Positions 1-64,000 of a DNA stretch of 64,000 bases are shown here, one piece after another. The notes under the pieces were generated by a model. The model searched no databases. It was not told the DNA's origin and was given only the letters and a program-made list of their open reading frames with translations. Made by a program: the position numbers and the translations under genes. Each line of letters begins with the position of its first letter. Position 1 is the first letter of the stretch. The DNA is from a virus: IMG/VR virus record IMGVR_UViG_3300025781_000011, positions 1 through 64,000 of that record. The stretch is one strand, 5' to 3'.

Positions 1-453
1 GCTGTTTACATACTTGATCCTAAGTTTGGACCTGTCGGTAGCGACGGGTCACCTGGAACACCTGGAACAGCTATAACAGTTGTAAACGGTGGTACAACAC
101 TTGCATCAGCTGGCGCCGGTGCCGGCGGCGGCGGCGGCGGATTCAGAACACCGGGTGGACAAGGAACTCCTGACAGCGGAAGTAGGGCGCCCAGTGTAGG
201 TGGCGGCGGCGGCGGTGGCCCCGGTTCTGGCGGATCTATCGCCGGCAATGGCGGCCCGGGGGGTGGTGGTTCATCGGGTACAGCAAGTTATACACATCGA
301 TTTACAGCCAATGCTCCTAGTTTTGGTGATTCATTATCTGCTAGTGGTGGTGGTCACGGCACAGGTGGCCCCGCTGGTTCGGATGGAATTTATGGATCCG
401 GCACACCTGGCAGTGATGGTGTCGCTGGTTCTTTTTCTTACAGTTGGACTTAA
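1..453 (+). CDS. Glycine-rich tail fibre/adhesin C-terminus (5' partial)
   Basis: The reading frame is open from the first base and stops with TAA at 451-453, so only the last 150 codons are visible. The first part has collagen-like G-x-P steps (GSPGTPG). Long glycine runs follow (GGGGGG, VGGGGGGG, GGPGGGG). This composition resembles the polyglycine-rich receptor-binding adhesins and fibre tips of T4-type phages. The tail tube gene follows after 125 bases, which fits a tail gene cluster. No enzymatic motif is visible. The exact fibre class cannot be assigned from the fragment. Confidence 0.6.
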   Translation, partial: AVYILDPKFGPVGSDGSPGTPGTAITVVNGGTTLASAGAGAGGGGGGFRTPGGQGTPDSGSRAPSVGGGGGGGPGSGGSIAGNGGPGGGGSSGTASYTHRFTANAPSFGDSLSASGGGHGTGGPAGSDGIYGSGTPGSDGVAGSFSYSWT

Positions 454-546
454 CTCAATCATTTACTAGATATTGTAAGTTATTAATTTATATAAACTGT
501 AAATTTGCTATTTTAACTATCCACAGAATCTAATCAGACCAAGTTG

Positions 547-554
547 TATAAATA
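547..554 (+). promoter_or_regulatory. T4-type late promoter
   Basis: Exact TATAAATA, 24 bases before the tail tube ATG. T4 late promoters consist of this octamer, read by the phage sigma factor gp55. Confidence 0.8.
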
Positions 555-578
555 CAATGCATACATTTGGAGGATAAT

Positions 579-1175
579 ATGGCATTCCAACCTACACTTA
601 GTAAATTCGGTGTACCACTAGTACCGGGAACAAGTGGCGTTGGCATTCTAATGCCTAAACTGAAATACAGATTTAGGGTTAGCATGCAGAATTTTGGACC
701 AGCTGGAGCAGCATTAAGTCTAACAAGACAAGTTGAAAGCTGTGGACGTCCAACACTAAACCATGAAAATACAGCACTACATAGCTACAATAATATCATG
801 TATATTCCACAAAAACCAACTTGGAATAACATTGAAATTAAAGTACGCGACGATGTTACTAACAGTGTTAGTAGTTTAGTTGGCGCACAAGTTCAAAAGC
901 AAATGAACCACTTCGATCAAACCAGTGCCACTGCTGGTATTAACTTTAAGTTTACTACAGTTATTGAAGTACTAGACGGCGGAAATACAGGAGTATTAGA
1001 AAACTGGTATTTGGAAGGTTGCTACTTAGAAACAGTTGCATATGACGGTCAGGACTACACTAGTAGCGACCCGGTTGCTATCACATTAACTGTTCGTTAT
1101 GACAATGCAACACAGGACAATACAATTATGCCACAGGTTCAACCAATTACTGGTTTTGGTCCGTTCGCCGGCTAA
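579..1175 (+). CDS. 19: Tail tube protein (gp19-like)
   Basis: The 198-aa protein matches the T4 gp19 family in length and in the start of the chain (KFGVPLVPG...GVGILMPKLKYRFRV). It carries the family's mid-protein RDDVTNS...QVQKQMNHF segment and a C-terminal aromatic beta region (ENWYLEGCYLE). Copies stack as hexameric rings to form the inner tail tube. The ATG at 579 is preferred over an upstream in-frame TTG because GGAG at 569-572 sits at the right distance. A late promoter lies at 547 and an intrinsic terminator at 1196, so it can form a single-gene late unit suited to a high-copy protein. Confidence 0.88.
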   Translation: MAFQPTLSKFGVPLVPGTSGVGILMPKLKYRFRVSMQNFGPAGAALSLTRQVESCGRPTLNHENTALHSYNNIMYIPQKPTWNNIEIKVRDDVTNSVSSLVGAQVQKQMNHFDQTSATAGINFKFTTVIEVLDGGNTGVLENWYLEGCYLETVAYDGQDYTSSDPVAITLTVRYDNATQDNTIMPQVQPITGFGPFAG

Positions 1176-1195
1176 TAGCGTAATATAATGAATAC

Positions 1196-1229
1196 AATAA
1201 GGCTACTGCAAAAAGTAGCCTTATTTTTT
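1196..1229 (+). terminator. Intrinsic terminator after tail tube gene
   Basis: An 11-bp perfect stem (AATAAGGCTAC / GTAGCCTTATT) with an 8-base loop runs directly into a T tract. Confidence 0.9.
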
Positions 1230-1243
1230 GACTAAATATCAGT

Positions 1244-2332
1244 ATGCAATACGTACGTCAAAAACCATTAGCATCCACATTCTTTAAAGCAAGAGGCGGA
1301 CCTGCAACTGTATTTGGAGCCATTCCCAGATACAAATACATGTTCTATGCTAATTTTGTAGCTAGTCAGGCAGCATTGAATAGATATCCAGATTATTATA
1401 GATTGGGTAGTTGGGAAACGGGGGTTAGTTTTAAAATACATACGGTTGATAAACCACAAATTGAGCTGAATGTACAAGAATTAAACCAGTACAATAGAAA
1501 AAGATACGCATATACAAAAATAAATTATCACCCATTTACTATTCGACTTTACGACACAGTTGATAACATACCATTAGAAATGTGGCGAAGATATTTTACA
1601 TTCTATTTTGGGGATAGTAGAACAAAAGGTACCAGTGCCACTGGTGCAACAACTGTTTATAATCAAATGGTTACAGATCCAAACTTTGCATACGATACAG
1701 GCTGGGGATTAAATCCTAGAGATGAACACTATAACTTTTTTGATAGAGTTGAAGTTTATGCTATATATGGCGGATACTATACTCAGATAAATTATATCAA
1801 CCCAAAAATTACCAGAGTTGATTGGCAACAATATGATTCTAGTTCAAGTGAAATGGCTGATTTACAAATGACATTATCATATGAAGCTATTGAATATCTA
1901 CCAAGTACCCCAATTACGGCAATACAACTAGCTCAGTTTGGATTTGATATTGAGGCAGCTACAGAAGTACCGGGTGTTCCGGTTCCTAATCAGGACATTA
2001 CTAGCTCTATATATAGCACTTTAGGCGGTTTACAATCCACTTTATTACCAACAGATTTAGCGTCTAGTATTAATTCTGCTTTTCAGATCGCTAATACCAC
2101 ATTAAATTTGTTTAATAATTCTCCTCTGGGAATAATTTCCCCTACTGCTGGTAAAATTGTCGGGCAAACAACACAAGGTGTTCAAGCTGCAAATACACTA
2201 TTTGGTTTAACAACAAATCCATCTATTCCCAGTAACTATCTTGGTACAGGATATTCATTTATAAACTCTTATAATACCTCTGCTAGTTCAACCTTAAGTC
2301 CGTATGGATCATTTAACTTTGGAAGATTATAA
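1244..2332 (+). CDS. Tail-tube-associated baseplate protein (gp48/gp54-like)
   Basis: The 362-aa protein is rich in Tyr and Phe. Its N-terminal domain (about residues 25-225) contains GSWETGVSFKI, KPQIELNVQELNQYNRKR and EMWRRYFTFYFGDS, the kind of tube-like domain seen in baseplate tube-initiator proteins of T4-type phages. The C-terminus is low-complexity Ser/Asn/Thr. The length matches T4 gp48 (364 aa). No Shine-Dalgarno sequence precedes the ATG. A late-promoter-like CTAAATAT lies only four bases upstream. The next gene's ATG overlaps this stop (TAATG). The tail role is fairly safe; gp48 versus gp54 is unresolved. Confidence 0.5.
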   Translation: MQYVRQKPLASTFFKARGGPATVFGAIPRYKYMFYANFVASQAALNRYPDYYRLGSWETGVSFKIHTVDKPQIELNVQELNQYNRKRYAYTKINYHPFTIRLYDTVDNIPLEMWRRYFTFYFGDSRTKGTSATGATTVYNQMVTDPNFAYDTGWGLNPRDEHYNFFDRVEVYAIYGGYYTQINYINPKITRVDWQQYDSSSSEMADLQMTLSYEAIEYLPSTPITAIQLAQFGFDIEAATEVPGVPVPNQDITSSIYSTLGGLQSTLLPTDLASSINSAFQIANTTLNLFNNSPLGIISPTAGKIVGQTTQGVQAANTLFGLTTNPSIPSNYLGTGYSFINSYNTSASSTLSPYGSFNFGRL

Positions 2333-2817
2333 TGGCATCAAACGATATTGTAATTAATAATATTAAAAAACAATTAGCTCTCAATGCAGGACAATTAAAT
2401 ATTTCCAGCACAAATGGTTCATATAGTTTTGTTGACACTACAAATAATACAACTCTTCCGGGTAGTGCTAATGCAAGTAATTATGTACTTTCTAATGTTC
2501 CATCAACTTATCAATCAGGACTTAAAGCAGAAGTATACAACTATGCAAAAGGTGTATTCGGTGGACAAACAGTACCACCCGAGTTAGTAGAGAGTCTTAG
2601 TAGTTTAGCTACTTATTATGTCAGTCAAACAGGTGTAAGTGTACAATCATTATTTAAAAATGGTCAGTTACAATCAAATTTTCTTGCAACTATAAACACA
2701 TTCTTAAATGATAGCGTACAGTTCGGTTATCAAAGCCTTAATACTACACAACCATGGGTTAACAATCCCACACTACACGGAAATATAGCCGCTGCATTAC
2801 AATCATCTTTAAAGTGA
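2332..2817 (+). CDS. Conserved virion-associated protein, unknown
   Basis: A 161-aa protein of unknown function, translationally coupled to the upstream baseplate-like gene through a TAATG overlap. It is Ser/Asn/Thr-rich with no predicted membrane segment, and its middle is probably helical (KAEVYNYAKGVFGG...ELVESLSSLATYYV). It lies between tail and head-completion genes in one transcription unit, so a tail or neck assembly role is the best guess. No catalytic motif was recognised. Confidence 0.6.
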   Translation: MASNDIVINNIKKQLALNAGQLNISSTNGSYSFVDTTNNTTLPGSANASNYVLSNVPSTYQSGLKAEVYNYAKGVFGGQTVPPELVESLSSLATYYVSQTGVSVQSLFKNGQLQSNFLATINTFLNDSVQFGYQSLNTTQPWVNNPTLHGNIAAALQSSLK

Positions 2818-2826
2818 AAATTAACA

Positions 2827-3273
2827 ATGAATCAAAAAACAACAAAATATAGCCAGGGAACATTTGTACCAAAAAATCCAAATAAACTTATTGGAAATGC
2901 TTCTCCAACCTGGAGAAGTTCATGGGAACTTGCGATGATGACCTTTCTTGATAACCATCCTAGTGTTATACAGTGGGCTAGTGAAAGTATCAAAATACCC
3001 TATGTAAATCCACTATCTGGTAAAAGAAGTCAATATGTACCCGACTTTTTAGTGCTATATAAAGATAAGAACGGTAAACAACATGCCGAACTTGTAGAAG
3101 TAAAACCCAAAAAAGAAGCACTTGCTGAAAATGCAAAGAGTAAAAGAGATAAAGCATTTTTAATAGTTAATACGGCTAAATGGGCAGCCGCTATGACTTG
3201 GTGTAAGAAAAACGGGGTAACTTTTAGGCTCATTACTGAAGATTCTTTATTTTATCAAAAAGGTAAAAAATGA
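2827..3273 (+). CDS. 4: Head completion nuclease (gp4-like)
   Basis: The 148-aa protein has the PD-(D/E)XK nuclease core of the T4 gp4 family and of the TnsA N-terminal domain. The core is an upstream Glu in SSWELAMM (about 34), Pro-Asp in YVPDFLVLY (72-73) and Glu-x-Lys in LVEVKPKK (91-93). In T4 the protein is needed to complete the DNA-filled head before tail joining. The stop overlaps the start of the gp16-like gene (ATGA at 3270), as expected for a coupled head/packaging operon. Confidence 0.85.
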   Translation: MNQKTTKYSQGTFVPKNPNKLIGNASPTWRSSWELAMMTFLDNHPSVIQWASESIKIPYVNPLSGKRSQYVPDFLVLYKDKNGKQHAELVEVKPKKEALAENAKSKRDKAFLIVNTAKWAAAMTWCKKNGVTFRLITEDSLFYQKGKK

Positions 3274-3773
3274 GTAAGAGATTCAAACAGTTAGAGGATA
3301 CATTTAATTTAGACAGTGTTGCAAGCGATAATGACACTGATGATGATTCTAACATAGAAACTGAAGTTGAAGAAACTCCTAGCCCAGAAGATTTAATGTC
3401 TGCACTTACGCAAGCTAAAGACTTAGAAAAACAATTTAGCAAGATGAATCATTATGATACTCATGATAAGGAAATGGATGACCTTGCAGAACTAGCAATA
3501 GATGCACATAAAACACTGCAGGACCTTGGTATGAATGTTGAGATACGTCATGCCGGTGAAATCTTCAGCAGCAGTAGTCAAATGCTTAAAATAGCAGTAG
3601 ATGCCAAGAACAGCAAGGTAGATAAGAAGTTACGATTATTAAAGCTACAGTTAGATAAGTTAAAGATAGACAAGCAATATCGTGACAGTGATGCTGTAGA
3701 AGGAACTGCTGTAAAATTGGATCGTAATGAGCTGCTTAAACAGCTTAAAGGTATTGACCAAGACGACAAGTGA
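3270..3773 (+). CDS. 16: Terminase small subunit (gp16-like)
   Basis: This 167-aa, highly charged and mostly helical protein has an acidic N-terminal tail (DNDTDDDSN), a central helical region (YDTHDKEMDDLAELAIDAHKTLQDLG) and a C-terminal coiled-coil stretch (SKVDKKLRLLKLQLDKLKID). That layout fits T4-type small terminases, which form rings and regulate gp17. It overlaps the gp4 gene by four bases. Three genes separate it from gp17; T4 places gp16 and gp17 directly together, so the intervening genes are an insertion relative to T4. Confidence 0.75.
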   Translation: MSKRFKQLEDTFNLDSVASDNDTDDDSNIETEVEETPSPEDLMSALTQAKDLEKQFSKMNHYDTHDKEMDDLAELAIDAHKTLQDLGMNVEIRHAGEIFSSSSQMLKIAVDAKNSKVDKKLRLLKLQLDKLKIDKQYRDSDAVEGTAVKLDRNELLKQLKGIDQDDK

Positions 3774-3805
3774 TAACAGTTGTTGGTAATTCTCATTGGT
3801 ATTGA

Positions 3806-3813
3806 CATAAATA
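3806..3813 (+). promoter_or_regulatory. Late promoter variant
   Basis: CATAAATA, 7 of 8 bases of the T4 late octamer, lies 24 bases upstream of the ATG at 3838. GGAG at 3825-3828 is the ribosome site. Confidence 0.55.
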
Positions 3814-3837
3814 ACAAAGCATTCGGAGTCTAAATCC

Positions 3838-4644
3838 ATGAAGAGTTTTATACAATATCTAGAAGAGTCTGTTAAAGAAAATGTCTATGCTATAAAGTTT
3901 GCTATGCAGCCAACTGACGATCAGTTTGACACAGTTGAATCATTCTTAAAGAAACATGATTTGATCAGCATCAGCAAACCAGAACATGTTGAACATGACA
4001 AGATGGACTTTTATGATATACCTAATAAGAATATTTGGCAGATTAGAGCAGTTACTGGTATGCCACTTAGCCCATACATTATAATGCAGCAATTAAAAGC
4101 TGTGCTTAACATACCAGAAGATTATATAGTTGTCAGAGGTGCTAACGAACCCGTAGAACTAGAATCAAATGACACTGCATTTGAACATGATATGGATGAT
4201 ATGGCTGCTGATAAGTCATTGATGCCTGCTGCTAGATTAAGCACAGACAGATTTTATAATGATGCAGAAGAACCAATTCTAACTGACGTATTTGGTAATG
4301 ACTACAATAAGAAATTGTTAGATTACCTAAGATCAGTTGCTGATGATAGACAAACAGATCATTACGAAGCACCTGCTCCATTATTCAGTTGGATTGACAT
4401 GGACAAGGTCATGGATGAACAAGCAGTTGAATCACATGACTTCAATGAAAGATTTGATACACCTAAGCCTGTTAACAAAGGCGCAGGTAAAGATGTACCA
4501 CCAGTTGATCCCATAAACCTAGGACATCATGGTAATTTTGATGATGGTGCAGCACAGAAAATTAAATTAATGAAAGACAGTAAAGGCAAGCGTGAGTCAG
4601 TCTCGGCTCCAAGAGCTAGTCTAAAAGCCGAGAAAGTGAGGTAA
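3838..4644 (+). CDS. Putative internal head protein with capsid-targeting N-terminus
   Basis: The 268-aa acidic protein has unknown fold. It begins MKSFIQYLEESV, which parallels the T4 capsid-targeting sequence MKTYQEFIAEA. L-E-E followed by S at residues 8-11 fits the (I/L)xE|(A/G/S) rule of T4-type prohead proteases. The remainder is mixed charge with a low-complexity acidic middle and a basic C-terminus (KGKRESVSAPRASLKAEKVR) that could contact DNA. It has its own late promoter and sits between the two terminase genes. The role as a packaged internal protein is inferred; the N-terminal pattern is visible. Confidence 0.5.
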   Translation: MKSFIQYLEESVKENVYAIKFAMQPTDDQFDTVESFLKKHDLISISKPEHVEHDKMDFYDIPNKNIWQIRAVTGMPLSPYIIMQQLKAVLNIPEDYIVVRGANEPVELESNDTAFEHDMDDMAADKSLMPAARLSTDRFYNDAEEPILTDVFGNDYNKKLLDYLRSVADDRQTDHYEAPAPLFSWIDMDKVMDEQAVESHDFNERFDTPKPVNKGAGKDVPPVDPINLGHHGNFDDGAAQKIKLMKDSKGKRESVSAPRASLKAEKVR

Positions 4645-4648
4645 TACC

Positions 4649-5842
4649 ATGGAAAATAAAGATCTAATAAGAAAGTCACTTGATATTATCAACGAGTCTA
4701 TGCTAGAAGATGGTAAAGAATGGAAGCGTACAAAAGCTCAACAAGATTTTGATCATGACCTAGACGGTGTTCCGCATGATCCAGAACATGATGACGAGGA
4801 TCCAGATGCTGACCTAAAGCATAAAGAACGCAAGTACGACAGCGACGAAGAAGAAGATTTCGATGAGTCTGTTGAGGACGGTGACGAAGACGATGACGAT
4901 TTAGAAGCTAGCGGATTTCCAAAAGATCCAAAGTACTATGACGAAAAAGGTCGTTATAAGTGGATGGAACCAGAAGATTTAGATCGTGATGAGGAAGAAG
5001 ATCGCGAACACGACGACGAAGAGGATTTAGAAGAGGACGATGTCAAGGAAGATGCACCAAAAGCAAAATCTGCACCAAAAGCTGATTCCGCTGGTACCAG
5101 TTTCCCAGGCATGGGTGAAGGTATTTACGAAGGCGACGAACTTGATGAAGGTATAAACATCACACTCGACGGTCCGGAAGCTGACGAGTTTGTTGCTAGA
5201 TTAATGCAACTATCTGGTCAACCTGCTCCTGTTATGCCACATGATGCTCCAATTCAAGCAGTACCTGTGGATGTAGCTCCAGTTGCACCTGATATGGATG
5301 GTGCACCTGCTCCTGACATGGACGGACCGGTTGCACAAGCAGTTGATCAACCAGAAGTTGATGCTGACCACTTTGTAGCAGACGACAGCGGAACATGTGA
5401 AGTATGTCATATGCCAGAATCAATGTGCGAATGCCCAATGACTACACAAACATCGGGTCCATTATTAGGACATGACGGTGTTACGATGGAAGAACATGCT
5501 GAATATGATCACGGACACTGTGAAGTCGACGATGAGGGTAAAGAAGTAGATCCAGAAACTTACATGTATAAGATACCTACCCCTGCACAGAAAATGGTCA
5601 AGGGCATGATGGGCGACAATCCAATGGTTGAAGAATCAATGGAACGTTACAATAGAATCGTAAATGATTATGTAAAATTCCTAGGCGAAAGCGACATACC
5701 AAATGAAGATGGTGTAGCAAGTCCGTTAACAGCGGCTGATCGTCAAGAATTTGATAAGGATCCGCATGCAGGCCAAGAACCAAAAACAGACGGCAGCATG
5801 AGTCCAATGAGTCAAATTGATAGACAGGATGTAATGAAATAA
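4649..5842 (+). CDS. Very acidic head-associated protein
   Basis: This 397-aa protein is dominated by Asp/Glu between residues 20 and 135 and about 160-250. It contains APDMDG repeats and a four-cysteine cluster (CEVCHMPESMCECP, near 250) that could bind a metal. The start (MENKDLIRKSLDIINESM) contains I-N-E before S, a possible prohead-protease site. Other candidates are L-D-E|G and L-G-E|S further in. The acidic composition suits a scaffold or internal head component, and the gene lies inside the packaging cluster. No homologue with known function was recognised. Confidence 0.5.
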   Translation: MENKDLIRKSLDIINESMLEDGKEWKRTKAQQDFDHDLDGVPHDPEHDDEDPDADLKHKERKYDSDEEEDFDESVEDGDEDDDDLEASGFPKDPKYYDEKGRYKWMEPEDLDRDEEEDREHDDEEDLEEDDVKEDAPKAKSAPKADSAGTSFPGMGEGIYEGDELDEGINITLDGPEADEFVARLMQLSGQPAPVMPHDAPIQAVPVDVAPVAPDMDGAPAPDMDGPVAQAVDQPEVDADHFVADDSGTCEVCHMPESMCECPMTTQTSGPLLGHDGVTMEEHAEYDHGHCEVDDEGKEVDPETYMYKIPTPAQKMVKGMMGDNPMVEESMERYNRIVNDYVKFLGESDIPNEDGVASPLTAADRQEFDKDPHAGQEPKTDGSMSPMSQIDRQDVMK

Positions 5843-6087
5843 TGATCATACGCCATAAACAATTGGTAACTATTGATATATTTTATTTTAGAACTGATTA
5901 TACATCAATAGTACAAGAATTTGTTTGGCAGACAGAAGATGTAGTTCCTGAACTATATCGTACACATAAATTTTTGAACTACTGGCATCAGAATATAGAT
6001 GCCATAGTTCAAGAAGTGATTTTAAGTGTAAATGATAGGAAATACGGATCATATCGATCAGTTGACCATTTTCTACAGCTAAATTAA
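5842..6087 (+). CDS. Conserved small protein upstream of gp17
   Basis: The 81-aa protein contains a pattern I associate with marine T4-type phages at this position: TIDIFYFRTDY, then QEFVWQTEDVVPELYRTHKFLNYWHQNIDAIVQE. Function is unknown. Its ATG overlaps the preceding stop (TAATGA) and gp17 begins four bases after its stop, so the three genes are translationally coupled and a packaging-related role is plausible. Confidence 0.65.
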   Translation: MIIRHKQLVTIDIFYFRTDYTSIVQEFVWQTEDVVPELYRTHKFLNYWHQNIDAIVQEVILSVNDRKYGSYRSVDHFLQLN

Positions 6088-6090
6088 TAT

Positions 6091-7686
6091 ATGAGCAAGT
6101 CTGATATTGATTTCACGTTAGTTAAACCAGCTAACCAAAAGACCACATACACACCTCATCAAATACGAGAAATAAAAAAGTGTATGAGCGATCCACTATA
6201 CTTCATGCAACAATACATGTGGATACAACATCCTACTCAAGGTAAAATACCATTCGAAGCATATCAATATCAAAAGAACCTAATAGAATGCTATTGGAAA
6301 TACAAGGAAGTTATAGCACTACTTCCTCGTCAAAGTGGAAAGACTACGACTGCGGCAGGTTACTTATTATGGTATACTATGTTTAATGACGACGTAACAG
6401 TGTTGATTGCTGCTAACAAATTCCGTGCTGCTACAGAAATTATGGATCGTATCAAGTTCGCATATGAAGAATTGCCCAACTGGTTACGTGCAGGCTCTGC
6501 AACATATAATGTGCAGGACATTAAGTTTGACAATGGGTCGAGAATCAAAGCCACAACTACTACACCAGATTCTGGACGTGGTATGTCTATTTCACTATTA
6601 TACTTGGACGAGTTTGCGTTCGTTAAGCCTCGTATTGCAGAAGAATTTTGGACTGCTATGAGTCCCACACTTGCAACAGGTGGTAAATGTATTATTACAT
6701 CTACCCCTAATAGTGATGAAGATAAGTTTGCTGAAATTTGGGTTGGTGCTAACAAGACAATAGATGATTGGGGCAATGATATACCAAATGGATTGGGTAT
6801 AAACGGATTTAAAGCATTTACATCACACTATTCGGATGTTCCTGGTAGAGATGAAGAATGGGCTACAAGAGAACGTAATAAGATAGGGGCAGATAAGTTC
6901 GACCGAGAGTACGGGTGTCAATTCTTAACTGCTGATGAAACACTTATTAATGCTGTAACATTGTTAAAGCTACAGGGTGTTGACCCCATATATAAAACCA
7001 ACGAAATACGTTGGTATGATCAACTAAAACCCAATATGACTTATCTAGTGGCATTAGATCCCAGTGCAGGTGTAGGTAAGGATCCTGCTGCTATTGAAGT
7101 GTTTAGTTTACCAGAAATGAAACAAGTAGCAGAGTGGACACACAATAGAACCAGTATACCTAATCAAGTAAAGACTGTGCAGAACATTGTGAATTTTATC
7201 TACAGTGAATTAAAAAAGATGCCCGAGCACCGAGGCGATCCGGACATATACTTTACACTTGAAAATAACAGTTGGGGCGAGGCTGCATTATTAACCATAA
7301 CAGAAATAGGCGAAGAACGCTTCAATGGTACAATGTTACATGAACAACGTGTTAGAGGACAAGGTCGTCCGCGACGCGGTCTTAATACCAATACACGATC
7401 CAAAGCACAAGCCTGCACCAAGTTAAAAAGCCTAATTGAAGCAGAAAAAATGAAAATATTCAGTAGACCACTAGTACGACAACTTAAATTCTTTGTGAGT
7501 AAAGGTGAAGGCTTTGCTGCTAAACCTGGTGAGAATGACGATTGTGTAATGGCTACTATGCTCTGTGTGAGAATGATGCAAATGGTTCAAAATTGGGATG
7601 ACAGAGTCGGTGACCTACTGCGAGACGATTTTGGTGACGATTATGATCACGAAGAACCAATGCCAATGAGCGTGATCATCAACTAA
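6091..7686 (+). CDS. 17: Terminase large subunit (gp17-like)
   Basis: The 531-aa packaging motor and nuclease contains Walker A LPRQSGKT (78-85) and Walker B LLYLDEF (169-175). The ATPase-coupling motif is IITSTP (201-206). The C-terminal RNase H-like nuclease domain opens with VALDPSAG (Asp 323), and a late acidic residue is in GENDDCVMA. In T4-type phages it hydrolyses ATP to pump DNA into the prohead and cuts the concatemer at headful. Length is slightly below T4 gp17 (610 aa). No intein or intron interrupts it. Confidence 0.96.
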   Translation: MSKSDIDFTLVKPANQKTTYTPHQIREIKKCMSDPLYFMQQYMWIQHPTQGKIPFEAYQYQKNLIECYWKYKEVIALLPRQSGKTTTAAGYLLWYTMFNDDVTVLIAANKFRAATEIMDRIKFAYEELPNWLRAGSATYNVQDIKFDNGSRIKATTTTPDSGRGMSISLLYLDEFAFVKPRIAEEFWTAMSPTLATGGKCIITSTPNSDEDKFAEIWVGANKTIDDWGNDIPNGLGINGFKAFTSHYSDVPGRDEEWATRERNKIGADKFDREYGCQFLTADETLINAVTLLKLQGVDPIYKTNEIRWYDQLKPNMTYLVALDPSAGVGKDPAAIEVFSLPEMKQVAEWTHNRTSIPNQVKTVQNIVNFIYSELKKMPEHRGDPDIYFTLENNSWGEAALLTITEIGEERFNGTMLHEQRVRGQGRPRRGLNTNTRSKAQACTKLKSLIEAEKMKIFSRPLVRQLKFFVSKGEGFAAKPGENDDCVMATMLCVRMMQMVQNWDDRVGDLLRDDFGDDYDHEEPMPMSVIIN

Positions 7687-7716
7687 ATATTACTTGCAAA
7701 CATTTGGAGTAACATA

Positions 7717-8973
7717 ATGAATTTTAATTGGTCAATCATTGGTGACAAAATTTTTGGAATCTTAAAGGGTTCTGGATTTACACTTCAAATGTTTGATAAG
7801 ACTGGCACCAAGACACTTGATCCACATGAAGCTACACGATTTTTTGCTACTATAGCAAGCAACGATCCAGAATTAGAAAAGTATAGTATTTTAATTGGTG
7901 TACATGATGAAAATCATAATAGTCACGTTGATATTAAAACACCTAACCTGGATAATAATGAGGATTTTGATTTCATACACAAATTAAAAAATAGTATTCA
8001 ACGAAATGTAGGCGATCGAGAAGGTTTAAGTGTTAATTGGTTTAAATTTGATCATGCAATTACACCAAAAGATGAAGTTGTTAACAACATTGTAGAAAGC
8101 AAAGATATCAGCAAACCATTTGGATCGACCAAAAGCAGCTATCAACGAGTTGGCAATAGTAAAATAATCATACGTCATACAGATGCTATCAACGAAGAAA
8201 AAAAAGGTAGCCGCTGGAGACATGTACGAGCAATATTTGTTGAAAATGCACTAGGCGAAAGATTAATGTATCCACATATGCATATCGCTGGTGCTAGAGC
8301 AATGGCCAGACACTTTTCAAATAATGGTGTGATGCACGATCAAATCGGTGAAGCTATTCAACAATTAAGTAGCGATTATATGGATCTCAAACGATCAGCT
8401 AAAATGATTCGTGCAACAGGCGATGAATCAAAAACCACAGCACTTAGAGAATCTCTACATAAAATCAATAAAGATGTTAAGAAACTAAGCGGATCAAGAG
8501 GATACGTTTTGGCTTCGGGCGGCTTAAAAGAACAAAATATCAATGAAGATTCTAATGTTATCAATAAGATATATGAAGAACTATTAGAGAAGTGCATGTG
8601 CGAACGTGATAGCAATGATGCTGCAACTTTATTGGTTGCTGCCAAGTATCTATCAACTGCTAATCTAGTAGAAGCACCCACTGTTAATTTTACAAGTAGA
8701 CCAGATCTAACCAGCGAGTGTTCAAACTATCCTGATCAAAAGGATAGAATGGCTTGGCAAATTGAACAGTTAGCTGAGTGTGTTGATGATGACATGCTGA
8801 GATCAAAGCTGACCTCTGCTGCAGGTACACTGAGAACACATGGTGTAATGGATCCAGACGATGTTGAATTGGTTAAGATGGTGTTCAAAGCATCCAAGGG
8901 GATCAAGCATGAGCCTGAGGTACCGGTTGTTGATCCTGGGTTGGACCGTATCAAAACTTTGAGCGGGATCTAA
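7717..8973 (+). CDS. Conserved phage protein, unknown
   Basis: The 418-aa protein follows gp17 with a good ribosome site (TGGAG) and a CTAAATATT element at 7684. It has a globular N-terminal half (residues 1-200, including KGSRWRHVRAIFVENALGERLMYPHMHIAGARAMARHF). Its C-terminal half is helical and Asp/Glu-rich, with a possible cysteine pair (EKCMCERDSN). The GERLMYP...ARAMARHF stretch is probably the conserved core. It is followed by the gp32 late promoter, so it ends the packaging operon. No function can be assigned. Confidence 0.6.
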   Translation: MNFNWSIIGDKIFGILKGSGFTLQMFDKTGTKTLDPHEATRFFATIASNDPELEKYSILIGVHDENHNSHVDIKTPNLDNNEDFDFIHKLKNSIQRNVGDREGLSVNWFKFDHAITPKDEVVNNIVESKDISKPFGSTKSSYQRVGNSKIIIRHTDAINEEKKGSRWRHVRAIFVENALGERLMYPHMHIAGARAMARHFSNNGVMHDQIGEAIQQLSSDYMDLKRSAKMIRATGDESKTTALRESLHKINKDVKKLSGSRGYVLASGGLKEQNINEDSNVINKIYEELLEKCMCERDSNDAATLLVAAKYLSTANLVEAPTVNFTSRPDLTSECSNYPDQKDRMAWQIEQLAECVDDDMLRSKLTSAAGTLRTHGVMDPDDVELVKMVFKASKGIKHEPEVPVVDPGLDRIKTLSGI

Positions 8974-9013
8974 TTTCAAAATAAAACTTATTGCTACTTG
9001 ACCTCCGATCTAG

Positions 9014-9021
9014 TATAAATA
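9014..9021 (+). promoter_or_regulatory. T4-type late promoter upstream of gp32
   Basis: Exact TATAAATA, 72 bases ahead of the gp32 start. A stem-loop lies between it and the ribosome site. Confidence 0.75.
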
Positions 9022-9027
9022 TACTGT

Positions 9028-9059
9028 TACTGACAAGACAGAAAGATGACTTGTCAGTA
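9028..9059 (+). promoter_or_regulatory. gp32 leader stem-loop
   Basis: A perfect 10-bp stem TACTGACAAG / CTTGTCAGTA with a 12-base purine-rich loop sits in the untranslated leader of the gp32 gene. It lies 20 bases before the AAGGAGG ribosome site at 9080-9086. In T4, gp32 represses its own translation by binding a structured leader. This element is placed to play the same part, but that is inference. Confidence 0.5.
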
Positions 9060-9092
9060 TCTTTATCTCAATGAGGCACAAGGAGGTCCCAA

Positions 9093-10139
9093 ATGGCACT
9101 TAGTTTAAAAGAAATTCAAGCAAAATTATTAGAGCAAGAAGCTCGCAAAGACCGCACAAAGAGCGGTGGGTTTTCGGGGGATAACAGTATCTACCCATTT
9201 TGGAATAACCCAGACGGAAGTTCAGCAACATTACGATTTGTTCCAGACGGTGATAATACAAACGACTTCTTTTGGGTAGAACGTTTGATTATCAAACTAC
9301 CATTCCCAGGTGTAAAGGGTATGGATAACAGTCGTCCATGTGAAGTACAAGTTCCATGTGTTGACATGTGGAAACCAGGTAGCTGCCCAATTACAGCAGA
9401 AATCCGCCCATGGTGGAAGGATTCAAGTTTAGAAGACCTTGCACGTAAGTATTATCGCAAGAAGAGTTTTCTATTCCAGGGCTTTGTAGTGCAAAATCCT
9501 AACAAGGAAGACGCAACACCTGAGAATCCAATTCGCAGATTCATTATTAATCCTAGCGTATTTGATTCCATTAAAGCAATTCTAATGCGTCAGGATCTTG
9601 AAAATTCGCCGACTGATTATGAATCAGGACGTGACTTTTATCTCAGCAAGACCAAGAAGGGCGAGTATGCCAACTACAGCTCCTCCAGCTGGAGCATGAA
9701 AGAGCGCCCACTCGGTGTAGAAGAACTAGAGGCTATTGATAAGTTTGGTCTTAACAATCTCAGCCAGTTCCTACCAAAGAAACCAGATGATGCACATCTT
9801 GCTGTTATGCTTGAGTTGTTTCAAGCAAGTGTTGAAGAGCAACTATACGATCCAGATCGTTGGAGTCAGTTCTATCGTCCAAACGGCATGCGATTTGATA
9901 GCGACACTGAAAACGGTGATGCAACTGTTGCAGAATCAGCACCTGCTCCGGTTAAATCAAACGTAACAGCAGCCAGCATCATGAACAAGGTTGCCAAGGT
10001 AGTACCTGCTAAAGCACCTGTTGTAGAAGCCGAAGATGAAACTCCTTGGGAAGAGCCAGCAGCAGAAGCACCTGCTAAGAAAGCTCAGAGTCCAGAAGAC
10101 ATCTTAGCTGCAATTCGCAGACGCCAGCAAGGAAAATAA
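9093..10139 (+). CDS. 32: Single-stranded DNA-binding protein (gp32-like)
   Basis: The 348-aa protein has the three-part layout of gp32. The N-terminal basic region for cooperative binding is residues 1-25. The core OB-fold includes YPFWNNPDGSSATLRF, and a Cys cluster at 83, 89 and 98 (RPCEVQVPC...GSCP) stands where T4 gp32 coordinates zinc. The conserved AEIRPWWKD and ARKYYRKKSFLFQGFV strands follow, then an Ala/Glu/Pro-rich acidic tail from about 270. It coats single strands in replication and recombination and recruits partners through the tail. It has its own late promoter, leader hairpin and terminator, so it forms an autonomous unit. Confidence 0.93.
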   Translation: MALSLKEIQAKLLEQEARKDRTKSGGFSGDNSIYPFWNNPDGSSATLRFVPDGDNTNDFFWVERLIIKLPFPGVKGMDNSRPCEVQVPCVDMWKPGSCPITAEIRPWWKDSSLEDLARKYYRKKSFLFQGFVVQNPNKEDATPENPIRRFIINPSVFDSIKAILMRQDLENSPTDYESGRDFYLSKTKKGEYANYSSSSWSMKERPLGVEELEAIDKFGLNNLSQFLPKKPDDAHLAVMLELFQASVEEQLYDPDRWSQFYRPNGMRFDSDTENGDATVAESAPAPVKSNVTAASIMNKVAKVVPAKAPVVEAEDETPWEEPAAEAPAKKAQSPEDILAAIRRRQQGK

Positions 10140-10145
10140 TCCAAT

Positions 10146-10187
10146 AAAGACGAGGCGGTAGTATTGACTATCGCCTCTTTATATTTT
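10146..10187 (+). terminator. Intrinsic terminator after gp32
   Basis: An 11-bp stem GAGGCGGTAGT (10152-10162) / ACTATCGCCTC (10167-10177) with a 4-base loop is followed by TTTATATTTT. Confidence 0.88.
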
Positions 10188-10211
10188 AAACAATAAGAGA
10201 AGGAGTTTCTC

Positions 10212-11288
10212 ATGAAGCCATTCGACGTATCAAAATTTAGAAAATCTATCACTAAAAGTATAGAAGGGTTAAGCATTGGATTCAACGATCCAACAGACTG
10301 GATCAGTACAGGTAGTTATGGATTAAATTATTTAATATCGGGAGACTTTTTCAAAGGAGTACCTTTAGGTAAAGTAACAGTACTCTCTGGTGAATCAGGT
10401 TCAGGTAAGTCATTTTTAGCATCTGGTAATATTGTTAGAAATGCACAAGAAATGGGAATATATGTTGTTCTCATTGATACAGAAAATGCATTAGACGAAT
10501 CTTGGCTTAAGGCTTTAGGAGTTAATACATCTGAAGATAAGTTAATGAGACTTAGTATGGCTATGATTGATGATATTGGTACAGTTATATCTGAATTTGT
10601 TAAAAGTTATAAAGAAATATCTATCGAAGATAGACCAAAAGTTCTATTTGTTATTGATAGCTTAGGTATGGCTATGGTTCCTACACAGGTGGACCAATTT
10701 CAAACTGGTGAAACTTCTAAAGGGGATTTTGGACGTAAGCCTAAGGCTCTTAAAGCATTAGTAACAAATTGTGTCAATATGTTTGGTAATTTAAATATTG
10801 GAATGATAGCTACAAATCATTCTTATGCATCGCAGGACCCTTATAATCCAGACCCAGTTGTATCTGGCGGATCTGGATTTATTTTTGCTTCTAGCATATT
10901 AATAGGTATGAAAAAATTGAAGCTTAAAGAAGACGAAGATGGCAATAAAACAACTGATGTATTAGGTATTCGGTCCGGGTGTAAAGTACTTAAAACTAGA
11001 TACGCACAGCCATTTACTGATATTCAACTATATATACCATATGAATCGGGTCTTAACCCATATAGCGGATTATTTGACTTGTTTGAAAAAAAGAAGTTAA
11101 TTACTAAAGAAGGTAATCGTTATTATTATGTGGACTTAAATGGGGAAATACACAAGTATTATAGAAAAGAATGGAATCGTAATGAAAATAACATTATGGA
11201 TTTAGTAATGAAAGAATTTAAAGATAAATTAGCTGTTACAGAATTAGATAATACAAAAATTGAAAACGATGACTACGATGAAAGATAA
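10212..11288 (+). CDS. uvsX: RecA-like recombinase UvsX
   Basis: The 358-aa strand-exchange protein has Walker A GESGSGKS (60-67), Walker B LFVIDS (145-150) and the gly-rich VSGGSGFIF segment near loop L2. The order and spacing match UvsX rather than bacterial RecA. It forms filaments on gp32-cleared single strands for recombination-dependent replication. The start is supported by GAAGGAG. The C-terminus is acidic (NDDYDER) and overlaps the start of the following homing endonuclease by 11 bases, so the element is inserted right at the 3' end without damaging UvsX. Confidence 0.94.
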   Translation: MKPFDVSKFRKSITKSIEGLSIGFNDPTDWISTGSYGLNYLISGDFFKGVPLGKVTVLSGESGSGKSFLASGNIVRNAQEMGIYVVLIDTENALDESWLKALGVNTSEDKLMRLSMAMIDDIGTVISEFVKSYKEISIEDRPKVLFVIDSLGMAMVPTQVDQFQTGETSKGDFGRKPKALKALVTNCVNMFGNLNIGMIATNHSYASQDPYNPDPVVSGGSGFIFASSILIGMKKLKLKEDEDGNKTTDVLGIRSGCKVLKTRYAQPFTDIQLYIPYESGLNPYSGLFDLFEKKKLITKEGNRYYYVDLNGEIHKYYRKEWNRNENNIMDLVMKEFKDKLAVTELDNTKIENDDYDER

Positions 11289-11949
11289 TAACAATTTACC
11301 ATATGGTTATATTTATAAAACAATATTACCAGATGATAGATATTATATAGGTCAACATAAAATTATAAGTCAAAAAACACTTGATCCTACTTATTTTGGG
11401 TCGGGTGTTATTATTAAAGACTATATAAAATCTAAAGGTATTAATAGTTTAAAAAAAGTTATTTTAGAATTTGGAAATAGTTTTGACGAAATGAACACAT
11501 TGGAAAAGAAATATGTCACAGAACAAGTTATGTCAGACGAACTGAATATAAATTTAGATGTCGGTGGTAGACAAAATTATACACGTTGGCCAGATGTTAA
11601 AAAAAGAATAGGTCAAACTATATCTAAATTAAGATCAGAATCTCCTGATAATTGGCCATCAAAAAAAGGTAAAGATAATAATAAATCGACTAATTGGAAA
11701 TTGATTTCTCCAACCGGAGAAGAATTTATTATATGTGGGGGATTAAATCAATTTTGTAAAAGTAAAGGAATATCTGCTAATACGCTTAAAAAAGCTGTAA
11801 TAGAAGGGTGGATTCCTAGAAGAGGTTGTTGTTCTGGTTGGAAAGCGTTTAACCTTGATAATGGTAAAGGAACTTATAGAGAAACTCAGAATCACGGAGA
11901 AACTCATTCGGGGTTAAATAACCCTTGGTATAAAAATAAAAATATATAG
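11278..11949 (+). mobile_element. GIY-YIG homing endonuclease next to uvsX
   Basis: The 223-aa protein (ATG at 11278; in-frame ATG and TTG also exist at 11269 and 11260) begins with a GIY-YIG nuclease domain: GYIYKT and YYIGQH in the first 30 residues, then a Glu in FGNSFDEMNTLEKKYV. The C-terminal half has a NUMOD-like DNA-binding region (GGLNQFCKSKGISANTLKKAV). It closes with an HSGLNNPWY motif typical of phage homing enzymes. It overlaps uvsX by 11 bases and is visibly more AT-rich. Its recognition site is probably in or near uvsX of endonuclease-less relatives. Confidence 0.88.
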
Positions 11950-11961
11950 GAGTAAGATACA

Positions 11962-12207
11962 ATGGATATAAACACTTCGGTAATTATTGATTTGTGGGAA
12001 ATGATAGCAGAAAACGTGCCTAACAGCCGTAAGGAAGAACTATCAACAAAGCTGGTATCAATTTTTGCAAAAGAAGGCGTTGAAAAGAGCGAGTTCAACA
12101 CAATTCTTGGCGAAGATGATTATATTGATAGCGCAGTTGAGCATTATTTTGCTGATGAAGAAGATGACGACTATCCAGTATATGATTCAGACGATTACGA
12201 CGAATAG
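11962..12207 (+). CDS. Small acidic conserved protein downstream of uvsX
   Basis: The 81-aa protein has a helical N-terminal part (VIIDLWEMIAENVPNSRKEELSTKLVSIFAKEG) and an extremely acidic tail (DEEDDDYPVYDSDDYDE). It follows the homing gene with GGAG at 11950. In related phages a small protein of this kind directly follows uvsX, so the endonuclease gene separates a former gene pair. The tail resembles the acidic UvsX C-terminus. No function is known. Confidence 0.6.
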   Translation: MDINTSVIIDLWEMIAENVPNSRKEELSTKLVSIFAKEGVEKSEFNTILGEDDYIDSAVEHYFADEEDDDYPVYDSDDYDE

Positions 12208-12214
12208 GAATTAA

Positions 12215-12679
12215 ATGTGGTATAATCGGGTAGTAGAAGATATGGCAGAGATACCGTCTGCCATAGATTTCTATAATAAAGAACTTGAGAAGGCCAAGAA
12301 TGAACCACGTATAGTGGGTAACATTGAAAAGAATGCTCAAGAACTTGCTGGTATCATGAGCTACAGATTTACACAATTACAAGAACTCGAAGCAATTCTA
12401 AAATTCCTTAATATTAATTATGATAAACTACGTTCTGATCATTATCGCAAGTATAATGAACGCTATAATCGTGAATTAAGCGATCGTAGTATTGAAAAAT
12501 ATATCGACGGAGAAGATGATATTGTTAGCATGAGTACAGTTATCAATGAAGTAGCACTGGTTAGAAACAAGTATCTTGCACTTATAAAAGGACTAGACAT
12601 CAAGCAATTTCAGATATCCAATATAGTAAAATTGAGGATCGTCGGAATGGAAGATGCACATCTCGATACTCGTGGGTAA
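12215..12679 (+). CDS. UvsY-like recombination mediator candidate
   Basis: The 154-aa mostly helical protein contains IPSAIDFYNKELEKAK near the start and the conserved-looking stretch YRFTQLQELEAILKFLNINYDKLRSDHYRKYNERY. It ends with IKGLDIKQFQISNIVKLR. Size (T4 UvsY 137 aa), helical content, the terminal pattern of a helix ending in I-x-N-I-x-K-x-R, and position behind uvsX make it a candidate mediator that loads UvsX onto gp32-coated DNA. Direct sequence similarity to T4 UvsY is weak, so it may be an unrelated conserved protein. TAGGA at 12206 supports the start at 12215. Confidence 0.4.
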   Translation: MWYNRVVEDMAEIPSAIDFYNKELEKAKNEPRIVGNIEKNAQELAGIMSYRFTQLQELEAILKFLNINYDKLRSDHYRKYNERYNRELSDRSIEKYIDGEDDIVSMSTVINEVALVRNKYLALIKGLDIKQFQISNIVKLRIVGMEDAHLDTRG

Positions 12680-12681
12680 TC

Positions 12682-12915
12682 ATGCAGGTACTTTGTAGCA
12701 AGCAATATTTAAACACCATAGCTACTCGTCAGCAAACCATGAAAGACCAGGGTTGGCCTTATTATGCTCTTTTACAACAAGTTGAAGAGCATTATGCTAT
12801 TACAGATTGGTGTTATAAGTTTTTAAAACCAAATGAAACTGTTACATGGCACGGTATGCAATTTTGGTTTAAAAATGAACAAGATTTGATGTTGTTTACA
12901 TTAACATGGCTATAA
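12682..12915 (+). CDS. Small aromatic-rich protein, unknown
   Basis: The 77-aa protein starts two bases after the preceding stop and is therefore coupled to it. It is rich in Trp, Tyr, Phe and Gln (WPYYALLQQVEEHYAITDWCYKFL, then WHGMQFWFKNEQDLMLFTLTWL). The final region has the alternating pattern of a small beta/alpha domain; no membrane segment is convincing. No family was recognised. Confidence 0.5.
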   Translation: MQVLCSKQYLNTIATRQQTMKDQGWPYYALLQQVEEHYAITDWCYKFLKPNETVTWHGMQFWFKNEQDLMLFTLTWL

Positions 12916-12922
12916 AATCCCG

Positions 12923-12950
12923 TTGACATAACTCAAAAACCTGCTATACT
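12923..12950 (+). promoter_or_regulatory. sigma70-like promoter
   Basis: TTGACA (12923-12928), a 16-base spacer and TATACT (12945-12950), upstream of the gene at 12977. This is a host-type early promoter, unlike the late octamers. Confidence 0.8.
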
Positions 12951-12976
12951 CATTTCACGTTATAAAAAGGTGCAGC

Positions 12977-13375
12977 ATGTCTTTTACAGGTTATGATTCT
13001 CGTAGCGAAGTTTCTAATTTGGTAGGTAAGACCTTTACCAAAATTGAACGGTTTGAAGACGAGCTGATATTTTGGGCAGAAAACAAGTCCGACAGCTATG
13101 CACTGTTTCACGAGCAGGATTGCTGTGAAACAGTATATTTGGAAGATGTAATTGGAGATCTGGCTGATTTGGAAAATTCCCCAATACTGTTGGCAGAAGA
13201 AGCTAGTTCAACTGATCTGCCTCCTATCAGCGAAGATGACGAGTCGTACACTTGGACCTTTTACAAGTTCTCAACCATAAAGGGATCAGTGACCTTGCGT
13301 TGGTACGGGGTATCTAATGGTTATTATTCAGAACGTGTAACCTGCGGACGGTGGAAGGATTCTTCGGGGGAATAA
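12977..13375 (+). CDS. DUF7448-type early protein
   Basis: The 132-aa acidic protein has a characteristic pattern: [18 protein letters not shown], then [24 protein letters not shown], a PILLAEE box, and [27 protein letters not shown] near the end. I associate this pattern with the DUF7448 family found in phages and bacteria. The double cysteine with adjacent His (HEQDCCE) may be functional. It is driven by its own sigma70-like promoter, so it is probably an early gene. Function is unknown. Confidence 0.7.
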   Translation: [132 protein letters not shown]

Positions 13376-13376
13376 A

Positions 13377-13571
13377 ATGAAAACTGGCCTGCAAGATCTT
13401 GTAGACACACTCGAGGTCATATCTGATGAGTATGAAAATACCTTAAGAGAAGATGAACCCCCTACCTTTGAAGGTTTTTCCAAATATCTGATTGAACAAT
13501 GTGGAATAACCGACAAATTACAAATTGTAGACAAAGAAAAATGGACAAGGTTTGTGCTATCTAGAGCTTGA
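13377..13571 (+). CDS. Small early protein, unknown
   Basis: The 64-aa acidic helical protein (LQDLVDTLEVISDEYENTLRED) starts two bases after the previous stop and is probably co-expressed with it. The -35 box of the next promoter (TTGACA at 13569) overlaps its stop codon. No recognisable domain. Confidence 0.5.
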   Translation: MKTGLQDLVDTLEVISDEYENTLREDEPPTFEGFSKYLIEQCGITDKLQIVDKEKWTRFVLSRA

Positions 13572-13596
13572 CAAACCTTTAAAATCTGTTAATGTA
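13569..13596 (+). promoter_or_regulatory. sigma70-like promoter
   Basis: TTGACA (13569-13574), a 16-base spacer and TAATGT (13591-13596), ahead of the AAA+ ATPase gene whose GGAG lies at 13612-13615. Confidence 0.65.
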
Positions 13597-13620
13597 ACCC
13601 TATTAACTATGGAGAACCAA

Positions 13621-14658
13621 ATGCAGTCATATGTAAAAGTTGTCTCAGCTCGGTCCCGTCAGGGAGTAGACATCCAGGATACAGTATTCAAAATGCTAGA
13701 CCATCCACACAAGGACAAAGACGGTCTATACATTGTTGTAGACGGAACACCACACAGTAATCTTCGCAATGGACGAGTCCGACTTTATATTGATTCACCA
13801 GGCGACTACCATCCAATTGATGCCGCAGCAGCAGAAAAGATTCTACGTCCGATTACAGATGCAACCAACGATACTCGCGACGATGGTGAGATTGCAGCAG
13901 AACTCAGAGAGACTTTTAATATCCTCGAGGAAATGACCAAAGCAGTTGCTTCCAATATTGTTAAAGGTTTGGTAGTAAGTGGTCCAGCAGGTGTTGGCAA
14001 GAGTCATACAGTAGAGTCAACCTTGGTTAAGACTCTGGGATTGATGGCTGCATTTAAAAACGGAATGCCGCAATTCGAGTTTATCACCGGTGGTATTAGT
14101 GCTCCTATTCTATATACCAAGCTTTGGAGTTATAGAGAAGAAGGACAGGTACTGGTGTTTGATGACTGCGACAGTGCGTTATATGATGAAGAAAGCCTTA
14201 ACATCCTCAAAGCGGCACTTGATTCTAAAAAGGTGCGTAAAATTTGTTGGAACAAAGATAGCCGTATTTTAGAGAATAGAGATATTCCAAACTCATTTGA
14301 GTATAAAGGCGGAATTATCTTTATTACTAATTTAGATTTCAACAATCTAAGAAGTCCGAGAATTTCAAACCACTTAGAAGCTATTGTGAGTCGTTGTCAC
14401 TACATGCAGTTAGGAATGAATACCATTCGTGAAAAGTTAATCCATATTAAAGATGTTATCGAACGCAATGACATGTTTCACGGATATGGATTTGAGGAAA
14501 GTGAAAAGAACGAGGTTGTTAAGTATGTTGAACTTAACGCAGCAAAAATGCGTGAAATGAGTCTTCGCACGGTTCTTAAAGTAGCCGACTTGCGTAAAGC
14601 CATGCCAGAACGTTGGGAAAAGTTTGCTAATAAGAATGTGTTGAAATCTGTAGCCTAA
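13621..14658 (+). CDS. AAA+ family ATPase
   Basis: The 345-aa protein has Walker A GPAGVGKS (121-128), Walker B VLVFDD (177-182) and a sensor-like segment GGIIFITNLDF. The last third is helical. The first 100 residues form a separate N-terminal domain without recognised motif. It is not the gp44 clamp loader; the overall form resembles remodelling ATPases of the ClpX/RuvB/CbbQ type. The ATG at 13621 follows GGAG with correct spacing, so a longer in-frame reading from 13552 is unlikely. Its place before uvsW suggests a DNA transaction or protein-remodelling role in early infection. Confidence 0.8.
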   Translation: MQSYVKVVSARSRQGVDIQDTVFKMLDHPHKDKDGLYIVVDGTPHSNLRNGRVRLYIDSPGDYHPIDAAAAEKILRPITDATNDTRDDGEIAAELRETFNILEEMTKAVASNIVKGLVVSGPAGVGKSHTVESTLVKTLGLMAAFKNGMPQFEFITGGISAPILYTKLWSYREEGQVLVFDDCDSALYDEESLNILKAALDSKKVRKICWNKDSRILENRDIPNSFEYKGGIIFITNLDFNNLRSPRISNHLEAIVSRCHYMQLGMNTIREKLIHIKDVIERNDMFHGYGFEESEKNEVVKYVELNAAKMREMSLRTVLKVADLRKAMPERWEKFANKNVLKSVA

Positions 14659-14674
14659 GAGCGTAAACTGTAGT

Positions 14675-16132
14675 ATGATAAAATCATGCAACATAATTAT
14701 TGAAGACGAGTGCAACATAAAATTAGAAAATCTAGATCTATCTACACGAAAAGCGTGTGCCAATTCAGTCAAGTACTTCTTGCCTCATGCACGTTATAGC
14801 CCGGCATTCAAATTAGGCAGATGGGATGGAACTCAGAGTTTTTGTACACTTGGAGGCAGGACTTACTTAAATCTCTTGGACAAGATCCTGCCTATCCTAG
14901 AAGATAACAACTTTGAATTTGAAATTGAAGATCGTAGACAACGATATGAGTTTAACCTTGATCAGATCGACGATCAATACCTAGCTGATATCACATGGCC
15001 AGAAGGTCATCGTATGGCAGGAGAACCTATTATTATACGCGACTATCAAGTAGCTGCTATAAATGAATGCGTTAATAATTTACAAGGGATAACGATTGCT
15101 CCTACTAGTGCAGGAAAGACAATCGTAACTTCTTGCCTGAGCAAACTTGCTGAAAAATATGGAAGAACTATTGTTATTGTTCCCAATAAGAATCTAGTAC
15201 AACAAACAGAAGAAGACTACCGTAATATCGGATTAGACGTTGGTGTATTGTACGGTGATCGTAAAGAGTATAATCGCACTCATACCATATGCACCTGGCA
15301 GAGTTTGAATGTATTAGATAAGAAAAACAAAGATGCACTTGATGATGATCAGCTAAAAGTATTTCTTGACAACCTTGTTGCTGTTATATGTGATGAAGTG
15401 CATATGGTTAAGAATACAGGTGTACTACATACGCTATTAACAACTACATTTGCTAATGTGCCAATTCGCTGGGGATTAACTGGTACTATTCCAGAAGAAG
15501 AATACAACCAAGTTAGTTTGTACAGTGCCATTGGACCTATAATTGGTAAACTTACTGCTAAAGAATTACAAGACGCAGGACATTTAGCACAGTGCCATGT
15601 TAATATTCTTCAAACTCAAGAAACATTGGTATATAATAACTATCAAGAAGAACTAAAGTACCTTGTTACCAATAAAGAACGACTCGAGTGGCTAGCTACT
15701 AAGGTCAAGGAAATCGCTAAAACAGGTAATACTCTAGTCCTGATTGATAGAATTGAAACTGGACAAATTTTAAACGAATTATTACCAGATGCTATATTCA
15801 TTAGCGGTAAAATGAAAGCTACTGAGCGTAGAGAACATTATAAAGAAATTAACTTTGATAATAATGCGATTATGATTGCAACTTATGGAACCACTTCAAC
15901 AGGCATAAATATTAGTAGACTCTTTAATTTAGTTTTATTAGAACCGGGTAAGAGCTTTGTTAGAGTAATTCAAAGTATTGGTCGTGGTTTACGTAAAGCA
16001 GATGACAAAGAAGCAGTAGATATTTACGATGTGAGTAGCAAATGCAAATTCAGCAACAGACACCAATTGAAACGACGGAAATTTTACACAGAAGTGCAAT
16101 ATCCGTTCACAATGAAAAAAATAACATACTGA
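14675..16132 (+). CDS. uvsW: DNA/RNA helicase UvsW
   Basis: The 485-aa superfamily 2 helicase has an N-terminal substrate-binding domain (residues 1-115, with SPAFKLGRWDG). Helicase motif Q is RDYQ, motif I is APTSAGKT (142-149), motif II is DEVH (240-243), motif III is GLTGT, and motif VI is QSIGRGLRK. T4 UvsW (502 aa) unwinds branched recombination intermediates and R-loops and shifts origin-dependent replication to recombination-dependent replication. Its last 91 bases overlap, in a different frame, with a homing endonuclease gene, but the C-terminus looks complete. Confidence 0.93.
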   Translation: MIKSCNIIIEDECNIKLENLDLSTRKACANSVKYFLPHARYSPAFKLGRWDGTQSFCTLGGRTYLNLLDKILPILEDNNFEFEIEDRRQRYEFNLDQIDDQYLADITWPEGHRMAGEPIIIRDYQVAAINECVNNLQGITIAPTSAGKTIVTSCLSKLAEKYGRTIVIVPNKNLVQQTEEDYRNIGLDVGVLYGDRKEYNRTHTICTWQSLNVLDKKNKDALDDDQLKVFLDNLVAVICDEVHMVKNTGVLHTLLTTTFANVPIRWGLTGTIPEEEYNQVSLYSAIGPIIGKLTAKELQDAGHLAQCHVNILQTQETLVYNNYQEELKYLVTNKERLEWLATKVKEIAKTGNTLVLIDRIETGQILNELLPDAIFISGKMKATERREHYKEINFDNNAIMIATYGTTSTGINISRLFNLVLLEPGKSFVRVIQSIGRGLRKADDKEAVDIYDVSSKCKFSNRHQLKRRKFYTEVQYPFTMKKITY

Positions 16133-17958
16133 AGCATATTGACGATCTTTTTGAAAAATACAAAAACAATGTTAAAGTAGCTAATTTGGTAATAAAACAA
16201 TTAAAAGAATCAAATTATTGGGAAGAAATAACCTCAAAAATTGATTGTAATAAATTAGTTACAAGTAAAGATATCGAAAAACTTTATGTATATGTCAATG
16301 GGTATAAACCCGAATGTCCCTTTAATAAACATATAAAATTTATAGGATATGCTGTAGGATATAGACGATGCGGTCCTGCTAGCAGGTGCAAATGTACAGA
16401 ACAATCTGTATCCGATAATGTTTCGCGATCTAAACTTTCCTATTCTAATGATACAAAAAGTTCTATAAATGAAAAAAGAAAACAAACAAACATCGAACGA
16501 TATGGTATTGATAATCCATTTAAAGACCAAGATAAGGTAAAAGAGTCGTATATAGCAAAATTGGGAGTCGATCATCCTATGCATCTCGATTCAACCAAGG
16601 ATAAAATCAAATCAACAAACATAGAAAGATATGGTGTCGATCATCCTATGCATCTCGATTCAACCAAGGATAAAATCAAATCAACAAACATAGAAAGATA
16701 TGGTGTCGATCATCCTATGCATCTTGATTCGATCAAGGATAAAATCAAATCAACAAACATAGAAAGATATGGCGTCGATCATCCTATGCATCTTGATTCG
16801 ATCAAGGATAAAATCAAATCAACAAGTTTAGAGAAATACGGTGTCGACAATCCGAGCAAAAGTGAAATAATCAAACAACAAATAAGAACAGCACAGCTTG
16901 ATACCTATTATAGTAAATTATGTTCTAGATTAGAAATTCATAAAATAAGGCCCAACGACCAAGAGCCATTTAATTTTACTTCAAACCATTTTAAATGGAT
17001 ATGCGATACGTGTAATAGTCACTTTGATGGTACTGCAATAAACGGCAGAATTCCTAGATGTCCTACATGCTATCCAGCACATATTAGTTCTGGTCAACAA
17101 GAAATAGTAGATTACATCAAAGGTATAGTAGGAGTTGATCCTTTATTAATAAATGACAGAACTGTACTAGCAAATAAAAACGATAAAAGAAAAAATAAAG
17201 AATTAGATATCGTAATAAAGGACAAAAATCTAGCAATAGAGTATTGCGGATTAAGATATCACACAGAAGGATTTGGCAATAAAAATAAATTTTATCATTA
17301 TAATAAATGGTACGAATGTAACAATAAAAATATTCAATTAATAACAATTTTCTCAGATGATTGGTACGATAATAAGTTGCTGATAAAAAGTATGATAAAC
17401 GTTAGATTGGGAAAATCTGCAAAAATCCCTGCAAGAAAAACTATTGTTAGTGTCATAGACAATTATCAAGCAGAGGAATTTTTTGAAAATAATCATATCA
17501 GCGGTTATATAAAAAGTTCTTATAATATTGGGTTATTTTATGAAAATAAACTGGTAATGTGCATGAGTTTTTCTAAATCTAGATATAATAAATCATTTGA
17601 ATTTGAAATAACTAGAATGGCTGCTATACGTAATACCGTTGTAGTAGGTGGTGCATCAAAACTATTCTCTTATTTTGTTAAAAATAAAAATCCCAATTCT
17701 GTAATAAGTTATTGTGATCTTAGTTACGGTACAGGAAAAAGTTATTTAAAAATGGGATTTGCTTCTTTTGGAAAACCAACAATAGGATATCAATATGTTG
17801 AATTAAATAAACCCAATTGCAGATATGATAGATTGCAATTTCAAAAACATAAACTGGGAGAAACAAACGGTTTAACTGAAAAACAATTCATGTTGTCAAA
17901 CGGTTTTGATGTTATATGGGATTGCGGGCATCAAAAATATATCTGGAAAAAGTCATGA
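16042..17958 (+). mobile_element. Large Vsr-like (EDxHD/Hef type) homing endonuclease
   Basis: The 638-aa protein contains an N-terminal helical region and a region of repeated nuclease-associated motifs (ERYGxDxPxxxxxxKxKIKxT) around residues 150-285. A Cys4 zinc-binding segment follows (CDTCNSHFDG...RCPTCYP, about 325-350). The Vsr-like endonuclease core has NKELDIVIKDKNLAIEYCGLRYHTE (about 395-420) and a C-terminal region. This order is that of free-standing phage endonucleases with DUF7487-like repeats. The ATG lies inside uvsW in another frame and lacks a clear ribosome site, so the true start is uncertain. The homing target is probably at the uvsW 3' end. Confidence 0.82.
16567..16842 (+). 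repeat. Four tandem 69-bp repeats inside the homing endonuclease
   Basis: Near-identical 69-bp units begin at 16567, 16636, 16705 and 16774. They encode 23-residue copies of VDHPMHLDS(T/I)KDKIKST plus NIERYG or a close variant, and differ by only a few bases. A diverged fifth unit begins at 16843. The high identity points to recent duplication or gene-conversion-like exchange, and the copy number may vary between relatives. Confidence 0.95.
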
Positions 17959-18102
17959 AAAATAATTTAAAACTTACTGTGTTTTTAGGTTCAGTACCCT
18001 TTTACCATTGATAAAATTACATATTAACAAAATAAATGAGCAAACTGGTGAAAATTTAGGTTAAATACTTCCGCATACCTAAAACAGTTTTAAAGGCTCA
18101 AT

Positions 18103-18603
18103 TTGAGAATCTTAACAAATGAAAATAAAGCATTTAATCTGAACGAATTACCTGATGTAGTAGATGACATCAGATACTGTGTTCTTGATTATAGCGATCA
18201 AAATAATGTAGATTACTACTTCATGCCTCTGATATTCTTAGAGAGCTTTAATAGTCCATGTGTTGATATCAAAATAGGCAAGTATAATATACAAATGCCA
18301 TTAGATTGGAGTGTTATTATAGGCGACATAAACTTAGGCGAGATTGAGATAATGCCGTTGATTTATCTAAATGATAAGGATTTTGATGTGTTCACACTTA
18401 ATCCAATCAATGGTTATATGCCACGATTTATGAAATTTGAAATTATTAATATTTGGCCAGATGTGCGTTGGTATTTCCCAAAATTAAAAAATGGACATAT
18501 ATTATCAGTACCACTAGATGACAGTGAAAGTCCACTCTGTGCATTTTTCTTAAAAGATATAGGAAAAATCCCCGAAAGTCTCGATATAAGAAAGCTGTTT
18601 TAG
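18103..18603 (+). CDS. Conserved T4-type phage protein, unknown
   Basis: The 166-aa protein starts at TTG. It contains the conserved-looking opening ILTNENKAFNLNELPDVVDDIRYCVLDYSD, then YFMPLIFLESFNSPCVDIKIGKYNIQMPLDW and late VRWYFPKLKNGHILSVPL. I recall this arrangement from many marine T4-type genomes without an assigned function. A late-promoter-like GTTAAATAC lies at 18060-18067. It ends the uvsW region before a bidirectional terminator. A regulatory or virion role cannot be distinguished here. Confidence 0.6.
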   Translation: MRILTNENKAFNLNELPDVVDDIRYCVLDYSDQNNVDYYFMPLIFLESFNSPCVDIKIGKYNIQMPLDWSVIIGDINLGEIEIMPLIYLNDKDFDVFTLNPINGYMPRFMKFEIINIWPDVRWYFPKLKNGHILSVPLDDSESPLCAFFLKDIGKIPESLDIRKLF

Positions 18604-18609
18604 AAAAGC

Positions 18610-18645
18610 AAAACCCTTAGATTGCTCGGGCTCTCTAAGGGTTTT
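18610..18645 (+). terminator. Bidirectional intrinsic terminator between convergent genes
   Basis: A 12-bp perfect stem AAAACCCTTAGA / TCTAAGGGTTTT with a 12-base loop. The T tract on either strand lets it stop transcripts from both sides. A second hairpin (GCTTGTTT / AAACAAGC, 18656-18677) lies beside the end of the minus-strand gene. Confidence 0.85.
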
Positions 18646-18683
18646 ACTCGAGTCTGCTTGTTTGTCTTAAAACAAGCTAAGTG

Positions 18684-19064
18684 TTATGAACTTGCTAGAT
18701 ATGCTTCATTACCGTATTGTATAGTATATGTACCGTCATTAAAATACCATTTATAATTGATTCCGTCAAAAGTTCTTACAGTGTTATCATAAATGACTTC
18801 TGCATACTTTGAGCCTTCTGCAAAAGTTGTAACAACAACACTAGCTTGACCGATGGCTAAATTACCGCCGTCGATGTTAGCCAGTATAACTTCACCTTCG
18901 TGTGCACCGTCGTTACTGGTTACATAGTAACGACCTGTGCCAGTTTGGCGGTCTATATAACTTGCACGGGACTGAGTATCGCCTGGTACCCAAGCATAGC
19001 AAGCTATTTGACTACCGTTTATTGATACATTACCTATATAATCGTTTTTAATTGGACGTCCCAT
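18684..19064 (-). CDS. Small virion protein, MGRP type
   Basis: The 126-aa protein, rich in Gly, Thr and Tyr, is predicted to be all beta (CYAWVPGDTQSRASYIDRQTGTGRYYV). It starts MGRPIKNDYIG, nearly the same as the protein encoded just upstream (MGRPLNKKYFG). The shared start is typical of a small family of virion proteins in marine T4-type phages, possibly decoration or fibre-base proteins. It follows the larger gene by 13 bases in one transcript. Confidence 0.55.
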   Translation of the reverse strand: MGRPIKNDYIGNVSINGSQIACYAWVPGDTQSRASYIDRQTGTGRYYVTSNDGAHEGEVILANIDGGNLAIGQASVVVTTFAEGSKYAEVIYDNTVRTFDGINYKWYFNDGTYTIQYGNEAYLASS

Positions 19065-19077
19065 ATTCTATTCTACC

Positions 19078-20298
19078 TTATGAACCATTTCTTATTGATA
19101 CTGCTACACCTGCTATAGCTGCATCGAAACTCCAAAGAACAATTTCGTCCTCAGCAAATTCGAAAGAACCTGAACCTACTTGACCAACCACAGCTTTGTG
19201 TGACATGATCTTTTTGACCCAGTAGCTATTACCAGTACTATCTGTAGCTTGTATATATAAACCACTTGAACTAGTAGGAGGTGCTAATCCCAGTATGTAT
19301 GGATAATCTTGTGTACCAAATACATAGAAACTGTTATTGCTTTCTTGTTTAACAATGTCAATTACAAGACTGGTAGCTAAATCAATACCAACAATAGCGT
19401 TGTTATATAAATTTGTCAATGCGTAAGTACCAGTTGCAACAGTTTCGCCACCACCTGGAGCAGTAAATGTCATAGACTCTGATCCAAGGTATCCGTCGCC
19501 TGCTGTAGTAATCACTGCATGATCTGCTTGATAACTAACAGTTAATGTTGCACCTGAACCACCTGTAGGAGCAACTGTAGTTGTTAATGCACCAAAATTA
19601 ATTGTTCCAGAAAAACTTCCGCTGGCAACAACTGTAACAGCTTCTACACCGTATGTAAATGTTACAGAACCACCAGTACCGTTATTATCACCTACTCCGG
19701 AACCATTATAGTCGCCTGTAGCACGAGTGTTATAACCAGTCGGTGTCATACTACCAGCAGTCGGACCTCCTATAATGGTTTGTGCAGTTGTTGGGGCGTG
19801 AGTACCATCCGTACCGTCCCATACGCCATATATGCTTGCACCAGCATTATAACCAGTTAAATGATGTCCGCCGTCTGCTGTTACACCTTTAAGAATAGTA
19901 GGACTTGTCCAATGTGAATTAATGAACTGATCCCATACGATCCATTCTGTACCATCCCATGTTGTGCTACTACCAGCAGTGTTTAATGATGCTGATAAAA
20001 CACGTAGTTTTGTAACACGATATGTTGTTCCGTTGGTATCTGTTAGTATGTCACCAATTTGGTAACCTGAACCTTTTGCTGATAGTGTAGCACTTTTTGC
20101 TGTCGAATAAAGTACCCCAACAGCCTGTTGACCTAGCGGGAATGATGGAGTTGCAAATGATACTGTAGGAAGTCTATTGATATATGTTCCACCTGCAGTA
20201 ATAGTAATGCTTGCTATGCCTTCACCGCCAATTTCTGCACCAGCTGGTGGAACTGAATTTGTTAAACCAAAATATTTTTTATTAAGTGGGCGTCCCAT
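19078..20298 (-). CDS. Repeat-rich virion protein, MGRP type
   Basis: The 406-aa Gly/Thr/Ser-rich protein begins MGRPLNKKYFG. Its body contains fibre-like beta modules such as LSAKGSGYQIGDILTDTNGTTYRVTKL and TAGDGYLGSESMTFTAPGGG. The same GSGYxxGD style occurs in the protein at 34589-36883, suggesting shared fibre modules. A GATAAATA late element lies about 30 bases upstream on the minus strand and AAGGAG provides the ribosome site. Outer-capsid decoration or fibre function is inferred. Confidence 0.55.
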   Translation of the reverse strand: MGRPLNKKYFGLTNSVPPAGAEIGGEGIASITITAGGTYINRLPTVSFATPSFPLGQQAVGVLYSTAKSATLSAKGSGYQIGDILTDTNGTTYRVTKLRVLSASLNTAGSSTTWDGTEWIVWDQFINSHWTSPTILKGVTADGGHHLTGYNAGASIYGVWDGTDGTHAPTTAQTIIGGPTAGSMTPTGYNTRATGDYNGSGVGDNNGTGGSVTFTYGVEAVTVVASGSFSGTINFGALTTTVAPTGGSGATLTVSYQADHAVITTAGDGYLGSESMTFTAPGGGETVATGTYALTNLYNNAIVGIDLATSLVIDIVKQESNNSFYVFGTQDYPYILGLAPPTSSSGLYIQATDSTGNSYWVKKIMSHKAVVGQVGSGSFEFAEDEIVLWSFDAAIAGVAVSIRNGS

Positions 20299-20328
20299 TC
20301 TTGGATCTCCTTGATATGCTTTGTAAGG

Positions 20329-20336
20329 TATTTATC
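20329..20336 (-). promoter_or_regulatory. Late promoter variant (minus strand)
   Basis: GATAAATA read on the minus strand, upstream of the two MGRP proteins. Confidence 0.5.
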
Positions 20337-20399
20337 ACTCTTGTGGTTTTATTGTAAAGATGTAACAATAGTGAGTATACTTCTACAGGTGGATAGCGT

Positions 20400-20906
20400 A
20401 TGGCTAGTGAAAAAAAGAAATATAAACTTGAATTAAGTACAGTATTAGCTGAACTTGATCGAGGTAATAAATCATTTTATACTAATTTAACACTGGATGA
20501 GAAGAAAGCATATGCACCGTTGGTACTGATGAGGTACATGAGTAGTCTCGGTGACCAAAGTAGAAATAAAGAATACGCTATCATTGCAACAAATGATTTG
20601 GTTAATATTGGATTTTGGCAGTTAAGTAAATATCCAGATCTACAGCATCTACTGCTATGTGCAGCAAGTTTAGGTAGCAAACAGTATCATCAATGGATAC
20701 CTAATAAAGGAAAGAAATCTGTTTCAGCAGCTCTTGATGAATTTTTCAGAGAATTATATCCAAGTTCAAATGATATAGAATTAGCTATTCTTAAAGAAAA
20801 TCACACTAGTGAAAGCTTTAAACAGCTAACTATAGATGCTGGTAAAAGTGAACGAGAAACAAAAGAATTAATGGATCATTGGAAGAAATACGCAAAGAAT
20901 GGCTAA
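20400..20906 (+). CDS. 62: Clamp-loader small subunit (gp62-like)
   Basis: The 168-aa protein has the gp62-type pattern. A short N-terminal segment is followed by FYTNLTLDEKKAYAPLVLMRYMSSL, a middle INIGFW-like helix with LQHLLLCAASLGSKQYHQWIPN, and a helical end with repeated Lys/Glu. T4 gp62 (187 aa) is the single accessory subunit of the gp44/62 sliding-clamp loader. gp44 and the clamp gp45 are not in this window, and T4's adjacent gp44-gp62 order is not kept on the downstream side. Assignment rests on pattern and length. Confidence 0.6.
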   Translation: MASEKKKYKLELSTVLAELDRGNKSFYTNLTLDEKKAYAPLVLMRYMSSLGDQSRNKEYAIIATNDLVNIGFWQLSKYPDLQHLLLCAASLGSKQYHQWIPNKGKKSVSAALDEFFRELYPSSNDIELAILKENHTSESFKQLTIDAGKSERETKELMDHWKKYAKNG

Positions 20907-21585
20907 TAAACATGCATGTGAGTTTTGCAGCAGACAGTTTCATGATGAGCGTAATCTCATTAACCATACTTGTGAAAAGAAACGTAGATGGTTCAGAAAA
21001 GACGATCCATCCAGCAGATTTGGATTTTTAGCATGGTCTAGATTCTACGAACTAACACAATCTAGCGGTACCAAAAAGAAAAACAACTATAAAGAATTTA
21101 TTAACAGTAGATATTATATAGCTTTTATTAAATTTGGTAGACATATCATCGATATCAATGCAATTGAACCAGCAAAGTTTATAGATTTTGTAATCAAAAA
21201 TAATTTGCCAATTGACAAATGGACGTATGATTTTGTGTATGAGCAATACATTAGAGAGATAACCAAGAAGGAGACTCCCGAGCAAGCACTAGAACGTATG
21301 ATATTGCTCATGCAACAATGGAGTATGCAAACAGGCGAACCTTGGCAGGACTTTTTCAGAAAAATCAACACAAATTTAGCAGTACAATGGACACAAAGTG
21401 GTCGAATAAGTCCGTGGTTGTTGTACAATGTGGACAGTGCATTGGATTTGATAGACAGATGTAGTATGGAGCAACAGGATATGATCAAAAAGTTTGCACC
21501 AGTGCCACAGTGGAAGATTAAGTTTATGAAAAATAGAGAGTCTATTGATTGGATCAAGAAGACCATGAAAGAAGCAGGAGTTTAA
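20899..21585 (+). CDS. Zinc-finger protein conserved in marine T4-type phages
   Basis: The 228-aa protein opens with a C2H2-like finger (HACEFCSRQFHDERNLINHTCEKKRRW, residues 5-30). A helical domain follows with YIAFIKFGRHI (near 74-84), then a Trp-rich C-terminal half (RISPWLLYNVDSALDLID). It overlaps the gp62-like gene by eight bases and is therefore coupled to it. I recall similar proteins of unknown function next to clamp-loader genes in related phages. DNA or protein binding is likely; a precise role is unknown. Confidence 0.6.
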   Translation: MANKHACEFCSRQFHDERNLINHTCEKKRRWFRKDDPSSRFGFLAWSRFYELTQSSGTKKKNNYKEFINSRYYIAFIKFGRHIIDINAIEPAKFIDFVIKNNLPIDKWTYDFVYEQYIREITKKETPEQALERMILLMQQWSMQTGEPWQDFFRKINTNLAVQWTQSGRISPWLLYNVDSALDLIDRCSMEQQDMIKKFAPVPQWKIKFMKNRESIDWIKKTMKEAGV

Positions 21586-21586
21586 T

Positions 21587-21895
21587 ATGATAGACGATGA
21601 TGCTATTAGTCAATATGATACAGATGATTATGAAAAACCATTACAAACAATCTCAACTCCTTTTTCTGTTAAAAAAGGTTCGTTTGTTGCGGAGATAAGA
21701 TTAGGCGACCAAACATTTAACGTAATAAGTCCAGAATACATAGAATTTATAAATCGAAAAATTAATGAACTAGAATTAAAATGTAATTCACTGGAAAATG
21801 AAATTAGAACTTTGAAACAAGAATCTAGAAGAAGTGATAGTAAAATTAATAACGCAATAAATCAGATTAACTCGAGGTTTGGGTTTAATGGATAG
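21587..21895 (+). CDS. Small coiled-coil protein, unknown
   Basis: The 102-aa protein has an acidic N-terminus (IDDDAISQYDTDDYE), a short beta region (FVAEIRLGDQTFNVISPEYIEF) and a C-terminal coiled coil (NRKINELELKCNSLENEIRTLKQESRRSD). Its last bases overlap the start of the next gene. It may be an oligomeric assembly or adaptor protein. No family was recognised. Confidence 0.5.
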   Translation: MIDDDAISQYDTDDYEKPLQTISTPFSVKKGSFVAEIRLGDQTFNVISPEYIEFINRKINELELKCNSLENEIRTLKQESRRSDSKINNAINQINSRFGFNG

Positions 21896-22481
21896 AGGGG
21901 ACGTTGATATAGACGTAGCAAACAGAGAGTTAGCTCTATCAAGTCTTACTCATGTTCCTGCTAGTATTATCCGTGATGGTAAGATAACCAAACATAACAC
22001 CGGAGTATATTTTCATGCAGTACCAATAGACCCTGTAACAGAGCTATGCAGTATTGGATACGATCGTGCAGAAGATATGGGTTGCTTTAAGATAGATGTA
22101 CTCAATGTCGGTGTTTATACCATGGTTAGAGATGAATCACATTTATTAGATTTAATGAGTCGAACAATTGATTGGACTGTGTTTGAAAAGCCCGACTTTG
22201 TTGGTAAATTATTCCATATCAACAATTACGGAGAACTAGTAGCCAAACTTAAACCAAAATCTATCAAAGACTTGGCTATGATATTAGCATTAATTCGTCC
22301 GGGTAAACGGCATTTACAGTCTAAATGTATTCAACAGGGATTTGATAGTATTTCTGACGAAATTTGGAAACACGACGAAAACGGCTATGTTTTTAAACAT
22401 GCACACGGTATATCCTATGCGGTATTGGTATATGTACATGCTAATTTGCTCATAGAACAAAATCCATTGACTGAACAGTAA
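21888..22481 (+). CDS. DNA polymerase III alpha-derived module, catalytic core absent
   Basis: The 197-aa protein resembles only the finger-domain part of bacterial DnaE/PolC. HNTGVYFH matches the H-x-x-GV segment, and CFKIDVLNVGVY matches LLKFDFLGL-like sequence. KSIKDLAMILALIRPGKR matches the DLxxLxALxRPG helix, and GYVFKHAHGISYAVLVYVHANL matches the GYxFNKSHAxAY segment. The PHP domain and palm aspartates are missing, so it is not a polymerase. Related stand-alone proteins occur in T4-type phages. A DNA-binding or polymerase-interacting role is possible. ATG at 21888 overlaps the previous stop. Confidence 0.6.
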   Translation: MDRGDVDIDVANRELALSSLTHVPASIIRDGKITKHNTGVYFHAVPIDPVTELCSIGYDRAEDMGCFKIDVLNVGVYTMVRDESHLLDLMSRTIDWTVFEKPDFVGKLFHINNYGELVAKLKPKSIKDLAMILALIRPGKRHLQSKCIQQGFDSISDEIWKHDENGYVFKHAHGISYAVLVYVHANLLIEQNPLTEQ

Positions 22482-22494
22482 TTACTGCTATAAT
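22467..22494 (+). promoter_or_regulatory. sigma70-like promoter
   Basis: TTGACT (22467-22472), a 16-base spacer and TATAAT (22489-22494), at the 3' end of the preceding gene and just ahead of the AGGAGG ribosome site at 22504. Confidence 0.8.
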
Positions 22495-22516
22495 AACAGT
22501 ATTAGGAGGCGTTAAT

Positions 22517-23005
22517 ATGGCTAAACGTAAACTTTATTGGACTCGAGAAACAAATATTCTTGGCACTAATGTTTGGTTAGGTACTAGAGATAAGTCAGTA
22601 AACGAGCAGGTTGCTGCAAATTTAGAATTTGATCCTATTAAGAGGTTAAATTCCAAGCTCAAAAGTGGCTACATGTTTCGTAGCCCAAATGTTGATCCAA
22701 ATAGACTTGGTACAGTTTTTGGAACACTTGAACAAATCGCTGGGTCAATTAATATCTGGGCAGAGCGTGATACCAAATCAGAAAAGATCACTGCCTATGC
22801 TATAGTCGAGGACAAAAGTGATGCTGCTATGTTTGCATGGGCACAAGTTGAACTGTTCCAAAAGTGGGACGAGGCCAAACAAGCAGAAGCTCGTGCAGAA
22901 GAAAAGCGCAAGCCGCAGAAGGTTAAGATCAACAAAGATGGAACTATTCGAGTCAAAGTTACTCAAACCATACTTGAAGGCGATGAGGACGAGACTGGAC
23001 TTTAG
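22517..23005 (+). CDS. Early protein, unknown
   Basis: The 162-aa protein has a probable alpha/beta N-terminal domain (LYWTRETNILGTNVWLGTRD, then GSINIWAERDTKSEKITAYAIVED). A long charged helix with Lys/Glu repeats (KWDEAKQAEARAEEKRKPQK) and a short acidic end follow. It has its own strong sigma70-like promoter and a near-perfect AGGAGG, which suggests high early expression. It ends convergently with the minus-strand gene, overlapping by four bases. No function recognised. Confidence 0.55.
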   Translation: MAKRKLYWTRETNILGTNVWLGTRDKSVNEQVAANLEFDPIKRLNSKLKSGYMFRSPNVDPNRLGTVFGTLEQIAGSINIWAERDTKSEKITAYAIVEDKSDAAMFAWAQVELFQKWDEAKQAEARAEEKRKPQKVKINKDGTIRVKVTQTILEGDEDETGL

Positions 23006-23376
23006 TCTACTGATCGAACAAGAGTAATTGTACGACGTTTGATTCTCTTGTTCATCAATTCTCTTAAATTGATCACAGGACCCTGCAATACCTCGGCTTC
23101 TTTTTTGCTAAAGACTCTGAGGTAAGGTTTGAATTTTTTGAAATCATCCTGTAAAAACAAATTAATTGGGATTGACCTGTTGCTTTCCCACCAGTATACC
23201 TCGCCACATTCTAGAAATTCTCGTTTCATCTCAGTGGTAAAACTCTCATCTAGCACATACATGCTGATAAACAAATGATCAGCATTTTGAACTATGCCTA
23301 TGTATTGTGACTTTAAGTATTTGACTATTGTTAAAAATGGAAAACGTTCTTGTAAAATTTTGTGTGTATTGTTCAT
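23002..23376 (-). CDS. Conserved T4-type phage protein, unknown
   Basis: The 124-aa protein has a pattern I recall from marine T4-type phages: FPFLTIVKYLKSQYIGIVQNADHLFISMYVLDE, then FLECGEVYWWESNRSIPINLFL and KKEAEVLQGPVINLRELMNKRIKRRTITLVR. It is compact and basic at its end. A minus-strand exact late octamer lies at 23405-23412. Given late expression it is possibly a small virion or assembly protein, but function is unknown. Confidence 0.65.
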   Translation of the reverse strand: MNNTHKILQERFPFLTIVKYLKSQYIGIVQNADHLFISMYVLDESFTTEMKREFLECGEVYWWESNRSIPINLFLQDDFKKFKPYLRVFSKKEAEVLQGPVINLRELMNKRIKRRTITLVRSVD

Positions 23377-23404
23377 GATCGACGTGTGCCCGGTTAACCA
23401 GCTC

Positions 23405-23412
23405 TATTTATA
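23405..23412 (-). promoter_or_regulatory. T4-type late promoter (minus strand)
   Basis: Exact TATAAATA on the minus strand, 29 bases ahead of the gene ending at 23002. A plus-strand variant lies 20 bases away, so this is a divergent late promoter pair. Confidence 0.7.
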
Positions 23413-23431
23413 AATCAAAAACTCACTTAAC

Positions 23432-23439
23432 CATAAATA
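23432..23439 (+). promoter_or_regulatory. Late promoter variant
   Basis: CATAAATA, 27 bases ahead of the structural gene at 23466. Confidence 0.55.
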
Positions 23440-23465
23440 TATCATTAACCCAGTGATGATTCTTA

Positions 23466-24305
23466 ATGTCCACAGTATATCTTTACAAATATCGCGAATA
23501 TATACATCTTCTACAGGATGATAAGAACGTCCCCAACATAAACATGCCCATGATCATATATGATACTAAAATCTACAAAGGCGTTACTAACACCATTGAT
23601 TTTGTTATAAGAAACAATGATAGAAAGCCTATTAGCATGGTTGGATATACCATGATTGCACAAATAAGAGAAGTTGATAATCCCAGCGGTGCAAAAAATC
23701 CAACCGAAATATTGTTGGAAAAGAACGTAACAATGGTCGATGAAAGAACTGGTAAAGCAAAATTAGTATTAGATCCAGAAGATATACAGGATTGGGAAAC
23801 TGGTTATTATAGATTCAATATTAGAACTATCGATCAAAATGGACAATTAGGATTGTTATTCACTGATATTAATAAAGAAACTTGGTGCTCGTTTGAATTA
23901 ATTGAAGGAATATCAAGTAGCATGGTTCCTGCTGTTGAAATTTTAGGTAGTGATTTTACTCCAACTCCTGTTGGATACACATATGATACTAAGTGGGTGA
24001 CTGGTGCTTTACCAGGTGATGCACAAGCACAACGAGCTAGTGGTACTCATACTATAGTAGCTTATACTACAAGTTGGCAAGGTAAGATTTGGATTGAGGG
24101 TAGTTTAAGTAATAATGCTCCTCTACCCAGTGAATGGTTCTATATACCATTAGATGTTAATCATGATTATATTGAACTAACTGATCAAAATAACCAAGGA
24201 CCTAAATTAATTAATTTTACCATGAACTTATATTGGTTAAGAGTTAGTTATCAACCAAGTTCAATGAACAAGGGTAAATTTGATAAGATCTTGTATAAAA
24301 CCTGA
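23466..24305 (+). CDS. Late structural protein, unknown
   Basis: The 279-aa protein is predicted to be beta-rich in two parts. Residues 25-150 are Ig-like (DTKIYKGVTNTIDFVIRNNDRKPI...GYTMIAQIRE, LVLDPEDIQDWETGYYRFNIRTID). Residues 180-279 have a carbohydrate-module-like feel (GTHTIVAYTTSWQGKIWIEGSLS). Late promoter control and composition support a virion protein, probably on the capsid surface or tail. No specific family was recognised. Confidence 0.55.
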   Translation: MSTVYLYKYREYIHLLQDDKNVPNINMPMIIYDTKIYKGVTNTIDFVIRNNDRKPISMVGYTMIAQIREVDNPSGAKNPTEILLEKNVTMVDERTGKAKLVLDPEDIQDWETGYYRFNIRTIDQNGQLGLLFTDINKETWCSFELIEGISSSMVPAVEILGSDFTPTPVGYTYDTKWVTGALPGDAQAQRASGTHTIVAYTTSWQGKIWIEGSLSNNAPLPSEWFYIPLDVNHDYIELTDQNNQGPKLINFTMNLYWLRVSYQPSSMNKGKFDKILYKT

Positions 24306-24325
24306 TTTTGCTTTATATTTAAAGC

Positions 24326-25348
24326 ATGGCTCAAGTACATGAATTAGTATTAAACAATATCCCTGCAAAGCGACGTCAAAGTCCCCGAGGATGGATTTTA
24401 TTCAATGCTGTATGCTGTCATCACCGCGGACACAGTGTAGATAAACGTCACAGAGGCAATCTTATGGTATCTGCAGATGGCGTCATAGGATATAATTGTT
24501 ATAATTGCGGATTCAAAACGAGATTTGACAACATCGAACTCAGTAAGAACTTTGAATTGTTATTGAATTGGCTAGGGGTACCGCACGAGGACATCCAGCA
24601 AGCCAAATTAGAACTATTAAAAAATAAAATCGATGGTGTAGAAAGACAGGGCGTTAATGAACTACTAATTTTCAACAGGAAATTCAAAGAAGTTAACCTA
24701 CCACCGGGTGCAGCCACAATTGAAAGCATAACCGAATGGGAAGACATTCCCAATGATTATTTTGAAGTTGTTTCTTATTTGTTATCAAGAGGATCAGCTG
24801 TAGCAAATAATTATGATTATCATTGGACTTCTAGTACCAAGCATGATATGAATCACAGAGTAATTATACCGTTTTATTATGACAATCAAATTGTTGGATG
24901 GACTGCCAGATATGCTGGTACTCCTCCGCACGGTACGCCTAGATATTATAATAGCGAATTACAACCGGGGTATTTGTTTAACAATGAGGCATTAGACAAC
25001 CCCAATCGTAAATATGTATTATTAGTTGAAGGACCGTTTGATGCTATAGCTGTTGACGGAGTTGCTGTGTTGGGTAGTGAGTTATCCAAAGACCAGTTAG
25101 CTTGGTTATTGCAATGTGATAAAGAAATAGTTGTAGTACCAGATCGACAGCGTAAGAATCAGGGATTAATTGATGCAGCATTAGATAATAACTGGGCTGT
25201 AAGTTTTCCAGAATGGGAGGACTCAATCAAAGACTCTGCACAAGCTAGTGCAAGATATGGTAAGATTTATACACTTCGTAGCATACTTGCAAATAAGACT
25301 GCAAGTCCCCTACAAATAAATGTTAAAAGACAGATGTTCAAGGGATAA
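24326..25348 (+). CDS. 61: DNA primase (gp61-like)
   Basis: The 340-aa protein has an N-terminal zinc-binding region (AVCCHHRGH at 28-36 and CYNCG at 58-62) followed by a TOPRIM domain: LLVEGPFDAIAV carries the catalytic Glu near 230, and VVVPDRQRKN carries the following acidic residue. This layout matches T4 gp61, which makes pentaribonucleotide primers with the gp41 helicase. It is followed after two bases by the helicase gene. No Shine-Dalgarno sequence precedes its ATG. Confidence 0.9.
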   Translation: MAQVHELVLNNIPAKRRQSPRGWILFNAVCCHHRGHSVDKRHRGNLMVSADGVIGYNCYNCGFKTRFDNIELSKNFELLLNWLGVPHEDIQQAKLELLKNKIDGVERQGVNELLIFNRKFKEVNLPPGAATIESITEWEDIPNDYFEVVSYLLSRGSAVANNYDYHWTSSTKHDMNHRVIIPFYYDNQIVGWTARYAGTPPHGTPRYYNSELQPGYLFNNEALDNPNRKYVLLVEGPFDAIAVDGVAVLGSELSKDQLAWLLQCDKEIVVVPDRQRKNQGLIDAALDNNWAVSFPEWEDSIKDSAQASARYGKIYTLRSILANKTASPLQINVKRQMFKG

Positions 25349-25350
25349 CG

Positions 25351-26775
25351 ATGGCTAAAGAACAAGAAGATGAAATTAAAGAATACGGTGAGGACAAACA
25401 GAAACTACTAATAGATGTGCTGTTAAGTAGTGAGGAAGTGTTTGCAAGATGTCAAAACATCTTAGACTCTAAGTATTTTGTAAACAAGTATAGACCTTCT
25501 ATGAGGTTTATACTCAAATATGCTAATGAGTTCAAAGTATTACCAAAGTTTGAACAAGTAAATGCAGAAACAGGTGGGGAATTTACAAAGATTGATAATA
25601 TTCTTGTCCAACATCAAGATAGTTTCTTGAAAGAAATCGAAGAGTTTTGTAAGAATAGAGCACTTGCAGATGCGGTAACAAGTGCAGTTGCACTTATTGA
25701 AAAGGGTAATTACGGCGAAGTAGAAAAACGTGTTAGAGAAGCAATACTGATTAGTTTACAAAATGATCTTGGTACAAATTATTATGCAGATCCTCGGGAA
25801 AGACTACTTAAAATTAAAGATAAAAACGGTCAGATTAGCACAGGGTGGAAGACTGTTGATGAGAAATTGTATGGCGGTGTTAACAGAGGTGAGATTACCA
25901 TCTGGTGTGCGGGATCTGGTGTGGGTAAGAGCTTGTTCTTGCAGAACATGGCACTTAATCTGAGTAAACAGGGACTTAATGTTGTTTACATATCACTAGA
26001 ACTTAGTGAAGGTTTAACTGGTATGCGTATTGATAGTATGCTTACTGAAGTTGGTACCAGAGACATATTCCGTAACCTTGACACAGTTGAAATCAAAGTC
26101 AAGCAAGCAGGATTCAAAAGTGGTGATTTGTATATCAGACAGATACCACAGGGTAGTACAACTAATGACATTAAAGTATACTTGAAGAATTATGAGATCG
26201 AACGTCAAAAAAGACCAGATGTTATTGTGGTAGATTACCTAGACTTGCTTTACCCTAATAACAAAAAAGTAAATCCTAGTGACTTGTTTATTAAGGATAA
26301 ATTCGTTACAGAAGAACTTAGAGGTTTGGCAGTAGAAACAAATATGCTTTGTGTTACAGCAAGTCAGTTAAATCGCAGTGCAACGCAAGAGCAAGAGCAT
26401 GATCATAGCATGATTGCAGGTGGTATCAGTAAGATACAGACTGCTGACAACGTGATCAGTATTTTTGCCAGTGCAGCTATGAAAGAACGCGGTCAGTATC
26501 AAGTGCAGTTTCTTAAAACACGTAGTAGTAGCGGCGTCGGTAGCAAGGTATATTTGGGATTTGATCCAAATACATTGAAGATATTTGATCTTGAGGACGG
26601 TGGTGCTACTCTTATGGAAACAGGTAATGCTAGTGATGTATTTGCTGATTTACGTAGAAAGAATGCAAGTGCAGCTAAAAAGGAAGGAGCAGAAACTGAT
26701 TCCGCTCCATCGAGTGTTCAAGCAACAAAAACCATTAAAGACTTAACCACATTGACGTCTTTGATTAGACGTTAG
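25351..26775 (+). CDS. 41: Replicative DNA helicase (gp41-like)
   Basis: The 474-aa DnaB-like hexameric helicase has a helical N-terminal domain (1-150) and a RecA-like domain with Walker A GSGVGKS (188-194). Walker B is RPDVIVVDYLDLL, the Q-loop motif is CVTASQLNRS, and an Arg-finger region is KTRSSSGVGSKV. It translocates 5' to 3' on the lagging strand and stimulates the primase encoded immediately upstream. Its TAG overlaps the stop of the convergent gene. Confidence 0.93.
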   Translation: MAKEQEDEIKEYGEDKQKLLIDVLLSSEEVFARCQNILDSKYFVNKYRPSMRFILKYANEFKVLPKFEQVNAETGGEFTKIDNILVQHQDSFLKEIEEFCKNRALADAVTSAVALIEKGNYGEVEKRVREAILISLQNDLGTNYYADPRERLLKIKDKNGQISTGWKTVDEKLYGGVNRGEITIWCAGSGVGKSLFLQNMALNLSKQGLNVVYISLELSEGLTGMRIDSMLTEVGTRDIFRNLDTVEIKVKQAGFKSGDLYIRQIPQGSTTNDIKVYLKNYEIERQKRPDVIVVDYLDLLYPNNKKVNPSDLFIKDKFVTEELRGLAVETNMLCVTASQLNRSATQEQEHDHSMIAGGISKIQTADNVISIFASAAMKERGQYQVQFLKTRSSSGVGSKVYLGFDPNTLKIFDLEDGGATLMETGNASDVFADLRRKNASAAKKEGAETDSAPSSVQATKTIKDLTTLTSLIRR

Positions 26776-27170
26776 TCCCCGCCAAAAAGACTGAAAACTC
26801 CGTTATGTATAACTATTGCTCCTTCATACGGTAGGGTACCGTCTTCTATTCTTTTCAAATCTTCTAAAGTTAATCCAGATATATTTTCTAAGCTATCTAA
26901 TGGAATATTTTCATAACAAGCATCATCGTATAACGCATTTTCATTTCTCCATTTTTTTAATTCTGGGAACTGATCTAGATAGTCAACTAGGTCATTAACT
27001 TCTTTAACAGATTCCTTGTTAATGCCTGACGGGATATCTGTTTTCAATAGACCATCTACATCGTGAACTTCTGGAGTTTCATCATTATTTTCATTAGTAT
27101 CAGTTTCTGTTAATATGTTTAATTTATCAAGTAAGTTTCTAAAATGTTCAGCTAAAAACGACTCAGACAT
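26772..27170 (-). CDS. Acidic late protein, unknown
   Basis: The 132-aa strongly acidic protein is mostly helical at both ends with a disordered middle (ETDTNENNDETPEVHDVDG). It ends with a possible small domain (YEGAIVIHNGVFSLFGGD). An AATAAATA late element precedes it on the minus strand. Its stop overlaps that of gp41. The start MSESFLAEHFRNLLDKL resembles other head-targeted N-termini here, but the residue after Glu is His, so cleavage is doubtful. Confidence 0.5.
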   Translation of the reverse strand: MSESFLAEHFRNLLDKLNILTETDTNENNDETPEVHDVDGLLKTDIPSGINKESVKEVNDLVDYLDQFPELKKWRNENALYDDACYENIPLDSLENISGLTLEDLKRIEDGTLPYEGAIVIHNGVFSLFGGD

Positions 27171-27200
27171 AATTATTCCTTTTATTGCTAATTTAAGTAT

Positions 27201-27208
27201 TATTTATT
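27201..27208 (-). promoter_or_regulatory. Late promoter variant (minus strand)
   Basis: AATAAATA read on the minus strand, 30 bases upstream of the gene ending at 26772. Confidence 0.45.
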
Positions 27209-27256
27209 AGATTGTAGTTTGATACTAAATATTTAGAGAGGCATAGGAATTCTGAC

Positions 27257-27502
27257 GTGAGTAAAATTAAAAGTTTTTTAGATGAGCTTGATAAATGTGT
27301 ACCGGCTAAGAGCAAACACACAGTTATAGAAAGTAGAGCAGCACATATAATAGCCAGTGCTGCAAATCTATCTCAGCTTATAAGAGAGAGTTATTCTGAG
27401 GAAGAAGCAAACGATTTGATCAAGCGATTGTATCGTAGCATAATGACCGAAGATGAACGTAAGTTCATGAGAAAAATAAAAGAATTAAGAAATCAGAAAT
27501 AA
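27257..27502 (+). CDS. Small conserved helical protein
   Basis: The 81-aa protein starts with GTG (AGGAAT upstream). It contains SRAAHIIASAANLSQLIRESYSEEEANDLIKRLYRSIMTEDERKFMRKIKEL, a pattern I recall from marine T4-type phage proteins of unknown function. It is basic at its end and begins the late virion cluster. A CTAAATATTTAG element sits ahead of it. Confidence 0.55.
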   Translation: MSKIKSFLDELDKCVPAKSKHTVIESRAAHIIASAANLSQLIRESYSEEEANDLIKRLYRSIMTEDERKFMRKIKELRNQK

Positions 27503-27542
27503 TAATATATAGATTAGTAGTGACATCATATTAGGAGTAATC

Positions 27543-27752
27543 ATGCGTTTAACTGAATTTATAAAAAAGGACGATAAGTTACTTCGTATATTAGAATCTG
27601 CAACCAGCGGATCATCGTCCGCAGGTTCAATTGCAAGTGTTCCTAATTCTGTAGGCGGAATGATCAGACGAATGCCAACAGAACCTAACTTGTTTGGGTA
27701 TGTTCCAGAATCTAAACCAAAGACCAAAAAGAAGAACCGTAAGCAGAAGTAA
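27543..27752 (+). CDS. Small basic internal head protein candidate
   Basis: The 69-aa protein begins MRLTEFIKKDDKLLRILESATSG. The I-L-E before S at residue 18/19 fits the prohead-protease rule and the N-terminus resembles a capsid-targeting peptide. The tail is very basic (KPKTKKKNRKQK), as expected for a DNA-contacting protein packed in the head. GGAG provides the ribosome site. T4 internal proteins are likewise small and basic after cleavage. Confidence 0.5.
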   Translation: MRLTEFIKKDDKLLRILESATSGSSSAGSIASVPNSVGGMIRRMPTEPNLFGYVPESKPKTKKKNRKQK

Positions 27753-27765
27753 TTTTGGTCAACAG

Positions 27766-27773
27766 CATAAATA
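27766..27773 (+). promoter_or_regulatory. Late promoter variant
   Basis: CATAAATA, 41 bases ahead of the gene at 27815, which has its own strong terminator. Confidence 0.55.
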
Positions 27774-27814
27774 GTTACGCAAAACAAGTTTGCATCTTTA
27801 ATAGGAGATAAAAC

Positions 27815-28357
27815 ATGTCTTATAATACAGGCGTTAATAACAAAGTAAACGGCGGAGTCGCTGGTGGTGAATTCCTCAGCGGTAAAATGGACTTCTTCAC
27901 TATCACAACAAGTAACTTATTTGATCAGACAAACGTTGAAACAAGAGTTGAAGATCTTTATCAGATCAGCTCAACTGTTTGGTCACCAGTAACTGTTGTT
28001 GATGGTCACGGTACATCACATACATACAGCACAAAAGCTGATTATATCACAGCATGGAAAAAGCAACAGAACGTAAACATTCTTGTTAACGTATTTTCGC
28101 AACGTGCTAACCCAGTTATCGTTAGCATTCCATCATCAGGTGCAATTAATTTTGCAACTGAAAAAACTGGCTTATGGTTCGTAAACGATGGTGTTGGTAA
28201 CTACGGTAATGCAGCTACAGACACTAACTACACTGGTTATATGTTAGAAGATGCTATTGCAGAAGCTCTATTTTGGCAGGCAAGTGACGATGTTGTAACT
28301 GGTCATCCAACTGTAGCGTTCACAATCAGCAGTATTTCACGTCAGACATTCCTATAA
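27815..28357 (+). CDS. Late structural protein, single-gene unit
   Basis: The 180-aa protein is rich in Thr, Val, Asn and Ser (FFTITTSNLFDQTNVETRVEDLYQISSTVWSPVTVVDGHG) and probably beta, with a C-terminal helix (YMLEDAIAEALFWQASDD). It has a private late promoter and a strong terminator. That is the same arrangement as the tail tube gene here and suggests a high-copy virion component such as a capsid decoration protein. No family recognised. Confidence 0.55.
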   Translation: MSYNTGVNNKVNGGVAGGEFLSGKMDFFTITTSNLFDQTNVETRVEDLYQISSTVWSPVTVVDGHGTSHTYSTKADYITAWKKQQNVNILVNVFSQRANPVIVSIPSSGAINFATEKTGLWFVNDGVGNYGNAATDTNYTGYMLEDAIAEALFWQASDDVVTGHPTVAFTISSISRQTFL

Positions 28358-28377
28358 TATCTAACGAGATATTCTAC

Positions 28378-28410
28378 ACAAAAGGCGCCAATGGCGCCTT
28401 TTGTTGTTTT
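28378..28410 (+). terminator. Strong intrinsic terminator
   Basis: A 12-bp perfect GC-rich stem ACAAAAGGCGCC / GGCGCCTTTTGT with a 3-base loop is followed by TGTTTT. Confidence 0.92.
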
Positions 28411-28414
28411 ATAA

Positions 28415-28422
28415 GATAAATA
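28415..28422 (+). promoter_or_regulatory. Late promoter variant
   Basis: GATAAATA, immediately after the terminator and 23 bases before the ATG at 28446. Confidence 0.55.
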
Positions 28423-28445
28423 TTCTACTTAGTAGGATAAAATCA

Positions 28446-28607
28446 ATGTTATTAGATCAGGTTTTTGACAAATTTGAAAATGTAAAATGGGTGTTTGTAC
28501 GTAAAGATGGAAAGCTAAAAAAGGTTCGTCGTGTAATAACTGCTCCACTAAAATTCGCCACGAAACAAGAAAAACCATTATTTCCTATTTCTAAGGAAAG
28601 AAAATGA
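28446..28607 (+). CDS. Small basic protein, unknown
   Basis: The 53-aa basic protein (FDKFENVKWVFVRKDGKLKKVRRVITAPLKFATKQEK) has its start set by TAGGA 8 bases upstream. An upstream in-frame TTG at 28401 would place the late promoter inside the gene and is rejected. It overlaps the next gene by four bases (ATGA). Possibly a DNA-binding head component. Confidence 0.55.
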   Translation: MLLDQVFDKFENVKWVFVRKDGKLKKVRRVITAPLKFATKQEKPLFPISKERK

Positions 28608-29608
28608 AGAAGCTCACAGAATATTTTAATGAATTAACTGAATCAGTTGAATTAAAAGACAACATGCTAAAGATAGGTGATTGGACATTAGATCTATCCG
28701 GTCAGAATATAGCAACTGTGAAAGCACCTCATTCAGACAACTTGGTGAAAGTACATTATAACACATCAATAGATAACTCAGTACCAGAATTAGTTAAATG
28801 GGCTATAAAAGCACACATCGGGGGAAAGCCTATATACGATATCGCAAAGATAGTGAATCGTTTATATAAAGAAGGCAACCGAGATCCCAAATTATTTGCA
28901 GTAAATGAGGTGGATGCAATGAGAAAACTAAAAATAACCACAGAAGTAGATCTAGAAGAAACTGAAGGTTTCTACAACACCACCGACGATCGCTGGAGTC
29001 GTCGTGCAAAACACCAATTGAGCAAAACAGAATTAATGAACGCAGCTGACACAAGTGATTTCTCCAAAGGTGATACAGCCGTTTATGAAGGACAAGAAGT
29101 AGAAGTGCGTATTCCTGTTGGACCAAATGGTACAGCTGGTATTATGTTAGAAGGACATCTTAAAATGGTAAAGCGTGGTAGCCTTTCAAAGCTAGATGAA
29201 AGTATGGGAGTTATGGGCGGAATGAAGCCACTAGGACCCCTGAACAGAATCATGCAATTAGCTGGACTAGAACACAGCGGAGCAGTTGTAGAAGATGTTG
29301 ATACTGCTGAGGAAGAAGTAGTTACAGGAGAAACGGTTGAGGAAGCTGCTGGTGCAGGTACAATGTTTAACCAATTGCTTACAGCTAATACCAACAACCC
29401 TGCTTATAAAAATAATCCAAATGCTGCTAAAGTTGCTACAGTTGGACAAGTACTAGCAGGATTACAGAGCATAATCGGTGAGTTGCCCACTGATTTACCA
29501 CCAGAAATTATGAATCACATGAAAATGGTTCCGGGTATTGGTGCAGAACTTATCAAGACTGCTACAGCAATGACCAAGCCATCAACTGCACCGGGGACGC
29601 CTGAATGA
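28604..29608 (+). CDS. Head-associated protein with capsid-targeting-like N-terminus
   Basis: The 334-aa protein starts MKKLTEYFNELTESVEL. L-T-E before S at residues 11-14 fits the prohead-protease rule, and a further LDES occurs near 200. Residues 20-110 look globular (LKIGDWTLDLSGQNIATVKA...VKWAIKAHIGGKPIYDIAKIVNRLY). A beta segment (TAVYEGQEVEVRIPVGPNGTAGIMLEGHLKMVKRG) follows, then an Ala/Glu/Thr linker and a helical C-terminal domain. It is probably an internal or portal-proximal head protein. It overlaps the next gene by four bases. Confidence 0.5.
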   Translation: MKKLTEYFNELTESVELKDNMLKIGDWTLDLSGQNIATVKAPHSDNLVKVHYNTSIDNSVPELVKWAIKAHIGGKPIYDIAKIVNRLYKEGNRDPKLFAVNEVDAMRKLKITTEVDLEETEGFYNTTDDRWSRRAKHQLSKTELMNAADTSDFSKGDTAVYEGQEVEVRIPVGPNGTAGIMLEGHLKMVKRGSLSKLDESMGVMGGMKPLGPLNRIMQLAGLEHSGAVVEDVDTAEEEVVTGETVEEAAGAGTMFNQLLTANTNNPAYKNNPNAAKVATVGQVLAGLQSIIGELPTDLPPEIMNHMKMVPGIGAELIKTATAMTKPSTAPGTPE

Positions 29609-29835
29609 GATTTATGGAGATAAGAGGTAATACTCTGGTTCCTGTAAGCAACGAGGAAGTATTACTGATAGAAAAAGTGAAAGGTTCAATCGAACCTCTC
29701 ATTTCAAAAACACTAAATGAACGAGAAGGCGAAGTTGCACGTCAATTGGTGCACCGAGGGGTGTTGTCCAGAATTAAAGTTGACGGCGATCAATGCCTTG
29801 TCTATAATGAATTAGAGGATATCTGGAGTAATTAA
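29605..29835 (+). CDS. Small conserved protein, late cluster
   Basis: The 76-aa protein (GNTLVPVSNEEVLLIEKVKGSIEPLISKTLNEREGEVARQLVHRGVLSRIKVDGDQCLVYN) has a compact helix-helix-strand order resembling a small winged-helix domain. It is coupled by ATGA overlap to the upstream gene. No function known. Confidence 0.55.
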   Translation: MRFMEIRGNTLVPVSNEEVLLIEKVKGSIEPLISKTLNEREGEVARQLVHRGVLSRIKVDGDQCLVYNELEDIWSN

Positions 29836-29837
29836 TT

Positions 29838-30494
29838 ATGACTGTATCACCCGAAGAACGCGATGCAATGGCTAATATACTGAGAACTCTTAACGGAGAA
29901 GCTTCAGTTAAGCCCACCACTAATTCAAATGCTAGTAATGCAGTTGAACTAGCAGGTCCTGGTCAAGTTACTAATGCTGATATCAGTGCTATGGCCGACG
30001 TGCTTACCAAATTGAATAGTGTTAGTAATCAAGTTGTTGGTGAGATGATCACTGAAGCAGAACATAGCCCAGTAGTTGATTTAGCGTTAAATACAAGTAG
30101 GAACGATGACGGTGTTAAAGTTGGAAAATACCAAATTATGATCAAAGAAGATCCTAAACGTCTAGCAGGCAAGCAGTATTACAGCATTTACAATACAAGA
30201 ACAAATGACATTATAGCGGATGATCTAAGTCTTTATGAAACAGCATTATCTGTTGTTAAATTATTAAATAATGGTAGATATGCTAATAGTTCAGATGTTA
30301 GATCATTATTTGAACATGATCAAACCTATACTAGTCATAAACAGGACGCTGTTAGATATAAAAGAGCTATGATTGTTGCTGAACGTAAAGGTGACTTTAC
30401 TAAACATGGTATCTATGAATCAAGACAGCAGGCAAGTATTGATCGTGCCATGGTAGCTAAGAGACAGATCAAAAACTTCCGATCTGACGTATAA
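29838..30494 (+). CDS. Late cluster protein, unknown
   Basis: The 218-aa protein has a helical start (SPEERDAMANILRTLNGE), repeated as DISAMADVLTKLNSVS, then a beta domain (VGKYQIMIKEDPKRLAGKQYYSIYNTRTNDIIADDLSLYETALSVVKLLNNGR). The basic helical C-terminus (YKRAMIVAERKGDFTKHGIYESRQQASIDRAMVAKRQIKNF) is the most conserved-looking part. It begins two bases after the previous stop. A structural role is inferred from position. Confidence 0.55.
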   Translation: MTVSPEERDAMANILRTLNGEASVKPTTNSNASNAVELAGPGQVTNADISAMADVLTKLNSVSNQVVGEMITEAEHSPVVDLALNTSRNDDGVKVGKYQIMIKEDPKRLAGKQYYSIYNTRTNDIIADDLSLYETALSVVKLLNNGRYANSSDVRSLFEHDQTYTSHKQDAVRYKRAMIVAERKGDFTKHGIYESRQQASIDRAMVAKRQIKNFRSDV

Positions 30495-30540
30495 TACAAT
30501 ATATCAATTATCCAAATAGATAATTTTCCTAACGGTATTC

Positions 30541-30548
30541 GATAAATA
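30541..30548 (+). promoter_or_regulatory. Late promoter variant
   Basis: GATAAATA within GATAAATAAATA, 50 bases ahead of the 1217-aa protein gene. Confidence 0.55.
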
Positions 30549-30598
30549 AATACCAGCAGCAATATATTGTCATGGCCGCAGAGCCGGGGAAGGTTATC

Positions 30599-33500
30599 AT
30601 GATAGTCAATGAATTCGAAAACAGCAAAGAGTATAGATTACAGCAAATTATGCATACTTTAGAAAGTGTACATGGTGTTAAATTAGATTTTGATTCTAGT
30701 AGTGAAGATGAAATCAGGACCTTAGGCGAAAGCTGTGAAATTATTAAGAACAGCATTGTACATGAGGGTGCATTTAACACAGCCATGCAGAATCCAGAAT
30801 ACACCAAGAACATGTTGATCATGGAAGCTGTTAAGATTTACCTAGCTGAAATTGCCCCAAAACGTATGAGCAAGAAGAAAAAGGCTGTTAAAGAAGGACT
30901 AGATCCCGACAATATGGTAAAACTAGCTAACTTTGGTCGTAAGATGATGGACTACGCACAGAATGCTCGTAGCACAGACGACAAAGAACTACGTATTCTT
31001 AATGCAATTAGTCAGGTTGGTGATAAACTAACACAGGTTGGTACACCATTTGGACCAACTACACTTACTGACATTGACAAGAAAGTTATTGAAGTTGCAC
31101 GTCGTAGAATGTCGGCGCAGAAAGTAGCAGAAACAGTTCCCGGTCAAGAAGTAAAACTACAACCAGGTATGCTAAAAGTTAAAAAAGATGGTTCGAATCA
31201 AGAAGAAGTTATCGATGCTAAGGATCTTGCTAATAAGCAGAAACAAGGCTTTCAGCCAGTTGCCGAAGACGACGAACTAGGCATGCTTTACAAGAAGTAT
31301 GGTATCGACGAAGCAACTGATCAAGACCATGATGGTGATAATGACTTTGCTGACGTTATGATTGCTCGTATGATGAAAAGTGGTATGAGCAGAGAAGATG
31401 CTATTGCCAAGACCAAAGATAAATCATATAACAAGGAGTCTATGATGGAAGCTAAGAAGCCAGATCTTGAAGCTCTAAAAAAGAAAAAAGCAGAGCTAGA
31501 AGATAAAATGGACAAAATTGTTAAAGATGGCGGAAAAATGTCAAAAACAGATCCGTTACACAAGCAATATGATAAAGTATGTGATGATATCAAAGCTGCT
31601 AAGAAAAGTTTAAAGGAATCAGCTCACATGGAAAATCACGATGATTATCAAGCAAGCATGGCACGTAGCGAATTATATCGCAACACCAAGTATGCTATGG
31701 ACATGATGAAAATGATTGGTCCAGATGACAGTGTTGTGCCATGGATTGCTACAAACCTAACCAAAGCAGCCGAAATACTTGATAAAGTATTTCATTACAT
31801 GGACTATCATATCACATTTGAAAAGCCAGAACCTTCCTCAGATCTTGCAGCAGGTCCTGTAACAGTTGACGAAGAAGCTGACATGATCCCAGGTGATGAT
31901 GGCAGTATTGCACGCCAAAACCTAATGATGATCATGGAATACAGTACCAAACTATTCCGCATGATCCATCCTGGTGATAAACTAGAAGGTTGGGTTGCTA
32001 TGAAGCTGACAGTTGCTAGCGAAGCAGTCAGCAGTAGCAAGCATCACTTAGACTACGTACAGTTCGAAAAACATGCGGGTGACATGATGGGCGAAATGCC
32101 TGAAATGCCAGCTGAACCTGTTGCAGAAGGCAAAAAGAAAGCAATCAAGGAAGGAAAAATGGTTACTATTGGTAACTTACTAATGACCATGATGCTCAAC
32201 GAAGAACAGGATCTAGCACAAGCTGAAACATTGCTTGCTGCTAAGAGTATGAGTGACGACCTACAGGGTATTGCCGAGAAGCTTGCTAAGATGGGTGTTG
32301 ACGACCTTATGCCACTAGTTGATACCATGAAGGAACAGTTTGGTCAAGAAGCTGCTAACGGCTTCAACGAAACTGTTAAGGCAGTGATTGATGCAGCTCT
32401 TGCTAGCATTACTGATGCTAAAGATACCGCTGACAACGCTATACTTTCTATGCAACAGGGACAAGTCCCGGGTGTTGCTAGTGACTTAGCTACTGCTGAT
32501 CTTGCTGCTCCGGCAGGTGACGAAGAGGATATGGGTGACGATTTTGGTGCAACACCTGCTGCGGCTGGTGACGAAGAAGAGCCATTAGGTCGTGCTAAGA
32601 AAGACGAGGAACCAGCTGATCTTGCAGAGGGTCGTATGCCAGCTAGTGTTATCAAGCATAAACAAAAAATTGATAATATGAGCAACGCCGAAAAAAAAGA
32701 ATATTTTTCAGGTAAGTCAGTTGAACAGTTAAAGTCAATGGCTTACAGACACGGACACGGAAAGGATAGCACTGTTTATTCTAAATTCCATGACGGTAAA
32801 ACTGGTGTTGACAAGGTAGATGAAGCTTGGGATGCCAAGATGAAGACTGCTGAAAAAGACAAAGGCAAGTGGGAAGGCTATACAGTAGCTGAGCTAAAGG
32901 CTAAGAAAAAGAAGTTAATGGACAAAGAGTCCCGTACTGCTGCTGAGCAAAAAGAAGTAAAGCAGATCAATTTTGCTCTACGTGCCAAGTCAGGTTGGGG
33001 TAAAGTTGCAGAAGGCAAAGACAAAGAAGTAAACAAGGCTAAGAAAAAGGAAGTTGTTCCACCTAAAAGCCGTGCTAAAGACGTTAAGAGTGCCTTTGAT
33101 CCACGTACTGATCTAAAGCCTGTTAAGAAAGTTAGCGAAACTGCAAAGCCAGACTTTCCAGATATCGACGGGGATAAGGATACAAAAGAGCCTATAAAAA
33201 AGGCTGCTGCTGACAAGAAAAAAGCTGATGCTAAGAAGGTCGACGAAGGCAATAAAATGAAGCAGAACTATATTGATGCTGCTGCTGAAAAGCTTCCAGG
33301 CCTTAAGAAAGCTGGTTGGAAGAAGGACATGACTCCTAAAGCTGGTAAGAAGGCTGAAGATGCTCGTAAAACAGCAGACAAGCGTATTGCAGGCATGACC
33401 AAGGCTGCTATGACCATGAAGGAAGCTACAGATGAGCCAAAGACTTGGAGAGTTTGGGGCGAATATGGTCCTACTGCTCATGATAAAGTAGAATACAAAA

Positions 33501-34252
33501 TTAAAGCAGCTACCAAGGAAGAAGCTAAGAAAAAGGGTATCGAAAAGCTCAAGAAGACTATTCATTGGGATAGAATTGGTGTAAGCAATGTATATGTTAA
33601 TAATTCGCCTATTAAAGAGTCCAAGATCAACGAAGTAGCACCTCCAGGCAAGAAGGCTGAGGACTTTATCAGGAAGAACAAGGCAAGTTTTAAGGATCGT
33701 TATGGTAAGCGTTGGGAAGAAGTTCTTTATGCCACAGCATGGAAGAAGTTTGGTCCGAAAAGCGAAAGCTACGTGAAAGCTGAAGCAATGCTGGAATCAG
33801 TACAAGACAAGCGTAAAACACTTGTTAAGGCATTTGATGCTCACAAGGCAAAATATGCTCGTATGGTTAGCGAAGGCACTGCTGCTGATCCGCTAAAGGC
33901 TGGTTATGGGTTAGAAGGTCAAACATTGCTTGATCAAATCAGTGACACTGACAGCATGATTGCCAAGTTAAAGGAAATGATCCGCACAGAAGTTAAAGCA
34001 GGTATGCAGGAGTTGTTTGTTGCAGAACAGAACAGTGAACTTGCTGCGAAGCTAGCTGAGTCAAAGGCTCGTGCACCATATGGTATACTTTGGAAAGACA
34101 CTGCCGGTAAGAAGAATCAGAGATTTTTTGAATCAGACGATTTAAGAAAATATTGGATAGATCTTAACCGTGACTCATTAATTGAACACAAATTGGTTAA
34201 TCCAAGTGACTTTGATAAGCGTATAGGATCTTTAACTGCAAAGAAGGGATAA
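30599..34252 (+). CDS. Giant Lys/Glu/Ala-rich head protein with multiple putative protease sites
   Basis: The 1217-aa protein (ATG at 30599 preferred because GGGGAAGG lies 5 bases upstream; another ATG is at 30572) is almost entirely helical and extremely charged, with Lys-rich stretches. Motifs fitting (I/L)xE|(A/G/S) recur along it: LGE|S, IME|A, LKE|S, IKE|G, LAE|G, IKE|S and LAE|S. An EF-hand-like DQDHDGDNDFADV occurs near 245-260. The composition resembles scaffold or internal core proteins cut by a prohead protease, giving packed basic peptides. The C-terminal part (KAPYGILWKDTAGKKNQRFFESDDLRKYW-like, last 70 residues) looks globular. Exact role is inferred. Confidence 0.55.
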   Translation: MIVNEFENSKEYRLQQIMHTLESVHGVKLDFDSSSEDEIRTLGESCEIIKNSIVHEGAFNTAMQNPEYTKNMLIMEAVKIYLAEIAPKRMSKKKKAVKEGLDPDNMVKLANFGRKMMDYAQNARSTDDKELRILNAISQVGDKLTQVGTPFGPTTLTDIDKKVIEVARRRMSAQKVAETVPGQEVKLQPGMLKVKKDGSNQEEVIDAKDLANKQKQGFQPVAEDDELGMLYKKYGIDEATDQDHDGDNDFADVMIARMMKSGMSREDAIAKTKDKSYNKESMMEAKKPDLEALKKKKAELEDKMDKIVKDGGKMSKTDPLHKQYDKVCDDIKAAKKSLKESAHMENHDDYQASMARSELYRNTKYAMDMMKMIGPDDSVVPWIATNLTKAAEILDKVFHYMDYHITFEKPEPSSDLAAGPVTVDEEADMIPGDDGSIARQNLMMIMEYSTKLFRMIHPGDKLEGWVAMKLTVASEAVSSSKHHLDYVQFEKHAGDMMGEMPEMPAEPVAEGKKKAIKEGKMVTIGNLLMTMMLNEEQDLAQAETLLAAKSMSDDLQGIAEKLAKMGVDDLMPLVDTMKEQFGQEAANGFNETVKAVIDAALASITDAKDTADNAILSMQQGQVPGVASDLATADLAAPAGDEEDMGDDFGATPAAAGDEEEPLGRAKKDEEPADLAEGRMPASVIKHKQKIDNMSNAEKKEYFSGKSVEQLKSMAYRHGHGKDSTVYSKFHDGKTGVDKVDEAWDAKMKTAEKDKGKWEGYTVAELKAKKKKLMDKESRTAAEQKEVKQINFALRAKSGWGKVAEGKDKEVNKAKKKEVVPPKSRAKDVKSAFDPRTDLKPVKKVSETAKPDFPDIDGDKDTKEPIKKAAADKKKADAKKVDEGNKMKQNYIDAAAEKLPGLKKAGWKKDMTPKAGKKAEDARKTADKRIAGMTKAAMTMKEATDEPKTWRVWGEYGPTAHDKVEYKIKAATKEEAKKKGIEKLKKTIHWDRIGVSNVYVNNSPIKESKINEVAPPGKKAEDFIRKNKASFKDRYGKRWEEVLYATAWKKFGPKSESYVKAEAMLESVQDKRKTLVKAFDAHKAKYARMVSEGTAADPLKAGYGLEGQTLLDQISDTDSMIAKLKEMIRTEVKAGMQELFVAEQNSELAAKLAESKARAPYGILWKDTAGKKNQRFFESDDLRKYWIDLNRDSLIEHKLVNPSDFDKRIGSLTAKKG

Positions 34253-34253
34253 T

Positions 34254-34589
34254 ATGCGCTATAGTGAAATTGCTGCATTACCTGGTACACCGGAAGAAGC
34301 TAAAAATGCTATTTTAGACCTTGTTGCGGTGTACCTAGCTAACAATAAAACAGAGATTCCGTTAGATGTAGTGTTAAAAACACTGCATAGGCAGAATTTT
34401 GATGTAGATCGCAGATTAATAATAGATATTATTAAAACTACACCCGCAATCAAACGCATAAGCGGCGATACCATATATCTCCAGGGTGAGAACCCAGAAG
34501 ACGCACTTGGTAAAGATGAAGCTGAAAAAAGCAAAGACAAGGTGAAAGATATGGCCAAAAAGACCATTAAGAAAGCAGCAGGTGAGTAA
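34254..34589 (+). CDS. Conserved small head-cluster protein
   Basis: The 111-aa protein begins MRYSEIAALPGTPEEAKNAILDLVAVYLANNKTEIPLDVVLKTLHRQNFDVDRRLIIDIIK. This forms a helix-turn-helix/winged-helix-like domain. The C-terminal tail is Lys/Glu rich. The pattern is one I recall from marine T4-type phages without function. It starts one base after the giant protein and its stop overlaps the next start (GAGTAATGG). Confidence 0.55.
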   Translation: MRYSEIAALPGTPEEAKNAILDLVAVYLANNKTEIPLDVVLKTLHRQNFDVDRRLIIDIIKTTPAIKRISGDTIYLQGENPEDALGKDEAEKSKDKVKDMAKKTIKKAAGE

Positions 34590-36883
34590 TGGCCAGTTCA
34601 AGTATAATGATAACAGCTACAGATGCTAGACAAAATCCAATCAGAGAATCAGTAGTACATGACGAAGCTCGTGCTATTGAATCAGCTATATTAGAAGCTG
34701 TTAAAAACGGATTGTTTGAAGCAACCTTGACAAGTGGGTCACCGATGACTGGAAATGGTGCAGTAACCGCTACCGTAAATTCAGTTGATTTAAACACTAA
34801 TCAAATGTATGTACCTGCTCACTCATTTAAAACAGGTGATATCGTTACTGTAAGTAGCAATACTACTTTACCGTCACCGTTAAACTCTACAACATTTTAT
34901 TCAGTTATCTACATAGATGCTGATCACATTAAATTAGCCGGATCATATGCAGATGCTGTTAATTCAATACCGATGAGTATTGATTTTGGTGTCGGTGTCA
35001 CAAACATCAATGTTACAAATTCTGGTAATGGTTATGTGTCAACACCTTCAGTAACAATTAATTCTAGCCCAACTGGTAGTACAGCAACCGCAGTTGCCAA
35101 TCTAATGCCATGGGGAGATGTCGATAGCATATCTGTTCTAAGCTACGGCAGCGGATATACTCGTGTTCCAGAAGTACAACCAACTTCTCAGGGCACCGGA
35201 GTTACAGGACATGCTATTACTTTTATTGTAATTAATGTAAGTGTATCAAGTGGCGGAACTAACTATAGATTAGGTGATGTACTGAGTGTCGTAGGTGGTA
35301 CGGGTACACATACTGCTGCAACAGTAACAGTTTCTAGTGTATCAGCTGGAGGTGTTGTAACTGGTATAAATCTTAGTAACCCTGGTGCGTATACAACAAG
35401 TTTACCAACCCTGAGCAGTGTTTCAACAACTGTTTTGCCAGGGGGAGGCACAGGCTGTACTTTAAATTTGGTTATGGGAATTGGTTCAATTTCTGTAACA
35501 TCAGTCGGCACAGTTGGATATGATGCACCACCGGTAGTGTTAATATCGGGTGGGGGTGCTGCGGTTAATGCAACAGCAACAGCAATAGTAAGCGGGGGAG
35601 CAGTAATTGGATTTACTGTAACTTCTACTGGTAGTGGATATACAAATATCAATGCAAGCATTGCATTATGGTCAGGATATGGACTATCAGCTAAAGCAGT
35701 TATACAACCGACTAGGATAGGTAATATCACAGTTCTCAGTAGTACTAATACCTATACAAATCCCCCAAATGTAACCGTAGAAGCAGCCGGCAGTGGTGCA
35801 ACAATTTCCGCAATATATATGTCAATTGTCAGCGCAATGTTGTCCAGTAGTGGTGGTGGATACAGCGTGGGTGACGTACTATTGGTAGCCGGTGGCAGTG
35901 GCACTTCTGGTGCATCTATACAGGTTACAACTGTTGGTAATTTTGGAGAAATTTCTAGTTATAATTTAATAACAAGCGGACTTTATGATGTATTGCCTAT
36001 TCTAAATAATAATAGTGTATTAGGCGGCACGGGTAATTCGGCTACATTTAATCTCGCAATTGGTCTCGGACAGATTAATATTTCGGCGAGCGGATCAAAT
36101 TATACATACCCACCAACAGTGATTATTGCCCCAAGTGACAATAATGGAACTGGTGCAGTTGCTAAAGCAGTTTTAGATACTGCTACATACAGTATAGTTG
36201 ATCACATAAAGGTATTTTCGGCTGGTAGTGGATATACTGCGGTTCCCAATGTATCAATAACTAGCGGAAGTGGTGCAACAGCTAACGCTACTATAAGCAA
36301 TGGTTATGTAACATCAATTACTGTTACCAATGCTGGAGAAAATTACACATCTCCGCCGAATATAATAGTAGATTCTGGATCAGTCAGTACAATTGTTTAT
36401 TTTAAACCAACTGGTATTGACAGAATAGATGTTGTTGAACCAGGAACATACTACACATCGATACCAGAAATTCAAATAATACCAAACCCTCAAGAACTTA
36501 ATCCTGCTTCCATAATTCAACCAGCAACAGCTACAACTCTGGGATATGGTGTGAATAATATAGTGGTTACTGATGCCGGATCAGGATATGTTAATATACC
36601 AAATGTTACAGTTGCAACGCCAACTGGTAATTTCGGTAATGTGGCAACTGCTACAGCTACAATCGGTGCTAGCACAGGGACAACTGTTTTAACTCTGTAC
36701 GATAACAGTAGAGACTACTATAAAGTTTGGAAGAACCAAACCCCTAGCAACACCCTGTATACAAGACCATACCAAGAAAGAATGGACACAGTTATTGCAT
36801 ACTTTACTAACCTAGGCTACACTATTAATAGACAGACAAATCCTGCAACAGGAAACACAATTCAGTGGTCTGTAATGTGGTAA
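34589..36883 (+). CDS. Repeat-rich fibre-like structural protein
   Basis: The 764-aa protein has a distinct N-terminal head (RQNPIRESVVHDEARAIESAILEAVKNGLFEATLTSG, residues 14-50) and a long middle (about 120-690). The middle is made of irregular repeats of the form SxGSGYxxxPxVxI alternating with GGxxYxxGDVLxVxGGxG. A conserved helical end follows (YYKVWKNQTPSNTLYTRPYQERMDTVIAYFTNLGY...TIQWSVMW). The ends look like attachment and assembly domains, with the repeat region as an extendable beta stalk. A virion fibre or whisker role is inferred. The repeat style is shared with the protein at 19078-20298. Confidence 0.6.
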   Translation: MASSSIMITATDARQNPIRESVVHDEARAIESAILEAVKNGLFEATLTSGSPMTGNGAVTATVNSVDLNTNQMYVPAHSFKTGDIVTVSSNTTLPSPLNSTTFYSVIYIDADHIKLAGSYADAVNSIPMSIDFGVGVTNINVTNSGNGYVSTPSVTINSSPTGSTATAVANLMPWGDVDSISVLSYGSGYTRVPEVQPTSQGTGVTGHAITFIVINVSVSSGGTNYRLGDVLSVVGGTGTHTAATVTVSSVSAGGVVTGINLSNPGAYTTSLPTLSSVSTTVLPGGGTGCTLNLVMGIGSISVTSVGTVGYDAPPVVLISGGGAAVNATATAIVSGGAVIGFTVTSTGSGYTNINASIALWSGYGLSAKAVIQPTRIGNITVLSSTNTYTNPPNVTVEAAGSGATISAIYMSIVSAMLSSSGGGYSVGDVLLVAGGSGTSGASIQVTTVGNFGEISSYNLITSGLYDVLPILNNNSVLGGTGNSATFNLAIGLGQINISASGSNYTYPPTVIIAPSDNNGTGAVAKAVLDTATYSIVDHIKVFSAGSGYTAVPNVSITSGSGATANATISNGYVTSITVTNAGENYTSPPNIIVDSGSVSTIVYFKPTGIDRIDVVEPGTYYTSIPEIQIIPNPQELNPASIIQPATATTLGYGVNNIVVTDAGSGYVNIPNVTVATPTGNFGNVATATATIGASTGTTVLTLYDNSRDYYKVWKNQTPSNTLYTRPYQERMDTVIAYFTNLGYTINRQTNPATGNTIQWSVMW

Positions 36884-36886
36884 ACC

Positions 36887-37123
36887 ATGAGAAGTACACT
36901 ACACGGTCCAGAAGCATTCCTACTCAAAAGTAAAAAACCACACATACAAGAACTAGTCGAACGTGCTAAAACCATGACGGAGGACGAGATTCGAGCTCTT
37001 CCAGAAAAGTCAGACGTTATAAAAGGCCTGCTCAATATCCGCAAACAAGCAGACCAAACAAGAGCAGCATCAGTTGCAGAAAAATTAGCAGATATGATGC
37101 AAGCCGCTTATAATAAGTCATGA
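36887..37123 (+). CDS. Small helical protein, unknown
   Basis: The 78-aa protein (GPEAFLLKSKKPHIQELVERAKTMTEDEIRALPEKSDVIKGLLNIRKQADQTRAASVAEKLADMM) is helical and starts three bases after the previous stop. Its stop overlaps the next ATG (ATGA). No recognised domain. Confidence 0.5.
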   Translation: MRSTLHGPEAFLLKSKKPHIQELVERAKTMTEDEIRALPEKSDVIKGLLNIRKQADQTRAASVAEKLADMMQAAYNKS

Positions 37124-37428
37124 AAACATTTGTCACCAAAGCCGTTAACAGTTTCGTCGATTATATTAAAACAGATTGGGCTAGTAGCAAAACTAGAACC
37201 ATTGCCGAAGTTTACAGCTGGATTGCAAGTGCAGTCAGCGGTATAATAGTTTCAAGCACAGTACCGAATCCGCCGTGGGAAGTATTTTATCCACTGTGGC
37301 TAAGCGCACTATTCTGCATGATGTTCTGTTCATACAGCAGAGGTAGCTTTGGTATGTTAGCGTTTAATTTGAGTTTGTTTTGTATTGATATAACTGGTTA
37401 CATTAGAATCCTACTAGCAAAGCATTGA
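37120..37428 (+). CDS. Small membrane protein
   Basis: The 102-aa protein has a basic/amphipathic N-terminal helix (1-30) and three hydrophobic segments: about 32-48 (YSWIASAVSGIIVSSTV), 53-72 (EVFYPLWLSALFCMMFCSY) and 76-97 (FGMLAFNLSLFCIDITGYIRIL). A CSYSRGSFGML loop contains the conserved-looking residues. It is probably an inner-membrane protein made during infection. It could be holin-like by size, but topology alone does not show that. It is coupled to its neighbours by overlapping or near-overlapping stop and start codons. Confidence 0.55.
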   Translation: MKTFVTKAVNSFVDYIKTDWASSKTRTIAEVYSWIASAVSGIIVSSTVPNPPWEVFYPLWLSALFCMMFCSYSRGSFGMLAFNLSLFCIDITGYIRILLAKH

Positions 37429-37431
37429 AAC

Positions 37432-38121
37432 ATGGGCGTTAAACTTAATCCACTTTATGAATATAAGAAACTTGGTAGACACGACGGCGATGGAAACGGT
37501 CGAGTCTATGTAGATGAAATTGGTAATAAAATTCCATCAGTTACGACAATTTTGTCGAAAACAAAAGACATTACACATTTGATTGCTTGGCGCAAGCGTG
37601 TCGGCGAAGATAAAGCCAAACAGATCACCGAAGAAAGTGCCGGACTTGGCACAACTTTTCATAGTCACTTAGAATCATACCTTTTGGGACAAGAACGTCC
37701 GGGCGGTAATAACTATGGCCGACTTATGGCTAAACGTATGGCTGACACCGTTATTCAAAATGGTTTTATAGATGTTGATGAGATTTGGGGAGTTGAATCT
37801 CATTTATATTATGACACAATATGGGCAGGTACCACTGATTGTGTTGGCATTTATAAAGGTAAACCAGCTATTATCGACTTTAAGACAACAAATAGACCAA
37901 AAAAGATTCAATGGATTGAAGATTATTTTTTACAATTATGTGCTTATGCAATGGCACATGATAACACATTTGGAACAAATATAGATAGAGGTGTTATTTT
38001 TATGTGCAGCAGAGATTGTGAGTATCAACAGTTTGAAATTGGTGGATATGAAATGGAAGAATTTAAATTAAAATGGTGTCAACGTGTTGACGAATATTAT
38101 AATAAATTTGTTTTTAAGTAA
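37432..38121 (+). CDS. RecB/Cas4-like exonuclease
   Basis: The 229-aa PD-(D/E)XK nuclease has the motif GTTFHSHLE (73-81), GTTDCVG with catalytic Asp (133-139), IIDFKTT with D-x-K (147-153), and QLCAYA (168-173), the usual order of RecB-family nucleases. Enzymes of this type occur in marine T4-type phages. Degradation of host DNA or processing of recombination ends is likely. An HNH homing endonuclease gene follows 20 bases later. Confidence 0.85.
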   Translation: MGVKLNPLYEYKKLGRHDGDGNGRVYVDEIGNKIPSVTTILSKTKDITHLIAWRKRVGEDKAKQITEESAGLGTTFHSHLESYLLGQERPGGNNYGRLMAKRMADTVIQNGFIDVDEIWGVESHLYYDTIWAGTTDCVGIYKGKPAIIDFKTTNRPKKIQWIEDYFLQLCAYAMAHDNTFGTNIDRGVIFMCSRDCEYQQFEIGGYEMEEFKLKWCQRVDEYYNKFVFK

Positions 38122-38140
38122 AAGTATAATAAAATTATGT

Positions 38141-39202
38141 ATGGAAACAGAAACAGATTATACACCTTTTATTAATAACAAATATACTGACTTATATTTT
38201 AAAATAATTGAAAAATCAAAAAATAGAATCATTAATGATTATGTTGAGGTACATCATATCATTCCAGATTGCTTTTACATTAAAAGATCAAGAAAAGGTC
38301 AGAAAGGATGCTTACACGGAGATCCGAATAATAGAATAAATTTAGTTAAACTTCAGGCAAGAGAACATTATATATGCCATTGGTTATTAACCAAAATGGT
38401 ACCAAATGGACCCATGTACTACAAAATGGAATTAGCATTTGGAAAACTTAAACAAAAAGGAATAGGTCAGAAAAGGAATTAGAATTCCAGACAGTATGAA
38501 CGATTAAAATTGGCCACGATAAACGGATTAAAAGGACAACGATGGTACAATAATGGTACAGAAGAACAATTATCACATACCCCAATTCAAGGCTGGCAGC
38601 TAGGTTGTTTATCTAACGCTTTTAATTGGTACAATAATGGATTGGTTGAAATAACAGCTCAAATATGTCCAAATGGTTTTAAGCCGGGAAGATTAAACAG
38701 TCCAACTTCAGGAACATTATGGTTCAATAATGGTGTAATTGAATGTATGAACGTTAACTGTCCAGAAGGTTTTACGCCCGGTAGACTAGCAAGTAAAATC
38801 AAAAATAAAAAGTGGTATAATAACGGATTTGAAGAAGTTCTAAGTGAATCTGTACCAATAGGATGGACACTTGGGAAAATTAATATAATAGGAAATAACA
38901 AAGATAAAAAACTATATAATAACGGAATTGAACAAATATTATCAGTTGATAAACCAGACGGGTTTGTAGAAGGAGCACTTAAAGGAACTTACGGTAAATC
39001 GCGTGGTAAAAAATGGTACACAAATGGTATAAACCAAACATTAGCATACGAATCGCCGAATGGGTGGTACTCAGGCAGGTGTAAAGGCGGAGCAGTTGGA
39101 TTGAAATGGTATAATAACGGAAATCTTAATATTATGGCCAAAGAGCAGCCTAACGGATTTATTTCAGGAAAAGTAAAAAGAAAGCCAGATAGACTGGAGT
39201 AA
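38141..39202 (+). pseudogene. HNH homing endonuclease interrupted by an in-frame amber codon
   Basis: ATG at 38141 opens a 113-codon reading frame with an HNH core (YVEVHHIIPDCFYIKR...DPNNRINLVKLQAREHYICHWLL). It stops at TAG 38480-38482. Reading on in the same frame gives NSRQYERLKLATINGLKG and then eight repeats of the type (K/R)WYNNGxxxxxxxxxPxGWxxGR up to TAA at 39202. The linker plus repeats are a normal C-terminus for this nuclease class, so a single nonsense codon splits one gene of 354 codons. Other genes here end in TAG, arguing against recoding. The catalytic half could still be made alone. It abuts the exonuclease gene. Confidence 0.8.
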
Positions 39203-39250
39203 CAGAGTATCTGACTATTATACTAAGCATGTATTCAAGGACTGATACAC

Positions 39251-39258
39251 TATAAATA
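39251..39258 (+). promoter_or_regulatory. T4-type late promoter very close to start codon
   Basis: Exact TATAAATA ending four bases before the ATG at 39263. The expected transcript start falls at the initiation codon. Confidence 0.75.
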
Positions 39259-39262
39259 CCTT

Positions 39263-39766
39263 ATGCGTATCAGTGAACTTTTAGAAGCCGTTGGAGCCAA
39301 CCTCTTATACCACAGTGTATACAGTTTTTCTATATTAGAAAAGATCCTACAAAGTGGTAAGATTCTCCCTCGTGTAGCCACACATGGTTCTGAAATGGGT
39401 AGAACTAATCCTGTTATTAGTCTAACTCGCGATCAATTCTATCGCTTCCCTAATTATGAAGGTGCTGCTCAATTTGCTATAGATCGTGATGCTTTAAGGA
39501 GAGCAGGCATAAAAGTACAACCATTTGGGTGGTCACCTTATTACACGAGCACTCCTAAAGGTAAGGATCCAGAAAAGGAAGAAGAAGTCTTAGTACCAAT
39601 CCCTCTTAAACAACCTTTCATAAGTCACATAGAAATCAATCCTGATATCCCACAAGACAAGATACTGCCTAGCATTATTAAACTTGCTGCTGAAAGAGGA
39701 ATACCAATCAGGAGCATGAAATCATATCAAGGTCAGCGTAAAGTATCTAAAGGTTTTACCAACTAG
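39263..39766 (+). CDS. ADP-ribosyltransferase-like protein with capsid-targeting N-terminus
   Basis: The 167-aa protein starts MRISELLEAVGANLLYHSVYSFSILEKILQSGKILPR. L-L-E before A at 6-9 is a good prohead-protease site. The following YHSVYS...ILQSGKI...NPVISLTRDQFYRF segment recalls the H-x-T/S, LxxILxxGxL and SLTRD motifs of ADP-ribosyltransferase-fold proteins (DUF-type toxins and RNA 2'-phosphotransferase relatives). T4 packages Alt, an ADP-ribosyltransferase with a capsid-targeting peptide, and injects it with the DNA. An analogous role is proposed here. Catalytic residues beyond the first motif cannot be confirmed by eye. Confidence 0.45.
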   Translation: MRISELLEAVGANLLYHSVYSFSILEKILQSGKILPRVATHGSEMGRTNPVISLTRDQFYRFPNYEGAAQFAIDRDALRRAGIKVQPFGWSPYYTSTPKGKDPEKEEEVLVPIPLKQPFISHIEINPDIPQDKILPSIIKLAAERGIPIRSMKSYQGQRKVSKGFTN

Positions 39767-40008
39767 TCCCATTTCAATAACCAAAATGTAAAAGCGTCTC
39801 TATTTTCAAATTCTAATTGATTCCAAACAACACCCGAATATGCTGGGTGTTTATGTACTTTGATATTATATTCTTTTTTCATTTCATCTATAAGTTGTTC
39901 GTAATATTCTAATCCAACGATACTTTTACGAGTTATACTATTTGCTATATGTCCAAGGCACTTGGTGAAAGGCTTCTCATATTGTTCAATATCAACTATA
40001 TAGGACAT
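39763..40008 (-). CDS. Small protein, unknown
   Basis: The 81-aa protein (MSYIVDIEQYEKPFTKCLGHIANSITRKSIVGLEYYEQLIDEMKKEYNIKVHKHPAYSGVVWNQLEFENRDAFTFWLLKWD) ends in a Phe/Trp-rich strand-helix. An in-frame TTG six bases further upstream has better spacing to AAGGAA, so the start could be 40014. It overlaps the convergent gene's stop by four bases. No domain recognised. Confidence 0.5.
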   Translation of the reverse strand: MSYIVDIEQYEKPFTKCLGHIANSITRKSIVGLEYYEQLIDEMKKEYNIKVHKHPAYSGVVWNQLEFENRDAFTFWLLKWD

Positions 40009-40032
40009 TATCAAGAGGTTCCTTGAATTATT

Positions 40033-40233
40033 TTACCACTCGCTATAGTCTGTTAGCAGTTTCCATTGACCACTACTACCGTCAACATTTGTAGTGTATA
40101 CTTTAACAATATTCCCAATACCAGTTGGTTCACCTTCTTCTATGATAATGTTCATAGGTGCAGTTGGTAGTGTCTTTAACCATTCAACTAGTCTGTTCAA
40201 TTCATTTGGTGTTATTTGTACCTTGCTGGTCAT
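40033..40233 (-). CDS. Small protein, unknown
   Basis: The 66-aa protein has an N-terminal helix (TPNELNRLVEWLKTLPT) and a C-terminal beta hairpin (NIVKVYTTNVDGSSGQWKLLTDY). A strong AAAGGAG precedes the ATG. It belongs to the minus-strand run 39763-40807. Confidence 0.55.
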   Translation of the reverse strand: MTSKVQITPNELNRLVEWLKTLPTAPMNIIIEEGEPTGIGNIVKVYTTNVDGSSGQWKLLTDYSEW

Positions 40234-40280
40234 TTTGTCTCCTTTGTTTATGCGTAGATGGCATTTTGATAATTGTAAAT

Positions 40281-40700
40281 TTAAGTCATAGATGATTTAG
40301 CTTGCGAAATATGACGACAAAACCTGTTAAATTTACCCGCAACGCAATCACAAACAAATTTATCTCCGTTTAGTGTAACTGTATACACATTACCTTTACT
40401 ACCTTCAATAGTCCAGATTCGAACCTGCGGACGATCATCGGGCGCAGCAACGGCTGTTGACCCATCCTGATGTTTGAGTGCCAGTATCAGTTTACTGTCT
40501 AGAATTCTCACAGGAGAATCTGCAATACCAGTCGACAAACAAAAGTCATCTACATCGACCCATTTGAACGGAGTTAGCACTGTACCTCGGTAAACTGATC
40601 TAGAGGGCATACCAGGATAACGAGCACTAACCATAAGAGGATTGGCCATTTCAACTTCGATAACGCTACCAACAGCTGGTATTGCAAACGTCGTATTCAT
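40281..40700 (-). CDS. SWIM-type zinc-finger protein
   Basis: The 139-aa protein has an N-terminal beta domain (IPAVGSVIEVEMANPLMVSARYPGMPSRSVYRGTVL) and a C-terminal C-x-C...C-x-H cluster (FVCDCVAGKFNRFCRHI, about 117-133), the signature of SWIM zinc fingers that bind DNA or proteins. Its ATG overlaps the stop of the 35-aa gene upstream (TGATGA). It is transcribed from a sigma70-like promoter, so probably early. Confidence 0.65.
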   Translation of the reverse strand: MNTTFAIPAVGSVIEVEMANPLMVSARYPGMPSRSVYRGTVLTPFKWVDVDDFCLSTGIADSPVRILDSKLILALKHQDGSTAVAAPDDRPQVRIWTIEGSKGNVYTVTLNGDKFVCDCVAGKFNRFCRHISQAKSSMT

Positions 40701-40807
40701 CAGAAACCTCTTTTTTTCTTTTGAGCACGTTTAACTTTAGCATTTTCATTTTTACGAATTCTTTTGATTTTTGCTTTTTTTGCTTTAAGACTTCCAACTC
40801 TAGCCAC
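40700..40807 (-). CDS. 35-aa Lys/Arg-rich microprotein
   Basis: A GTG-started gene reads VARVGSLKAKKAKIKRIRKN, then ENAKVKRAQKKKRGF. Over half its residues are Lys, Arg or Ala, so it is a likely nucleic-acid-binding or disordered peptide. GAGGT lies seven bases before the GTG. A well-formed promoter lies 34 bases further upstream, and its stop overlaps the SWIM protein start, so translation is coupled. Confidence 0.65.
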   Translation of the reverse strand: MARVGSLKAKKAKIKRIRKNENAKVKRAQKKKRGF

Positions 40808-40840
40808 GATATACCTCATATGCTTAATAAAATAATGTTT

Positions 40841-40868
40841 ATAATAGCATCTGATAAAGTACTGTCAA
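40841..40868 (-). promoter_or_regulatory. sigma70-like promoter (minus strand)
   Basis: On the minus strand TTGACA (40868-40863), a 16-base spacer and TATTAT (40846-40841), driving the microprotein-SWIM pair. Confidence 0.78.
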
Positions 40869-40935
40869 CCAAAATATTAAAAATTTTAGAAGTTTAATAT
40901 CAACTACTTACAAGTTGAATAAATGTAAACAAATA

Positions 40936-41562
40936 TCAGACTAGCTTAGATGCCTGATCTTTAAAGGCCGCAGCAACTTCTGCCGCTTTGGCATATGAGC
41001 CAACCTTTAAAAATCCCAGATCTTCAAATGAGTTAGTCATAATATCAGTTGAGTCGTCAACTTTCTTGTATAGTTGGTATAAGTACTGTCCTGGTCTATG
41101 TTCTTCTGCACTGAGCAGTATACTTCCCACTGGTAAAGCAGCACCGTCGTGTTTGCTTTTAACATGATGTATCTGTCCATCTGGTGTCATTGCAGATATA
41201 AAGCCTAATTCATATGCTCTTGAATAGTGTGGTCCTGTAGCATCCTCGCCGAATTGCTTGCGATATGAATTAGGATCGGTGCTGTGTCTAGTACCAATAA
41301 CAGAGTGCCCTTCTCCGCTTAACATCATGTCCCATAACATTTTGGTTAGTTTTTGTACACTGGTAGCACCACGTATAGCACGTTCAAACCATGCTCTTTT
41401 AGCAGTAGTCAAAGGTTTTTTGCTGGGTTTATTGATTAAGCTTAGTGCGAATTCTTGCGCTTTGCTGAGATCACGTATTTTTGAAAGATGATGCAGGTCC
41501 TCTGCTGTGAAATTGTCATCTGGACGATTGTCTAATTCTGATAATATCTCGTCAATTTTCAT
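40936..41562 (-). CDS. Late-cluster protein, unknown
   Basis: The 208-aa protein starts at an ATG after GAGGT (MKIDEILSELDNRPDDN). The N-terminal half is helical and Lys-rich (LHHLSKIRDLSKAQEFALSLINKPSKKPLTTAKRAWFERAIRGATSVQKLTKMLWDMMLSGEGHS). The C-terminal half is mixed (YELGFISAMTPDGQIHHVKSKHDGAALPVGSILLSAEEHRPGQYLYQLYKK). The short N-terminus resembles other head-targeted proteins but lacks a clear cleavage motif. No function recognised. Confidence 0.5.
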   Translation of the reverse strand: MKIDEILSELDNRPDDNFTAEDLHHLSKIRDLSKAQEFALSLINKPSKKPLTTAKRAWFERAIRGATSVQKLTKMLWDMMLSGEGHSVIGTRHSTDPNSYRKQFGEDATGPHYSRAYELGFISAMTPDGQIHHVKSKHDGAALPVGSILLSAEEHRPGQYLYQLYKKVDDSTDIMTNSFEDLGFLKVGSYAKAAEVAAAFKDQASKLV

Positions 41563-41633
41563 AGTAACCTCGGTAATTATGCTGATGTGATATTTAGCAG
41601 GACATGGTATACGTCGAACATCATTAGTTATTA

Positions 41634-41641
41634 AATAAATA
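41634..41641 (+). promoter_or_regulatory. Late promoter variant
   Basis: AATAAATA, 25 bases ahead of the tail-spike ATG, with TTAGGA between them. Confidence 0.5.
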
Positions 41642-41666
41642 CTAGGCATACCTTTAGGATAAAATT

Positions 41667-43205
41667 ATGGCCATAACAAAAATTAGCCGTTTACAAAATC
41701 GACGCGGTCTTAAGAGTGATTTACCCACTAGTTTATATGAAGGAGAGATTGGATGGTGTTTAGATACTCGAGAATTGTTCATAGGTAACAGCGACGGTTT
41801 TGGCGGAAATAGTCAAATACTCACAGAATGGACCCCAAACGATGCACTCATACAGCATACATATCGTGGGTCAAATGGAATTCGATCCTCTGCAATGCCT
41901 CGTAGTATAGGTTCTAAATTAGATGATTTTGTTTCAGTTAGAGATTATGGTGCAATTGGAAATGGACTTGCTGATGATACTGCTGCTATACAAGCAGCTA
42001 TCGAAGATCGATACGCAGTAATAGCTGCTTCCGGTTATAGTCCACTTGGTGGATATGCGACCATTTGGATACCAGCTGGCACATACGTGATATCACAACC
42101 TATAAAACTGTACCCTTATGTTAAATTACAGGGAGAAGGCAGTAATAGAACTTTAATAACTATGAATAATACAGTTGCGAATTGTATGTTTCAAACAGTG
42201 GACGGTAATGGAAATACCGCAACAAATATAGGTATGAATTCTGCTACACTACCTCAATATATTGATTTGGTTGATCTTTGGTTAAATCAACCAAACAATA
42301 ATAAAGATGTTATTTTGTTACAACGAGCAAAGAATGTCACGGTAACTGGTGTAAAAATAACAGGACCGTGGGTCAATAGTAGTAACATACAAATAGACAC
42401 AAATGGTATTAGTATAGAAAGTCTTGGCAGTACATATATACCAGACAATATTTCAATACAAGATTGTGAAATATCAGGAATGGGTTATGCAGTTTTTTCA
42501 AATGATCCAATTACTAATTTAAGAATTAATCTATCAAATATGCACAATTGTTGGAACGGTGTAGTTCTAGGACAAAGCTCGTATCTAGGTGGGCCGTCAA
42601 TGATCAAAATAACCAACTGTGTATTTACTGATATAGATTCATATGGTATTGCATGTTACTCAACCAATCCTGGAGTAATTAGCACCGGTAATAGCTTTAA
42701 CGGGGTAGGAGTGTATTACTCAAATCCTCCCATATTATGGAGTGCCGGTACAAGTAGTTGTGCTAGTATAGGTGATCAGTTTATTAATTCACAACAATTG
42801 GTTCAAGATAATAATCCTGCCCTTAATATTACTATCAATCCTCAAAAATATAGTGTAATAAGTAATTTGCCTGATATAGCAGGACCAATACTTTTATTAG
42901 ACAATAATCCGTCATCGGCAGTTGATACTGAAATATTTTTCTATATAAGAGAGTATAATACAATTAATATAATCTATAGTATATCTAGAAATAATAACAA
43001 AAGAACTGGTACAATAACCATGTTAACTGACGGTGTTAATACTGTATTACAAGATGAGTACACAACATTAAAAGATGATGTTGGGATCACATTTGGATAT
43101 AGATTAGACAGTGCTAATGGAAAATTGATAATAACATATCTTAGCACTACTACAGGATATGATGCATCATTTTTCATAGTTTCTTCATCATCATGGTTAA
43201 CCTGA
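41667..43205 (+). CDS. Tail spike/fibre with pectate-lyase-like beta helix
   Basis: The 512-aa protein has an N-terminal virion-binding segment (ISRLQNRRGLKSDLPTSLYEGEIGWCLDTRELFIGN) seen in phage fibres. It is followed at about residue 86 by DFVSVRDYGAIGNGLADDTAAIQAAI, the start of the Pectate_lyase_3-type right-handed beta helix. Repeated coils (DNISIQDCEISGMGYAV, MIKITNCVFTDIDSYGIAC) follow. Such spikes bind and often cleave surface polysaccharide. The C-terminal 110 residues are a separate beta domain. It is the strongest host-recognition candidate in the window. Confidence 0.82.
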   Translation: MAITKISRLQNRRGLKSDLPTSLYEGEIGWCLDTRELFIGNSDGFGGNSQILTEWTPNDALIQHTYRGSNGIRSSAMPRSIGSKLDDFVSVRDYGAIGNGLADDTAAIQAAIEDRYAVIAASGYSPLGGYATIWIPAGTYVISQPIKLYPYVKLQGEGSNRTLITMNNTVANCMFQTVDGNGNTATNIGMNSATLPQYIDLVDLWLNQPNNNKDVILLQRAKNVTVTGVKITGPWVNSSNIQIDTNGISIESLGSTYIPDNISIQDCEISGMGYAVFSNDPITNLRINLSNMHNCWNGVVLGQSSYLGGPSMIKITNCVFTDIDSYGIACYSTNPGVISTGNSFNGVGVYYSNPPILWSAGTSSCASIGDQFINSQQLVQDNNPALNITINPQKYSVISNLPDIAGPILLLDNNPSSAVDTEIFFYIREYNTINIIYSISRNNNKRTGTITMLTDGVNTVLQDEYTTLKDDVGITFGYRLDSANGKLIITYLSTTTGYDASFFIVSSSSWLT

Positions 43206-43206
43206 T

Positions 43207-43662
43207 ATGAACAACCCTTTCTTTGAAAGCCCACAAAATCTAAGAAAAGAATGGAAACAACTAAGAAATAGCTTGAATGATACTCTAACTGACTCTGAAC
43301 AGTTAAATATTGTAGCAAAATGGTGGGCACAATGCCCAATTTCAAAATATTGGTTAAACTGGGACGATCGAGCAACATGGCCTGATCCCTGGGAATTAAT
43401 TGCTACAAAAAATTTAGACTACAGTGCTATAGCACTGGGCATGCAGTATACTTTATTGTTAAGCGGAGGCGAACGATGGACTTCGGATAGAGTACAAATT
43501 GGTCTAGCCAGTGATACCGAAAAAACTATGCAGCACTTGGTTGTAATTGTAGATAACAAGTTTGTGCTGAATGTTAGTCATGCAAATGTAATAGATTTTG
43601 ACAATGCATTGATTATACATAGTAGATACAGGTATAATGACAAAAAATATATTCAAATTTAA
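43207..43662 (+). CDS. Spike-associated conserved protein
   Basis: The 151-aa protein starts after TGAT at the spike stop. It has a Trp-rich centre (KWWAQCPISKYWLNWDDRATWPDPWELIATKNLDYSAIALGMQYTLLLSGGERW). I recall the W-x-x-CP...WPDPWEL pattern from marine phage proteins adjacent to structural genes. The tail half is beta. Function is unknown; an accessory or chaperone for the spike is plausible from coupling. Confidence 0.55.
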   Translation: MNNPFFESPQNLRKEWKQLRNSLNDTLTDSEQLNIVAKWWAQCPISKYWLNWDDRATWPDPWELIATKNLDYSAIALGMQYTLLLSGGERWTSDRVQIGLASDTEKTMQHLVVIVDNKFVLNVSHANVIDFDNALIIHSRYRYNDKKYIQI

Positions 43663-43754
43663 TAATTAAATTTTAGATATTATCTGTTATAATTTGTAAA
43701 TAGAGTTACTTTCCAAAAAAAATCCGCTATTGAAAATTTAAATTATTGAGGTAA

Positions 43755-45416
43755 ATGATGTCATCGATTCGAGTTGTAAAACGTAGCGGAGCAAAAGTGC
43801 CGTTAGATGTTACTAAATGGCAAAATCAGATCACCAAGGTCTGCACGGGCATAGCTGACGTTAGTCAATCAATGATAGAAATCAAAGCACAACCACATTT
43901 TTATGATGGTATCAGCACCAGAGAAATAGATGAAATAACCCTACGTGCTATAGTTGATCTAATCGATATAGAATCTAATCCAGATATCGGACATACCAAT
44001 TATCAATTTGTAGCCGGCAATCAACGACTTGGTATGTTGCGTAAGGATGTCTACGGTCAGTATAATCCGCCTCACATATATGAAATTGTTAAACATAATG
44101 TGGAATTAGGATTATATACCCGAGATTTATTAGATTGGTACACAGTTGATGATTGGAATCGAATGAACGATATCCTTGATCATACCAAAGATGAAGCGTA
44201 CAGCTATGCAGCAATTGAACAATTAATTGAAAAATACTTGATACGTAATCGTGCCACTAAACAGATATACGAAACACCGCAGATTAGGTATATTGTAGCA
44301 GCCGCAACAGTGTTTCATAGAGAAGAACCTAGTCAAGCTAGAATGAAATATATTAAAGAATACTATAATGCTGCCTCAGACGGATTGTTTACTCTAGCTA
44401 CACCTGTGCTAGCAGGATTAGGAACACCAACTAAACAGTTCAGTAGTTGTGTTCTCATACGTGCTGACGATAATCTAGACAGTATTTTTGCTGCTGGCGA
44501 AATGATGGCCAAGTATGCAAGTAAACGAGCTGGTATCGGGTTAGAAATTGGTAGACTACGTCCCCTTGGTAGTCCAATTAGAGGCGGGGAGATTACACAT
44601 ACAGGTATGATTCCGTTCCTAAAGAAGTGGTTTGGTGATCTACGTAGCTGTTCACAAGGTGGTATTAGGAATTCCAGCTGTACTGTTTACTTCCCAATAT
44701 GGCACTATCAATTTGATGATTTGATTGTATTAAAAAATAATCAAGGTACTGAAGAAACTCGTGTACGTCATATGGATTATGCAGTAGTATTGAACGCATT
44801 CTTTTGGCGTCGCTTTAAGAACAAAGAAAATATCACATTCTTTGATCCGAACGAAGTACCAGATTTATTTGAAGCATTTTATGGAGATACGGAACTATTT
44901 GAAAACCTTTATGTTAAGTATGAAAAACGTAAAGATATACGCACTAAGACTATGAGTGCAGAAGAAGTATTTAAGGGCGGTATTTTAAAAGAACGTACTG
45001 ATACTGGTCGAATTTATTTGATGTATACTGATAATGTTCAGAATCAAGGACCGTTTGATCCCAAGGTACATCCAATTTACCAATCAAATCTCTGTTGTAT
45101 TACAGGCGATACTCGCGTAACCTTTTTACATAAAAGCGGGAAAATTGAAACAATGTCGGTTGCTAGTGCAGTAGAAAGATTTGAATTAGGCGGCCTTACT
45201 GAATCAAAGATTAAAAGTTTTAAGAATGACAAAGTAATATGGGCTGATATTTCAGGTGCAATGAAAACTAAAACAGTAACAGAACTTTATGAGATCACAG
45301 ATGAAAGTGGTAAGATTATCCAATGCACTGCTGATCATTTAATTTATACCAAAAATAGAGGTTATGTTAGAGCGGATGAACTTGTAGAAACGGACGAGTT
45401 ATGTATTGAAAACTGA
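43755..45416 (+). CDS. nrdA: Ribonucleotide reductase alpha, N-terminal extein fused to split intein N-half
   Basis: The first 447 residues are class Ia NrdA: an ATP-cone start (SIRVVKRSGAKVPLDVTKWQNQI), then RYIVAAATVF, the TLATPVL...FSSCVLI stretch with a redox-type Cys, and the dimer/active-site barrel up to PIYQSNLC. The last Cys corresponds to the thiyl-radical Cys439 of E. coli NrdA. At the next residue the frame enters an intein (CITGDTRV) and stops at 45414. ATG at 43755 or, with better spacing from GAGGT, 43758. An extended -10 (TGTTATAAT, 43685-43693) may drive it. Full enzyme requires trans-splicing with the protein at 46387. Confidence 0.92.
   Translation: MMSSIRVVKRSGAKVPLDVTKWQNQITKVCTGIADVSQSMIEIKAQPHFYDGISTREIDEITLRAIVDLIDIESNPDIGHTNYQFVAGNQRLGMLRKDVYGQYNPPHIYEIVKHNVELGLYTRDLLDWYTVDDWNRMNDILDHTKDEAYSYAAIEQLIEKYLIRNRATKQIYETPQIRYIVAAATVFHREEPSQARMKYIKEYYNAASDGLFTLATPVLAGLGTPTKQFSSCVLIRADDNLDSIFAAGEMMAKYASKRAGIGLEIGRLRPLGSPIRGGEITHTGMIPFLKKWFGDLRSCSQGGIRNSSCTVYFPIWHYQFDDLIVLKNNQGTEETRVRHMDYAVVLNAFFWRRFKNKENITFFDPNEVPDLFEAFYGDTELFENLYVKYEKRKDIRTKTMSAEEVFKGGILKERTDTGRIYLMYTDNVQNQGPFDPKVHPIYQSNLCCITGDTRVTFLHKSGKIETMSVASAVERFELGGLTESKIKSFKNDKVIWADISGAMKTKTVTELYEITDESGKIIQCTADHLIYTKNRGYVRADELVETDELCIEN
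45096..45413 (+). other. Split intein, N-terminal half (NrdA)
   Basis: A 106-aa Hint-fold half begins at Cys1 (CITGDTRV, block A) and contains block B as IIQCTADHLIYTKNRGYVRADEL with the T-x-x-H motif. It ends with TDELCIEN just before the stop. The partner half begins 970 bases downstream. No endonuclease domain is inside the intein protein; a separate HNH gene occupies the gap. Confidence 0.93.
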
Positions 45417-45448
45417 TTGCTAACATAAATACATATGGAGAAATTCAT

Positions 45449-46390
45449 ATGTATAAAAAGTTGTATAAAAATATTATTGATAATGCTAGAAAAGAGAATA
45501 GAATGAAGAATCAAGGAATATATTATGAAGTACATCATATTATTCCAGATTTTCTATTTAAAAACCGGAGGCGACCCGGACCTAAGGGACATTTAGATGG
45601 GAACCCAAACAGTTCTGATAACTTGGTTTTTCTAACATTTTCTGAACATTTAATAGCACATTATTATTTGTATGAAATATATAAAGATTCAAGATATGCA
45701 TATTCAGCTGGCTCAGCATTGCAATTCTTTTTTGTAAAAGCCACAGGGAATCATAAAAGACAGAAAAATTTATCAGAGATTGATAGTAATTTTTTGAAAG
45801 AGATGGAACACTTGCGTATGTTGGGAATCGAGAGTATTAGTAAAGCAAAAACTGGAAAAATGCCGGTTGTGGATGCACTAACTCGGAAAAAAATAGGTTC
45901 TGTGCCAATAGATCATCCGAAAGTATTATCCGGCGAATGGATTCACCATTGTAAAGGTCTTCCAGCAAAAACAGCAAATAGAAAGTCACAAGTAGGTTCA
46001 AATAACACTAATTATAAAGAGCTAACCCTTGAAAGACGAGAAAGATTATTAAATTGTGTAGTTAATTCTTGTCAAGACAGGTATTTAAAATTGTCACTAC
46101 TTACTTCTGCAATAAAAAAAGAATTTTCAGAGTTTAAAAAAATATCATTAGCTTGGATTTGGAATAATTATGATTCTGTGAATGATTTATTAAATGAAGT
46201 TAACTCAGTAAAAGGTACTCAAATTAAATATGATTCATATCATAGAAGCAATGCACAAAGAAAATTAGCATCTGCGCATTCTTCAAAACATCGTTGGTAC
46301 AATAATGGAGTGAAAAATATAAAAGTCACAAACGAAGCAGAATTTTGTAAACATAATCCAGATTTTAAATTAGGAAAATTAAAAATATGA
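45449..46390 (+). mobile_element. HNH homing endonuclease between the split-intein halves
   Basis: The 313-aa protein has an HNH core (YYEVHHIIPDFLFKNRRRPG...GNPNSSDNLVFLTFSEHLIAHYYL, residues 26-75). A central DNA-contact region (ADALTRKKIGSVPIDHPKVLSGEWIHH-like, about 140-170) and a terminal RWYNNGVKNIKVTNEAEFCKHNPDFKLGKLK module follow. The core closely resembles the amber-interrupted HNH gene at 38141. GGAG at 45436 is the ribosome site; its stop overlaps the start of the C-terminal nrdA fragment (ATGA), so the second half is translationally coupled to the mobile gene. Confidence 0.88.
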
Positions 46391-46488
46391 TCAAAATTAA
46401 AAAAATCAAAGTTAAACAAACTGACGTATACGACATTTCTGTTCCAGAAACAGAATGTTTTTTTGCTAACGATATATTGATTCATAAT
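46387..46488 (+). other. Split intein, C-terminal half (NrdA)
   Basis: A 34-aa segment from Met to Asn: MIKIKKIKVKQTDVYDISVP, then ETECFFANDILIHN. The penultimate His and terminal Asn, followed by Cys +1, are the residues needed for the branch-resolution and ligation steps. Confidence 0.93.
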
Positions 46489-47475
46489 TGTGAGATCACA
46501 CTACCTAACAAGCCGTTCAAGCGTTTAGATGATGCAGAAGGTCGTATTTCCCTATGTACACTTGGATCAATTAACTGGGGTGCATTCCGCAATCCAGAAG
46601 ACATGAGACGTGCTTGTAGAATTCTGCTTAGAAGCTTGAATAACATTTTAGATTATCAGGACTTCTTGAGTATCCAATCTAAATTATCAAATGACGAGAT
46701 ACGTCCGATTGGCATAGGTGTCACTAATCTAGCATACTTCTTAGCCAAGAGAGGATTGAAGTATGGTGATCCAGAATGCTTAGCAGAAGTAAAGACATTT
46801 ATAGAGCATCAGGCATTTTATTTAACTGAAGCAACAGTAGAGCTGGCAAAGGAACGCGGTCCTTGTTTAGATAGTGCTAAGACACGCTATGGCCAAGGCA
46901 CGTTTCCTTGGGAGTTAAGAGCAAATGGTGTTAATGAGCTTACAGACTTTACACCAGAACTTGACTGGGAATCATTAAGAAATGAAATAAAACAACACGG
47001 AGTACGTAATGCTACGCTGCTAGCAGTTGCTCCTGTTGAATCAAGTTCAGTTTGTATTAATTCAACAAATGGTATAGAAATGCCAATGAGTTTGATTGCT
47101 ACTAAAGAAAGCAAGGCTGCATCACTTACGCAAGTGGTTCCGGAATATCACAGACTCAAGAACAAGTATCAGTTGATGTGGGATCAAACAGACTGTATCG
47201 GATATTTGAAAACTGCTGCGGTGTTAGCTGCATATGTTGATCAGGCTATTTCAGTGAATACGTTTTATTCGCCTAAACATTTTCCAGATCGCAAAGTCCC
47301 AACCACATTGATAGCTAAAAATTTAATGCAGGCACATAAATGGGGATTGAAGACCTTGTATTATAGCCTAATGGATAAATCTGGGTCAAAAGTTGATGAC
47401 CTTGATCTAATTAAAGAACTGGCACCGATAGACTACAGTGACGATGATTCAGACTGCGAAGCTTGTAAGCTATAA
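46387..47475 (+). CDS. nrdA: Split intein C-half fused to ribonucleotide reductase alpha, C-terminal extein
   Basis: The first 34 residues are the intein C-half (VYDISVPETECFFANDILIHN, blocks F and G, ending His-Asn). They are followed by Cys +1 and the C-extein EITLPNKPFKRLDDAEG-ISLCTLGSINWGAF, which is the normal NrdA continuation with the second redox Cys (SLC). Later segments include RPIGIGVTNLAY, VAPVESSS and CINSTNGIEMPMS. The C-terminus carries a Cys pair region (DCEACKL) as in NrdA tails. The two exteins add up to about 775 aa, close to T4 NrdA (754). Confidence 0.92.
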   Translation: MIKIKKIKVKQTDVYDISVPETECFFANDILIHNCEITLPNKPFKRLDDAEGRISLCTLGSINWGAFRNPEDMRRACRILLRSLNNILDYQDFLSIQSKLSNDEIRPIGIGVTNLAYFLAKRGLKYGDPECLAEVKTFIEHQAFYLTEATVELAKERGPCLDSAKTRYGQGTFPWELRANGVNELTDFTPELDWESLRNEIKQHGVRNATLLAVAPVESSSVCINSTNGIEMPMSLIATKESKAASLTQVVPEYHRLKNKYQLMWDQTDCIGYLKTAAVLAAYVDQAISVNTFYSPKHFPDRKVPTTLIAKNLMQAHKWGLKTLYYSLMDKSGSKVDDLDLIKELAPIDYSDDDSDCEACKL

Positions 47476-47496
47476 TAATGGATAACGGAGTAGACA

Positions 47497-48597
47497 ATGT
47501 CAACGGCTCAATATAATTTAAAAACAAAAACTGATTATCTTAATCGAAAGATGTTTCTAGATCCTGCTGGACCAGTAACTATTCAACGATTTGAAGAAGT
47601 GCATTATCCTAAGATACAAAAGTTCGAAGCAACTCAACGAGGTTTCTTCTGGGTCCCAGAGGAAATATCACTAACCAAAGATGCCAATGATTTCAAAGAT
47701 GCAAGCGATGCAGTAAAACATATCTTTACCAGCAACTTGCTGCGTCAAACAGCTCTGGACAGTATACAAGGCCGTGGCCCGGTGCAGGTATTCAGTCCTG
47801 TGGTAAGTGTTCCAGAATTAGAAGCGTTGGTACTGATTTGGTCAATGTTTGAAACAAACATCCATAGCCGCAGTTATAGTCATATCATTAGAAACATCTA
47901 TAATGTACCAAAAGATGTGTTTAATACGATTCATGATACACAAGAGATTGTTGATATGGCTTCTAGTGTGGGTAATTATTATGATAGATTGCATCAAATA
48001 AATTGCCTAAAAGAAACTGGCGCAACTGTATCTGAAAAAGACCATGTTAAGGCAGTTTGGTTGGCATTACATGCTAGCTATGCACTAGAAGCGTTTCGTT
48101 TCATGGTATCATTTGCTACTAGCCTAGCTATGGTAGAGAACAAAATCTTTATTGGTAATGGTAATATTATCAGCTTAATTTTACAGGATGAAATATTGCA
48201 TAAGGAGTGGACTGCTTATATTATTAATCAAGTAGCAAAAGACGACGCTAGATTTGCTGATGCAAAAGCAGAATGTCAAGACGAAGTCTACAGAATGTAC
48301 ATGAGTGTGATACAGGAAGAAAAATCCTGGGCAGATTACTTGTTTAAGAAGGGTCCTGTAATTGGGCTCAATGCTAACATTCTAAAAGATTTTGTTGATT
48401 ATACAGCAATGCTTGCATTGAAAGAAGTTGGCATTAAATATCAAGGTTTTGGTCCTAAGACTACTCCTATACCTTGGTTCAATAAGCACAGTGATCCTAG
48501 CAAGAAGCAAACTGCATTGCAAGAGTCTGAAAGCACAAATTATATAATAGGTGTAATGGATTCTGTTATTGATTACAACGAGCTTCCAAACTTGTAA
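47497..48597 (+). CDS. nrdB: Ribonucleotide reductase beta subunit
   Basis: The 366-aa class Ia small subunit has the di-iron and tyrosyl-radical residues in place: Asp in RQTALDSIQGRGP, Glu...His...Tyr in FETNIHSRSYSHIIRNI (E-x-x-x-H-x-x-x-Y), the EAFRFMVSF helix and E-x-x-H in DEILHKEW. With NrdA it reduces ribonucleotides to supply phage DNA synthesis, using reducing power from the glutaredoxin encoded two genes downstream. Length is close to T4 NrdB (388 aa). Unlike T4 nrdB it has no group I intron. Confidence 0.95.
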   Translation: MSTAQYNLKTKTDYLNRKMFLDPAGPVTIQRFEEVHYPKIQKFEATQRGFFWVPEEISLTKDANDFKDASDAVKHIFTSNLLRQTALDSIQGRGPVQVFSPVVSVPELEALVLIWSMFETNIHSRSYSHIIRNIYNVPKDVFNTIHDTQEIVDMASSVGNYYDRLHQINCLKETGATVSEKDHVKAVWLALHASYALEAFRFMVSFATSLAMVENKIFIGNGNIISLILQDEILHKEWTAYIINQVAKDDARFADAKAECQDEVYRMYMSVIQEEKSWADYLFKKGPVIGLNANILKDFVDYTAMLALKEVGIKYQGFGPKTTPIPWFNKHSDPSKKQTALQESESTNYIIGVMDSVIDYNELPNL

Positions 48598-48614
48598 TTT
48601 AGAAAAGATACAAA

Positions 48615-49343
48615 ATGAAAGTAGCCATAATTACTCCTTATTATAAGGAGTCTATCAAATGTCTGAAAAAGTGTCACGACAGTGTTGTGAATCAAACACA
48701 TCCAAATGTAACTCATTTGATGGTCGCTGATGGGTTTCCTAATCCCAAATGTAAATCATGGAATGTAGAACACGTAGAGTTACCTCACTCTCACGTAGAT
48801 GCAGGTGCTACACCCCGAGCATTGGGTGCAATTTCAGCATTTAGTAGAGGATATGATGCAGTAGGATTTTTAGATGCAGACAACTGGATCGATTCGGATC
48901 ATATTGAAAATATGGTTAAAACACTAAAAGAATCTGGTGCTGCAGGAGTTATAGCTACTCGTAGAATACATGCACTAGACGGTACAGAACTTTATGTGGA
49001 TAGAATAGAGAGCAACGGTGAGAACATGGTTGATACCAACTGCATGTTTTTAACTCGTGCAGCTTTACATTTGATGTCATATTGGGTTACTGATCCGGGG
49101 TCTAGATTATGGAGTGATAGATATTTTTGGGAAGCTGTTAAACAAAGTAAGTTATCAATAGTTCAATGCCTTAAACCCACAGTTGCCTATGTTAGCAAGT
49201 GGGCGTGGCATTATCAACATGCTGGAGTGGAACCGCCGCCAGATTCAGTGTGGATTGGTCAAGACGCGGTGGGAAATCTCATACACATTAAACATAAGGA
49301 TTCAAAGGAATATCATGAAAGCAGAAATTTGGACAAAGCCTAA
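48615..49343 (+). CDS. Family 2-type glycosyltransferase
   Basis: The 242-aa GT-A protein begins with VAIITPYYKESIKCLKKCHDSVVNQTHPNVTHLMVADG and has the metal/sugar-nucleotide D-x-D equivalent in VGFLDADNWID (about 82-93). Acceptor-side motifs such as DTNCMFLTRAAL and SDRYFWEAV follow. It could modify phage DNA bases, virion proteins or host surface sugars; the sequence alone does not say which. It lies between nrdB and the glutaredoxin and overlaps the latter by 29 bases, an unusual insertion into the nucleotide-reduction operon. Confidence 0.75.
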   Translation: MKVAIITPYYKESIKCLKKCHDSVVNQTHPNVTHLMVADGFPNPKCKSWNVEHVELPHSHVDAGATPRALGAISAFSRGYDAVGFLDADNWIDSDHIENMVKTLKESGAAGVIATRRIHALDGTELYVDRIESNGENMVDTNCMFLTRAALHLMSYWVTDPGSRLWSDRYFWEAVKQSKLSIVQCLKPTVAYVSKWAWHYQHAGVEPPPDSVWIGQDAVGNLIHIKHKDSKEYHESRNLDKA

Positions 49344-49581
49344 TTGCCCATATTGTGATAAGGCTAAGAATTTATTTAAAATCAAGGGCGTAGAATACGA
49401 AGAAAAAATAATAAAGTTGACAGAATCACAAGGTTCGGATCTTAAGCCAAATCAAGAATTGGTTTCTCGCGAAGCATTACTCGAACGAGCTCCTAATGCC
49501 AAGACTGTACCACAAATATGGCTAGACAATAATTATATAGGCGGCTATAATGAATTAATAGCATTTTGGGGTATTAACTAA
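49315..49581 (+). CDS. grx: Glutaredoxin
   Basis: The 88-aa thioredoxin-fold protein has the redox motif CPYC (residues 11-14, in WTKPNCPYCDKAKNLF) and the cis-Pro glutathione-binding TVPQIW, then NYIGGYNEL. It recycles the ribonucleotide reductase disulfide. ATG at 49315 follows AGGA and begins inside the end of the glycosyltransferase gene. Residues 32-60 are longer than in the minimal glutaredoxin fold. Confidence 0.92.
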   Translation: MKAEIWTKPNCPYCDKAKNLFKIKGVEYEEKIIKLTESQGSDLKPNQELVSREALLERAPNAKTVPQIWLDNNYIGGYNELIAFWGIN

Positions 49582-51203
49582 GGCCATTTTGCGCCGGGAT
49601 ATACAAAACTTTGTCCTATTAAAATACCATCTACACCGCTGCGTTTTGCAGCGGTCTTACCTATAGCTGAATCAAAGTAGTAGTTGTTTTTTGGGATAGA
49701 GTTTAAATCTTTAACTATTAAATCATTAATAATATATTCTTGATCAAACGCAGGTCCGTTTATAAACTTTTCAGACCATGTATTGTCAAGAAATGATATT
49801 ATTGCAGTAAATTGGCCAGGTTGTTTTAAAATATCTGTCACACTTAATCCTGTTAATCGACTGCGATTTAATATAGTTCCAATTGCCCACACATATTCTG
49901 TTAGATCAGATCCAGACACCGCATGTGCAGCAGCAATCAAATGGTTCCAATCTGTGACTGATATAGGTTTACCTAAATATTGTTGTACAGTTTGAAAACC
50001 AGTACTAACAGATGATGAAAAATTTGTTAATTTGTAAACGCCATTTACTAAAAATTCAAGTTCAGCACCGGCCATTTGCATAGATGTAGTTGTGACTGTG
50101 GTATTGGTAATCCCTGGCTGAATAATCTGTGTAGTAGTACTAAGTGGTCCTACTGTACCAAGTGAACCCAAACTATTATTAAATGAATTGATAGCAGAAA
50201 CTCCGGCATTCAATTGGGAATTTGTTGACGATAGTTGACTTATTAATGAATCAACTGACAAGTTGTTGGGCAATGAACTGATAAAACTTTGATTAGATAA
50301 TGACCCAATGGTTGACGTAATAGATGAACTGATTGCAGTTAAATCTTGTGTGATACAACCAAGCTCGCTAGTAATATTGGATAATCCTCCTGTTAATTCC
50401 CCTTTAATGCTAGACAGCCCGCTGGTAATACCTTTGATTCCCTTGGTGAGTTGACTTAATATTGTACCTGTTGCACTATATGGTAACCCTGGTAATAAAG
50501 TTGATATCATTTTTGTCATATTAGTCAACTCTTGAGTTTGTTTAGATAAATCCATAACAAGTGCAGTCAACCCACCAGGGGTAAGTCCACTCAACATATT
50601 AGATATATCAGGAGGTAAACAAGGTGTGTTATTAAGAGGACCAATACCTAAACTTCCATATGCAGAAATTGCTTGATTTACAATTCCGGTACCTCCGCCA
50701 CTTGTGGACCCGCTTGCAGATGATCCCCCAGCAGAAGATTCAGGCGGAGGTACATCTGTACTGGTGTTGCCATAGGTAATATTATTAAATGTTGGTATTC
50801 CGGCAGCAGTGCTAGCACCACCAGTTGCGCTAACCGTACGTCCAGTTACAGCAGTATTACCAAGACTAGATCCACTACTACCATCGCTGCCGTCACTTAG
50901 TTTGTTCGGGGCGTTGGTACTTTGTACTAAACCTGCTGGGTTAACAAGAACAAATTGTAAATTATGTGTTCCGTTACTGGCCCATAGTTTATTATCTTGT
51001 GAGTAGATTCTCCATTCTTTCAATTGTAATGTATCAGTTACAACAGGTGTACCAATAATAGGGGACCCTATTAAAGGTACATTGCCAGAATCTGGCAATG
51101 CAGTAGGCAACGGTGCAAAAGTGCCTTTGAATGCAGTTGCATAGCTTGGTACCGCTCCCTGCCCGTTAGATGGATCATTAATGCCACCAAAATCATTACT
51201 CAT
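49578..51203 (-). CDS. Virion protein with C-terminal SleB-like cell-wall hydrolase domain
   Basis: The 541-aa protein (ATG at 51203 after AGGT) has three parts. The first, a Pro/Ser/Gly-rich N-terminal third, contains LKEWRIYSQDNKLWASNGTHNLQFVLV. The second is a long helical Ser/Leu/Thr region (about 200-390) resembling tape or coiled structures. The third is a C-terminal domain with HLIAAAHAVSGSDLTEYVWAIGTILNRSRL and DILKQPGQFTAI, the ExxVxxxILNR...QF pattern of SleB-type lytic enzymes. It is probably a tail-associated lysin for wall penetration. A minus-strand AGTAAATA element precedes it. Confidence 0.68.
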   Translation of the reverse strand: MSNDFGGINDPSNGQGAVPSYATAFKGTFAPLPTALPDSGNVPLIGSPIIGTPVVTDTLQLKEWRIYSQDNKLWASNGTHNLQFVLVNPAGLVQSTNAPNKLSDGSDGSSGSSLGNTAVTGRTVSATGGASTAAGIPTFNNITYGNTSTDVPPPESSAGGSSASGSTSGGGTGIVNQAISAYGSLGIGPLNNTPCLPPDISNMLSGLTPGGLTALVMDLSKQTQELTNMTKMISTLLPGLPYSATGTILSQLTKGIKGITSGLSSIKGELTGGLSNITSELGCITQDLTAISSSITSTIGSLSNQSFISSLPNNLSVDSLISQLSSTNSQLNAGVSAINSFNNSLGSLGTVGPLSTTTQIIQPGITNTTVTTTSMQMAGAELEFLVNGVYKLTNFSSSVSTGFQTVQQYLGKPISVTDWNHLIAAAHAVSGSDLTEYVWAIGTILNRSRLTGLSVTDILKQPGQFTAIISFLDNTWSEKFINGPAFDQEYIINDLIVKDLNSIPKNNYYFDSAIGKTAAKRSGVDGILIGQSFVYPGAKWP

Positions 51204-51263
51204 CGAAAAACCTATTAAATTGTAATATAATATATTTACTCCTAATTTCAACTAAAAATCAGT

Positions 51264-51271
51264 TATAAATA
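51264..51271 (+). promoter_or_regulatory. T4-type late promoter
   Basis: Exact TATAAATA, 30 bases ahead of the peptidase gene at 51302, with AAGGAT as ribosome site. Confidence 0.78.
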
Positions 51272-51301
51272 TCAAAACAATATAATTTTAAGGATGCTAA
51301 T

Positions 51302-52210
51302 ATGCCATTAAATCCTCCAACATATGCAGGATTAGATGTTTTTTACAGCAACAATGTGTTTGTTAATAAAGTACCAGTGGCTCTCTGGAGACCGCCTGCT
51401 GGTGCGTTTAATGATGGTTCTCCTGGTACAGCATCAGTTGGCGGTTTGACCATGTATAGTTCCAACGAAAGTGGTCATGCTGCTATGTTAAGAAATGAAG
51501 CTGCACTCATGGGGGAAGGTGCTAAAGGTGATGACAATGGCGGTGATCCAGCTAGTAGCGGAATCAGTTCTAGTGCAGGTGCAACCGGTGCATACAATGA
51601 TTTTAGCGCCACAGGCCCTAATCCAAATCCCAGCGCACCGTCGGGTACGTATGAGTTATCAGTTGATAATCTTCCCAATAGTTTCCCAACTGATATATCT
51701 GATCCATTTTATAATAAACAAATAAGTCAATATTTTAAAATGGCACATATTAGAAACCCACCTCAAAATGAATCAACATTTAACTTATCAGCTAGACAAG
51801 TTGCAGCAAATTTTATTGAACTTTGTTTAAATGTATTAGATCCAGTTTATGCACAATTTCATTTCAACAAAGATCCACTTAATAGTGCTTATAGATCTAC
51901 AGCATATAATCAAAGGATAGGCGGCTCGTTAACAAGTGAACATATCACCGGTTGTGCAGCAGATATTAGCCTAGGAACTCCTAGCGGTAATGTAGCAATG
52001 TTTAAATGGATATTGAATAGCGGAATAAAATTCCGTCAGTTGCTATATGAAAAGTCCCCAAGCGGAAGTGCAGCAGGTTGGATACATGTATCATATAACA
52101 GAGGTATTCCAAAAAGTGATGCATCAAGAGTAGGATACACAACCAACCCACCTAGTATTATCAGCGCCGGCCAAAATGGAGAAAACTTACCAAGTTATCT
52201 CAAAGCTTGA
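51302..52210 (+). CDS. Virion M15-family peptidase-like protein
   Basis: The 302-aa protein has an N-terminal virion-associated part (YAGLDVFYSNNVFVNKVPVALW) and a Gly/Ser linker. The C-terminal domain carries zinc ligands in the M15 order: SAYRSTAYNQRIGGSLTSEH (His 204), ADIS (Asp 211) and WIHVSY (His 252). M15 enzymes cut peptidoglycan peptide bonds. The enzyme complements the SleB-like domain encoded divergently, giving the particle a glycan-directed and a peptide-directed activity. Confidence 0.78.
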   Translation: MPLNPPTYAGLDVFYSNNVFVNKVPVALWRPPAGAFNDGSPGTASVGGLTMYSSNESGHAAMLRNEAALMGEGAKGDDNGGDPASSGISSSAGATGAYNDFSATGPNPNPSAPSGTYELSVDNLPNSFPTDISDPFYNKQISQYFKMAHIRNPPQNESTFNLSARQVAANFIELCLNVLDPVYAQFHFNKDPLNSAYRSTAYNQRIGGSLTSEHITGCAADISLGTPSGNVAMFKWILNSGIKFRQLLYEKSPSGSAAGWIHVSYNRGIPKSDASRVGYTTNPPSIISAGQNGENLPSYLKA

Positions 52211-52267
52211 TTGATCTCGACGATATTAACATGGTATACTAAAATATCATTTACCCAAGGATTGATC

Positions 52268-52606
52268 ATGTTAATAGAAAAAGCTATCGAAGCCAATGAT
52301 GTTGTAACCATTAAGTTGGTTACTCAGGAAGAAATTGTTGCTAAATTTGTGTCACAAGATACCAATACAGTTACCATTCAAAAGCCAGTACTACTGAACG
52401 TGTCAATTGACGAAAAAACAGGAAGGCCTGGTATACAAATGCTCCCATTTTTTGTGCTGGGTGCTAATAGCGATTCAAAAATAACCTTAAAACATATTCA
52501 TATTATAACCATGCTTACAGCAGCTGATGAAGTTAAAAGTGGATATATCCACAACACGAGTGGTATTGCTGTACCAAGAGCAGGAGAAAAAGGTCTTATT
52601 GTATGA
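52268..52606 (+). CDS. Sm-like small protein
   Basis: The 112-aa protein (ATG at 52268 after AAGGA) opens with a helix (LIEKAIEA) and then a five-strand pattern (NDVVTIKLVTQEEIVAKFVSQDTNTVTIQKPVLLNV...GIQMLPFFVLGA...KITLKHIHIITML). This recalls the Sm/LSm beta-barrel: V-x-L, G/E-E-I, D-x-x-T-V-T-x-x-x-P. Similar proteins of unknown function occur in marine phages. Its stop overlaps the agmatinase start (ATGA). RNA binding is an attractive but unproven idea because structured RNAs are encoded nearby. Confidence 0.45.
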   Translation: MLIEKAIEANDVVTIKLVTQEEIVAKFVSQDTNTVTIQKPVLLNVSIDEKTGRPGIQMLPFFVLGANSDSKITLKHIHIITMLTAADEVKSGYIHNTSGIAVPRAGEKGLIV

Positions 52607-53619
52607 TATCTAAACCATTTCAAGGTTTACGTACATTTTGTAAAACATCCGACGATACAACAAAACGTTTTGCAGTTATAGGATTACCTAGCGATACTGC
52701 TACATCATATAGACCGGGTGCAAGATTTGCACCTGCTGCTATACGAGAATCAAGCATGATGCTAACGGATGGGTATCACCCTTATTTCAATGTCAACATT
52801 CGAGATCATACAGTGGATCTCGGCGATGCTGACATAACTGTCGGTAATACATTGAAAATGTTAGAACAAGTTGAAACAGTTACAAATAATGTATTAAATT
52901 GGAACAAGCATACAGTATTTCTGGGCGGTGATCACACAGTTACCATTGGAATACTACGTGCTATGAACAAGCGATATGGTAAGATAGCTGTTGTACATTT
53001 TGATGCACACTGTGATACATGGCGTACAAATTTTGATGAACCTGTTGGCCACGGAACTTGGTTGTATAATGCTATCACAGAAGAACTGGTTGATCCCACA
53101 AAGATTATTAGCATCGGAATACGAAGTCCTTCCGATAGTAAGTCCAGAAACTTTCTAGATCACCATGGTGGTACTACATTTACTGCTAGATATGCACAGA
53201 CTAACTTAATGGCCGTGATTTCAAACACAATTAAAATTATTGACCATACTCCGGTTTATCTTACATTCGATATTGATGCACTAGATCCTGCATATGCACC
53301 CGGTACCGGAACACCAGAAATTGGTGGACTATCCAGCATGTGGGTGTTAGAATGCTTGGAATATTTGGCTGGATTAAATTGGATAGGTATGGATCTAGTA
53401 GAGGTTTCACCTCCGTACGATCATGCTGAAATAACCAGTTTAGCTGCTGCTACCATTTGTTGGACTTATCTCAGCATGGTAATAGCCAAAAACCTACAAC
53501 AATCAACAGAAATCGACGATGTACACGACTGTGGTGCTGATGTAGATGACAATACAGATTTCCGTCCAGTTGAAAAACCCGCTGTTACAAGACCAACAGG
53601 ACCAACAGGTCCAAGTTGA
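52603..53619 (+). CDS. speB: Agmatinase/ureohydrolase
   Basis: The 338-aa protein has all manganese-ligand motifs of the ureohydrolase family: GGDHT (108-112), FDAHCD (133-138), DIDALDP (223-229) and a late Glu in DLVEVSPPYDHAE. The family hydrolyses agmatine or arginine to urea and an amine, and the overall form fits agmatinase, giving putrescine. Putrescine neutralises phage DNA and supports translation, so this is an auxiliary metabolic gene. The last 40 residues are an added low-complexity tail ending in RPTGPTGPS, unlike bacterial enzymes. Confidence 0.85.
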   Translation: MISKPFQGLRTFCKTSDDTTKRFAVIGLPSDTATSYRPGARFAPAAIRESSMMLTDGYHPYFNVNIRDHTVDLGDADITVGNTLKMLEQVETVTNNVLNWNKHTVFLGGDHTVTIGILRAMNKRYGKIAVVHFDAHCDTWRTNFDEPVGHGTWLYNAITEELVDPTKIISIGIRSPSDSKSRNFLDHHGGTTFTARYAQTNLMAVISNTIKIIDHTPVYLTFDIDALDPAYAPGTGTPEIGGLSSMWVLECLEYLAGLNWIGMDLVEVSPPYDHAEITSLAAATICWTYLSMVIAKNLQQSTEIDDVHDCGADVDDNTDFRPVEKPAVTRPTGPTGPS

Positions 53620-53643
53620 CAACTTAGATATTTGAAGTAATAG
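53616..53643 (+). promoter_or_regulatory. sigma70-like promoter for first RNA element
   Basis: TTGACA (53616-53621) overlaps the agmatinase stop, followed by a 16-base spacer and TAATAG (53638-53643). The transcript would begin near 53650, just before the hairpin region. Confidence 0.6.
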
Positions 53644-53649
53644 TTAAAC

Positions 53650-53775
53650 AGCCGGATACAGATATCCGGGACCTTCGCAAAGATACAATTCCGGAGGACT
53701 GAACAATTTATAGGGTTGATCTCCTATAATTCAGTCTGTGACGGTAAGTATCTTTGCAGAAGGCGATTCTGAGGG
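53650..53775 (+). ncRNA. Structured RNA candidate 1 / leader of the 62-aa gene
   Basis: Two stable structures follow the promoter. The first is a 7-bp tetraloop hairpin CCGGATA-CAGA-TATCCGG (53652-53669). The second is a long composite hairpin: GCAAAGATAC (53677-53686) pairs with GTATCTTTGC (53748-53757), GGACTGAA (53696-53703) with TTCAGTCT (53730-53737), and TTATAGG (53708-53714) with CCTATAA (53723-53729). The 62-aa gene starts 25 bases after it, so it may be a regulatory 5' leader or a small RNA. No known class was recognised. Confidence 0.55.
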
Positions 53776-53781
53776 TCCAAA

Positions 53782-53970
53782 ATGCAGAACGAAATTCGCG
53801 ATCAAAATGCACGTGATATTAATGCATTAATCAAATATGTCATGTGGTCTAAAGATAAAATTGCTGGTGGTGTCAGACAAGAACTAGCAATAGAAGCACT
53901 GTCTCGTATTGTGGATTATCCCATATCATTGATGAGATCCATTTCTGGCAAAGAAGACAGCGTTGATTGA
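53782..53970 (+). CDS. Small protein, unknown
   Basis: The 62-aa helical protein (EIRDQNARDINALIKYVMWSKDKIAGGVRQELAIEALSRIVDYPISLMRSISG) is preceded by GAGGG. Its stop overlaps the -35 box of the tmRNA promoter. It lies inside the RNA island and probably shares a transcript with the hairpin RNA upstream. No family recognised. Confidence 0.5.
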   Translation: MQNEIRDQNARDINALIKYVMWSKDKIAGGVRQELAIEALSRIVDYPISLMRSISGKEDSVD

Positions 53971-53996
53971 CAATTTAAAATAAGACACTATAAATA
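53967..53996 (+). promoter_or_regulatory. Overlapping sigma70-like and T4 late promoter for tmRNA
   Basis: TTGACA (53967-53972), a 16-base spacer and TATAAA (53989-53994) form a host-type promoter. The same -10 is part of an exact late octamer TATAAATA (53989-53996). The tmRNA could thus be transcribed both early and late. Confidence 0.72.
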
Positions 53997-54000
53997 AATT

Positions 54001-54325
54001 ACCATTGTTGATAGCAATGTAATAAAACGTTATGGACCCCGGGGCAGTACCGGGCTGATCTACCATAGTAACATTGTTTCCTAGGCTTAGCCCACGAAAT
54101 CGCCCTTTGCGGTTGGCAATGTTACTATGATGGGCCAGACATAGGATTAACAAGCGAATAAAGATTGAAGTAGATGGTCCGGCGAAAGCTTGGTTAATGC
54201 AATAAAACTAATAAATGCTAACGCATTTGCAAATGACAATACACCTGTTGTAGAGATGAAAATCGCTGCTTAAGGTTTAAGGTCTGCGGTCAGGGGAGAA
54301 CCGTATTAAACAATCTCCCTATTAC
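54001..54325 (+). ncRNA. ssrA: tmRNA, two-piece circularly permuted
   Basis: The acceptor piece comes first. T-arm CCCGG/CCGGG with a 7-base loop (54038-54054) leads to acceptor strand CTGATCT (54055-54061) and encoded ACCA (54062-54065). A 13-bp hairpin (CATAGTAACATTG, 54064-54076, with CAATGTTACTATG, 54117-54129) marks the removable spacer. The coding piece begins GGGCCAG (54132-54138), pairing with the acceptor strand with one mismatch and with G-U at the third pair, the alanine identity element. Then come a D-like GGATTAAC, the tag ANDNTPVVEMKIAA plus TAA (54229-54273) and an H-type pseudoknot (54286-54320). Permuted tmRNAs are typical of alphaproteobacteria. Confidence 0.92.
54229..54273 (+). 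other. tmRNA tag reading frame
   Basis: From resume codon GCA the frame reads ANDNTPVVEMKIAA then TAA. Tags starting ANDN and ending in a hydrophobic-Ala-Ala are the norm in alphaproteobacteria and mark stalled proteins for ClpXP-type proteolysis. The upstream in-frame GCT and GCA codons leave a few residues of uncertainty in the exact resume point. Confidence 0.88.
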
Positions 54326-54407
54326 TTTAAAAATCACAACAAGAGTTGACTTTTTTTGAACTATAAGTAAATATTGACGAACACTATTTGTAGTTGGAGT
54401 AACGTCC

Positions 54408-54602
54408 ATGTTGACAGCAAGAAATATAATAATAAAAGAAGTCATAGAATTTGTGGTAATCGAAGGCGTTATGTTCCTGGTTAAACGTGTGTTCAAAATC
54501 AACAAAAGACGTAAGACTGTTACAGCAATATTGAAGATAATTTCCAACATCGGCGTTATGGTTGCATCACGATATGTGACTGCTGCTGTTGCAATTATCT
54601 AA
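54408..54602 (+). CDS. Small membrane protein with two hydrophobic segments
   Basis: The 64-aa protein, preceded by GGAG, has two hydrophobic stretches (IIIKEVIEFVVIEGVMFLV and AILKIISNIGVMVASRYVTAAVAII) separated by a basic loop (KRVFKINKRRK). This hairpin topology with a positive loop suits a small inner-membrane protein. Whether it affects lysis or transport cannot be told. Confidence 0.5.
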   Translation: MLTARNIIIKEVIEFVVIEGVMFLVKRVFKINKRRKTVTAILKIISNIGVMVASRYVTAAVAII

Positions 54603-54609
54603 CCAACGG

Positions 54610-54637
54610 TTGCAATTTTAAACTTATCTATTATAAT
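54610..54637 (+). promoter_or_regulatory. sigma70-like promoter for structured RNA 2
   Basis: TTGCAA (54610-54615), a 16-base spacer and perfect TATAAT (54632-54637). Expected start near 54644, exactly where the structured RNA begins. Confidence 0.7.
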
Positions 54638-54643
54638 GATCTT

Positions 54644-54850
54644 GTGGGTCTGGAGGAAAGACGAGTCACAGATCCTAATCGTAGAGGAACAGCACGACCC
54701 AAATTTAGATCACCCGTAACAGGGGAGTAGCAGGTGCCAGGTAGGACAACTGGCTGAAAGATCTAATATTGGGAATCTGCGGTAGCCGGTGGACTACACT
54801 AGTAAGAGTCATTAGGACTGCGGATTTTAAACAGGTTACGATACCCACAC
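54644..54850 (+). ncRNA. Structured RNA candidate 2 (about 205 nt, unknown class)
   Basis: No protein frame with a ribosome site is present. The ends pair: GTGGGT (54645-54650) with ACCCAC (54843-54848). A second long-range helix joins TCCTAAT (54673-54679) and ATTAGGA (54811-54817). Local hairpins include GCCAG/CTGGC (54737-54755) and a CCC/GGG loop near 54712-54725. Purine-rich single-stranded stretches (GGAGGAAAG, GAGGAACAG) lie between. It has its own promoter and a late octamer follows it. GAGGAAAG and GTGCCAGGTA faintly recall RNase P RNA, but the other conserved regions are missing. Confidence 0.6.
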
Positions 54851-54884
54851 TTTAAACTTGACAGTTAATGCCACTGAATGGTAC

Positions 54885-54892
54885 TATAAATA
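54885..54892 (+). promoter_or_regulatory. T4-type late promoter, with overlapping sigma70-like elements
   Basis: Exact TATAAATA. TTGACA at 54858-54863 with TACTAT at 54882-54887 (18-base spacer) suggests dual early/late use. About 180 AT-rich bases follow without a supported gene before a terminator. The topoisomerase gene starts at 55189. Confidence 0.55.
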
Positions 54893-55070
54893 ACATTGCT
54901 TGGTATTAACCAGACAAACAGTTGATATCAAGTGATGTTTGATGAAACTTATTGTAGCGTAAATTATTTTTGTATTATTCAATCAGCCACGTGTATGCGT
55001 TGAATTGATTGAAATTTAACTTAATTATTTTTGTAAAAACTCGTAATATATTAACCTTATTAACTCGAAA
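54893..55070 (+). other. AT-rich non-coding stretch
   Basis: This interval holds only very short unsupported frames. It includes a TTGATATCAA palindrome near 54921 and A/T runs. It lies between the last promoter of the RNA island and a terminator, so it may be a short transcript or an unrecognised origin-like spacer. Nothing firm can be assigned. Confidence 0.4.
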
Positions 55071-55110
55071 GAAGCGATGTTGTACAGTTACAGCATCGCT
55101 TCAATCTTTT
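55071..55110 (+). terminator. Intrinsic terminator closing the RNA island
   Basis: A 13-bp stem GAAGCGATGTTGT / ACAGCATCGCTTC (one G-U) with loop ACAGTT is followed by AATCTTTTC. Confidence 0.75.
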
Positions 55111-55188
55111 CAGATGACAAATAAATTAATCGAAGTTAAAGTACTATATTGTACAAGTTACTGATAAAAGGTATAACTAACAACTGTC

Positions 55189-57075
55189 ATGTCAGAAGAA
55201 ATTATCAAACTCACAGATTACCAACATCATCGCAAACGTACAGAAATGTACCTGGGCAGTAGAACTGCTCATACACAAAACATAGTACATTGGAATGGAA
55301 CCAAATTACTGCCAATGGATCTAACCTGGACACCTGCTGTTTATTGTGCATTTAGAGAGCTACTAGATAATGCACTGGACGAGGTAATCGGTCACAAGAA
55401 AGGTTCCAAGATTGACATAACCTTTGAACCAAAAGAAATGGTGTTCTCAGTTACTGATGATGGTCGCGGTATTCCAATTGACTGGGATGAGAATGAACGT
55501 ATACACAAAGCTACACTGGCACTAACACAAGCCCGAGCTGGTCGTAACTTTGGTGATCGTCAAGAAGTACGTGGTACCAACGGCATTGGTGCAAGCACGG
55601 TTGTAAACTGCTCTGAATGGTTTCATTTAGAAATACATCGTGACGGCAAGAAGTTTATACAAGAGTTCAAAGAAGGATCCGACCTATTTCCAGAATTAAT
55701 AATCAATGAACCAAAGATTACCAAGAACGGTGGTCATAGCGGAACACAAGTTAAATTTAAATTAAGCAAGACTGTGTTTAAAAATGCCAAGTTACCTTTG
55801 GCATTTATGCAAGCACGTATACATGAAATAGCCGCTAACCATCCCAGGGTTAAATTTACGTTCAATGGCGAACGTATTATGGTCAAGCACTCAATTGAAC
55901 GCACATTCTTTAATGACAAAGAAGTTATTAAACTAAGCGTCGATGATAAGAACTTTAATAGTGCGTTCTATCTTGTGAGTAACTTTGCCAAAGACGGCGA
56001 GTATATACATACCACTGTAAATGATATTCCTGCGTTCAATGGCGGTACTCATATTGATACATTCAAGAGAATGTTCTATAGCGGGCTTATTCGAGCACTA
56101 GAACGTGAAAGCAAACGTCGAGGATTAACTCCTAATCGGTCTGACATCAGCGAGGGGTTGTTAATTTATAACGTGACGACTATGTTTTCTCCAGACTTTG
56201 ACTCACAATCTAAATCCAGACTCATTAATGAGAATGTTGACAGTTATATCAAAGCATACTTCGATAATGAGGAAGTGTTTAAGGACATTATCAAAAAGCA
56301 CAAGCCGTGGATTGACGAAATCTACGCAAGGTGTGCAGCTAGAACACAAAAACGAGATGACGCAGACTTGGCCAAGATTGGTCGCAAGCTCATGCGTAAC
56401 AAAGTACCAAAATTACTAGATGCCAATGGTAAAGACAGATCCACTTGTATTCTTATTATTACAGAAGGTGATTCTGCTAAAGGAATGATAAGTGCTGTAC
56501 GTGATCCAGAAGTACATGGCGCTTTACCCCTACGTGGTAAGATTCTAAACGTACGTGGCGAAGCACCCAAGGACATTGTAGAAAATCAAATCATACAGGA
56601 TCTAATGACCAGTATTGGTTGTGTGTTAGGCCAACGAGCTGAACGCAAAGATCTACGCTACGGTAAAGTATACTTGGCAGCGGATCAGGATCCAGACGGT
56701 GCTAACATTACTGCATTGTTGATCAACTTCTTTTATTTGTATTGGCCGGAGTTGTTTGATCCCAAACAGGAACCCTACTTTTATGCATTTCAAACTCCTT
56801 TTATTATTCAGGAGAAGGCCAAGAAACGTCACTACTGGTATGCTCACAACTATCACGAGTATGATCCTAAGGATTGGAAAAACTGTCCAAAGCCGACCAG
56901 AGCCAAGGGCCTGGGTAGTCTTGAAGAAGAAGATTGGATACACAGTTTAAAGGTACCTCAGTTGATTCCTATCACAGATGATGGTAAATTAGGTGAGGCA
57001 CTGGATTTGATATTTAATTCAGCAAGGGCTGATAATCGCAAGGAGTGGATTAGCTTAGATAATAAAATTAATTAA
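55189..57075 (+). CDS. 39: DNA topoisomerase II large subunit (gp39/gp60-like, GyrB-type)
   Basis: The 628-aa protein has an intact GHKL ATPase domain with ELLDNALDE (57-65), TDDGRGIP (89-96) and VRGTNGIGAS. The transducer domain and TOPRIM region follow with LIITEGDSAKGM and AADQDPDGANI. In T4 the equivalent is split into genes 39 and 60 by a mobile gene; here it is one continuous gene and the mobile gene lies after it. It ends with the KGLGSLEEEDW tail. With gp52 it relaxes DNA during replication. The ATG has only a weak, distant AAAAGG. Confidence 0.95.
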   Translation: MSEEIIKLTDYQHHRKRTEMYLGSRTAHTQNIVHWNGTKLLPMDLTWTPAVYCAFRELLDNALDEVIGHKKGSKIDITFEPKEMVFSVTDDGRGIPIDWDENERIHKATLALTQARAGRNFGDRQEVRGTNGIGASTVVNCSEWFHLEIHRDGKKFIQEFKEGSDLFPELIINEPKITKNGGHSGTQVKFKLSKTVFKNAKLPLAFMQARIHEIAANHPRVKFTFNGERIMVKHSIERTFFNDKEVIKLSVDDKNFNSAFYLVSNFAKDGEYIHTTVNDIPAFNGGTHIDTFKRMFYSGLIRALERESKRRGLTPNRSDISEGLLIYNVTTMFSPDFDSQSKSRLINENVDSYIKAYFDNEEVFKDIIKKHKPWIDEIYARCAARTQKRDDADLAKIGRKLMRNKVPKLLDANGKDRSTCILIITEGDSAKGMISAVRDPEVHGALPLRGKILNVRGEAPKDIVENQIIQDLMTSIGCVLGQRAERKDLRYGKVYLAADQDPDGANITALLINFFYLYWPELFDPKQEPYFYAFQTPFIIQEKAKKRHYWYAHNYHEYDPKDWKNCPKPTRAKGLGSLEEEDWIHSLKVPQLIPITDDGKLGEALDLIFNSARADNRKEWISLDNKIN

Positions 57076-57134
57076 AAATAAAATTTATCGCAGTGCAAAT
57101 ATATATTATAATTATACTAGCGATAAGGAAAATC

Positions 57135-58019
57135 ATGAAACAAGTTTATAAAATTACAAATATTAAGAATAACAAGTCTTACATTGGAATAGTCATAGCA
57201 AGAGATAAAGATTATCTTAAACGATTTCAGGAGCATATGACCGGTAAAGGCGGAGTTTATTTATGGAATGAGTTAAAATCAGGTAGCGCAACTGTTGAAG
57301 ATTTTGTAGTCGAGTTGTTAGAAGAAGGCAATCAGGATGATTTATATTTTAAAACTCAGGAGGAATTTTACATAGAATATTTAGGAACATTATGGCCCAA
57401 TGGTTATAACGGTAATAAAGGCAATTATATTGTAAAAACACCTGAGATATTACAAAAGGCTCGCAAAACTCGGTTTCAAAATCATCAAGCAGGACTACAT
57501 AAGTCAACTGGACGATCAGGTATGGCAATTTATAGATATCCAGACGGTAGCATTAAAAAATTATCTATAAATCATCCAGATGTTCTAAATAATACAGTAA
57601 AACATATTAATTATAATCCTGAATGTAAAACACGATTACTAGAACAAGAGATAGCAGAACAAAAAGAAAGAAACAATGGTTTAACAGATAAACAAGTTGC
57701 ATGGAAGGTAAAAATAGCTAAGTTGGCTAAACAATATCCGAATTTAGAATCCTGGCAACACGGCAGAGAGAAATTTAAAGAACGAATGGCAATGAAAGAT
57801 TTTACTGAAAAAGAAAAAGAACTGTACTATGAACGACGCTCTAAAATTGTAAAAGCAAATTGGGACTCTATGACACCTGAACAGCGACTTGAAAAATGTG
57901 GTCCTGGATTGCGGGCTCGAAATGCTCGTAAGGTATGCCCACACTGCGGAATAGAAACAAATTTAGGAAATTATACAAGATGGCACGGAGATAATTGTAA
58001 AAAGGCATCAGCAACATGA
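57135..58019 (+). mobile_element. GIY-YIG homing endonuclease between topoisomerase genes
   Basis: The 294-aa protein (ATG after AAGGA at 57126) starts with VYKITNIKNNKSYIGIV, the GIY-YIG pair in the form VYK...SYIG. The domain continues (LKRFQEHMTGKGGVYLWNELKSG) with a catalytic-type Glu in TQEEFYIEYLG. A Lys-rich DNA-binding middle follows. The C-terminal zinc-finger-like C-P-H-C-G...H-x-x-x-C reads VCPHCGIETNLGNYTRWHGDNCKKA. Its stop overlaps the gp52 start (ATGA). Homing genes in topoisomerase genes are known from T4-type phages. Confidence 0.88.
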
Positions 58020-59386
58020 CAATAACAATGTACCAGGATACTACAGATTATATTAAAACTACTAGTCGGGAATATTCCATATATGTATGCCAAAACCGCG
58101 GCATTCCTAGTATCAGTGATGGTCTTAAAGATGCACAACGTAAAGCTTTATTTGTTATTAAACCAATTAGTGAAAAAATTAAAACTATTTCTTTAGCAGG
58201 ATCAATGATATCAAGCGGTTGTTACCTCCATGGTGACGCAAGTGCTGCTGATACTTTAAGTTTAATGGCTGCTACGTACTGTAATAATGTCCCGTTCTTG
58301 CAAGGCATTGGTGCATTTGGTACCAAGGTTGGACCTACTGATTGGGGTGCTCCTCGTTATACCTATCTCAAAAAGAACGGCATAACAGAGGCACTAATAT
58401 ATCCTGACTACGATATTATTCCACTAAAAGAAAACTATGATGGTTCAGTATTAGAACCCAAGAACTTCTTACCGCTTGTACCTCTGGTGCTATTAAATGG
58501 TATTAGTGGTATTGCTGTGGGTTGGAGTACAGAAATACTACCACGCAAGTTAGAAGATCTAATTGAATCATGTATTAAGGTATTAGACGGTAAGAAGTTT
58601 GATCGACTGATTCCAACATATGATTACCTTGATTGTAAGACTCGTAACCTGGGCGGCAATGCCTGGGAGTTTACTGGTAAAGTCAGACTAGACGGCAGCA
58701 CAGTTTGGGTTGAAGAATTGCCACCTGATCTAACACTAGAAAAATTCAAAGCACGTCTTAACAAAATGGAAGACGATGATCAAATACAAACTTACATTGA
58801 TCGCAGTACAAAAGAGATCAAGATTGAAGTACGGTTCAAGCGTGGCACTATTAACGGTTGGACAGAAGATAAAGCAATCGAATTCTTCAAACTCAAGAGT
58901 AAAACAACTGAACGATTGGTTGTTCTTGACTGGGACGGTGATAGTATCAAGCAGTATGAAGATGCAGAAATACTGTTAACAGAGTTTGTGGCTTGGCGAT
59001 TGGGTTGGTATGTAACTCGTTATGAAAAGTTAGTTGCAGATGCTACCTATACACTGTGTTTCAACTTGGCACTTAAAGAGTGTATTGACAAGAACTTGCC
59101 CAAGTTTCTACCCACGGCCCAGAATAAAGCAGAAGTAGTTGAACAAATTAAAACCATATGTAACAAGGCTAAGATACCACTTGATGATGATCAAATAGAA
59201 CGTATTGCAAGTCTACCCAGCTATCGCTGGGCCCGGGATGCATATGATGAAATAGCCAAGCGCATTGCAGAGTTGACAGCTACTATTGCAGACTACCAAG
59301 ACATACTGGGTGATCCCACCAGACAACGAGCAATTTATAAGAGTGAGTTGCAAGCACTAAAGAAACTGCCAAAGATAGATCGTTAA
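58016..59386 (+). CDS. 52: DNA topoisomerase II medium subunit (gp52-like, GyrA-type)
   Basis: The 456-aa breakage-reunion subunit has catalytic Tyr 115 in WGAPRYTYLK, the preceding LKDAQRKALF winged-helix segment, HGDASAADTL, and GISGIAVGWSTEILPR. A coiled-coil C-terminal domain follows (AKRIAELTATIADYQDILGDPT). Length matches T4 gp52 (442 aa), and the DNA-wrapping C-terminal domain of gyrase is absent. It pairs with the gp39-like subunit. Confidence 0.95.
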   Translation: MTITMYQDTTDYIKTTSREYSIYVCQNRGIPSISDGLKDAQRKALFVIKPISEKIKTISLAGSMISSGCYLHGDASAADTLSLMAATYCNNVPFLQGIGAFGTKVGPTDWGAPRYTYLKKNGITEALIYPDYDIIPLKENYDGSVLEPKNFLPLVPLVLLNGISGIAVGWSTEILPRKLEDLIESCIKVLDGKKFDRLIPTYDYLDCKTRNLGGNAWEFTGKVRLDGSTVWVEELPPDLTLEKFKARLNKMEDDDQIQTYIDRSTKEIKIEVRFKRGTINGWTEDKAIEFFKLKSKTTERLVVLDWDGDSIKQYEDAEILLTEFVAWRLGWYVTRYEKLVADATYTLCFNLALKECIDKNLPKFLPTAQNKAEVVEQIKTICNKAKIPLDDDQIERIASLPSYRWARDAYDEIAKRIAELTATIADYQDILGDPTRQRAIYKSELQALKKLPKIDR

Positions 59387-59393
59387 ATAATTC

Positions 59394-59401
59394 TATAAAT
59401 A
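59394..59401 (+). promoter_or_regulatory. T4-type late promoter adjacent to start codon
   Basis: Exact TATAAATA ending six bases before the Nudix ATG. No ribosome site lies between them, so the transcript is expected to begin at or next to the ATG. Confidence 0.75.
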
Positions 59402-59406
59402 TCAGT

Positions 59407-59856
59407 ATGAGAGCAAGTGACTTGAATCCAGATATACACAGAGCAGCAGGTTGTCTTATACACGCTCGTGATACCAACAATTGGTTGTTTGTTCTCCGCG
59501 GTGAATATGTGGACAATCCGCATACCTGGGGCATACCTGGTGGTAGAGGATCTGCCAGAGAAGACTATGTAACCACAGCAATCAGAGAAACCCTTGAAGA
59601 AATCAACTATGATGTTGCTGATTGTCCTATGAAAATGATTTATGCTCTCAAGACCGAGTGGCCAATGAGCATTTACAAAGTCTATGCAGTTCAAGTTGAA
59701 AAACAATTCAAGCCAATACTTGATTGGGAGTCTGCTGAATATAAATGGTGCGGGTTAGACGACCTTCCAACTCCCCTGCATTGGGGACTAGATGCCATGT
59801 TAAACAGCGATAAGTCAGCTGAAATTCTACATGAATGGTTAGAGTCTCTGGTCTAG
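59407..59856 (+). CDS. Nudix hydrolase
   Basis: The 149-aa protein has the Nudix box at residues 45-68: G-x5-E from GRGSARE, then seven residues and RETLEEINY. It keeps the REUxEE core; the usual Gly after EE is Asn. Substrates cannot be read from the sequence. T4-type phages carry Nudix enzymes acting on ADP-ribose or nucleotide sugars or on RNA caps. It is controlled by a late promoter with little or no leader, and its stop is followed at once by the TilS promoter. Confidence 0.85.
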   Translation: MRASDLNPDIHRAAGCLIHARDTNNWLFVLRGEYVDNPHTWGIPGGRGSAREDYVTTAIRETLEEINYDVADCPMKMIYALKTEWPMSIYKVYAVQVEKQFKPILDWESAEYKWCGLDDLPTPLHWGLDAMLNSDKSAEILHEWLESLV

Positions 59857-59859
59857 GCA

Positions 59860-59886
59860 TTGACAATCAATACAATAGGTTATAAG
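59860..59886 (+). promoter_or_regulatory. sigma70-like promoter for tilS
   Basis: TTGACA (59860-59865), a 15-base spacer and TATAAG (59881-59886). The spacing is one base shorter than in the other promoters here. Confidence 0.55.
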
Positions 59887-59920
59887 TTAATACTAGTTAA
59901 TTTCAATAGGAATAGTGTTA

Positions 59921-60877
59921 ATGCAGCCGCATGAGTTAAAAGAATTACGAGAACTACTAGCACCGGGCAAAAAAATCATTGTTGGAGTCAGTGGCGGTGT
60001 TGATAGCATGGTACTAGTTGACATTTTACACAGAAATCGCAATTATTTTCAAAAAGATTTCAAGGTGTTACATGTGGATCATCAAATTTCTCCAAATTCA
60101 GCAACTTGGGCCAAGTTTGTTGAAGATTACTGTATTGAAAGATCTATTCCCTGTGAAGTTGTGCGAGTAGATGTCAAGCAGTTTGGAAACAATTTAGAAC
60201 GTGCAGCCAGACAGGCTAGATATCAAGCATTTACTGAGCAACACTCTGATATGATTGTACTTGCTCACCATTCTGACGATCAATGCGAAACCTTTTTCTT
60301 AAAATTATTCCGAGGCAGTGGATTAAAAGGCCTACGCTGTATGACCAAAACTGGACCAAGTTGGATCGATCCACAGGTATTATTAGTAAGACCTTTGTTG
60401 AATTGGGACAAGGATAGAATTAAAAATTATGCTGCAGATAATCTGGTTCCCAATATTGAAGATGCTAGTAATATGGATACAAATTTTGATCGTAATTGGA
60501 TCAGACATGAGTTATGGCCTGTGATTATAGAACGCAATGAGATCGCAGACATTAACCTACATCGCTCTATTGCGTTGATTAACGAGGGTTGGGAACTGAC
60601 ACAGGATCTGGCACGTATTGATTTAGAGTCATGTTCTAACAGTGACGGATCGTTAGATTGGCGTAAGGTCAAATTATTATCCAGACGTAGATTAAAGAAT
60701 TTACTTCTACATATTTTAGATCAAAATCACATCACAGGGTTTAGTACACATCAAGTTGAAGAGTTTGCAAAAAGTCTTACGGTGGCTGATTTAGATTCCA
60801 GAAATGAATTAAAAATCAAGAATTTTGTAATGAGGAAACACGGCAAGAAGATTGTGTATGAGACTGTGAATTGTTAA
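59921..60877 (+). CDS. tilS: tRNA(Ile)-lysidine synthase (TilS)-like protein
   Basis: The 318-aa protein has the PP-loop SGGVDS (24-29), the TilS motif HHSDDQCETFFLKLFRGSG (116-134) and the tRNA-contact signature DRNWIRHEL (190-198). A helical C-terminal domain follows but is shorter than in bacterial TilS (about 430 aa). TilS converts the wobble C of tRNA-Ile(CAU) to lysidine so that it reads AUA as Ile. In an AT-rich phage with many AUA codons this would improve translation. The start ATG (59921) follows AGGA; a GTG six bases upstream is possible. Confidence 0.88.
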   Translation: MQPHELKELRELLAPGKKIIVGVSGGVDSMVLVDILHRNRNYFQKDFKVLHVDHQISPNSATWAKFVEDYCIERSIPCEVVRVDVKQFGNNLERAARQARYQAFTEQHSDMIVLAHHSDDQCETFFLKLFRGSGLKGLRCMTKTGPSWIDPQVLLVRPLLNWDKDRIKNYAADNLVPNIEDASNMDTNFDRNWIRHELWPVIIERNEIADINLHRSIALINEGWELTQDLARIDLESCSNSDGSLDWRKVKLLSRRRLKNLLLHILDQNHITGFSTHQVEEFAKSLTVADLDSRNELKIKNFVMRKHGKKIVYETVNC

Positions 60878-60890
60878 TATAGTAGTTAAT

Positions 60891-60924
60891 GAGCTCATTG
60901 AGATGGTAAATATCCAACGAGCTC
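60891..60924 (+). repeat. GAGCTC inverted repeat after tilS
   Basis: GAGCTC at 60891 and 60919, with ATTG/CAAC extending the stem imperfectly, separated by about 15 bases. A T-run occurs at 60944-60949, too far away for a classic terminator. It may be an attenuator or an RNA-processing hairpin. Confidence 0.4.
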
Positions 60925-60962
60925 TTGCATAGATTGCTGTTTTTTCAGTGTTTTATGCAGTG

Positions 60963-61088
60963 TGTGCGGGTTAAACAAAGGATATACACAAGCCTGCACA
61001 GATGTTGATCGATGGCAAGACAACATCTTTGGGTAGACTAACACGCGAATTAGTTCTACCTCTTTGAATCTCACCCACCAAGAGATTC
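60963..61088 (+). ncRNA. Four-hairpin leader upstream of the secreted lysin
   Basis: Four consecutive stem-loops fill the space before the lysin gene. They are TGTGCGGG/CCTGCACA (60963-61000), AGATGTTG/CAACATCT (61000-61028), GGTAGACTAA/TTAGTTCTACC (61032-61060, one bulge) and GAATCTC/GAGATTC (61066-61088). The density of perfect pairing argues for selected RNA structure. It could be a regulatory leader or an independent small RNA. No known riboswitch was recognised. Confidence 0.5.
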
Positions 61089-61128
61089 TGCGTCGCAATT
61101 CCGCGGCTTTAAAATTGAGGAGAGTGAA

Positions 61129-61833
61129 ATGAAGACAGGCAAGAGAAGCCTTATGAGTACCTTTGTAGCAGTTGTGGGACTATTTGGTCTTGCAGCATTT
61201 GCAACAGAAGTACAGGCAAGGCCCTATCATGGCCATCATTATGCGCGACACGCTGGTCGTGTCGCTGCACCACAGGCACAATGCACTGACTTGTTTGGTG
61301 ATTGTTCAAACAGTAACGCAACTGCGTCTACTGGCTGGGATCCAGTAAATGGATATACCAATGAACAGCCAACAACCAGAGCAACACGCAAAGCATCAAG
61401 ACATGCACGTTATGCTGCACCAGAATCTGAGTCAACTGATTCATGGGGCTGGAGCGGTGGTTCTAACGTATTGTCTCGTGCCCAGGCATATATGGGCATG
61501 AGCGAGCGTGGTAATCGCGGTTCGTTAACGCGAACACTTGGTGTTGATCCAGCTCGCACCCCTTGGTGTGCAGCATGGGCTAATGCAGTTCTACGTCAAA
61601 GTGGTCATAGAGGAACTGGTAGCAATATGGCTAGAAGTTTCTACCGTTATGGTACACCATCAAATGGTAATGCTGGTGACATTGCGGTAATGCCACATCA
61701 TGTGGGATTTGTTGCAGGTACTTCCTATCGTAACGGACGCAAGTACGTCAGCGTTATAGCAGGTAATACCAGCAATAGAGTTAAGACTGTTTGGTACCCT
61801 GCAAGCCGTATAGCTTTTAGAGATCCAAATTAA
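61129..61833 (+). CDS. Secreted cysteine-peptidase-like lysin (TIGR02594-type)
   Basis: The 234-aa protein has an N-terminal signal peptide (basic start, hydrophobic 10-27, probable cleavage after VQA at 30). A low-complexity His/Arg/Thr linker (31-110) follows. The C-terminal catalytic domain has TPWCAAWANAVL (Cys 147) and GDIAVMPHHVGFVAG (His 191), the Cys-His layout of NlpC/P60-CHAP relatives in the TIGR02594 family. Export by the host Sec system followed by peptidoglycan cleavage is likely. The GAGGAGAG ribosome site, structured leader and terminator make it an independent unit. Codon use looks richer in GC than nearby genes, hinting at acquisition. Confidence 0.75.
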   Translation: MKTGKRSLMSTFVAVVGLFGLAAFATEVQARPYHGHHYARHAGRVAAPQAQCTDLFGDCSNSNATASTGWDPVNGYTNEQPTTRATRKASRHARYAAPESESTDSWGWSGGSNVLSRAQAYMGMSERGNRGSLTRTLGVDPARTPWCAAWANAVLRQSGHRGTGSNMARSFYRYGTPSNGNAGDIAVMPHHVGFVAGTSYRNGRKYVSVIAGNTSNRVKTVWYPASRIAFRDPN

Positions 61834-61856
61834 CATAATAACATAAAATCAAGCTC

Positions 61857-61897
61857 AGTAGCCGGGTCATTATGGTGGTAGATCCGGCTATTTTTTT
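61857..61897 (+). terminator. Intrinsic terminator after lysin gene
   Basis: The stem TAGCCGG (61859-61865) / CCGGCTA (61884-61890) is followed by TTTTTTT. Confidence 0.85.
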
Positions 61898-61941
61898 GAA
61901 ATCAATGACTTATAACACCCTTGTTTACATACAGATTTCGA

Positions 61942-61969
61942 TTGACAACCCGGTTAATTGTGCTATTAT
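61942..61969 (+). promoter_or_regulatory. sigma70-like promoter
   Basis: TTGACA (61942-61947), a 16-base spacer and TATTAT (61964-61969), 25 bases ahead of the start at 61994. Confidence 0.82.
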
Positions 61970-61993
61970 AAGCACATAACAAAGGAGTATACG

Positions 61994-62185
61994 ATGTCAA
62001 AGGCGATGGATAAGTTCCTAGATAGAGCAGCACCCCAATTCACCCAAGCTCTCAAGAGCAACGACCCCGCCCAGCGTGACGCTGCGATAGATGCTCTGCT
62101 TGTAGAGTTCCTGAATGTAAACAGCAGTAAGCGTAAACCTGCTGCACCTAAACGCAAAGTCCGCAGAGGTATCGGGTCCTATTGA
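61994..62185 (+). CDS. Small basic early protein
   Basis: The 63-aa protein (ATG after AAGGAG) has a helical acidic first part (MDKFLDRAAPQFTQALKSNDPAQRDAAIDALLVEFL) and a very basic tail (SKRKPAAPKRKVRRG). The tail suggests nucleic acid contact. It is expressed from its own strong promoter as an early gene. No function recognised. Confidence 0.6.
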   Translation: MSKAMDKFLDRAAPQFTQALKSNDPAQRDAAIDALLVEFLNVNSSKRKPAAPKRKVRRGIGSY

Positions 62186-62209
62186 CAATACCCACAATGG
62201 TGCTATAGT
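62182..62209 (+). promoter_or_regulatory. sigma70-like promoter
   Basis: TTGACA (62182-62187) overlaps the upstream stop, with a 16-base spacer and TATAGT (62204-62209). Confidence 0.8.
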
Positions 62210-62234
62210 AAACTTATAAACAAAGGAGGCTACT

Positions 62235-62468
62235 ATGTCAAATGTATACGGAGTGTGGTACCGAGCCGGGCACTTTGACGAGTTGCTGGGTTTATTTACT
62301 ACCATCGATCGTGCCCGTCGTGCTCGTATCCGCTATCTAGAGGCTGATGAAGATCCCGACAATCTCTATATCACTCGCATGGCATTAGATAAGGCTTGTG
62401 AGTTCCCATTTGACATCAACGGTGACCTGGTTGACAATGTGGCAAAGTCTGCTAAAGTAACAGCATAA
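62235..62468 (+). CDS. Small early protein, unknown
   Basis: The 77-aa protein has an AAAGGAGG ribosome site. The sequence (VYGVWYRAGHFDELLGLFTTIDRARRARIRYLEADEDPDNLYITRMALDKACE) suggests a small alpha/beta domain. The next promoter lies within its last 40 bases. No family recognised. Confidence 0.55.
   Translation: MSNVYGVWYRAGHFDELLGLFTTIDRARRARIRYLEADEDPDNLYITRMALDKACEFPFDINGDLVDNVAKSAKVTA
62432..62459 (+). promoter_or_regulatory. sigma70-like promoter inside the preceding gene
   Basis: TTGACA (62432-62437), a 16-base spacer and TAAAGT (62454-62459), ahead of the gene at 62485. Confidence 0.65.
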
Positions 62469-62484
62469 ACAAAGGAGCAATGAC

Positions 62485-63144
62485 ATGGCTAAACGTAAAG
62501 CTGCTGAAGTTCCTATGATTGATGCGAACCTTGTGTGGGCTGCGGCGTGTGCAGCTCTGCGTATTAACGGCAAGTACCTTAAAGAGCCAGAAATTACCGA
62601 AGATACAAACACTGTTACGTACCCTAATAAGGTAATAATGCGCGATATCCTGTTTGCTCCAGAATCCATTACGAATGAAGATCGCACTCAAGCAGAAGTT
62701 GTGCGCACCTACTGGCGCAACAAGATGATGGAAGTGCTGTCAGGTACTGCTAATCAGTTTACCACACAGGCTATAGAATTAGCCAACCGTACAGAGTTTG
62801 CAGCCAATGATTGGTTGGGACTTGCTACAGTTGCATTCCTTCCAGAAGGCTATGTTCGCGGACAGAAGCGCGACGAGCAGCGAGTTAAGAAGCAAGAAGC
62901 CACTTTTGGTAGCAACCATTTTGGCAAAATTGGTGAAAAGGTTGTCGGCAACGCCACTGTAATTGAAAGCCGTTACAGTGAGAAGTGGGGTACCCACTAT
63001 GTTACTGCACAGTTTGGTACCAATGTAATGTTCTTTGCATATCGCAATAAGCTGGAGGATGGTGTTACAATAGCGTTTAAAGGCACAATCAAAGCACACC
63101 GCGATGATGGTATTACGCAACTCAACCGTGTGCGGATCTTGTAA
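62485..63144 (+). CDS. Early protein with probable C-terminal OB-like domain
   Basis: The 219-aa protein has a helical first 130 residues (NLVWAAACAALRINGKYLKEPE...VVRTYWRNKMMEVLSG). Its C-terminal domain (VGNATVIESRYSEKWGTHYVTAQFGTNVMFFAYRNKLEDGVTIAFKGTIKAHRDDGITQLNRVRIL) has the strand pattern and V-x-x-x-G-x-V-x-x-H arrangement of OB-fold nucleic-acid-binding modules. Similar domains recur in T4-type early proteins. AAAGGAG is its ribosome site. Confidence 0.6.
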   Translation: MAKRKAAEVPMIDANLVWAAACAALRINGKYLKEPEITEDTNTVTYPNKVIMRDILFAPESITNEDRTQAEVVRTYWRNKMMEVLSGTANQFTTQAIELANRTEFAANDWLGLATVAFLPEGYVRGQKRDEQRVKKQEATFGSNHFGKIGEKVVGNATVIESRYSEKWGTHYVTAQFGTNVMFFAYRNKLEDGVTIAFKGTIKAHRDDGITQLNRVRIL

Positions 63145-63156
63145 CAGGAGAGTATA

Positions 63157-63390
63157 ATGAAAGCATTCTTAACCATTAAGATCATGGGTGTCTTATCGGC
63201 AGTAGTTGGGCCCATGCCCGACTGGAATGCTTGTACAGCATACCTACCTGACTTTGAAAAACGTGCAGATGCAGTGTTTACAAAACCTGATTATTTGGCT
63301 AAACTTCAAGCACAGTATCCGGGTATCAAACGAGAAAACATTGTGCATGAGTGTGTAGAGAGTGATACAAAACCAGTATTCAACAAGTGA
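63157..63390 (+). CDS. Small early protein, unknown
   Basis: The 77-aa protein (AFLTIKIMGVLSAVVGPMPDWNACTAYLPDFEKRADAVFTKPDYLAKLQAQYPGIKRENIVHECVESDTKP) starts 12 bases after the previous stop with AGGAGAG. Its first 20 residues are hydrophobic enough for a signal or a buried strand; two Cys residues are present. No family recognised. Confidence 0.5.
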   Translation: MKAFLTIKIMGVLSAVVGPMPDWNACTAYLPDFEKRADAVFTKPDYLAKLQAQYPGIKRENIVHECVESDTKPVFNK

Positions 63391-63402
63391 TAGGGGTTGT
63401 GA

Positions 63403-63660
63403 ATGTCTGAAGTTGATAGTAAAGTAGATGTCTGGCCGTTTGTTGTTGAAAACAAACTACCAGATGAAGATTATCAATCTAAAATGGATTTGCCCATGGG
63501 CGATCTTGCTACTGCGTTATGGGGCATAGATAGTGGTCCGGAAGGTTTAGAGGATTGGCAGATTGTGGAAATAGCAGCAGAAAAGATCAAACTGTTACAG
63601 AAAATGATCATAGCTACAGGATTTAAAGAAGATTTGCTCAAAGCAATCATGGAGGAATAA
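63403..63660 (+). CDS. Small acidic early protein
   Basis: The 85-aa protein has an acidic N-terminus and a C-terminal helical part (LEDWQIVEIAAEKIKLLQKMIIATGFKEDLLKAIMEE). It follows the upstream gene by 12 bases with AGGGG upstream. Unknown function. Confidence 0.5.
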   Translation: MSEVDSKVDVWPFVVENKLPDEDYQSKMDLPMGDLATALWGIDSGPEGLEDWQIVEIAAEKIKLLQKMIIATGFKEDLLKAIMEE

Positions 63661-63664
63661 TAAA

Positions 63665-63910
63665 ATGATAAATTGGTTATTTAATAAACTCATGCCGGTC
63701 CCTAAGGAACCGTTAGTCAATGGCAAGACACCTGAAGAATTAGAACAAGAACACCTCAACCGAATAGAGCAACAGATTCTCGCTGAAGAAGAAGTTCAAA
63801 ACATGAGATTTATAATTGCCTTGAGTAAAGAATTATTCCCCGGCGACAACTCAGCTATCGATCGGGTAGAAAAAGCTGTAGAGGCAGCAGTTAAAGAAAT
63901 TGAAGAATAA
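63665..63910 (+). CDS. Small helical early protein
   Basis: The 81-aa, charged helical protein (TPEELEQEHLNRIEQQILAEEEVQNMRFIIALSKELFPGDNSAIDRVEKAVEAAVKEIEE) has a short hydrophobic start (MINWLFNKLM) that might contact a membrane or partner. It begins four bases after the previous stop, after AGGA. Confidence 0.5.
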   Translation: MINWLFNKLMPVPKEPLVNGKTPEELEQEHLNRIEQQILAEEEVQNMRFIIALSKELFPGDNSAIDRVEKAVEAAVKEIEE

Positions 63911-63911
63911 C

Positions 63912-63940
63912 TTGACAACTGCACCAAACTCAGCTAAATT
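63912..63940 (+). promoter_or_regulatory. sigma70-like promoter
   Basis: TTGACA (63912-63917), a 17-base spacer and TAAATT (63935-63940). A late-like AATAAATA lies at 63951-63958. Confidence 0.55.
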
Positions 63941-63981
63941 TGTGCGATGCAATAAATATCCAAAAACAGGGAGATTTAGCT

Positions 63982-64000
63982 GTGACAACTGCCCTTGATC
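63982..64000 (+). CDS. Start of a further gene (3' partial)
   Basis: GTG at 63982, following GGGAG at 63969-63973, opens VTTALD before the window ends. Too short to identify. Confidence 0.4.

What the first reader, a model, noticed from the sequence alone, without database searches (positions are those of the whole stretch)
54001..54325. Phage-encoded two-piece (circularly permuted) tmRNA with tag ANDNTPVVEMKIAA
Seen: the acceptor half precedes the coding half, with encoded CCA, 7-base T-loop, a G-U third acceptor pair, a 13-bp removable hairpin, a complete tag frame ending in TAA and an H-type pseudoknot. Known: permuted tmRNAs are typical of alphaproteobacteria, and G3-U70 is the alanine identity element. 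Inference: the phage supplies its own ribosome-rescue RNA, perhaps with a tag that changes the fate of tagged proteins. It also points to an alphaproteobacterial host. A non-canonical T-loop (GGCAGTA) and a C-A mismatch in the acceptor stem are worth attention.
Basis: partly seen in the sequence, partly recalled or inferred. Interest (0 to 1): 0.92.

Follow-up and report, generated by a model that had tools for sequence, protein, structure and literature searches.

The report
Jumbo-phage two-piece tmRNA gene
A fragment of a giant phage genome carries its own split ribosome-rescue RNA (a circularly permuted tmRNA), a known kind of phage gene, but this copy alone has lost the nucleotide that normally binds the helper protein SmpB, so whether it still works is open.

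Summary
Window 54001-54323 matches two Rfam permuted-tmRNA models above their curated cut-offs (alpha_tmRNA 61.9 bits, tmRNA_permuted 65 bits), although ARAGORN misses it. The same gene lies just upstream of the phage gyrase gene in 33 of 34 related viral contigs that reach that site. There it has compensatory base changes in every main helix, an open tag frame and a conserved promoter. The closest named phages are alphaproteobacterial jumbo phages (Sinorhizobium phage Phosso, Agrobacterium phage Atu_ph07).

The tag probably starts four codons earlier (ANAFANDNTPVVEMKIAA). The C-A acceptor mismatch is real and exceptional.

Phage two-piece tmRNAs are already published (53 by 2021), so this is a new member of a known kind. 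Best reading: a phage trans-translation RNA that depends on host SmpB and AlaRS, with this copy divergent and perhaps weakened. A lead from kin: they also encode ClpX with RKN instead of RKH in the tag-recognition loop.

The parts
53967..53996 (+). Promoter-like element TTGACA-N16-TATAAATA directly upstream of the RNA
   Evidence: Only such match in the window (0.28 expected by chance). TTGAC is present in 18 of 18 aligned copies and ATAAATA in 16 of 18. Function inferred.
54001..54065 (+). Acceptor piece: P2 strand, T-arm (loop GGCAGTA), acceptor 3' strand CTGATCT, discriminator A, encoded CCA
   Evidence: Rfam matches; T-stem paired in all 18 copies apart from one pair in L146 that is probably misregistered, with several pair types
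54066..54131 (+). Intervening segment removed from the mature RNA; 13-bp hairpin 54064-54076/54117-54129
   Evidence: Sequence; fold. Length 66 nt, within the 2-264 nt range of 112 distinct phage copies. Removal inferred from known two-piece tmRNAs.
54132..54138 (+). Acceptor 5' strand GGGCCAG: G1-U72, G3-U70, C4-A69 mismatch
   Evidence: 6 of 7 pairs here, 7 of 7 in the other 111; the only G1-U72
54147..54151 (+). D-loop motif TTAAC in place of TCGAC (C18 to U, G19 to A; 54148-54149)
   Evidence: Only copy of 112 without G19. G19 contacts SmpB and G19C blocks SmpB binding (PMC8363625).
54164..54178 (+). Coding-piece side of helix P2 (AUUG 54164-54167 with 54015-54018; AUGGU 54174-54178 with 54001-54005)
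   Evidence: Compensatory changes against the nearest relative L124 and other kin
54217..54273 (+). Tag reading frame, probable resume codon GCU 54217, ANAFANDNTPVVEMKIAA, stop TAA 54271-54273 (alternative resume codon GCA 54229)
   Evidence: Alignment with 17 kin: UAAxU precedes the first codon; A at -4 rule (PMC2481249)
54285..54319 (+). H-type pseudoknot after the stop codon (S1 54285-54290/54300-54305; S2 54294-54299/54314-54319)
   Evidence: S2 is fully paired with a sequence unlike any kin; equivalent stems in kin

Best explanation
The stretch is a phage-encoded circularly permuted (two-piece) tmRNA gene, one member of a syntenic family in a clade of alphaproteobacterial jumbo myophages. 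It is transcribed from its own promoter as one precursor. Host RNase P and 3' exonucleases cut out the hairpin-closed intervening segment, leaving an acceptor piece and a tag-coding piece held together by the acceptor stem and helix P2. Host AlaRS charges it with alanine (G3-U70, A73). With host SmpB and EF-Tu it enters stalled ribosomes, adds a tag ending in KIAA and frees the ribosome; the tagged peptide goes to ClpXP-type proteases. Shown here: family membership, synteny, covariation, frame conservation, promoter conservation, absence of a detectable phage SmpB in kin. Inferred: transcription, processing, charging, tagging. This particular copy has lost conserved features (G19, the Watson-Crick pairs 1-72 and 4-69, one P2 pair), so it may work weakly or with an unusual host SmpB.
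For: Two Rfam models above cut-off. Homologous gene upstream of gyrase in 33 of 34 kin contigs that reach the site: 30 by RF01849, one of them below cut-off, plus L146 and L133 by RF04321 and L135, whose extracted stretch is identical to L133. Compensatory changes in P2, T-stem, acceptor and the last pseudoknot over 18 copies. Open tag frame in all 18 aligned copies plus five more read by hand, all but one ending in AA. Conserved promoter. Phosso carries one too (113 bits) and AP-J-162 is reported to have one tmRNA (PMC11242549). SmpB absent from 19 records searched, including 453 kb and 518 kb kin.
Against: The copy in the window lacks G19, and G19C abolishes SmpB binding (PMC8363625). It has an acceptor mismatch and G1-U72, each unique among 112 copies. 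On columns conserved in 14 outgroup copies its lineage changed 9 times against 1 in sister L124 (p 0.02, uncorrected, partly in an uncertain alignment region; gyrase 6 against 2). One relative (L128) with 3.4 kb upstream has no detectable copy. No RNA or infection data.
Confidence: 0.75

Rival explanations
1. A recently decaying tmRNA: the gene family is functional in the clade, but this phage's copy has lost SmpB binding and is drifting, with the host tmRNA doing the work.
For: Loss of G19, G1-U72, C4-A69, A-A in P2, and a lineage excess of changes at conserved sites. Kin with ClpX can live without a tmRNA (Atu_ph07).
Against: Tag frame open with an in-frame 12-nt insertion. The last pseudoknot, both main P2 helices and the T-stem are fully paired with their own compensatory sequence. 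The 13-bp processing hairpin is perfect, and promoter, A73, G3-U70 and CCA are intact.
Confidence: 0.2
2. A decoy or inhibitor: an alanylatable or SmpB-titrating RNA that interferes with host trans-translation rather than performing it.
For: A tmRNA-like-domain-only molecule from mycobacteriophage DS6A is the precedent; similar molecules strongly inhibit tmRNA (PMC4131195; PMC11915505).
Against: Full tag frame, resume signal and pseudoknot are kept, and kin conserve ANDN and the AA end. Loss of G19 would weaken, not strengthen, SmpB titration.
Confidence: 0.05
3. Chance resemblance or a host ssrA fragment picked up by integration or misassembly.
For: Host ssrA is a known prophage integration site and fragments of it occur in prophages (PMC9004378).
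Against: Complete gene, fixed position in kin, identical in contigs L122 and L123, no near match in plasmid or phage records, covariance scores far above cut-off.
Confidence: 0.01

Closest known systems
Alphaproteobacterial two-piece tmRNA (Rfam RF01849; first shown in Caulobacter)
   Same: Permuted order, T-loop GGCRGUA, G3-U70, encoded CCA, hairpin-closed intervening segment, ANDN...AA tag, pseudoknot after the stop codon
   Different: 62 bits against 143-285 bits in 18 alphaproteobacterial genomes (genomes chosen by a tmRNA pattern); D-loop lacks G19; acceptor mismatch; tag extended by AFAN
Two-piece tmRNAs of marine phages (Melnitz, Pelagibacter phage Mosig; PMC9004378)
   Same: Phage-encoded tmRNA; in Melnitz a two-piece tmRNA of the alpha type immediately downstream of a promoter
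   Different: No riboswitch detected next to it here; unrelated jumbo-phage clade; different neighbourhood (gyrase)
tmRNA of Sinorhizobium jumbo phages AP-J-162 and Phosso
   Same: Same phage lineage by gyrase; a permuted tmRNA in Phosso and one reported tmRNA in AP-J-162
   Different: In Phosso it lies about 30 kb from gyrase, has a 410-nt intervening segment and normal G19
Mycobacteriophage and Bacillus phage G tmRNAs
   Same: Phage-encoded trans-translation RNAs; phage G also has a ClpX
   Different: Phage G's ClpX has a normal RKH loop; to my knowledge these are one-piece genes in phages of other bacterial phyla (not tested here)

Membership tests
Permuted (two-piece) tmRNA gene | Covariance-model score above curated cut-off | tested here: met
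   RF01849 61.9 (50), RF04321 65 (47)
Permuted (two-piece) tmRNA gene | Acceptor/T half encoded before the tag half, joined by base pairing of two pieces | tested here: met
   P2 and T-stem fully paired; one P2a pair is A-A
Permuted (two-piece) tmRNA gene | Alanine identity: G3-U70, discriminator A, CCA | tested here: met
   54134-54059, A54062, CCA 54063-54065
Permuted (two-piece) tmRNA gene | Seven-pair acceptor stem | tested here: not met
   6 of 7, C4-A69 mismatch; the other 111 copies have 7 of 7. Not by itself a defining failure
Permuted (two-piece) tmRNA gene | D-loop C18-G19 SmpB contact | tested here: not met
   U-A here, CG in 110 and TG in 1 of the other 111. Bears on activity rather than gene identity
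Permuted (two-piece) tmRNA gene | Tag frame with resume signal, stop codon and hydrophobic-AA end | tested here: met
Permuted (two-piece) tmRNA gene | Processing into two RNA pieces, alanylation, tagging | not testable with these tools
   Needs RNA and biochemical data
Phage-encoded tmRNA | Lies in a phage genome and is conserved in related phages | tested here: met
   Terminase, tail, SSB, UvsX, gyrase around it; 33 of 34 kin contigs
Prophage-borne or island fragment of host ssrA | Partial gene at an integration site | tested here: not met
   Complete gene, fixed syntenic site

The most novel reading that the evidence does not exclude
This jumbo-phage lineage runs its own tag-and-destroy circuit. 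Phage tmRNAs write tags, and a phage ClpX whose ssrA-reading RKH loop has become RKN (H230N, in all clade members examined) reads or ignores them differently from host ClpX. The window's copy, without G19 and with an extended tag, would be a version adapted to altered partners.
Probability: 0.12. Interest if true: 0.75.

Novelty: new member of a known kind. Interest (0 to 1): 0.42.

Why it matters
It adds a syntenic, fast-evolving family of about twenty phage tmRNAs with diverse tags to a gene type known mostly from marine phages. If the G19-less copy works, it is a natural test of what SmpB really needs. If it does not, it shows a phage ribosome-rescue gene in decay. The pairing with a phage ClpX that has an altered tag-reading loop makes it directly testable whether phages retune trans-translation.

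Tried and rejected
1. Very short intervening segments (2-9 nt in L155, L148, L150, L158, L133, L014 and others) as a phage novelty: rejected, because over 100 cellular stretches, mostly alphaproteobacterial (SAR11, SAR116, Devosia and others), also match with 1-9 nt.
2. Non-canonical T-loop as an oddity: rejected.
3. Near DNA matches in named phage and plasmid records: none.
4. A phage-encoded SmpB to explain the D-loop change: none in 19 records; the window's own record is a fragment.
5. A glutamine riboswitch next to the tmRNA as in Melnitz: nothing at E up to 1 in 53600-55200.
6. TATAAATA as a phage late promoter: 9 sites in the window, 8.9 expected, so the 8-mer alone is uninformative.
7. 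Fold energy of the precursor is only modestly better than shuffles (z -2.3); the evidence rests on covariation, not on this.
8. Several apparent departures in L146 and L156 are alignment offsets (one search read).

Full report
What is there. The window belongs to a 65,173-base linear virus record. Around the feature are terminase, tail tube and tail spike, gp32-like SSB, UvsX, helicases, primase, ribonucleotide reductase, endolysin and both gyrase subunits. At 53963-54323 two Rfam models for permuted tmRNA match above their curated cut-offs; nothing else in 53600-55200 reaches E of 1. ARAGORN, a program widely used in phage annotation, misses it, so such genes are probably under-counted.

Anatomy, read from the sequence. 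The acceptor piece runs from about 54001 to CCA at 54063-54065. The intervening segment is 54066-54131. The coding piece begins at G1, 54132. A perfect 13-bp hairpin closes the intervening segment and includes the CA of the mature CCA. The pieces pair through the acceptor stem and helix P2 (54001-54005 with 54174-54178; 54015-54018 with 54164-54167). The tag frame ends at TAA 54271-54273 and an H-type pseudoknot follows (54285-54319).

Conservation. The gyrase large subunit was used to fetch 40 viral contigs. RF01849 finds a match near gyrase in 30 of them, 29 over the cut-off. RF04321 adds L146 and L133, and L135 is identical to L133 over the stretch extracted. Six of the other seven contigs are cut off before the site; only L128, with 3.4 kb upstream, has no detectable copy. 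So 33 of 34 informative contigs carry it, although several are near-duplicates. In 18 aligned copies the longest P2 helix, T-stem, acceptor and the first stem of the last pseudoknot are paired almost throughout, with up to five pair types at one position. All 18 have an open tag frame at the homologous position, as do five more read by hand, with (A/V/D)NDN near the start; all end in AA except L126, which ends LAV. A promoter-like TTGAC...ATAAATA precedes the gene in nearly all; in the window it is the only such site, with 0.28 expected by chance.

The T-loop GGCAGTA is ordinary: 22 of 112 distinct phage copies have it and 81 have GGCGGTA (most were fetched with a T-arm pattern that admits only these two, but the pattern itself is the alpha consensus). 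The tag start: in kin the resume codon directly follows UAAxU or a close variant, and the homologous codon here is GCU 54217, giving ANAFANDNTPVVEMKIAA. The E. coli work makes the A four bases upstream of the resume codon decisive (PMC2481249).

What is unusual. Among 112 distinct phage permuted tmRNAs, this is the only one without G19 (TTAAC for TCGAC), the only one with G1-U72, and the only one with an acceptor mismatch (hits with fewer than seven acceptor pairs were otherwise excluded, but those had no tmRNA-type T-loop). It also has the only A-A at a P2 pair kept by all 17 kin. G19 packs on SmpB throughout trans-translation, and G19C blocks binding (PMC8363625); the effect of G19A is not known to me. 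Compared with its sister L124, the window changed nine conserved columns against one (p 0.02, uncorrected, some in a doubtful alignment region); gyrase shows six against two. Against simple decay, the last pseudoknot, P2 and T-stem have been rebuilt with new but complementary sequences and the tag insertion is in frame.

Relatives and host. Closest named gyrases are from Sinorhizobium phage Phosso (55%) and Agrobacterium phage Atu_ph07 (51%), 469 and 490 kb jumbo phages. Phosso has a permuted tmRNA at 349596-350198 that is not in its annotation. AP-J-162 is reported to have one, Atu_ph07 none (PMC11242549). An alphaproteobacterial host is therefore likely but not proven.

Partners. No SmpB was found in 19 records, the window's own among them, so host SmpB must serve. 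Twelve of 19 carry full-length ClpX, in the metagenomic kin some 14-24 kb from the tmRNA; ClpP occurs in four of 13. The window's record ends too early to tell. All clade ClpX examined keep the zinc domain, GYVG and an IGF or VGF ClpP-docking motif, but read RKN where 15 alphaproteobacterial ClpX and three other giant-phage ClpX read RKH. In E. coli, H230A raises KM for ssrA substrates about a hundredfold (PMC7652416). This is a lead, not a demonstrated link. In the held papers I found no report tying phage ClpX to phage tmRNA, but phage G has both genes, and Atu_ph07 has ClpX without tmRNA.

Novelty. Phage two-piece tmRNAs are published: a 2021 survey of phage genomes found 402 with tmRNA, holding 133 unique structures, of which 53 were two-piece (PMC9004378). 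The gene here is a new member of that kind. The missing G19 and the extended tag are variant features of unknown effect.

Noticed in passing
L289-L296, L420, L421 (ClpX genes of kin, Phosso, Atu_ph07): All ClpX of this jumbo-phage clade have RKN instead of RKH in the ssrA-recognition loop (E. coli H230), while phage G, Lak and another giant phage keep RKH. Atu_ph07 also has S for pore-2 T199.
   Followed up: partly
window 43755-47475: nrdA is split by a candidate split intein: the first ORF ends with an intein N-fragment starting CITGDTRV, an HNH endonuclease ORF (45449-46390) lies between, and the second ORF starts with an intein C-fragment ending FFANDILIHN|C. Both halves match Pfam Intein_splicing weakly.
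   Followed up: partly
window 52603-53619: A complete arginase-family enzyme (PF00491, E 2.8e-86) encoded by the phage just upstream of the tmRNA; no PHROG family matches it.
   Followed up: no
L126 5216-5592: Phage tmRNA whose tag ends LAV (VNDNVAPYEMSLAV) instead of the AA end that is most important for ClpXP recognition in E. coli.
   Followed up: no
L156 5331-5659: Phage tmRNA copy without an obvious encoded CCA (CTCTCCAAAAATACA) and a 22-nt intervening hairpin; would need CCA addition.
   Followed up: no
L155, L148, L150, L158, L133: Intervening segments of only 2-5 nt close the acceptor stem into a small hairpin; how RNase P and exonucleases open it is unclear. Also common in cellular alphaproteobacteria.
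   Followed up: partly
L281 (Phosso 349596-350198): Permuted tmRNA with a 410-nt intervening segment, not annotated in GenBank PV764938.
   Followed up: yes
window 57093-58019: A homing endonuclease ORF (PHROG matches, one of them GIY-YIG) sits between the two gyrase subunit genes.
   Followed up: no
L149, L155, L158: An extra stretch of about 50 nt is inserted in the coding piece between the first structured region and the tag, in phages with tiny intervening segments.
   Followed up: no
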